Both the position numbers and the translations under genes were made by a program. Shown piece by piece: positions 1-25,928 of a stretch of 25,928 nucleotides of DNA. The DNA comes from a virus. Each line of letters starts with the position of its first letter. The stretch's first letter is position 1. The notes beneath the pieces are model-generated. The model made no database searches and had not been told where the DNA came from. It saw only the letters and a program-made list of their open reading frames with translations. Location: positions 1-25,928 of IMG/VR virus record IMGVR_UViG_3300034356_000355; one strand, written 5' to 3'.

Positions 1-774
1 TGTGATTTTGATGCAACATCTACGGTTACTTTAACTGAGCGTATCATCACTCCAGAAGAGTTCCAAGTTAACTTACAACTTTGCAAAAAAGATTTCCACT
101 CGGATTACCTTTCTGCACAACAAGGTTTCTCTTCTTTTGATGTATTGCCTACTTCTTTCCAAGATTTCTTAGTTGCTCACGTAGCTGCTAAAGTTGCTGC
201 AAAGAATGAGACAAACATCTGGTCAGGTGTTAACGCTAACGCTGGCGAGTTTGATGGTTTCGCTACTTTATTAGCTGCGGACGCTTCTTTACCTTCAGCT
301 CAAGAAGTTGCTGGAACTACTGTAACTGCTGCTAACGTAGTTGCTGAAATGGGTAAAATCGTAGATGCTATCCCTGCTGCTCTTTACGGAAACGAAGACC
401 TTTACCTTTATGTATCTCAGAACATGGCTCGTGCTTACGTTCGTGCTTTAGGTGGTTTTGGTGCTTCAGGCTTAGGTGCTAACGGTACTAACGCAATGGG
501 TACTCAATGGTATAACAATGGTTCTCTTTCTTTTGATGGTGTTAAAATCTTTGTAGCAAACGGAATGGGTGCTAACAAAGCAATCGCTACAACTAAAGAC
601 AACTTATACTTCGGTACTTCTTTATTATCTGACCACACTGAAGTTAAGGTTATAGATTTAGCAGATATCGATGGTTCTCAGAACGTTCGCGTAATTATGC
701 GTTTATCTGCTGGTGTTCAGTACGGTGTAGTTCAAGACATCGTAACATACGGAATTACAAATTCCGCAAATTAG
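1..774 (+). CDS. Major capsid protein (5' end missing)
   Basis: The frame is open from base 1 and gives 257 residues before the stop, so the true start lies outside the window; the TTG at 145 is an internal codon, not a start. The product is probably the major head subunit. It is rich in Ala and Gly, with alternating beta strands and a C-terminal part ending near VQDIVTYGITNSAN. That composition and the adjacent tail-tube-like gene match capsid proteins of Bacteroidetes siphoviruses (family recognition from memory). The missing N-terminus would hold the N-arm, and any scaffold or protease gene would lie upstream. A strong terminator follows directly, as expected for a highly expressed gene. 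HK97-type fold is an inference; no single catalytic motif proves the call. Confidence 0.75.
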   Translation, partial: CDFDATSTVTLTERIITPEEFQVNLQLCKKDFHSDYLSAQQGFSSFDVLPTSFQDFLVAHVAAKVAAKNETNIWSGVNANAGEFDGFATLLAADASLPSAQEVAGTTVTAANVVAEMGKIVDAIPAALYGNEDLYLYVSQNMARAYVRALGGFGASGLGANGTNAMGTQWYNNGSLSFDGVKIFVANGMGANKAIATTKDNLYFGTSLLSDHTEVKVIDLADIDGSQNVRVIMRLSAGVQYGVVQDIVTYGITNSAN

Positions 775-785
775 TAGAAATCAAT

Positions 786-816
786 AGCACCTCGTTAATT
801 CGGGGTGCTTATTTTT
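786..816 (+). terminator. Rho-independent terminator after the capsid gene
   Basis: A 9-bp stem (786-794 with 801-809, one G-U pair) closes a 6-nt loop and is followed by a T-rich tail (810-816). It starts 12 nt after the capsid stop codon and lies before the tail-tube gene. It may set the ratio of capsid to downstream transcripts by partial termination. Confidence 0.8.
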
Positions 817-837
817 AAACATTATAAATAAATAATT

Positions 838-1362
838 ATGTGCGATATTTCTTTAGGGAGAATTGAGCCTTGCAAAACGAGTAACGGTGGTTTAAAAGCT
901 GTTTACTTTGTTAACTGGGGTGACGCTACTGGTTATACTTATGACGTTACGAATACCGACGCAATCTCTGCGGTTCTTGGTACTCCAATTGCATATAAGT
1001 ACGACCTAAAAGGTAATAGCTCTTTTGAGCAAACTATTACTTCTAGCCGTGAAAACGGAACTACATTTTTTGAGCAAACGGTTAACTTAACTTTAAAAAA
1101 GTTGTCAGTTGTAGACCATAAGCAAATTAAACTTTTGTCTTACGGACGTCCTCAAGTTATTGTAGAAGATAACAACGGTAATTTCTTCTATTGTGGCGTT
1201 AAGCACGGTATGGAAGTATCTGGCGGTACTATCGTTACTGGCGCTGCAATGGGAGACTTAAGTGGTTATACTTTAGTATTATCTGGACAAGAACCAGTGC
1301 CTGCTAACTTCATAACTACCTCTTTAACTACAGCTGGATTTACGGTAACTACTGGAGTTTAA
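838..1362 (+). CDS. Putative major tail tube protein
   Basis: 174 residues starting at ATG. The N-terminus reads MCDISLGRIEPC, followed by GGLKAVYFVNWG. In Bacteroidetes phages a protein of this length and N-terminus commonly follows the capsid gene (from memory), and I take it as the tail tube subunit. It is predominantly beta by eye and has a Thr-rich tail (TTSLTTAGFTVTTGV) like the end of an Ig or Fn3-like domain. It is flanked on both sides by terminators, so it forms its own transcription unit or sits in an attenuated one, fitting a product needed in many copies. No promoter was seen in the short gap before it. A head decoration protein is the main alternative. Confidence 0.6.
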   Translation: MCDISLGRIEPCKTSNGGLKAVYFVNWGDATGYTYDVTNTDAISAVLGTPIAYKYDLKGNSSFEQTITSSRENGTTFFEQTVNLTLKKLSVVDHKQIKLLSYGRPQVIVEDNNGNFFYCGVKHGMEVSGGTIVTGAAMGDLSGYTLVLSGQEPVPANFITTSLTTAGFTVTTGV

Positions 1363-1392
1363 TTAGTTTTTTGTTGTTTACGGTTTGGAACT

Positions 1393-1425
1393 GGGTGGGC
1401 TGATGTCCCACCCTTTTCTATTTTA
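1393..1425 (+). terminator. Rho-independent terminator after the tail tube gene
   Basis: A perfect 7-bp GC-rich stem (GGGTGGG at 1393-1399 with CCCACCC at 1407-1413) with a 7-nt loop, followed by TTTTCTATTTT. It is the second strong terminator within 650 bp and isolates the capsid/tube genes from the portal genes. Confidence 0.85.
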
Positions 1426-1458
1426 GAAACAAAACATATTAAAAAACGTTTATAGGTT

Positions 1459-1812
1459 ATGGTAATTCTTAAAGAGAATAGTACGGTTCAACGTTTCACG
1501 TTTATCCCCACAAGGTTAAACGATGCGAACTTTATGTATATCACAAACGAAACGACAAACGAAACAATTACTAAGTCAATTTACGTAAAGAAAAAATCCT
1601 TTCATTCTTACTTCGATTTAGTTTTTGATTTTATTGAGCAAGGACACTTTTATAGCGTAGAATTAAAATACTATGGTGTAATAGATGGCAAATTAGATTA
1701 CTATTTAGTTCACCGTGACAAAATATTCTGTACAAATCAAGAAGTTGATACCTACTCGGTAAATAAAGATGTGTACAAACAAAACGACCAAAACATAATA
1801 TTCTATGAGTAA
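1459..1812 (+). CDS. Small structural protein of unknown function
   Basis: 117 residues starting at ATG, with no recognisable catalytic motif. The sequence alternates aromatic and polar residues (YITNETTNETI, HFYSVELKYYG), suggesting a beta-sandwich. It resembles small proteins in the head-tail region of other Bacteroidetes phages, but I cannot name a family. Its last codons overlap the start of the portal gene by 8 nt, so the two are probably translationally coupled. It may be a head completion or minor structural protein; this rests on position only. An 8-mer, CGTTTATA, sits 5 bases before its ATG and recurs in two other leaders. Confidence 0.5.
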   Translation: MVILKENSTVQRFTFIPTRLNDANFMYITNETTNETITKSIYVKKKSFHSYFDLVFDFIEQGHFYSVELKYYGVIDGKLDYYLVHRDKIFCTNQEVDTYSVNKDVYKQNDQNIIFYE

Positions 1813-3571
1813 CGTTCATGTTTTCAATTTTGAATCGCATAAACCGCCTCAATCCAACGAATCTAATAGAGAAGCTTGGGTAGAGTTTGGCGACGATAAC
1901 GACTATTTTCAGTACCTAATTGACAGATATAATAACTCGACTACAAATAACTCGGTTATTAACTCTATTAATAAATTGATTTATGGACGTGGGTTAGACG
2001 CTACGGATTCAAATAAGAAGCCGAATGAATACGCTCAAATGAAAATGTTATTTAGACCAGAGGTTTTAAAGTGCGTAATTACGGACTACAAACTTTTAGG
2101 GCAAGGATATTTTCAACTTATTTATAATAAGGCAAAGGATTCTATTGTAAGAGTTGAACACGTTCCAGCTCAATTAATTAGAGCAGAAAAATGCAATGAG
2201 AAAGGCGAAATCACTGGGTATTATTATTCCGATAACTGGCAAGATGTTAAAAAGTTTATGCCTAAGCGTATTGGGGCTTTTGGTTATGGCGATAAAACGT
2301 TAGAAATTCTTTGCGTTCGTGATTATAGCGTAGGACAAAAATACTATTCTAATGTAGATTATATTGGTGCTTTGCCATATACTCAATTAGAAGAAGAAAT
2401 TGCGGATTATCTTATTAACGATGTTCAAAATGGATTCTCTCCAACTTCAGTTATTAACTTTAATAACGGAGTTCCGGACGAGGAGAAAATGTCATTGCAA
2501 GCGGCAGACGTTAAGCGTAAGCTAACAGGGGCAAGCGGTGCTAAGATTGTAGTTTCATTCAATAGTGATGAAACCAAAAAGACTACTATTGATAATGTAC
2601 CTTTAAATGATGCGCCTGCACACTATACTTATTTAAGCGAAGAGTCTAGAGGTAAGATTTTGCTAGGTCACTCTATTACTAGCGGTTTACTTTTTGGAAT
2701 ACCTTCAAGTAATGGATTTAGTTCAAATGCGGATGAGCTTAAAAATGCTTCTATCTTATTTGATAACATGACTATCCGACCTAAGCAAGCAACGGTTATA
2801 GATGCTATAGATAAGATTTTAGCATTCAATGCTATTAGCTTAAATCTTTACTTTAAGACTTTACAACCTCTTGAATTTATCGACCAAAATCCGGTTATGG
2901 ATTCAGCTACAATGGAAGAAGAGACTGGTGTAAAATTATCTAAGCATTTAGAAGAATTAGACGTAGAAGAATTTAGCGCAGAACTTGACCCTAACGAGTG
3001 GGAACTTATAGATAGTCGACCAGTATCATACGAAGACGAAGAGCGCTTAGACGCAGAGCTAGACGCCTTAAATAACCCTAAAAAATCTGTTTTATCTAAA
3101 GTTTGGGAGTTTGTCTCTACTGGAGTTGCAAGACCAGACTTAGGCTCAGGCCAAGACGGGAAATTGTTTGCATCTCGCTACCGTTATAGTGGCGAAATTT
3201 CAAGCGATTCTAGAGAGTTTTGTAAAAAAATGATTTCGGCTAATAAATTGTATCGCAAAGAAGATATAATGCTTATGAGTCAAAAAACAAATACGAATCC
3301 AGGTTGGGGTCCGAGAGGGACTGATACTTACGACATATTCCTTTACAAAGGAGGCGGAGCTTGCCATCACTATTGGACGCGTGAAACCTATAAGCGTTTT
3401 ATAGACCCACGTAGAAAGGGAGCAGAAGAGATAAGCCCAGCGGAGGCACGTAAAGCAGGCGAAATATTACCAGCTCCTTTTACTAAGAGCGATGGAAAAG
3501 ATTATAAAAAAGACAGTCAATTGGTTTATACAAAACCAATTAATATGCCAAATCAAGGATTTTTAAAATAA
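1805..3571 (+). CDS. Portal protein with MuF/SPP1 gp7-like C-terminal domain
   Basis: 588 residues. Roughly the first 430 look like a phage portal (the dodecameric DNA gateway of the procapsid): N-terminal VEFGDDNDYFQYLIDRYNNS, then the helical/beta core VITDYKLLGQGYFQLIYN. Residues about 440-588 form a separate region with features of the MuF/SPP1 gp7 minor head protein C-terminus: RYRYSGEI, SREFC (Cys473) and GGGACHHYW (Cys520, His521, His522), resembling the TRPFC and CRHRW signatures of that family. This suggests a fusion of two proteins that are separate genes in many phages. An acidic linker (residues about 375-425) joins the parts. The start is the ATG overlapping the previous gene. 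Portal identity is fairly sure; the MuF assignment is by motif pattern. Confidence 0.75.
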   Translation: MSNVHVFNFESHKPPQSNESNREAWVEFGDDNDYFQYLIDRYNNSTTNNSVINSINKLIYGRGLDATDSNKKPNEYAQMKMLFRPEVLKCVITDYKLLGQGYFQLIYNKAKDSIVRVEHVPAQLIRAEKCNEKGEITGYYYSDNWQDVKKFMPKRIGAFGYGDKTLEILCVRDYSVGQKYYSNVDYIGALPYTQLEEEIADYLINDVQNGFSPTSVINFNNGVPDEEKMSLQAADVKRKLTGASGAKIVVSFNSDETKKTTIDNVPLNDAPAHYTYLSEESRGKILLGHSITSGLLFGIPSSNGFSSNADELKNASILFDNMTIRPKQATVIDAIDKILAFNAISLNLYFKTLQPLEFIDQNPVMDSATMEEETGVKLSKHLEELDVEEFSAELDPNEWELIDSRPVSYEDEERLDAELDALNNPKKSVLSKVWEFVSTGVARPDLGSGQDGKLFASRYRYSGEISSDSREFCKKMISANKLYRKEDIMLMSQKTNTNPGWGPRGTDTYDIFLYKGGGACHHYWTRETYKRFIDPRRKGAEEISPAEARKAGEILPAPFTKSDGKDYKKDSQLVYTKPINMPNQGFLK

Positions 3572-3577
3572 AATAAA

Positions 3578-4078
3578 ATGGCTCAAGCGCTTTTTGTTTC
3601 AAGAGACGATATTGTAAAATTCACTGCCCTGAATGGTAACGTGGACGTAGATAAATTTATTCAATGGGTTAAAGTTGCTCAGGATACTCATATTCAAGGG
3701 TACTTAGGCACTAAGCTATTTAATAAGATAAACGATGGCATAGTAGCTAGTAATTTAACTAGTCCTTATACGATGCTTTTAAACGTTTATATTAAGCCTA
3801 TGGTTATTCATTGGTCTATGGTTGAGTTCTTACCTTTTGCAGCTTATACAATTGCTAATAAAGGCGTATTTAAACATAGTAGCGAAAATAGCACAAACGT
3901 TGAGAAAGGGGAAATAGATTACTTAGTTGAAAAAGAGCGTTCAATAGCCGAGCATTATACTCGTCGTTTTATTGATTACATGAGTTTTAATCAGTCGCAA
4001 TTTCCAGAATATAACACGAATAGCAATGCGGATATGTTCCCAGACAAAAAATCAGACTTCGGTGGCTGGTACTTATAA
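3578..4078 (+). CDS. Head-tail connector protein (DUF6712-like)
   Basis: 166 residues, starting 7 nt after the portal stop. It is mostly helical by eye, with VDKFIQWVKVAQDTHIQGYL near the N-terminus, a hydrophobic middle (MVIHWSMVEFLPFAAYTIAN), an NVEKGE turn and a helical ERSIAEHYTRRFIDYM segment. Length, helix layout and position after the portal match DUF6712 proteins of Bacteroidetes phages, thought to be head-tail adaptors of the gp6/gp15 type. It would bind under the portal ring and connect it to the tail. The family assignment is from memory, not from a search. Confidence 0.6.
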   Translation: MAQALFVSRDDIVKFTALNGNVDVDKFIQWVKVAQDTHIQGYLGTKLFNKINDGIVASNLTSPYTMLLNVYIKPMVIHWSMVEFLPFAAYTIANKGVFKHSSENSTNVEKGEIDYLVEKERSIAEHYTRRFIDYMSFNQSQFPEYNTNSNADMFPDKKSDFGGWYL

Positions 4079-4131
4079 GCCTAAAAAGTCGAACGTAAAA
4101 AAGTTAAAAATATACTTAAACAAAATACAAA

Positions 4132-4470
4132 ATGAGTCTTAATTTCACGCATATAAAAGGCGATACTTTTGACGAAGTAGCTTTTGAATTAAAGATTAAT
4201 AACGTAGCAGTAAATCTTACGGGTGCAGTTATTAGAATGCAATTAAGAAAGAGTGCTTCGGATGCGACTGCGGCTCTATCTTTGACTTCGGCTAGTTCTG
4301 CTGGAATTACTATTACAAACGCAGCATCAGGGCTATTTAAAATTAACAAACAGATTATTGATATTGAGGTGTTTAATTATTCCTACGACATTCAGTTTAC
4401 GCTATCAGGCGGAGACGTGAAGACTTACGTACAAGGAACATTTAACATTCTACCAGAAATAACTCGATAA
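4132..4470 (+). CDS. BppU N-terminal-like baseplate/structural protein
   Basis: 112 residues. The pattern NFTHIKGDTF, then NLTGAVIRMQLRK, then GLFKI and YSYDIQFTLSGGDVKTYVQG resembles the small beta domain found at the N-terminus of lactococcal-phage BppU and in many free-standing phage proteins. These usually attach receptor-binding proteins to the tail. The gene ends 2 nt before the large fibre gene, so the two are probably expressed together and the protein may anchor the fibre. The function is inferred from domain pattern and neighbourhood. Confidence 0.55.
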   Translation: MSLNFTHIKGDTFDEVAFELKINNVAVNLTGAVIRMQLRKSASDATAALSLTSASSAGITITNAASGLFKINKQIIDIEVFNYSYDIQFTLSGGDVKTYVQGTFNILPEITR

Positions 4471-4472
4471 CA

Positions 4473-7400
4473 ATGGATGATATTACAATCGGAGTGACCG
4501 AATTCGTTAATAATATTAGCGTTTCGGCACAGCCTAATGACCAAATAATAGATATTACGGTAACTGAAACCGTTGAAACCGTCTTACTAGATGTAAGTAC
4601 TACGGTTGAAGAGGTTACGGTCACGGCTACTCAGAACGTAATAGTAGAAAACATAACTGTCGACTACGTTAATAACGAGAATAACATCGATATAAATGTA
4701 ACAGATGCGACGCAAGACGTAACTCTTAACGTCACGCCTACCTTAGTTGAGATTAATATCTTACGCTCAGGAGGAGAGGTTAATATCTTGCAATTTGATT
4801 CGCTTGCAGACTTCCCAGCGACTGGCTCAAGCGACTATTTCTATCTTGCTAAGGATACTAATAAGCTATATCGCTGGACTGGTTCTGCTTATGCTGAGAT
4901 TTCAGCAACTTCTAGTCCAGTTTGGGGGCAAATTATAGGCACATTAAGCGAGCAAACAGACTTACAAAACGCTTTAAATCTAAAAGCTCCTATCAACTCC
5001 CCTACCTTTACTGGAACCGTTAGCGGTATTACCAAGACAATGGTAGGACTTGGGGCGGTAGATAATACAAGCGACTTAGATAAGCCTATTTCAACGGCTA
5101 CACAAACGGCTTTAAATAACAAACAACCTTTAGACGCAGACTTAACTTCTATCGCTGCCCTTAGTGATACGTTTGGTTTACTTAAAAAGACTGCTAACAA
5201 TAGCTATACGATTGATACTAACACCTATTTGACTGGTATTACTTCTAGCGATGTGACTACGGCTTTAGGTTATACACCTGAGAATGTAGCTAATAAGGGA
5301 GTTAATAATGGTTACGCTTCTTTAGGTGGCGATGGCAAAGTTCCTAGCTCTCAATTACCTAGCTACGTTGACGATGTTATTGAGGTTTCTAGCTTTGGAA
5401 CACTTCCAGCAACTGGCGAAACTGGTAAGATTTATATTACTTTAGATACGAATAAAATCTATCGTTGGAGCGGTAGCGTTTACGTTGAGGTTTCATCTTC
5501 GGCTGCGGTTTGGGGTGGCATCACTGGAACGCTATCAAATCAAACAGATTTGCAAACTGCACTAGATGCAAAGCAAGACGATTTAAATGGTACGGGCTTT
5601 GTAAAGGCTTCAGGAACGACAATCTCTTACGACAATACAACTTACTACCCAGCGTCAAATCCGAACGGTTACACCTCAAATACGGGTACGGTTACTTCGG
5701 TAGCTATGACAGTGCCAAGTGCGTTTAGTGTTTCGGGTTCTCCTATCACTAGCTCGGGTACTTTAGCGATTACGGGTGCAGGTACAACTGCACAATACGT
5801 AAGAGGCGATGGAACTTTAGCAACGCTCCCAGATATTGCAGGGTTTGTACCTTATACGGGTGCAACTGGAAACGTAAATTTAGGAACTCATACAATCATT
5901 GCAGCTAAGGGTACATTTTCTAGCTCAGGAAGTAGTGATACGGTAGGAATTACACATTCAAGCGGTAGTGGTATATCTTTAAATATTATCAAGGGTGGAA
6001 GCGGTGAAGGGATTTATGTTAATAAGACTAGTGGTAGTGGTAATGCGGTTACTATTATAGGTACTTTAAACGCTACTACCTTAGTAAAATCTGGCGGTAC
6101 ATCTGCCCAATTTTTAAAGGCAGATGGCTCGGTAGATTCAAGCACCTATTTAACTTCCGCTTCTTTAAGCGGTTACGTAGCTACGAGTGGAGACCAAACT
6201 ATTTCAGGAACTAAGACTTTCACTGGTTTTGGCTTATTTGATAACACAATATTTATCAAACAAGATTCAAGCGTTTCCTTTCTTGCTGGGTATAATAGCA
6301 TTGATTCAGATTCCACAGGTATTATTTTCAGTTTGCCTGCTGGCAATATGGCTAAATTTATTCTTACAAGCCTAAGCGCTTCAAGGGATTACACCTTGCC
6401 AAACGCATCTGGAACTATTGCCCTTACAAGCGATATCCCTTCTTTAGCTGGATATGTTGCTACTACGGGAGACCAAAGTATTTCGGGTTATAAGACTTTT
6501 ACGACTGGCGTTTTAGCAAACTTGTTAAAGTTTAACGAATCAGGCGGATTTAATAATATTCCTGGTTATACTCAAATCGGAGGTACTGCTGATAATTTTA
6601 TTTTTATAAACGGAGCTGGCACAAAACAAGCTCAATTTATTTATAATTCAGGCGGAGGAAATAATTATACTTTGCCTACTGGTAATGGAACTTTAGCATT
6701 AACTAGCGACATACACAATGCCGTAACTATTGGAACGGCAAACGGTCTTTCTTTAAGCACTCAAGTTTTATCTTTAGCTTTAGCAAGTACAAGCGCAACT
6801 GGTGCTTTAAGTTCTACAGATTGGAATACATTTAACGGCAAGCAAAACGCTTTAACTAACCCAGTTACTGGCACGGGAACTTCTAGTTACCTACCTAAAT
6901 TTACAGGAACTTCAGCGATAGGCAATAGCTTACTTTACGACACGGGTAGCGCATTGCTTATCGGTGCAACTTCGGCTTCAGATGCTTCTAGTAAATTAGA
7001 GTTAATCGGTAGTGGCCCAATTGGATTAAAAGTTAAGAGCACAGGGGCAAATGGAAATAATACGTTTCTTTCTATTGAGTCTTCAAAAGAGTGGAGATTA
7101 TTAACTAATAGAGGCGATTTAATCGGAGGCAATCAGGGCGATTTAATTATTAGAAATAATACCGATGGCATAAACCATATTATTTTAAATCAGGGAGGCA
7201 GCACTACTTTTGCTGGAGCTTTAAGTGGTACGAGTGCTAGCTTTACAACTAATTTAAACTGGGGTAGTACAAGCGGTTCATATATGAGAACCGTAGGAGG
7301 AACTCAAATTTTTGCTTCTTCATATACTGGTTCAAACTATCTTTATAGTGGTAGCGATACATTTAGAATTAATAATCAAGCTGATACTGCAACATTATTT

Positions 7401-8651
7401 ACTTTAACTAACACAGGCGCAGCCACGTTTTCGAGTAGTGTTACGGCAGCAAGTGCTACGCTTAGTAGCACAGCTTCAAATAAACTAACACTATCAGGTG
7501 GTTCTACACAAAACGGATTAACACTTTCTGAAATTAGTGGACATGGAAATAACTTTTATCTATTTAATGGAGATGGCGGTTTAGGAAACGGTTTTGGTAT
7601 TTACAATAATACTACTTCTACATTACCATTTCATATTTCAAATGGAGGTATATCTATTTTTTCTAGTGGTTTAAGTAGAATGCTATTGTTTAATTCAACT
7701 AATGCAAGTGGACCATATGCTGCATGGCAAAGAAATGGTTCTGATGAATTTTATATTGGTAAATCTAATGCAATTGGCGGAGGTAGCGGTTTTTATGATT
7801 TATATACTAATTCAGCAGGTGGTGGCTTAAGATTTTTTACAAATGGTGCAGGTTCTCCTGCATTAACAATTACTACTGGACAAAGCATAGGAATAGGAAC
7901 GACTCCTTCTGGTAATTGGGGTTCAAGAAGTGTATTGCAATTAGGAGGTTTTGGGACTTCGTTAAGTGGATTTAATGGAGGTGGTGGCGCAACAAATTTA
8001 TCTCACAATGCAATAGCTAATGCATTTAATTATACCTATTTAATTAATGGGGGAGCTACTAGTCAATACATGGATGGCTCTGACATTGTTTGGGCAAATG
8101 CTCCTTCTGGAACTGCTGGAAATGCAATTACATTTTCCGAACGTATGCGGATTGATACAAGCGGAAGACTTTTAGTAGGAACATCTTCTCCAATATCTTC
8201 TGCAAGTAATACAAGCATAGGCGCAACTTTTGGATTAACATTTAATTGGCTTGCAGTTACTGACTCAAATTATATACAAAGGTCTAATAATAGTCAAGGA
8301 GATTATTTTTCTTTTTATAGAGGTTCAACATATACAGGAAGCATTTCTGTTTTAGGTTCAACAACTTATTTTAATGCAACTTCAGATTATAGATTAAAAG
8401 AGGATTTAAAAAATATTAATGGATTAGAAACCGTAAATAAAATAAAAGTTTACGATTACAAGTGGAAAGAATCTGACCAACGAATGGATGGCGTTTTAGC
8501 CCATGAACTAGCTGAGGTTTTACCTTATGCCGTAACTGGTGTAAAAGATGGCGATAAAATGCAAAGCGTAGATTATTCTAAAATCGTTCCCGTAATGGTA
8601 CAAGCAATCAAAGAATTAAAAGCAGAATTAGACACATTAAAAAACAAATAA
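4473..8651 (+). CDS. Large tail fibre with S74 intramolecular chaperone
   Basis: 1392 residues. The first 100 are a chain of short Val/Thr-rich repeats (VTVTETVET type), then near-duplicate modules containing LYRWTGSAY and IYRWSGSVY, two copies of a GYVATxGDQxISGxKTF element, and a long Gly/Ser/Thr-rich beta region typical of trimeric fibres. The last 90 residues are a Peptidase_S74 domain: TSDYRLKE with the probable Ser1304 nucleophile and Lys1309, then YDYKWKE, LAHELAEVLPYAVTG and a closing helix. In this family the domain trimerises the fibre and then cuts itself off. The product is probably the host receptor-binding fibre. The segment from about 7480 to 8400 is more AT-rich than the first half, suggesting mosaic origin. 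Confidence 0.85.
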   Translation: MDDITIGVTEFVNNISVSAQPNDQIIDITVTETVETVLLDVSTTVEEVTVTATQNVIVENITVDYVNNENNIDINVTDATQDVTLNVTPTLVEINILRSGGEVNILQFDSLADFPATGSSDYFYLAKDTNKLYRWTGSAYAEISATSSPVWGQIIGTLSEQTDLQNALNLKAPINSPTFTGTVSGITKTMVGLGAVDNTSDLDKPISTATQTALNNKQPLDADLTSIAALSDTFGLLKKTANNSYTIDTNTYLTGITSSDVTTALGYTPENVANKGVNNGYASLGGDGKVPSSQLPSYVDDVIEVSSFGTLPATGETGKIYITLDTNKIYRWSGSVYVEVSSSAAVWGGITGTLSNQTDLQTALDAKQDDLNGTGFVKASGTTISYDNTTYYPASNPNGYTSNTGTVTSVAMTVPSAFSVSGSPITSSGTLAITGAGTTAQYVRGDGTLATLPDIAGFVPYTGATGNVNLGTHTIIAAKGTFSSSGSSDTVGITHSSGSGISLNIIKGGSGEGIYVNKTSGSGNAVTIIGTLNATTLVKSGGTSAQFLKADGSVDSSTYLTSASLSGYVATSGDQTISGTKTFTGFGLFDNTIFIKQDSSVSFLAGYNSIDSDSTGIIFSLPAGNMAKFILTSLSASRDYTLPNASGTIALTSDIPSLAGYVATTGDQSISGYKTFTTGVLANLLKFNESGGFNNIPGYTQIGGTADNFIFINGAGTKQAQFIYNSGGGNNYTLPTGNGTLALTSDIHNAVTIGTANGLSLSTQVLSLALASTSATGALSSTDWNTFNGKQNALTNPVTGTGTSSYLPKFTGTSAIGNSLLYDTGSALLIGATSASDASSKLELIGSGPIGLKVKSTGANGNNTFLSIESSKEWRLLTNRGDLIGGNQGDLIIRNNTDGINHIILNQGGSTTFAGALSGTSASFTTNLNWGSTSGSYMRTVGGTQIFASSYTGSNYLYSGSDTFRINNQADTATLFTLTNTGAATFSSSVTAASATLSSTASNKLTLSGGSTQNGLTLSEISGHGNNFYLFNGDGGLGNGFGIYNNTTSTLPFHISNGGISIFSSGLSRMLLFNSTNASGPYAAWQRNGSDEFYIGKSNAIGGGSGFYDLYTNSAGGGLRFFTNGAGSPALTITTGQSIGIGTTPSGNWGSRSVLQLGGFGTSLSGFNGGGGATNLSHNAIANAFNYTYLINGGATSQYMDGSDIVWANAPSGTAGNAITFSERMRIDTSGRLLVGTSSPISSASNTSIGATFGLTFNWLAVTDSNYIQRSNNSQGDYFSFYRGSTYTGSISVLGSTTYFNATSDYRLKEDLKNINGLETVNKIKVYDYKWKESDQRMDGVLAHELAEVLPYAVTGVKDGDKMQSVDYSKIVPVMVQAIKELKAELDTLKNK
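4798..5575 (+). repeat. Two diverged fibre modules (4798-4984 and 5388-5575)
   Basis: Two stretches of about 187 bp encode the same succession of motifs: FPATG or LPATG, DTNKLYRW or DTNKIYRW, SGSxYxE, VWG, then TDLQ followed by AL and K. The protein similarity is obvious and the DNA has diverged, so this is an old internal duplication, probably a repeated shaft domain. Confidence 0.7.
6162..6503 (+). repeat. Two copies of a GYVATxGDQxISGxKTF element (6162-6221 and 6441-6503)
   Basis: Two 20-residue fibre segments share the pattern S-L-x-G-Y-V-A-T-x-G-D-Q-x-I-S-G-x-K-T-F. Each is followed by a variable part and then by a TLPxxxGTxALTSDI sequence (also present twice). They look like repeating shaft units of the trimeric fibre. 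Confidence 0.65.
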
Positions 8652-8652
8652 T

Positions 8653-9027
8653 ATGGCATTCAACTGGGTAATTTCTCAACTAGATTCTATCCCCTCTTTA
8701 GACGGGATGGACAAAGTAATTAGTACTATTCACTATAGAGCACAAAAGACTATTTTGCATCCTTATTTTGATGTAGAATCAATGAAAGGAATTGAAAAAG
8801 AATTTACCGCTGATACTTACGGAGCTTTGGGAGTCGACGCACCACACGAAGCGAGCTTCACTCCTTACGATGAAGTGACGAAAGAAATGGTCGAAGGCTG
8901 GCTTTCGGCTGGGTTAGATAGCGAGGCAATCGAGGCAAATTTAGATGCTCAGATTGAGAACTTTTTAAATCCTCCGATTGTGGCTTACCCGCTTCCTTGG
9001 ACGGAATTAGAAACAAAAAATATCTAA
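8653..9027 (+). CDS. Small fibre-associated protein (DUF7936-like)
   Basis: 124 residues, starting 2 nt after the fibre stop. The sequence has an N-terminal FNWVISQLDSIPS, a beta segment with STIHYRAQ, then SFTPYDEVTKEMVEGWL, a helical acidic part and a C-terminal PIVAYPLPW. The layout (FTPYD..T.E.V.GW and a final P-x-P-W) resembles a family of small proteins found after fibre or tail genes in many phages, including marine ones. Its role is unknown; chaperone or fibre cap are guesses from position. Confidence 0.5.
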   Translation: MAFNWVISQLDSIPSLDGMDKVISTIHYRAQKTILHPYFDVESMKGIEKEFTADTYGALGVDAPHEASFTPYDEVTKEMVEGWLSAGLDSEAIEANLDAQIENFLNPPIVAYPLPWTELETKNI

Positions 9028-9058
9028 TTGCGTTTATAGTGAAACAAACAACAAAAAA

Positions 9059-9328
9059 ATGAAAATTGATTTAAACTTTGACCTAGTCGATTTAGACGGC
9101 AAGTCTATCGACAACGCAAACGCTGGTAAGCTAGTAGCTAACTCACTTGTTCAACAATCTAAGGGCGATGCTCTTAAGTTTTGGGAGTGGGCTTTAGCAC
9201 TTAACAAAGGCGAGGTACTAGACTTAGACTCTAGCGACCAAGAAACTTTTAAAAACTTTGTAAAGGATAACGAGAATTTCGCAATCATTGCAAAGGCGCA
9301 AATTTTACAAAAACTTAAAAAAGACTAG
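9059..9328 (+). CDS. Hypothetical small acidic protein
   Basis: 89 residues, not recognised as a named family. It begins MKIDLNFDLVDLDGK and continues with probable helices (GDALKFWEWALAL, QETFKNFVKDN) and a basic end (ILQKLKKD). It reads like a soluble, mixed alpha/beta protein. It lies between the fibre cluster and the lysis cassette, 2 nt before the next start. A copy of the CGTTTATA 8-mer sits 20 bases upstream of its ATG. Confidence 0.5.
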   Translation: MKIDLNFDLVDLDGKSIDNANAGKLVANSLVQQSKGDALKFWEWALALNKGEVLDLDSSDQETFKNFVKDNENFAIIAKAQILQKLKKD

Positions 9329-9330
9329 CG

Positions 9331-9657
9331 GTGTTACACTCCCTTCCTGATTGGTTCACAAACATTTTAACGGCTTTAGTAGCTTCATTAGCGACATACT
9401 TTAGCACACGCAAGAAAGAAAATGTAGACATTCAAGGAGGGGAGTTGTCAAATACCCAAGAGGCGGTCAAAATATGGAGGGAGTTAGCACAGGATATGAG
9501 CGATAAAGTAAAAGAGTTAAGTGATAAAATCGACATATTGACGGCCGAGGTTCATAGTCTTAAAAGCGAAAATTCTGCGCTTAAATCTAAACTAAATATC
9601 CTAGATGAAAATAACCAAATTAAGCCAAAAAGGACTAGAGCTAATAAAGCAGTTTGA
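9331..9657 (+). CDS. Candidate holin (one membrane segment plus coiled coil)
   Basis: 108 residues starting at GTG, the first start after the preceding stop. A single hydrophobic segment lies near the N-terminus (residues about 8-23, FTNILTALVASLATYF). It is followed by a charged region and a long heptad-rich coiled coil (about 50-92, KVKELSDKIDILTAEVHSLK), ending in a basic tail (KPKRTRANKA). The gene overlaps the endolysin gene by 53 nt. Because the endolysin has no signal peptide, a pore former is needed and this is the only membrane protein next to it, which makes it the best holin candidate. Single-span holins with coiled coils exist, but the sequence alone does not prove this. It could instead be an accessory membrane anchor. 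Confidence 0.45.
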   Translation: MLHSLPDWFTNILTALVASLATYFSTRKKENVDIQGGELSNTQEAVKIWRELAQDMSDKVKELSDKIDILTAEVHSLKSENSALKSKLNILDENNQIKPKRTRANKAV

Positions 9658-10060
9658 AGGCTTGAGCCTTACTCCTTATGTGTGCGCTGGGGGTATAAAT
9701 ACGATTGGGTACGGCAACACGTATTATACGAACGGTAAGAAAGTAACTCTTAAAGACCCAAAGATAACACCACAACAAGCCGAAGAGCTTCTTAAACATT
9801 CACTTTCTACTTATGAAAAAGCGGTTGACTCATTTTGTAGGGACGATATATCTCAACCTCAATTCGACGCTTTGGTATCTTTTGCTTATAATGTAGGCAC
9901 AGGTGCATTACAAAAGTCTACCTTAATCAAAAAGGTAAACGCTAACCCTAAAGACGTGACCATAGCGGACGAGTTTCTTAAATGGAATAAGTCGGCCGGT
10001 CGAGTTCTAGCCGGATTAACTAGAAGACGTCAAGCGGAGGCTAACCTTTACTTCTCATAA
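9605..10060 (+). CDS. Endolysin, GH24 lysozyme (T4/P22 type)
   Basis: 151 residues. It hydrolyses the MurNAc-GlcNAc beta-1,4 bond of peptidoglycan to lyse the host. The GH24 active-site region is clear: FEG with catalytic Glu18, then Cys27 and Thr33 in INTIGYG. This follows the E-x8-(D/C)-x5-T spacing with Cys in place of the Asp used by T4. The conserved second half includes QPQFDALVSFAYNVG and the end GLTRRRQAEANLYF. There is no signal peptide or SAR segment, so export depends on a holin. The start lies inside the upstream gene, and the spanin gene follows after 2 nt. High confidence. Confidence 0.92.
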   Translation: MKITKLSQKGLELIKQFEGLSLTPYVCAGGINTIGYGNTYYTNGKKVTLKDPKITPQQAEELLKHSLSTYEKAVDSFCRDDISQPQFDALVSFAYNVGTGALQKSTLIKKVNANPKDVTIADEFLKWNKSAGRVLAGLTRRRQAEANLYFS

Positions 10061-10062
10061 TC

Positions 10063-10518
10063 ATGCAAAAATTACTTATTCTTTTGGCTTGTATTGCGTT
10101 CGTTTCGTGCAAGCCTAGTAAGACTATAACCGAGTACAAAGAACTCGTTAGAATCGACACTATACAAACCGTGAAAACGATAGAGAAATACAAGGCTTTT
10201 CACGATACCTTAACAATCGTAAGCCCTTGCGATTCTACTGGACTTCTTACAAACTTTTATAGCAAGATAGCAACTCCACAAGGTCGGGTGATTATTCGCT
10301 CGGTAGGTGGCAATATTCACGCTCAGATAGATTTAGATTCCATGCGTAATGAGATAGAGAATAACTATCGTAACTCAAAGGTTAAATGGATAGAGTACCG
10401 AGACAAAGAGGTAATTAAATACAGAGTACCTATGTGGGTAGTTTGGCTTTTGTTAATTGAGTTCCTAGCTTTAGTAGCTTGGGTATATCTTAAATTTGGA
10501 CTGAATGCAATTAAATAA
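10063..10518 (+). CDS. Probable unimolecular spanin (lipoprotein plus C-terminal membrane helix)
   Basis: 151 residues. The N-terminus is a lipoprotein signal peptide (MQKLLILLACIAF) with a lipobox-like VSC and lipidated Cys16. The middle is a periplasmic domain of about 105 residues with charged helices. The C-terminus is a strong membrane helix (residues about 124-145, WVVWLLLIEFLALVAWVYLK). An outer-membrane lipid anchor plus an inner-membrane C-terminal helix in one chain is the architecture of u-spanins such as T1 gp11, which fuse the two membranes in the last lysis step. The residues after Cys16 (KPSKT) lack the acidic Bacteroidetes surface-export signal, so the lipid end should stay facing the periplasm. 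Position directly after the lysozyme supports the call. The lipobox -3 residue is Phe, slightly unusual. Confidence 0.65.
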   Translation: MQKLLILLACIAFVSCKPSKTITEYKELVRIDTIQTVKTIEKYKAFHDTLTIVSPCDSTGLLTNFYSKIATPQGRVIIRSVGGNIHAQIDLDSMRNEIENNYRNSKVKWIEYRDKEVIKYRVPMWVVWLLLIEFLALVAWVYLKFGLNAIK

Positions 10519-11494
10519 AAAAGCGCAAGCGATTAAAGACCATTTCTACTCAGTCAATTTAACACGGGTAGACTTTGAGCGTGAGAATTTTGCAAGCTAT
10601 GGTTTTGAATCTCAGGCTAACTTTCATCGCCATTTAACACGAATGGGTATATCGGTTAAATCTCGCTCCGAACATTTTAAAAAGACCAGACCTGCAGCTG
10701 TAATAGAATCCTTTGACCTTAGCGAAGTTGATAATTTTGGCATTGAAGAAAGCTTAGGAAAAGAATATACTAGCCTAAAAATTACAGATGATTTTAAGAA
10801 GGTAGGAATCATATCAGATATTCATGTTCCGTATCATTCTTTGCAAGCTTTAACTTGTGCAATAAAACATTTACGAGAGCAGAAAATCGATGCCCTGGTG
10901 ATGCTGGGGGACGTCTTCGATTTTTACGGTCTGAGTCGCCATGAGAAGGAAAAAGACATGAGGGACGTACCTAGAGAGATAGAAATGGGCAGAAATTTCC
11001 TTCAAAAGATTAGAGATATATTCCCTCAAATACCTATTTATTATAAGATGGGCAACCACGAAAATAGATGGCAAAGGTATTTAAATGAACAAGCGGAAGA
11101 GTTTAGCCAGCTACACGAGATGCAGTTTGAGTATTTTTTTAGGCTAGATAAACTTAATATGATTTTTGTACCCGATTGGCAAGGTATGGAAATTGGCGAT
11201 TTGCTTTTACTTCACGGTCATGAGCTTATGGCAGGCGGAATGAACCCAAGTCAAAGCACATTTAATAAAACGTTTTGTAATACTTTGATAGGCCACGTGC
11301 ATAGAACTACTAGCACCACTAAAAAGAATGGATTTAAAGAGTTCTTTCATACTTATTCAATGGGATGTTTAACTCAATTAAGCCCTAAATATTATCCGTT
11401 TGCTCAACATAATCACGGCTTTGCACTAGTAGAAATAAACGATGGCAAAACAAAAGTCCAAAACATTATGATTAAAGACGGAAAAATTGTGTAA
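10505..11494 (+). CDS. Calcineurin-like metallophosphoesterase
   Basis: 329 residues. All signature motifs of the calcineurin-like phosphoesterase family are present: SDIH (Asp105, His107), GDVFD (Asp136), GNHE (Asn184, His185), HGHE (His237) and GHVH (His264, His266). These bind two metal ions and hydrolyse phosphoester bonds. The substrate cannot be read from sequence; nucleic acid, cyclic nucleotides and protein phosphate are all possible. About 95 residues before the catalytic domain look like a helical, possibly HTH-like module (FASYGFESQANFHRHLTRMG). The gene overlaps the spanin by 14 nt and is the last of its block, followed by a terminator. A DNA-processing or host-takeover role is an inference. 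Confidence 0.8.
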   Translation: MQLNKKAQAIKDHFYSVNLTRVDFERENFASYGFESQANFHRHLTRMGISVKSRSEHFKKTRPAAVIESFDLSEVDNFGIEESLGKEYTSLKITDDFKKVGIISDIHVPYHSLQALTCAIKHLREQKIDALVMLGDVFDFYGLSRHEKEKDMRDVPREIEMGRNFLQKIRDIFPQIPIYYKMGNHENRWQRYLNEQAEEFSQLHEMQFEYFFRLDKLNMIFVPDWQGMEIGDLLLLHGHELMAGGMNPSQSTFNKTFCNTLIGHVHRTTSTTKKNGFKEFFHTYSMGCLTQLSPKYYPFAQHNHGFALVEINDGKTKVQNIMIKDGKIV

Positions 11495-11538
11495 TTTAGA
11501 TTGTTTTTCATAGTTAATAGGTTTAGAATTGTGTATTG

Positions 11539-11570
11539 AATGCCTCTGGATATTGTCTAGGGGCATTTTT
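11539..11570 (+). terminator. Rho-independent terminator ending the structural/lysis block
   Basis: A 9-bp stem (11539-11547 with 11559-11567, one G-U pair) closes an 11-nt loop and is followed by TTT inside a run of T's ending at 11570. It separates the late genes from the early promoter about 60 bp downstream. Confidence 0.75.
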
Positions 11571-11599
11571 GTTACCGTTAAATAAATAATTAAAAAAAA

Positions 11600-11633
11600 C
11601 TTTTTTTATTTGTAGTAATTGTATTATCTTTGT
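11600..11633 (+). promoter_or_regulatory. Early promoter candidate, Bacteroidetes type
   Basis: TATCTTTG at 11626-11633 fits the Bacteroidetes -7 consensus TAnnTTTG exactly. The -33 region is a T-tract (11602-11608) rather than a clean TTTG; a TTTG at 11610-11613 is too close. The predicted start near 11640 would give a leader of about 34 nt before the ATG at 11674. Its position between a terminator and the replication genes makes it the likely early promoter, using the host primary sigma factor. Confidence 0.55.
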
Positions 11634-11673
11634 TTCAACAAACAGAGTAATTAATTCTAAACTATTAAAAAAA

Positions 11674-11784
11674 ATGAGAGAACATCTTAAACAAGTCGAT
11701 AAAAACGACATCGCTGGAGCTATCATGATTTCAGCATTTGCCTACCTTACCTTTTATATCATTTACTTTATTCAAAACATCTAA
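11674..11784 (+). CDS. 36-residue small membrane protein
   Basis: This short ORF begins MREHLKQVDKNDIAGAIMIS and continues as a hydrophobic helix (residues about 13-34, rich in Ile, Phe, Tyr). It is one short amphipathic segment followed by one transmembrane segment. It is the first ORF after the early promoter, with a run of A's before its ATG, and the next ORF starts 3 nt after its stop. First-in-operon tiny membrane proteins are often host-takeover or exclusion factors, but nothing in the sequence shows that here. It is supported by position, packing and membrane-like composition. Confidence 0.5.
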   Translation: MREHLKQVDKNDIAGAIMISAFAYLTFYIIYFIQNI

Positions 11785-11787
11785 ACT

Positions 11788-11949
11788 ATGAGTATCTTAA
11801 AAGCACAATTCGAAGACTCAGCTGGAATCTATACTATGACTTGGTCGTATAATCCAGAGCTTTGGCAAGCAAGAGATATTATCTCTCACGAATGCCACAA
11901 ATCAAATTCTAAACTTGTAAACATTATCTCAAATGAAAAATTTAATTAA
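11788..11949 (+). CDS. 53-residue hypothetical protein
   Basis: This ORF begins MSILKAQFEDSAGIYTMTWS and includes YNPELWQARDIISHECH. It starts 3 nt after the previous stop and runs 17 nt into the recombinase gene, a spacing typical of this genome. It is not recognised. The Trp/Tyr-rich, soluble sequence could be a small regulator or inhibitor. Confidence 0.5.
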   Translation: MSILKAQFEDSAGIYTMTWSYNPELWQARDIISHECHKSNSKLVNIISNEKFN

Positions 11950-12454
11950 AGCACTTAGCGACTTTCAAAACGAATGCCCAATTATACATAAGGATACTAA
12001 AGGGCATAACTATACTTACGCCGACCTACCTCAAATCTTTAGCGTAATTAATCCATTGCTAAAGAAACACAAGCTTTGTTTTACTCAGCTATTGCAAGAC
12101 AACGGGATTAAGACTATTCTTTTCCACGTAGAAAGCGGAGAGCAAATCGAAAGCCACACTCCGATACCTTTAGTAAAGTTAGGGGCTATGAACGAATACC
12201 AAAGCTATGGTTCAGGTGTTACTTACTTCAGACGTTATGCTTTAAGCTCGATGCTTGGTTTAGTGACCGATAAAGACACGGACGCAGCAGGCTCAAGTAT
12301 GCCAGTAGCTCAATCTCCTAAGTTTCGTTTAGATATGTTAACAAATGTACACACCGAAGACGAACTAGGATTACTTTATAACACATTTAAAAGCTCACTA
12401 ACTCCTAGCGACTTAGAAGCATTCAAAACTCGTAAACAACAAATCAATAAATAA
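11933..12454 (+). CDS. erf: ERF-family single-strand annealing recombinase
   Basis: 173 residues. ERF proteins anneal complementary DNA strands during phage recombination and genome circularisation, acting as rings in the cytoplasm. The family signatures are visible: YTYADLPQIFSVINPLLKKH in the N-terminal third and SYGSGVTYFRRYALSSMLGL followed by VTDKDTDAAG in the middle, matching the GSAxTYxRRYALxxxLG...D.D pattern. The C-terminal 45 residues are a helical tail. The SSB-like gene follows after 1 nt and RusA and nuclease genes lie in the same operon, fitting a recombination module. No exonuclease partner is adjacent. High confidence in the family. Confidence 0.88.
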   Translation: MKNLIKALSDFQNECPIIHKDTKGHNYTYADLPQIFSVINPLLKKHKLCFTQLLQDNGIKTILFHVESGEQIESHTPIPLVKLGAMNEYQSYGSGVTYFRRYALSSMLGLVTDKDTDAAGSSMPVAQSPKFRLDMLTNVHTEDELGLLYNTFKSSLTPSDLEAFKTRKQQINK

Positions 12455-12455
12455 A

Positions 12456-12734
12456 ATGGGAAAGCTAATTAACTCACAAATTAACAAGTCAAAACTACAA
12501 GGCTTAGTTCACTACACGAACAAACGCACAGGCGAGGAATCGGTAAATATTACCATCTCGCTAAACGACACTCCCGACCAGTACGGGAATAACGCTTCGA
12601 TTTGGATTTCACAAACCAAGGAGGAGCGTGACGCTAAACTTCCTAAAGTTTATATTGGTAACGGAAAAGTTATTTACGATTCCGACCTACCAAAACAAAA
12701 CGTTAATCTACCTTTAAGCGACTTACCATTCTAG
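12456..12734 (+). CDS. Putative single-stranded DNA-binding protein
   Basis: 92 residues. The body is compact, with probable beta strands (LQGLVHYTN, SVNITISLND, ASIWISQT, KVYIGNGKVIYD), compatible with a small OB-like fold. It ends in SDLPF, which resembles the acidic-hydrophobic tip (DDIPF) that bacterial SSB uses to recruit partner enzymes. It directly follows the ERF recombinase, a usual place for an SSB. The fold is inferred by eye and no sequence family is recognised with certainty. Confidence 0.5.
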   Translation: MGKLINSQINKSKLQGLVHYTNKRTGEESVNITISLNDTPDQYGNNASIWISQTKEERDAKLPKVYIGNGKVIYDSDLPKQNVNLPLSDLPF

Positions 12735-12736
12735 CC

Positions 12737-13069
12737 ATGTATAAAGATAATGTTTGCTTTGAATTTAAGAGAGAGTCTAGGTGGCTTCAATCTTATTATA
12801 TGGATTTTGAAACTGAATCGGAGTTAAACTCTTGGATGGCAGATAGACTAGCCGAAGGGTTAGTTTATATTGGAGAGAAAGAAAAAATAGTCGAGGTTTA
12901 TCCTCAGGTTTTACGACTAGATTTAAAAAGTCCTGGCAACTCATATTATAAAGTGATAGAACGATTTGAATCTAAAGAAGATTATTTAAGGTATTGCGAT
13001 TATAAACTACTAGAAGGTTTCAAAGTTATAGGCTCGGAGCCGTATTTTAAAGAAATAGAAAATGCGTAA
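12737..13069 (+). CDS. Hypothetical protein with two similar halves
   Basis: 110 residues, no family recognised. Two halves look alike: the first contains FETESELNSWMADRLAEGL followed by VYIGEKEK, the second FESKEDYLRYCDYKLLEGF followed by KVIGSEP. Each is a short helix leading to a (A/L)EG(L/F) turn and a beta strand, suggesting an internal duplication of a roughly 45-residue unit. The ATG lies 2 nt after the previous stop, and the next gene overlaps by 8 nt. Acidic and soluble, it is a candidate accessory or host-interaction protein. Confidence 0.5.
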   Translation: MYKDNVCFEFKRESRWLQSYYMDFETESELNSWMADRLAEGLVYIGEKEKIVEVYPQVLRLDLKSPGNSYYKVIERFESKEDYLRYCDYKLLEGFKVIGSEPYFKEIENA

Positions 13070-13247
13070 AATAGGTAAATTAGAAAGTTACAGATTAGTA
13101 GCCGAACGACTAAACGCCAAAGGTGTACTACCTTTTAGTGCGAGGCAATGGTCGCAAGCTTTAGTACAACAAACCGTTTATGGGAAGGTAAACTACCCAG
13201 AGGTAATGAATGAACTTAAACAATTAATGAAAGAACATGAAAAATAG
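13062..13247 (+). CDS. Hypothetical 61-residue basic protein
   Basis: Begins MRKIGKLESYRLVAERLNAKG and ends ELKQLMKEHEK. It is helical and basic in the first half. SARQWSQALVQQTVYG could be a short helix-turn-helix-like unit, but this is weak. It overlaps both neighbours (8 nt and 11 nt), which supports a real, translationally coupled gene. Confidence 0.45.
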   Translation: MRKIGKLESYRLVAERLNAKGVLPFSARQWSQALVQQTVYGKVNYPEVMNELKQLMKEHEK

Positions 13248-13497
13248 AGAAATAGTACACGTATTAAAAGCGGATAGTGGGCGTGAAATATTCATTTTTG
13301 AAACACGAAACTACAAGCTACATAAAGGTGCAATGTATGAAGTCGAGTACAAATTTGGTTTAGGTACTCAAGTTATGGTTAGTCGGTTGTTAGATTCAAC
13401 AGATGACGATAGGACGCTTATATTTAATCATCCAGAGATTACTAACAAAACCATAGGTGTTCCAAATTGGAACATCTTAAACCTAACTAGACTATGA
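13237..13497 (+). CDS. Hypothetical 86-residue protein
   Basis: Begins MKNREIVHVLKADSGREIFI and has alternating hydrophobic residues (beta-rich) with YEVEYKFGLGTQVMVSRLLD and a C-terminal VPNWNILNLTRL. No known motif. It starts inside the previous gene and ends overlapping the next by ATGA. Function unknown. Confidence 0.45.
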   Translation: MKNREIVHVLKADSGREIFIFETRNYKLHKGAMYEVEYKFGLGTQVMVSRLLDSTDDDRTLIFNHPEITNKTIGVPNWNILNLTRL

Positions 13498-13682
13498 CAC
13501 CTAAGCAAAAATCAACCGAGCTTATTAAGCATTTTATGAATGCTCAAGTAAGGACTAAGAAAAGCAAAGAAGAGGCAATAGCCTCCGCAATACTACACAT
13601 TGATTTACTTGTAGGAGTTACGCTAGGCGATGACATAGATTACTGGGAAGCAGTGCAAGACGCACTAATAAACACTAACTAA
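13494..13682 (+). CDS. Hypothetical 62-residue protein
   Basis: Begins MTPKQKSTELIKHFMNAQVR and continues KSKEEAIASAILHIDLLVG, probably an all-helical pair or bundle, with an acidic DDIDYWEAVQDAL end. The ATGA overlap with the upstream gene supports it. This kind of short helical protein (KxxAIxxAxxHxxxL) is common in phage early regions, with no assigned role. Confidence 0.45.
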   Translation: MTPKQKSTELIKHFMNAQVRTKKSKEEAIASAILHIDLLVGVTLGDDIDYWEAVQDALINTN

Positions 13683-13683
13683 G

Positions 13684-13833
13684 ATGAAAATCATTCACTT
13701 AATAAATGAAACTTATCAAGTAATTGATGCAAAAGGTAATGTTTTATTTCAAGGCAAATATCACGAATGTCAATTATTTGAAATGAAAGACAATCCTTTT
13801 TTAAAAGAATTTATTAATCTTTTTAATTCTTAG
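13684..13833 (+). CDS. 49-residue hypothetical protein
   Basis: Begins MKIIHLINETYQVIDAKGNV, with LFQGKYHECQLFEM and FLKEFINLFNS after it. It starts 2 nt after one stop and ends 2 nt before the next ATG, filling a gap in an otherwise gapless operon. It looks like a small beta-beta-alpha protein (a Y-x-V-x-D-x-x-G-N hairpin). Not recognised. Confidence 0.5.
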   Translation: MKIIHLINETYQVIDAKGNVLFQGKYHECQLFEMKDNPFLKEFINLFNS

Positions 13834-13834
13834 T

Positions 13835-14068
13835 ATGGAAAATAAAAAAACAGCAATAAAATGGCTAGAAGATAATTTAAACTTTGAGCCTCATGACGAA
13901 GAAGAATTTATTAGTAATAATAAAATATGGGAGCAAGCCAAAGCAATGGAGATAGAGCAAATAATTAGTGCGCATAATGATGGGGCACTTATGGCTTACG
14001 CTTTACCATTCAATGCACCATTTAAAAAAGGAGAAGAATATTATAACGAAACTTATGGAAAAATCTAA
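13835..14068 (+). CDS. Hypothetical 77-residue acidic protein
   Basis: Begins MENKKTAIKWLEDNLNFEPH and has a helix WEQAKAMEIEQIISAHNDG followed by a short aromatic stretch and YYNETYG near the end. WLEDxLxx...EQAKxMEKEQI is a pattern I associate with small phage proteins of Bacteroidetes, without a known function. It overlaps the next small gene by 14 nt. Confidence 0.5.
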   Translation: MENKKTAIKWLEDNLNFEPHDEEEFISNNKIWEQAKAMEIEQIISAHNDGALMAYALPFNAPFKKGEEYYNETYGKI

Positions 14069-14189
14069 ATTTAATCAATGGCAAGACCATTTAGCAAAAG
14101 AGCTAAATAAGGATTACAAAAAGCTTTATTATTCAGCTAAGTATCCTGCTAAAAAAGAGGTAAAAAAAGTTTTACTTTCTAAAAATTAG
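14055..14189 (+). CDS. 44-residue basic hypothetical protein
   Basis: The frame is open from 13968, but the ATG at 14055 is preferred. It overlaps the upstream gene by only 14 nt and begins MEKSKFNQWQDHLAKELNKD, a better N-terminus than the out-of-frame overlap before it. The rest (YYSAKYPAKKEVKKVLLSKN) is strongly basic, so it could bind nucleic acid. It is the last gene before the structured RNA. Confidence 0.4.
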   Translation: MEKSKFNQWQDHLAKELNKDYKKLYYSAKYPAKKEVKKVLLSKN

Positions 14190-14199
14190 TTTTATATTG
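14168..14199 (+). promoter_or_regulatory. Weak promoter candidate for the structured RNA
   Basis: TTATATTGC (14192-14200) matches the Bacteroidetes -7 box TAnnTTTG only partly. A GTTTTA at 14169-14174 sits at about the -33 distance. The implied start near 14206 coincides with the first paired base of the RNA below, which is the main reason to list it. Confidence 0.3.
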
Positions 14200-14205
14200 C
14201 AGAAC

Positions 14206-14296
14206 AATAAGCCGAGCGTGTGGTAGCACTCGGGTTATTTTAAGGGTTTAAAAAACCGAAGCCAGATTTGCTCTACCACGCAGACTGGCTTTTTTT
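14206..14296 (+). ncRNA. Structured RNA with loop-loop complementarity, upstream of the replication initiator
   Basis: Three hairpins in about 90 nt. Hairpin 1: 14206-14216 pairs with 14229-14239 (10 of 11 pairs, one G-G mismatch) with a 12-nt loop. Hairpin 2: 14245-14249 pairs with 14253-14257. Hairpin 3: 14259-14265 pairs with 14285-14291, with a 19-nt loop and a T7 run. Loop bases 14218-14226 of hairpin 1 can pair with 14273-14281 in the loop of hairpin 3 over 9 contiguous pairs (one G-U), predicting a kissing complex. No ORF covers it. It could be a separate small RNA, or a cis leader controlling the initiator gene that begins 9 nt downstream. The structure is read directly; the function is inferred. 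Confidence 0.6.
14259..14296 (+). terminator. Intrinsic terminator hairpin directly before the initiator gene
   Basis: A 7-bp stem (AAGCCAG with CTGGCTT) and T7 run. Its unusually long 19-nt loop carries the complement of the upstream hairpin loop, so termination could be influenced by loop-loop pairing. It lies between the small-gene operon and the initiator gene; downstream expression needs readthrough or control here. Confidence 0.65.
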
Positions 14297-14304
14297 ATTT
14301 TATA

Positions 14305-14991
14305 ATGGAAAAAGAAGCATTTTACTTTCCGCATTTTTGTAATGCAAGACATGACCGAAAAATTAGACGGCTAAGGAAAGAATTAGGAGTCGAGGGTTAC
14401 GGAATTTATTTTATGTTATTAGAGACATTAAGAGAGCAACAAGACTTAATGTATCCGCTTGAAGACATAGACTTGCTAGCCGAAGAGTTTGGAGTATCGG
14501 AGCCAAAAATTAGAACTACTATTTGTAATTACCAGCTATTTGATGTAGACGATGAACAAAAGTTCTTTTCCCCTAAAATGCTAGTTTACTTAGAGCCATA
14601 CTTTAAAATGAAAGAGCAACGCAAAATGGCTGGAAAAGCATCTGCCGAAAAACGAATGCTTAACGACCGTTCAACGACCGTTCAACAAAGTAAAGTAAAG
14701 GAAAGTAAAGTAAATGAAATAAAAGAAAAAGAAAGTAAAGTATCTTTTAGCGAAATGCTTTCGCCTTACACTTTAGAACTTGGGAACGAATACGACAATT
14801 TCTTTTCTTATTGGACGGAAAAAAATAATAAAGGTAAGGAGCGATGGGAAATGGAAAAATTCTTTGATATTAGCAGACGAGTTAAAACTTGGATGAATAA
14901 CAATTCTAAATTTAAAAACAATGGAGCTACAACAAACGAACCGAAACTCGGGACTAGTGCAGCAAGAATGGAAGCCATTAAGAACTGGTAA
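14305..14991 (+). CDS. Replication initiator/primosome protein (Lin1244/Lin1753-like, DUF4373)
   Basis: 228 residues. The N-terminal about 105 residues match the Lin1244/Lin1753-like domain: FYFPHFCNARHDRKIRRLRK, then GVEGYGIYFMLLETLREQ, EEFGVSEPKI and KFFSPKMLVYLEPYF. These winged-helix, DnaD-related proteins are thought to bind the origin and help load the host helicase. A low-complexity Lys/Ser/Val linker (residues about 127-147, built from ESKV and KEKE units) leads to a C-terminal helical domain (DNFFSYWTEKNNKGKERWE, then RRVKTWMNN) typical of DnaD-like phage replication proteins. The linker DNA contains tandem repeats. The start is ATG, 9 nt after the terminator T run and without an obvious Shine-Dalgarno site. 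The next gene starts 71 nt before this one ends. Confidence 0.75.
   Translation: MEKEAFYFPHFCNARHDRKIRRLRKELGVEGYGIYFMLLETLREQQDLMYPLEDIDLLAEEFGVSEPKIRTTICNYQLFDVDDEQKFFSPKMLVYLEPYFKMKEQRKMAGKASAEKRMLNDRSTTVQQSKVKESKVNEIKEKESKVSFSEMLSPYTLELGNEYDNFFSYWTEKNNKGKERWEMEKFFDISRRVKTWMNNNSKFKNNGATTNEPKLGTSAARMEAIKNW
14662..14683 (+). repeat. Two tandem 11-bp repeats (AACGACCGTTC) inside the initiator gene
   Basis: Two perfect head-to-tail copies at 14662-14672 and 14673-14683, followed by a partial third (AAC). Because 11 is not a multiple of 3, the repeat is not a protein repeat (it encodes NDRSTTV). Selection on the DNA itself is therefore likely, for example as initiator-binding iterons spaced about one helical turn apart. 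Confidence 0.6.
14687..14742 (+). repeat. Three copies of AAAGTAAAGTA in an AT-rich tract
   Basis: Copies start at 14687, 14702 and 14732, separated by 15 and 30 bp. These spacings are multiples of 3 and encode ESKV-type units, so a protein-level cause is possible. The tract is purine-rich and almost lacks C, so it could also serve as an easily melted element beside the 11-bp repeats. Confidence 0.5.
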
Positions 14992-15682
14992 CGTAACGGC
15001 GGACGTTATATTAAAAGCGCAGAGCACTCAAAGTTTACGTGTAAGACACGAAGAAGACTTAAAGCAAGTCTTACGCTATGCCATGGTTTTAGTCGGCCTT
15101 AGGGGCAATAATATGCCTACCGAAGAGGAGAAGTTTGTCTTACTAAATTTTATACGCTCGAACTTTGGAAACCAAACACCAGAGGAGATAAAGCTAGCCT
15201 TTGATTGGGCGGTAAGTGGTAAGCTAAACGTAGACGCTAAATGTTATGAGAACTTTTCTTGCGAATACTTTGGGCGAATAATGAAAGCTTATATCGACTA
15301 CGCTAGACAAGAGACGATAACCGTACCGCAAATAGAAGAAGTGGTAAAAGAAATTCCAAGCGATGCAGATTTAAAGATAGCGGCGATTAACTCAGCTAAT
15401 ATGTACGCTCAAGAAATGATAAGATGCCATGAGCGAAATATAAAAATGAATTGGATAGCCGGTGGCCTCCACGTTCTTTACGACTACATCGTAAAATTTG
15501 GAATTTACGAGGCTAGTTTAGAAGACAAACAAAGAATCTACGCCACAAATGTAAACAAGTACGGCTCAAAGGATGAGCTTGTAATGGCTTGCAAGGCTCA
15601 ATGTTATCGAGAATTTATCGAAAATTTAGCAGACTTTAAAGCGTATCTTACCGAAGACGGAGAAATTAAACCTATTGAATAA
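14921..15682 (+). CDS. Putative replication accessory protein
   Basis: 253 residues starting with ATG 71 nt before the initiator gene stops. The first 30 residues read MELQQTNRNSGLVQQEWKPL. The rest is helical: RHEEDLKQVLRYAMVLVGL, EEEKFVLLNFIRSNFGNQTPEEIKLAFDWAV, FSCEYFGRIMKAYIDYARQ. The pattern P-T-x-E-E-K-x-x-L-x-x-F-I-R-x-x-F-G followed by FGRIMxAY often follows DnaD-like genes in Bacteroidetes phages and looks like a helicase-loader or replisome adaptor. There is no ATPase P-loop, so it is not a DnaC-type loader. The role is an inference from position and helical pattern. It ends with a TAATG overlap on the methyltransferase gene. Confidence 0.55.
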   Translation: MELQQTNRNSGLVQQEWKPLRTGNVTADVILKAQSTQSLRVRHEEDLKQVLRYAMVLVGLRGNNMPTEEEKFVLLNFIRSNFGNQTPEEIKLAFDWAVSGKLNVDAKCYENFSCEYFGRIMKAYIDYARQETITVPQIEEVVKEIPSDADLKIAAINSANMYAQEMIRCHERNIKMNWIAGGLHVLYDYIVKFGIYEASLEDKQRIYATNVNKYGSKDELVMACKAQCYREFIENLADFKAYLTEDGEIKPIE

Positions 15683-16191
15683 TGAAAAGAGTTTTAGTCG
15701 CTTGTGAAGAAAGTCAAGCCGTAACAATAAGATTGAGAAAATTAGGAATTGAAGCTTTTTCTTGTGACATACAAGAAGAAAGCGGAGGTCATCCTGAATG
15801 GCATTACCAGAAAGATATATTTGAAGTAATTGGATTAGGATGGGATATGATGATAGCGTTTCCACCTTGCACACACTTAACCGTTTCAGGAGCTAGATAC
15901 TTTGAGCAAAAGCGTTTAGATGGTAGGCAGCAACAAGGTATTGATTTTTTTATGGAAATGATTAACGCACCTATTGAGCATATTGCAGTAGAAAATCCTA
16001 TTGGAATAATGAGCAATGAATTTAGAAAGCCCGACCAAATTATTCAGCCTTATTATTTTGGAGACCCATTTCAAAAAACTACTTGTTTATGGCTTAAAAA
16101 TCTTCCAAAATTAAAATATCAATTAGAGCCTGATTTATTTAGTCAAGAAGTAACAGCCACAAAAGACAGGGGGAATTTATTACTTGGATAG
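15682..16191 (+). CDS. DNA cytosine methyltransferase-like protein, interrupted by a frameshift
   Basis: The reading frame gives 169 residues: an N-terminal Rossmann-like VLVACEESQAVT, an acidic strand end SCDIQ, the PPC motif of C5-cytosine methyltransferases (IAFPPCTHLTVSG, Cys63) and VENPIGIMS (the ENV-like motif). It then continues FRKPDQIIQPYYFG and KTTCLWLKNLP. It stops soon after a G5 run (16169-16173), yet the missing C-terminus continues in the -1 frame to 16352 (RSKTFPGIADAMANQWG, typical of this family's end). The intact protein would be 223 residues. A homopolymer error, real inactivation or programmed slippage all fit. It would modify phage DNA against host restriction, or act with host-derived enzymes. 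Codon use is AT-richer than its neighbours, hinting at transfer. Confidence 0.75.
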   Translation: MKRVLVACEESQAVTIRLRKLGIEAFSCDIQEESGGHPEWHYQKDIFEVIGLGWDMMIAFPPCTHLTVSGARYFEQKRLDGRQQQGIDFFMEMINAPIEHIAVENPIGIMSNEFRKPDQIIQPYYFGDPFQKTTCLWLKNLPKLKYQLEPDLFSQEVTATKDRGNLLLG

Positions 16192-16352
16192 ACAAGAAAA
16201 CTGGTAAAGAAAAAAAACAAGCAATGTGGTATTATAATGCTTTATTAAACGCAAAATCAAAAGAAGAAAGGAGTAAATTGAGGTCTAAAACATTCCCAGG
16301 TATTGCAGATGCAATGGCTAATCAATGGGGTAATTTTATTTTAAGCAAATGA
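16173..16352 (+). pseudogene. Out-of-frame C-terminus of the methyltransferase
   Basis: 59 codons in the -1 frame relative to the gene above, reading EFITWIDKKTGKEKKQAMWY at the start and ending NQWGNFILSK. It has no good start codon of its own near its beginning. Its stop codon TGA overlaps the RusA start ATG (ATGA), the junction style used throughout this operon, which shows that the ancestral gene ended here. Confidence 0.7.
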
Positions 16353-16696
16353 TTACTATACTAGGTCAAGTCCCAAGCAAATCGAACGGATATAAGATAG
16401 GTAATAACCGACTTTATAAATCTAAGGAGCTAAAAGATTACGAGCAAAGATTTATTTGGCAATATGCTGCAGCAACCGGTAGGCAAATTGAAACCGTAAA
16501 GGATAAATTTGCCATTGAAATTTTTGTATTTTTTCAATCAAACCGCTCAGACCTTGACAATTCTGCAAAGATAATTCTAGATTGTTTACAAAATTGCAAA
16601 GTAATAGAGAACGATAGGCTATGCCATAGGCTAATAATGCACAAATTTATAGATAAGGATAACCCTAGAATCGAATTTGAGATAAACAAGCTATGA
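16349..16696 (+). CDS. rusA: RusA-family Holliday junction resolvase
   Basis: 115 residues. RusA dimers cut four-way DNA junctions made during recombination. The family features are present: an N-terminal strand and GQVPSKSN, then the catalytic block RSDLDNSAKIILDCL (Asp68, Asp70 and Lys74 in the DxDN..K arrangement), then VIENDRLCHRL with Asp89. Length matches the usual 115-130 residues. It is coupled to the methyltransferase by ATGA overlap and to the following nuclease by another ATGA. Together with ERF it completes a recombination pathway. Confidence 0.85.
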   Translation: MITILGQVPSKSNGYKIGNNRLYKSKELKDYEQRFIWQYAAATGRQIETVKDKFAIEIFVFFQSNRSDLDNSAKIILDCLQNCKVIENDRLCHRLIMHKFIDKDNPRIEFEINKL

Positions 16697-17055
16697 ATTT
16701 TAACAACGATTTTAAGTTTGACTTAGAGTTTGGCCAATTAGATGGGGAGACTTGGTTTCATGAGCTAGTCACTAACAAAAAAGTAGAGGTTAAAAGCGAT
16801 AGAAGAACGGCAGAAACTGGAAACGTTTATATTGAGTATTGGTCAAGAGGTAAGCCTAGCGGAATATCAACAAGCCAAGCAGACTTTTACGTTTACAAAG
16901 TAGCCGAAGACCAAGCTATTTTGATATCTACTAGCCAGCTAAAACAAAAGCTAAAGCAATTAGTCGAGGAAGGTAAGGCTAGAAAGGATGTAAAAGGTGG
17001 AGACAATAATACAAGCCTAGGGATTTTATGCAAACTAAAAGATTTATTATGCTAA
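16693..17055 (+). CDS. PD-(D/E)XK nuclease-like protein
   Basis: 120 residues. The arrangement FDLEFGQLDGETWF, then KKVEVKSDRRTAETGNVYIE and WSRGKPSGISTSQADFYVY matches small PD-(D/E)XK phage nucleases: an upstream acid, then E-x-K (Glu32-x-Lys34) and a later Glu48 and Gln/Asp region. Such proteins are junction or flap nucleases or repair-type enzymes. ATGA overlap with RusA suggests work in the same recombination step. The exact substrate is unknown. Confidence 0.65.
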   Translation: MNFNNDFKFDLEFGQLDGETWFHELVTNKKVEVKSDRRTAETGNVYIEYWSRGKPSGISTSQADFYVYKVAEDQAILISTSQLKQKLKQLVEEGKARKDVKGGDNNTSLGILCKLKDLLC

Positions 17056-17270
17056 CGACAAACGAGACCAAAGCTATCGAATGGATAGAGGCCCAATTAC
17101 TTAAACCTAACGAGAGATTTATGCTCAAGGAAGGGATTTATATTAACGACTTGCATTCGTGTCTTAAATCGCAAAAGGAACGAATCGTATTTGGGATAGA
17201 CCCACTAAGAAGATTAGCATTTTTACGAGTAAGAGAAATTAAAAATTATTTAAACGAAAAATATAAATGA
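17049..17270 (+). CDS. Hypothetical 73-residue protein
   Basis: The frame is open from 17028, but the ATG at 17049 is preferred because it overlaps the upstream stop by only 7 nt, the usual junction here. The protein starts MLTTNETKAIEWIEAQLLKP, has GIYINDLHSCLKSQKERIVF in the middle and ends REIKNYLNEKYK. It looks like a small helical, possibly winged-helix-like protein, but no family is recognised. Confidence 0.45.
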   Translation: MLTTNETKAIEWIEAQLLKPNERFMLKEGIYINDLHSCLKSQKERIVFGIDPLRRLAFLRVREIKNYLNEKYK

Positions 17271-17353
17271 AAAAGAACACAATTTTAAGTTTTAAAAATT
17301 ACCTATGGTATGCACGAGTTATGAAATTAGCGATTTATAAATTATTAAAATAA
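17267..17353 (+). CDS. 28-residue basic small protein
   Basis: MKKNTILSFKNYLWYARVMK followed by LAIYKLLK; starts with an ATGA overlap and ends with a TAATG overlap on the next gene. The double coupling is the main evidence that it is translated. It is strongly basic and amphipathic; function unknown. It could instead act only as a translational relay between its neighbours. Confidence 0.4.
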   Translation: MKKNTILSFKNYLWYARVMKLAIYKLLK

Positions 17354-17703
17354 TGTTAAGTCAAGAAGACAAAGACAAAGCACTTACGTATTTTACAATG
17401 TGCCAGGCTTTAATCCATATTATCGAAGATGAGTGGATAGGAAACCCAGCAAATAGACAAAGGGTTAAGTCAATTACTAACCAGCAACTAACCGAGCTTA
17501 ATAAGGTAGTAGAAATACTATTACCTCGGGGTGATTATAGCGAAGAAGGCATGAGAGCGACCGAGCAATTCGTAGACGCTGCGGAGGCAATGCTTTATTT
17601 TTACAGAATCGGGATTCAAATGGCAAGGCTAGACGATACAAAGAAAGAAACTTTGAATACTCAGATAAACATTTTACTAAAATCCTATGAAATAAATGTT
17701 TAA
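17353..17703 (+). CDS. Hypothetical 116-residue helical protein
   Basis: Starts MLSQEDKDKALTYFTMCQAL and is helical throughout (FVDAAEAMLYFYRIGIQMAR near the end). No catalytic motif is seen. It is the last gene before a promoter candidate and closes the early block. Not recognised. Confidence 0.5.
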   Translation: MLSQEDKDKALTYFTMCQALIHIIEDEWIGNPANRQRVKSITNQQLTELNKVVEILLPRGDYSEEGMRATEQFVDAAEAMLYFYRIGIQMARLDDTKKETLNTQINILLKSYEINV

Positions 17704-17707
17704 AAAT

Positions 17708-17739
17708 TTTGTTTAATCATTTTTTTTCATTAAACTTTG
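17708..17739 (+). promoter_or_regulatory. Promoter candidate before DUF3310 with a very short leader
   Basis: TTTG (17708-17711) and AAACTTTG (17732-17739) are 20 nt apart, close to the Bacteroidetes -33/-7 pattern TTTG-N19to23-TAnnTTTG, with one mismatch in the -7 box. The start would be near 17746, leaving only 8-9 nt before the ATG at 17755. It stands in one of the few real intergenic gaps and would drive the sigma-like/terminase group. Confidence 0.45.
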
Positions 17740-17754
17740 CGAAACTAAAACGAA

Positions 17755-17979
17755 ATGAACTACGTAGAACCTCACGAAAAACTTAGTTTAGTTAATCATC
17801 CTAAGCACTACCAAGGCAATGGCATTGAAGTTATAGATATTATTGACTCTTTCGAGCTAAACTTTGCTTTAGGAAATGCAATCAAATACATTTTAAGAGC
17901 TGATAAGAAAGGCAATAGAAGACAAGACTTAGAAAAGGCTAGATGGTATATCAATAGGGAAATAAGTAAATCAATATGA
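17755..17979 (+). CDS. DUF3310 protein
   Basis: 74 residues. The DUF3310 pattern is clear: VNHPKHYQGNGIEVIDIID, then FALGNAIKYILRADKKGN followed by DLEKARWYINRE. Family members are widespread in phages, sometimes fused to nucleotide kinases or other nucleotide-metabolism enzymes, but their activity is not settled. It is the first gene of the segment and overlaps the next ORF by 4 nt. Confidence 0.85.
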   Translation: MNYVEPHEKLSLVNHPKHYQGNGIEVIDIIDSFELNFALGNAIKYILRADKKGNRRQDLEKARWYINREISKSI

Positions 17980-18152
17980 AACCAGACGAGAGAGCAGCTT
18001 CGCTAATGAATAATGCTTATTACTTTACGGGTAATAAGATGTTTGCTAGGGAGCTTTGCCTTTATATGTGCGGAATGATTAGTGAGTATTGCCAAAAAGC
18101 TGACGATAAGATTTACTGGAAATTAGTAGCTGAAAATATTTACCTACTTTAA
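17976..18152 (+). CDS. 58-residue hypothetical protein
   Basis: MKPDERAASLMNNAYYFTGN, continuing KMFARELCLYMCGMISEYCQ and ending VAENIYLL. It starts with an ATGA overlap and ends with a TAATG overlap on the sigma-like gene, which argues strongly for a real gene. It is helical and Cys/Met-containing; not recognised. Confidence 0.55.
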   Translation: MKPDERAASLMNNAYYFTGNKMFARELCLYMCGMISEYCQKADDKIYWKLVAENIYLL

Positions 18153-18613
18153 TGGAGCATATCTACTCACGTCACAAGCACTGGGTTTCAATAGTTAAGA
18201 AGTTTGGCGAAGTCAATTACGCCGAAGACGTAGTCCAAGAAGCATACATCAAAGTTTATGGCAAAGATATTAACGAGGCTTATTTTTACTATACGCTTAG
18301 AAGCCTTACGATGGACTTACATTCTAAGAAAGTGGTTAAGGTAGAAGTAACTCAGGATATAGAGTACAGCTTAAGAGAGGATGAAAGCAACGAACTAGCA
18401 GAAGAATTAGCCCAGCCGTTTATAGAGTTTATTGATACTTGGGACTGGTACGACAAAAAGCTATTTATGCTTTGGGTTAACAATCGAATTTCAATACGTA
18501 AATTATCAAGGGAAACGAACATAGGGTTTATGAGCGTTTACAATACCATTAAAAAATGTAAATTAAAATTAAAGTTATGGCAAGAAAATCAAACAAAGAA
18601 TCAATTGACGTAG
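18152..18613 (+). CDS. Sigma-factor-like protein (reduced sigma-70/ECF type)
   Basis: 153 residues. An N-terminal region with NYAEDVVQEAYIKVYG (residues 22-37) resembles sigma region 2 (the A-E-D-(L/V)-x-Q-E-x-(F/Y)-x-(K/R)-(L/V/A) pattern), and a C-terminal helix-turn-helix (about 113-141, SIRKLSRETNIGFMSVYNTI then a basic KKCKLKLK end) resembles region 4. It would bind core RNA polymerase and direct it to phage promoters. Its place just upstream of the terminase suggests control of packaging and structural genes. The region 2-region 4 linker is acidic. It could instead be a small HTH regulator with only superficial sigma similarity. Confidence 0.65.
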   Translation: MEHIYSRHKHWVSIVKKFGEVNYAEDVVQEAYIKVYGKDINEAYFYYTLRSLTMDLHSKKVVKVEVTQDIEYSLREDESNELAEELAQPFIEFIDTWDWYDKKLFMLWVNNRISIRKLSRETNIGFMSVYNTIKKCKLKLKLWQENQTKNQLT

Positions 18614-19008
18614 AGCCTAAAGAGGTAGCTACTTTTGCAAATGCTCAGGGTTTAGGTGATACCATTGAGGCGATTACAACCGTTACAGGAATTAAGAAAG
18701 GTGTAGAAATGCTTTCTAAAGCTCTCGACTGGGATTGCGGATGCGATGAACGCAAAGAGAAACTTAACCAACTATGGTCTTATCGCAAGCCTCAGTGCTT
18801 AAATCAAGAAGACTATGAATACCTAAAAGAGTTTTTCTCTAAGCCACAAAACGAAATAGTTCCACAAGTTCAATGGGAGTTGTCCGATATTTACTTTAGA
18901 ATATTTAATTTTCGTTTAGAGCAGTCAAGTTGCGCTTCATGCTGGAGAGATTATATCTCACAAATTAGACAAGTTTACAACGTATTCGAAGACGAAAACA
19001 ATGGATAA
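18577..19008 (+). CDS. Cys-rich protein of the terminase region
   Basis: 143 residues. It contains GLGDTIEAITTVTGIKKGVE, then CGCDERKEKLNQLW (Cys54, Cys56), Cys74 (KPQC), and a late C-x-x-C (Cys119, Cys122). Five cysteines in this layout could bind zinc. Proteins with the GLGDTxE...TGIKK...CGCDERKEKLN signature recur next to the terminase in Bacteroidetes phages (memory), but none has a defined function. It overlaps the sigma-like gene by 37 nt and the small terminase by 8 nt. A terminase or head-assembly partner is plausible. Confidence 0.5.
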   Translation: MARKSNKESIDVEPKEVATFANAQGLGDTIEAITTVTGIKKGVEMLSKALDWDCGCDERKEKLNQLWSYRKPQCLNQEDYEYLKEFFSKPQNEIVPQVQWELSDIYFRIFNFRLEQSSCASCWRDYISQIRQVYNVFEDENNG

Positions 19009-19264
19009 GATAGACAAAAGAGGAGGCGCAAGAGAAGGGGCTGGTCGTAAGTCTAAAGCTGAGGAACAATCCTTAGTTGAAAAGCTAACACCATTAGAGC
19101 CAAAAGCTTTTGCGGTACTAGCCCAAGCATTAGAAGACCACAAAGACTGGGCAGTAAAACTATTCTTTCAATACCAGTACGGAATGCCTAAGCAAGTGGT
19201 AGACCAAAACAATGTGCATACGATTAACGATTTCGACATAAAAGATATTGTTAAATTTAAGTGA
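19001..19264 (+). CDS. Terminase small subunit-like protein
   Basis: 87 residues. The basic Gly-rich N-terminus GGAREGAGRKSKA is typical of DNA-binding small terminases, followed by helices (ALEDHKDWAVKLFFQYQYG) and GMPKQVV. In packaging it would recognise the phage DNA and hand it to the large subunit. It ends with a GTGA overlap with the large subunit, the canonical pair order. Shorter than many family members (100-180), so it may be a reduced version. Confidence 0.7.
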   Translation: MDKIDKRGGAREGAGRKSKAEEQSLVEKLTPLEPKAFAVLAQALEDHKDWAVKLFFQYQYGMPKQVVDQNNVHTINDFDIKDIVKFK

Positions 19265-20472
19265 TAGAACTAAATAGTAAATACGTTCCGCTATTTGAAA
19301 GCGATTCTCGCTACTTTGTAATTACGGGAGGGAGGGGTTCGGGCAAATCGTTTGCCTTAAACTCCTTCCTTTTGCTTTTAACGTACGAAGTCGGACACGT
19401 TATACTATTTACTCGCTACACTTTGGTCTCGGCTCACGTGTCAATTATCCCAGAGTTCGTTGAAAAGATAGAAATGGCTGGGCTAGAATCAGACTTCTAT
19501 ATTACAAAAGACGAGATTATTAACACTCGCACAAATTCAAAGATTTTATTTAAGGGTATTAAGACCTCTAGCGGTACGCAAACTGCAAACTTAAAGTCTT
19601 TATCGGGTGTAACTACGTTCGTGCTTGACGAGGCAGAAGAGCTAGTAGACGAGGACGTATTCGACAAGATAGACTTCTCGATTCGTAATAGCTACAGACA
19701 AAACCGAGTTATTCTTATTCTTAACCCGACCACCAAAGAACACTTTATTTATAATCGATTCTTTGAAGAGAAAGGAGTTCAAGAGGGAACGTCTTTAACC
19801 AAAGGCGATACCACCTACATACATACCACTTATAAAGATAATATTGATTATTTAAGCGAATCATTCCTTAATCAAATAGAGAATTTAGAAAAGAATAATA
19901 CACGAAAGTACCAGCATACGATTTTAGGTGGATGGCTAGACAAAGCGGAAGGGGTAGTATTTACTAACTGGAAATTTGGAGATTTTAACCCTGATAACTT
20001 ACAAACCTCTTTCGGTCAAGACTTTGGGTTTTCAATAGACCCGACCACATTGGTAGAAGTAGCCATCGATAAGAACAAAAAGCGAATCTATATTAAAGAG
20101 CATCTTTATAAACCTAAGCTAACAACTAGCGAGATAGGGCATATTAATAAGCGAATATGTGGCAAAGGCTTAATCGTAGCGGATAGTGCTGAGCCTAGAC
20201 TTATCGCAGAGCTTTCATCTCAAGGTTGTAATATAATAGCAACAGAGAAAGGAGCTGGAAGTATCACCGCTGGACTTGCTCTTATGCAAGACTACGAGCT
20301 AATTATAGAAACTAACTCACAAAACATTGGAAAAGAACTTAATAACTACATATACTCTGACAAGAAATCTGGACTTGTGGTCGATAACTTTAACCATGCC
20401 ATCGATGCCATACGTTACAACGTCTTCTATCAGCTATCTAATCCCAACAACGGCAAGTATTTCGTCTACTAA
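19261..20472 (+). CDS. terL: Terminase large subunit (packaging ATPase-nuclease)
   Basis: 403 residues starting at GTG, which overlaps the upstream stop. The ATPase half has Walker A GGRGSGKS (23-30), Walker B FVLDE (120-124) and a following coupling region ILNPT. The nuclease half (from about 230) has the RNase H-like acidic residues: FGQDFGF with Asp254, LIVADSAEP with Asp308, and HAIDAIRY with Asp382. It pumps DNA into the procapsid and cuts the concatemer. Its length is typical of compact large terminases. High confidence. Confidence 0.95.
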   Translation: MIELNSKYVPLFESDSRYFVITGGRGSGKSFALNSFLLLLTYEVGHVILFTRYTLVSAHVSIIPEFVEKIEMAGLESDFYITKDEIINTRTNSKILFKGIKTSSGTQTANLKSLSGVTTFVLDEAEELVDEDVFDKIDFSIRNSYRQNRVILILNPTTKEHFIYNRFFEEKGVQEGTSLTKGDTTYIHTTYKDNIDYLSESFLNQIENLEKNNTRKYQHTILGGWLDKAEGVVFTNWKFGDFNPDNLQTSFGQDFGFSIDPTTLVEVAIDKNKKRIYIKEHLYKPKLTTSEIGHINKRICGKGLIVADSAEPRLIAELSSQGCNIIATEKGAGSITAGLALMQDYELIIETNSQNIGKELNNYIYSDKKSGLVVDNFNHAIDAIRYNVFYQLSNPNNGKYFVY

Positions 20473-20503
20473 TACAAAAAACAACAATTAACGTTTATAC
20501 ATT

Positions 20504-21181
20504 ATGAAGCTAGAACTGAATGTTCCTACAAGCCTAAATGAAATTTCTTTAGAAAAGTATCAGAAATTTTTAAAAATTGCTAAGGAAAACGAAGAAAGTG
20601 AATTTTTGCATCAAAAGATGGTGCAAATTTTTTGCGGTATTGAATTAAAGGAGGTTGCCAATATTAGGCATCGAGATGTTGTTGAAATAACAGCTCAACT
20701 TGGAGCATTATTTAATGCAAAGCATAAATTTATTAACACGTTCAAAATGCGTGGAATTGAATATGGCTTTATACCTAATCTTGACGAAATAACACAGGGT
20801 GAATATGTTGATATTGATACCTATGTTGGTAATTGGGATAATATGCACAGAGCTATGGCGGTACTTTATAGACCAATAACTCAAAAGCAATATAATAGAT
20901 ATTCGATAGAAGAATATAAAGGTTCTGATGTTTATGCAGAGGTAATGAAAGATGCACCAGTTGACGTAGTTCTTGGAGCGATGGTTTTTTTTTATCATTT
21001 AGGCAAAGAATTATTGAAAAATACCCTGACTTATTTGGAGGAGAACCCAACGATAATGAATATAGTGAACAAGCACAATTCGGAAAACGATGGGGGTGGT
21101 ATAATTCCATCTATGCACTCGCTCAAGGAGACGTTAGAAGATTTAATGAAATTTCAAAACTTCCACTTAACCAGTGCTTAA
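20504..21181 (+). CDS. Tail assembly chaperone, short (zero-frame) form
   Basis: 225 residues: MKLELNVPTSLNEISLEKYQ, then FGIELK-like and MRGIEYGFIPNLDEITQGEY, then MHRAMAVLYRPITQKQYNRY and a helical C-terminus ending in GGGIIPSMHSLKETLEDLMK. The family pattern (VP(T/S)SLxEIxLxxYQ, then FGFIPNLD, then AMAVLYRPI) matches proteins located among tail genes of Bacteroidetes phages, where a tail assembly chaperone is expected. A run of nine T's at 20985-20993 lies in this gene and can shift ribosomes into the -1 frame, giving a second product. The gene is AT-rich relative to its neighbours and a CGTTTATA 8-mer lies just upstream. Confidence 0.6.
   Translation: MKLELNVPTSLNEISLEKYQKFLKIAKENEESEFLHQKMVQIFCGIELKEVANIRHRDVVEITAQLGALFNAKHKFINTFKMRGIEYGFIPNLDEITQGEYVDIDTYVGNWDNMHRAMAVLYRPITQKQYNRYSIEEYKGSDVYAEVMKDAPVDVVLGAMVFFYHLGKELLKNTLTYLEENPTIMNIVNKHNSENDGGGIIPSMHSLKETLEDLMKFQNFHLTSA
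20985..20993 (+). promoter_or_regulatory. T9 slippery run, probable -1 frameshift site
   Basis: In the zero frame the codons are GTT TTT TTT TAT, so the heptamer T TTT TTT sits exactly in the X-XXY-YYZ register for -1 slippage. After the shift translation continues to a stop at 21241. No strong downstream stem-loop is visible, so the T run itself would be the main driver. Confidence 0.55.
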
Positions 21182-21243
21182 CATTTTTAACGTTTGAAAA
21201 GCAAAAAACGAATTTGGAAATTAAAATGATAAATAAGAAATAA
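20992..21243 (+). CDS. Tail assembly chaperone extension in the -1 frame
   Basis: 83 codons in the -1 frame, without any ATG, GTG or TTG in about the first 70, so expression needs frameshifting. The encoded sequence looks like a real protein: QFGKRWGWYNSIYALAQGDV, then FNEISKLPLNQCLTFLTFEK and KTNLEIKMINKK. It resembles the conserved C-terminal domain of phage tail assembly chaperones. Its stop TAA overlaps the next start (TAATG at 21241). With the shift at about residue 163 the product is about 246 residues, sharing its first 163 with the short form, a relative of the lambda G/GT arrangement. A one-base homopolymer error would give the same picture. Confidence 0.6.
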   Translation, partial: LSFRQRIIEKYPDLFGGEPNDNEYSEQAQFGKRWGWYNSIYALAQGDVRRFNEISKLPLNQCLTFLTFEKQKTNLEIKMINKK

Positions 21244-21698
21244 TGAATGGATATTATTATGTCGTAAAAACTTTAAAGGATTATTTGAAGTCTAATGATT
21301 TCATTAATACTGTTAGCATTGGAGATATTTTTACTATTGATTTAAGCAAGCAAACTATTTATCCTTTAGCTCATATCATTGTAAATAGTGCGCAACTTAC
21401 CGAAAATACTACGTCTTTAAATTTATCGATTCTATTTATGGATTTAGTGGACGAAAGTAAGGCTGAAATTACAGACGTTTGGGAGGGCAATGACAATGAG
21501 CAAGACGTATTAAATACGCAACTTGCAATAGCCTCTAAGCTTACCGCTGATTTAGTAAGGGGTTATTTGTATTCTAATTTAATACAAGTAACTGGAGAGC
21601 CAAGCGCAGAGCCGTTCGTAGATAGATTCGAAAACAAAATAGCAGGATGGACACTAACGTTTGACGTTAGTATTCCTAATGACATGACATTATGTTAA
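21243..21698 (+). CDS. Putative tail terminator/completion protein
   Basis: 151 residues, starting with a TAATG overlap on the -1 frame extension. The core pattern TVSIGDIFTIDLSKQTIYPL, AHIIVNSAQ, then NDNEQDVLNTQLAIASKL and AEPFVDRFENKIAGWTLTFD is one I associate with tail-terminator-like proteins of Bacteroidetes phages. Such proteins cap the tail tube at the head end. The alpha/beta layout and length fit; the assignment rests on pattern and place, not on a search. Confidence 0.55.
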   Translation: MNGYYYVVKTLKDYLKSNDFINTVSIGDIFTIDLSKQTIYPLAHIIVNSAQLTENTTSLNLSILFMDLVDESKAEITDVWEGNDNEQDVLNTQLAIASKLTADLVRGYLYSNLIQVTGEPSAEPFVDRFENKIAGWTLTFDVSIPNDMTLC

Positions 21699-22246
21699 TA
21701 GAGTTAAAGAAAACTTCTGAGCTTTTAGAAAAATATAAAAATTATGTAGTTCAACAATCGAGGGCAAACCTAAGTAAGCTCAAGAAAAAAAATACATTAA
21801 AATTATACCAAAGCATAAAAGGCGAAATTTTAACTGAAGATAATTACTCTTTGATTGGGTTTACGATGGAAGACTACGGATTCTATCAAGACCAAGGAGT
21901 AAAAGGAGTAAACGGCAAATTTCAAACTCGTAACGATTATAAAAAAGAAGGTTTTCAATTTGGCAAAAAACAAGGAGTAAAAGGAGGTTTAACAAAAGGA
22001 ATTGAAAAATGGGTAATACAAAAGGGAATACAATTTAGAGATAAAAAAACTGGAAGGTTTTTGACTTATAAATCTACTGCTTTTTTAATTACTAGGAGTA
22101 TTTATCAAAAAGGAATAAAGCCTAGTCTATTTTTTACTAAACCATTTATTAGAGGCTATCAAAAATACATTGAAACAGATTTGATGAAAGCTTATGCTCA
22201 AGATATTGAAACTTTAGTAGGATATAATTTAAAAAGAATAAAATGA
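21692..22246 (+). CDS. Neck protein (HK97 gp10-like)
   Basis: 184 residues. Helical N-terminus (ELLEKYKNYVVQQSRANL), then a beta domain with LIGFTMEDYGFYQDQGVKG, typical of the HK97 gp10 neck family, then a Gly/Lys-rich stretch and FLITRSIYQKGIKPSLFFTKPF, which matches the common R-x-I-(x)n-G-I-(x)n-P-F end. It would sit at the head-tail junction. It overlaps the previous gene by 7 nt and the next by ATGA. Very basic (many Lys), with AT-rich codons. Confidence 0.6.
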   Translation: MLIELKKTSELLEKYKNYVVQQSRANLSKLKKKNTLKLYQSIKGEILTEDNYSLIGFTMEDYGFYQDQGVKGVNGKFQTRNDYKKEGFQFGKKQGVKGGLTKGIEKWVIQKGIQFRDKKTGRFLTYKSTAFLITRSIYQKGIKPSLFFTKPFIRGYQKYIETDLMKAYAQDIETLVGYNLKRIK

Positions 22247-23322
22247 TAATTAACGCTAGAAGCCCTTATTTTATTACTGTAAACGAGGCTAGTCAAGTAG
22301 GTTCTAAAGTTGAACTGTTTTTATCTGCTGGAGGCTCTGCGCTTCCATCTACTGCGACTTATACACTATCAAAATCAGTACCTTCGTCTTCTCAATTACG
22401 AACAGACTATAATATATCTCAATATATTAAAGAATATATCGAAACTATTTCTAGTGTAGATAGTGGCAATACGCTTTTTGCTAACGTAAGAGTAATTAGA
22501 TACAAAGAAACAGCTCCAGGTTCTTACTCTACTTTAGATACCACTGACCATTTCGGCGTAAACGGTTACACTTTATACACGGATGGATATAATGAAACAG
22601 ACGCTAGTAGCTTATTTGTTTGTCTAGCAAATCCAAGTATAGAAATAACCTATCAAGAAGGAATTGAATCTTCGAAATATCCTTACATAAATGCGCTTGT
22701 AGATTTTACCGCTAACGGCTCAAGCAAAGTAGACGTATCTTATAAGGATTTGAACGGTCGTAATGAGGTAGTAGTTTCCTACGACACGAATGCTAAATCA
22801 GTTATTAAGGTTCCAGTTCGTACAACGTCTGCAAAATTTGACAATGGTAATACGGTTACTTTAGATTGGAAGCCAGCAGGGACTACGGTAAGCATCACTA
22901 AGACGTTTACGGTGTCTCCAATATGCGAGCATAAATATACACCAGTACAATGTCAATTTGTTAATCGTTATGGTGGCTGGCAGTTCTTAACCTTTTTTAA
23001 GGCTAAGTCTAGTTCGATAAATGTAATGGGTACGCCTTACAATCTATTATCTGATTCGGTTGATTATAACCCAAAGAGACCGCAAACTGCTTCTCTTAAC
23101 GTAAACGGTAAGCAAAGTATTAAATTAAATACGGGTTGGGTTTCTGAAAATTATAGCCAACTAATACAAGACTTGCTATTATCGGAAACGGTTTTATTAG
23201 ACGATGTACCTGTAGAAATTAAGACACAATCTAGCGATATTAAAACCTCGTTAAAAGATAGAAATATTAACTACGAAATAGATTTCGAGTACGCATTTAA
23301 TCTTATTAATAATGTAATTTAA
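22243..23322 (+). CDS. Putative distal tail (Dit-like) or tail-tip protein
   Basis: 359 residues, mostly beta by eye. Features are INARSPYFITVNE at the start, a Thr/Ser-rich core, and CEHKYTPVQCQFVNRYGGWQ with the WQFLTFFKA strand (residues about 228-256), a signature that recurs in Bacteroidetes phage tail-tip proteins. It could be the distal tail ring to which the baseplate binds. It overlaps the next gene by TAATG. I do not see a nuclease or peptidase motif. Dit-like is a guess. Confidence 0.45.
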   Translation: MIINARSPYFITVNEASQVGSKVELFLSAGGSALPSTATYTLSKSVPSSSQLRTDYNISQYIKEYIETISSVDSGNTLFANVRVIRYKETAPGSYSTLDTTDHFGVNGYTLYTDGYNETDASSLFVCLANPSIEITYQEGIESSKYPYINALVDFTANGSSKVDVSYKDLNGRNEVVVSYDTNAKSVIKVPVRTTSAKFDNGNTVTLDWKPAGTTVSITKTFTVSPICEHKYTPVQCQFVNRYGGWQFLTFFKAKSSSINVMGTPYNLLSDSVDYNPKRPQTASLNVNGKQSIKLNTGWVSENYSQLIQDLLLSETVLLDDVPVEIKTQSSDIKTSLKDRNINYEIDFEYAFNLINNVI

Positions 23323-25373
23323 TGATAGTAGTAGGGTTATATATTTACGATGAGCAAGGCAAGGCAAGACGAATTGAACTATTCAGCGATGAAAAGATAA
23401 GTGTTACGTCTAGCGTTCAAGATATTGCAGACATCTCTAAAGTCTTTACAGATTTTAGTCAGTCTTTTACCGTTCCTGCTACTCCTATAAATAACGCTAT
23501 TTTTAAGCACTGGTACGAGAACGATGTAGAGAATGGATTCGATGCTAGAAAACGCAAGAACGCTTACATAGAGCTAGACACAATTCCCTTTAGAGTAGGT
23601 AAAATTCAGCTTGAGAAAGCTCAATTTAAGAACGGTAATTTAGATAACTATCAAATTACTTTCTTTGGCTCTATCATATCCTTAAAGGATTTATTTGATA
23701 ATAAATCTTTAAGGGATTTAAGTTATTCAAGCTTAGGATTTAGCTATTCAGGAACTACGGTAAAAAATAGAGTTACTTCACTTGTAGATTCAGACGTTAA
23801 GTTTCCATTAATAAGCTCTAAAAATGTATGGGAATATGATACCGCAATACCTGGAGCTTGGGATATTTCTAAAAGTGCTACGCCTATTAGGTTTAGTGAC
23901 TTATTTCCAGCGGTTAGAGTTTCGGCTTTACTTTCGCAGATTGCCTCTAATTTAGATATTACTTTCTCTGGCAGTTTTTTAACAGATGACAGATTTAAAA
24001 GGTCTTTCTTGTGGCTAAAAAATGCTAATGAGTTTACTCCTAAATTTACTCCATCTAAAATAAATTTTAATACGGCTACTTCTACAACTGGAAACGCTGG
24101 CTTGTTTAATGTTTTTACAGATACTTTAAGCTATACCGAGCCTACTTATCCAGAGGTTTTAGAAAAGTCTAATATAAGAATTACATTTAGCGACCCTTCA
24201 ATAGGAGAAGATGCAGTAGAGTTTACGATTTACGTTTATAAGAACGGAGTTAAATTAAATGAGCAGACGTATTTAACTCAAATAACCGAAATGTATATAG
24301 ACCTTCCTTTAGATGGGACTGGACAATATACGTTTTATATTTCATCACAATCACCAGTAACTTTTACAAGTATATACTTCTTTCAAACGGTTAAATACAC
24401 GCCGTCCTATACAATAGTTAAAAACGTTACGGCTACACAAAGCACTGCACAAACATCTTCTTCCAGCATTACAATAGCTGACTTTATGCCAGACATTAAG
24501 ATAGAAGATTTTTTTAGCGGTATCTTAAAGGCGTTCAATTTAACCTGCTTTTCTTACGATGGAGAAACCTATTTTTTAGAGCAGTTAGAAAACTGGTATT
24601 TTAATGGTACTATTAGAGACTTATCTAAATATATTATAAGCGATAATATTGAGATAAGTAAACCAGAGCTTTATAAAAGCATTAGATTTAAGTTTGCAGA
24701 GGCTAAAAACTTCTTGGCGGTAGAATACCTATCTCGTAGCAAAACACCTTATGGAGATTTACTTTATGATATGGATATAGACGGAGGAGAGTACACTATC
24801 GAACTCCCATTCGAGACTATGTTAATGACTAAGTTTAGCGACTCTAACCTTCAGGTCGGGTATTCTTTAGACTCAAATTTTAATCCATATATCCCTTACC
24901 CAGTATTTTTATACGATTACGGAACTATTCAAACGCAGAGCTTTTATTTTAACGATGGAAGCTCAACAACTCAAGTAAATAGTTATAATTTATTTGGGCA
25001 GGATACTAATATCGGAGGGGATAACTATACGATTAACTTCGGAACCGAGCAGTCTACTTATACTAATAGAATAGAACAAAATACACTATTTTATAATTAC
25101 TATTTAAATTATCTAAATAACATTTTTAGCAAAAAATCTAGAATAGTAAAAGTAAAAGGTATTTTACCGATTAGCTTATTAACTATTTTAAAGCTAAATG
25201 ATAGAATTATAATAAGAGATAAGCGATATATTATTAACAAATTTACAACCGACTTAACTACTGGCGAAGTAGATTTTGAGTTATTAACCGATTTTAGAAT
25301 AGTGACAGAGCCAGCTCCAGAAACTGGCGATTACTCAAGTTTAGATTATTCCCCTTCAGATTATAACGCATAA
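23322..25373 (+). CDS. Large tail-associated/baseplate protein
   Basis: 683 residues. The N-terminal region contains FTDFSQSFTVPATPINNAIF and YENDVENGFDARKRKNAYIE, then GKIQLEKAQFKNG, which I recognise as recurring in tail-tip (Tal-like) proteins of Bacteroidetes phages. The middle is a Thr/Ser-rich beta region and the C-terminal 200 residues are strand-rich with a Tyr/Asn-rich YYLNYLNNIF and IIIRDKRYIINKFTTDL. No lytic domain motif is seen, so it is probably a structural hub and not an enzyme. It starts with a TAATG overlap and ends in a Ser/Asp/Tyr tail. Confidence 0.5.
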   Translation: MIVVGLYIYDEQGKARRIELFSDEKISVTSSVQDIADISKVFTDFSQSFTVPATPINNAIFKHWYENDVENGFDARKRKNAYIELDTIPFRVGKIQLEKAQFKNGNLDNYQITFFGSIISLKDLFDNKSLRDLSYSSLGFSYSGTTVKNRVTSLVDSDVKFPLISSKNVWEYDTAIPGAWDISKSATPIRFSDLFPAVRVSALLSQIASNLDITFSGSFLTDDRFKRSFLWLKNANEFTPKFTPSKINFNTATSTTGNAGLFNVFTDTLSYTEPTYPEVLEKSNIRITFSDPSIGEDAVEFTIYVYKNGVKLNEQTYLTQITEMYIDLPLDGTGQYTFYISSQSPVTFTSIYFFQTVKYTPSYTIVKNVTATQSTAQTSSSSITIADFMPDIKIEDFFSGILKAFNLTCFSYDGETYFLEQLENWYFNGTIRDLSKYIISDNIEISKPELYKSIRFKFAEAKNFLAVEYLSRSKTPYGDLLYDMDIDGGEYTIELPFETMLMTKFSDSNLQVGYSLDSNFNPYIPYPVFLYDYGTIQTQSFYFNDGSSTTQVNSYNLFGQDTNIGGDNYTINFGTEQSTYTNRIEQNTLFYNYYLNYLNNIFSKKSRIVKVKGILPISLLTILKLNDRIIIRDKRYIINKFTTDLTTGEVDFELLTDFRIVTEPAPETGDYSSLDYSPSDYNA

Positions 25374-25378
25374 AAAAA

Positions 25379-25834
25379 ATGACAAAGCAACAGGTTTTAG
25401 ATTTAATCGCAGCAAATTTAGCCACTGGCTCAAATATAACGGCTGCAGAACATCGAGCAGTCGAGGAAGCTATCGTAGGCTTAATAGGGCTAGATACGGT
25501 AGCTTATGGTAGAATAGGACCAATAGATATTGCAAACGCAGCTACTAGCTGGCCTGTTACAGGTAACTTAATAAGCGCAACAAGGGTTGGTTCTCCTTCA
25601 GGCGGATATGTTGAAATTAGAGTAACTATTCCGAGTGGATTATTGACATCAAGTGACTTTAAAATTAGTAGCGACGTTGAATCTGCAGGCACAGGAAACT
25701 TAGACAATGATATGCTAGGTGTCTTATTTAAAAAAGACGATTCAAGCACTACTACATTTAGATTATTAATAGAAGAAAGTCCTGCTGGCACTACTTCTAG
25801 TATTTATATTCACGTAGAAGTAGTTCAATTATGA
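25379..25834 (+). CDS. Small distal tail/baseplate structural protein
   Basis: 151 residues: a short helical head TKQQVLDLIAANLATGSNIT AAEHR followed by a beta-rich body (WPVTGNLISATRVG, GYVEIRVTIPSGL, TFRLLIEESPAG, IYIHVEVVQL). The helical head resembles N-terminal trimerisation elements of fibre-type proteins in Bacteroidetes phages, so it could be a small receptor-binding or baseplate part. It starts 5 nt after the previous stop and overlaps the next ORF by ATGA. Confidence 0.45.
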   Translation: MTKQQVLDLIAANLATGSNITAAEHRAVEEAIVGLIGLDTVAYGRIGPIDIANAATSWPVTGNLISATRVGSPSGGYVEIRVTIPSGLLTSSDFKISSDVESAGTGNLDNDMLGVLFKKDDSSTTTFRLLIEESPAGTTSSIYIHVEVVQL

Positions 25835-25928
25835 TAAGTCTAATTTTAAAAATGCTAATGATGCAAAATCATTATAATTCAAGTGAAGAAATTGAAATAG
25901 CAAAAGGAAAATACGAATTACCTAAAAC
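25831..25928 (+). CDS. Start of an ORF cut by the window end
   Basis: The ATG overlaps the previous stop by ATGA, and 32 codons are visible (MISLILKMLMMQNHYNSSEE and on). The first dozen residues are hydrophobic (a signal or membrane start). Too little is present for a function. Confidence 0.45.
   Translation, partial: MISLILKMLMMQNHYNSSEEIEIAKGKYELPK

Follow-up and report, generated by a model that had tools for sequence, protein, structure and literature searches.

A kissing-loop RNA with promoter and terminator signals precedes replication initiator genes in a group of phages

RESULTS

The locus and the fold of the RNA

The DNA analysed here (the window) is the complete 25,928-base virus record IMGVR_UViG_3300034356_000355. 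It encodes an ERF recombinase, a RusA-type nuclease, a phage lysozyme, a portal protein and a terminase large subunit. Its terminase shares 60% identity with the enzyme of Nonlabens phage P12024L, a phage of flavobacteria, so the host is likely a flavobacterium. On the plus strand, positions 14305–14991 encode a replication initiator (Pfam Lin1244_N, 1.2e-14; PHROG 2562, replication initiation protein, 7.8e-21). Further along (18152–18613), a 153-aa protein without any Pfam match holds a place in the gene order resembling that of P12024L gp35, annotated as sigma-70 region 2.

Directly in front of the initiator ATG (14305) lies a predicted noncoding transcript on the same strand (14205–14297, ends ± 1–3 nt; 98.2 bits with covariance model R1, described below). 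The region folds at −34.3 kcal/mol (z −4.57), and none of 200 shuffled sequences folded equally well. The RNA of about 90 nt consists of a hairpin P1, a small hairpin P2 and a terminator hairpin P3. P1 (14206–14239) pairs 14206–14217 with 14228–14239, closes a loop of 10–12 nt (14218–14227) and contains a G.G mismatch (14211/14234) that recurs in 49 of 60 distinct sequences. P2 (14245–14257, GGUU...AACC) comes from the fold; two relatives, L023 and L025, keep it as GGUA/UACC. P3 with its T-run spans 14259–14296, the hairpin proper being 14259–14291. The sequence and the coordinates of P1 and P3 had been given correctly in a first-pass annotation of the window, which had also assigned to P3 a loop of 19 nt. 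An inner stem (14267–14271 with 14280–14284) reduces this loop to 8 nt (14272–14279).

The loops of P1 and P3 are complementary. The kissing core joins 14220–14226 (GUGGUAG) to 14279–14273 (CUACCAC on the P3 strand), which makes 7 bp in the window and 8 in most relatives. Of the nine pairs originally proposed, these seven stand and the outer two (14218–14281 and 14219–14280) fall away, as they engage bases of the inner stem and are not conserved. The window has a single case of a hairpin followed by a terminator hairpin plus T-run in which 8 loop bases pair; both strands of 60 shuffled windows gave 1 such hit, a chance of about 0.02 per window.

Distribution and two loop classes

With the initiator protein as query, IMG/VR yielded 80 loci, 79 of which reach the region before the gene. 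A kissing RNA, of one of two classes named A and B, is present in 78 of these 79 and in the window. Together with two pattern scans, more than 100 viral contigs carry it (79 from the homology set, 77 and 34 from the scans, these sets overlapping). The RNA-bearing relatives are uncultivated phages, probably infecting flavobacteria. The single homology-set locus with upstream sequence and neither class of RNA (L074) may hold a third class or none.

Class B, found in about a third of the loci, occupies the same place with a different sequence. Its polarity is reversed relative to class A, the strand in hairpin 1 being pyrimidine-rich and that in the terminator hairpin purine-rich. Five class B loop versions were seen (CUCACUAC, CUUCUCAC, CUCUCGAC, CUCCUUAC and GUUCUCAC), each matched over 8 of 8 bases, and the inner terminator stem of this class shows compensating changes too. 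Two pairing rows, ATTGGAAG and GTCGAAGT, proved to be scan artefacts; on rechecking, the true partners were paired at 8 of 8 positions. Most versions of both classes share the motif GU-N2/3-GAG facing CUC-N2/3-AC, from which a few, including GUGGUAG of the window, depart by one letter. We considered AGGAG of the loop as a Shine-Dalgarno mimic and rejected this, as it is absent from other loop versions.

Mapped on the tree of the initiator gene, loop types were exchanged at least 26 times, and 8 of these exchanges were between classes A and B; recombination may lie behind many of them. No fetched locus carries both classes. One record of 59,277 bases, IMGVR_UViG_3300027969_000114 (loci L017/L087 and L153), has two RNA copies with the same loop code, each preceding a different initiator type; either assembly has fused the genomes of two phages here, or the replication module is double.

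Covariation of the stems and of the kissing helix

Covariance model R1 was built from P1 and P3 alone, leaving the kissing pairs outside, and was used to align 83 copies (60 distinct sequences). In this alignment 97.4% of cells are paired, compared with 85.3% in shuffles, and 22 pairs change on both sides. In P1, 10 of 11 pairs do so (98.9% of cells paired) and in P3, 9 of 12 (96.0%); the T-run is nearly universal in relatives. Compensatory change is seen in P1, P3 and the kissing helix alike.

To score covariation we applied a G-test with average-product correction and compared it with a null that replays substitutions along the tree; the script was our own, in the style of R-scape, and its E-values are rough. 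The nine top-ranked column pairs all fall within the proposed structure, and the kissing pairs 19–87 and 20–86 rank 4 and 9 among 4005. In class A, all 7 core kissing pairs are formed in 52 of 52 sequences. Along the tree of initiator genes, at least 14 changes fell on one middle pair and at least 10 on the other, with pairing always kept; the four outer core pairs did not change at all. Relatives that lose both loop complements without compensation, which would have spoken against a kissing RNA, do not occur.

As a blind test, the viral collection was scanned with a pattern that left the two middle kissing letters free in both loops. Of the 67 new loci obtained, the free letters pair in 6 of 6 that match the model and in 9 of 61 that do not, the latter about chance level. 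With these results, we regard the RNA structure as near certain.

The linker between P1 and P3 measures 16–21 nt in 60 of 60 distinct sequences, a tight geometry that favours pairing inside one molecule. The tree-aware test over the 4005 column pairs gave no covariation for a mutually exclusive antiterminator helix, or for anything beyond the one structure, and models of the nascent fold gave alternative pairings in some sequences only. A cis switch on termination, as first suggested, may apply and is the class of mechanism that we prefer; the word 'switch' is unproven, because antiterminator pairing does not covary.

Position before replication initiators

The next ATG follows the end of the model by 7–13 nt in 79 of 82 scored copies, whichever open reading frame (ORF) comes after. 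An initiator-type protein is encoded by the first or second ORF behind 79 of the 83 class A copies (a single-linkage BLAST cluster). The initiators sampled are HTH_36 proteins and two kinds of Lin1244_N protein, of which one falls slightly short of the Pfam cut-off; the RNA therefore goes with initiators as a class and not with one protein family. Where an extra ORF intervenes (at L010, L023 and L057, for example), it is the start of that ORF which lies 7–13 nt behind the RNA. At L140 and L145, the ORF directly behind a class A RNA is small and contains cysteine (MENKNTKAPRTILCNWCNKRRLFSNGYYLGK...); it is among several small ORFs inserted at exactly this point. Copies retrieved by the loop-blind pattern behave in the same way, with an ATG 8–10 nt behind in 6 of 6 cases, 5 of which open an initiator-like ORF. 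The tight spacing may merely reflect compact phage genomes.

Upstream, the genes vary in kind among loci. A neighbouring 89-aa gene was considered as a dedicated protein partner and rejected: it is not directly upstream in the window and occurs in phages of many hosts.

Promoter and terminator signals

A Bacteroidota −7 promoter box of the TAnnTTGY type (TATATTGC) lies at 14193–14200 on the plus strand, at a position conserved across relatives. A TAnnTT(T/G) box ends 4–7 nt before P1 in 68 of 68 distinct upstream stretches (background 6.9%), and a strict TAnnTTTG is found within 22 nt upstream in 44 of the 68 (background 1.1%). In Flavobacterium psychrophilum, the sigma-A box TAnnTTTG is located at −12 to −5, with a related TAnnTTGY box in the same place (PMC9723704). 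By this spacing, transcription should begin no more than a base or two from P1. By the Bacteroidota consensus (TAnnTTTG or TAnnTTGY), the box of the window puts the start no further than about one base from the first paired base, where the earlier proposal had placed it; the box is better than the weak one described then. At the other end, the T-run of P3 should terminate the transcript. A promoter at the 5′ end and a terminator at the 3′ end are thus conserved sequence signals, as in an intrinsically terminated small RNA.

The box is TAnnTTGC/T in the window and several relatives, and TAnnTTTG or TAnnTTTA in most. In F. psychrophilum, the TAnnTTGC/T type is attributed to another sigma motif, SM5. 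Given these two box types, the timing of the RNA may differ between phages.

Between P3 and the ATG, a TAnnTTTG box was found in 0 of 62 sequences, and the initiator therefore appears to depend on read-through. On the minus strand, this promoter type is absent from positions 14000–15200 of the window; with 14 scattered occurrences in 73 relatives, no conserved antisense promoter of this type was found.

Searches for known relatives

The window and 15 relatives of both classes gave no Rfam 15 match above the gathering threshold, and a permissive threshold brought up nothing beyond chance level. The commonest class A loop pattern, the one version scanned there, has no occurrence in 84,980 bacterial and archaeal genomes; 17 distant relatives of the initiator from such genomes are without the RNA. 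Against 50,697 phage records, BLAST searches with both classes returned short, chance-like matches only. Nonlabens phages P12024L/S, the closest cultured phages by terminase, have no such initiator annotated and no match to the RNA. Polaribacter phages Danklef and Freya and Flavobacterium phage 1/32 were set aside as possible relatives, as their neighbourhoods, compared by annotation only, differ. No published description of the RNA was found in the literature covered, most subscription journals lying outside that coverage. The RNA family is previously undescribed. Covariation, promoter and terminator signals belonging to the RNA itself and the lack of an Rfam match support the suggestion of a new small RNA of phages that has a kissing loop.

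DISCUSSION

A possible gate in front of the initiator gene

The reading that we favour, to which we give an even chance, is that of a promoter–RNA–terminator cassette gating expression of the replication initiator, with the kissing clamp as part of an attenuator. It is preferred because the initiator seems reachable only through a terminator whose hairpin is one half of the kissing pair. Host RNA polymerase would start at the −7 box and make P1 first, then P2, then P3. The emerging P3 loop would pair with the waiting P1 loop, clamping P1 and P3 side by side and aiding formation of the intrinsic terminator. Most transcripts would then end as a compact RNA of about 90 nt, read-through alone yielding initiator mRNA, and in read-through transcripts the clamp would maintain a rigid fold some 13 nt ahead of the start codon. 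Flavobacterium does without Shine-Dalgarno sequences, and structure near the start codon lowers translation there (PMC6847099). The supply of initiator would thereby be kept low and tunable. The sequences show the structure, the kissing helix, the promoter and terminator signals and the fixed place before initiators; termination at P3, a kissing contact that promotes rather than prevents it, and initiator output as the controlled quantity are inferred.

In plasmids pT181 and pIP501, a terminator is located before the rep gene. The P3 hairpin with its T-run is likewise an intrinsic terminator just before an initiator gene, and in the attenuators of both plasmids, as in the phage RNA, a loop–loop contact is central (PMC4878617). 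The plasmid systems differ in that they need an antisense RNA from the opposite strand and an antiterminator, whereas the phage RNA finds its partner in its own terminator hairpin and showed no conserved antisense promoter of the TAnnTTTG type.

Alternative readings

A promoter of its own and RNA ends coinciding with the structure fit a free-standing small RNA equally well. Such an RNA would act in trans, the kissing clamp serving as a compact, nuclease-resistant scaffold that binds a protein or RNA of the phage or of the host, and the place before the initiator would merely be a convenient early-gene site. It would also explain why the RNA stays constant while its neighbours vary, both the upstream genes and the Lin1244_N, HTH_36 or small ORFs downstream. 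A neutral location would not, however, predict an initiator-type gene behind 79 of 83 class A copies, nor that all 6 loop-blind copies have their ATG 8–10 nt behind and that 5 of these open an initiator-like ORF. As neither a conserved unpaired seed nor a partner protein was found, we hold this reading to be rather unlikely, if the most serious of the alternatives. The phage RNA has a parallel in AbiF-type and type III toxin-antitoxin loci, in which a folded noncoding RNA of phages, equipped with signals of its own, sits just upstream of a protein gene (PMC12373285). Type III toxin-antitoxin RNAs consist of tandem repeats ahead of a toxin gene, whereas the present RNA is single-copy and the initiators downstream belong to different families.

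A second alternative is a same-strand RNA for copy-number control or superinfection exclusion. Terminated copies would accumulate with genome number, pair by their loops in trans with nascent copies and shut the initiator off. The variable middle loop letters would define compatibility groups, so that like phages alone silence each other. Fixed outer core pairs around middle pairs that changed repeatedly yet stayed complementary in class A, the same layout of constant and variable loop letters in class B, the at least 26 type exchanges on the gene tree (8 of them between classes) and the lack of loci with both classes are what this reading would lead one to expect. Against it, the P1 stem varies equally fast, so that drift and compensation may suffice, and the change counts are inflated by recombination. 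Pairing in cis would outcompete pairing in trans at low concentration, and the short fixed linker points to cis. Nor is there a plasmid-like or lysogenic sign, the commonest class A loop pattern being absent from the 84,980 genomes. We consider it improbable that a self-complementary RNA targets nascent copies of itself in trans through a loop code that can change, and that two classes of different sequence, A and B, have arrived at such a mechanism. If true, lytic phages would have plasmid-like copy control and incompatibility groups without an antisense transcript.

This bears on the likeness to IncI/IncB plasmids drawn when the locus was annotated. In ColIb-P9 and pMU720, the repZ/repA leader forms a pseudoknot by loop-based tertiary pairing upstream of the replication gene. 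The phage RNA shares loop-based tertiary pairing in this position, and, as in antisense-controlled rep leaders, the rep initiator is directly downstream. The analogy fails in that no conserved antisense promoter was found for the phage RNA and its loop partner lies in a terminator hairpin, not beside a ribosome binding site. The opposite-strand antisense RNA of IncI, IncB and pT181 leaders found no counterpart in our scan, which covered the TAnnTTTG promoter type, and no leader-peptide coupling was found at the phage RNA. Antisense control of the IncI/IncB kind is therefore not supported by these sequence scans.

An RNA that helps the origin to fire, for example as a primer or R-loop former beside the initiator gene with no part in its expression, would account for a site that is always where the replication module begins. 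We think this very improbable: an intrinsic terminator hairpin makes a poor primer 3′ end, and the turning point in strand composition that marks an origin was not found here. Packaging RNAs of the phi29 type carry two loops whose letters vary between phages yet remain complementary, pairing between molecules in the packaging ring. The loops described here are similarly variable and complementary; unlike the packaging RNA, however, this RNA is smaller, has a linker of fixed length and lies beside an initiator, in a phage with an ordinary terminase large subunit. Finally, terminator-like hairpins are frequent in AT-rich intergenic gaps, but a chance fold or an ordinary terminator can be dismissed, refuted by the compensatory changes in P1, P3 and the loop–loop helix and by pairing in 6 of 6 loop-blind loci that match the model against 9 of 61 others.

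Significance

The evidence for an intramolecular kissing loop that includes a terminator hairpin is unusually clean. With constant flanks and a variable core, the loops provide a naturally occurring series of distinct kissing pairs built on a single scaffold. The RNA makes testable both the effect of a loop–loop contact on intrinsic termination and the control of the replication initiator in small double-stranded DNA phages of Bacteroidota.
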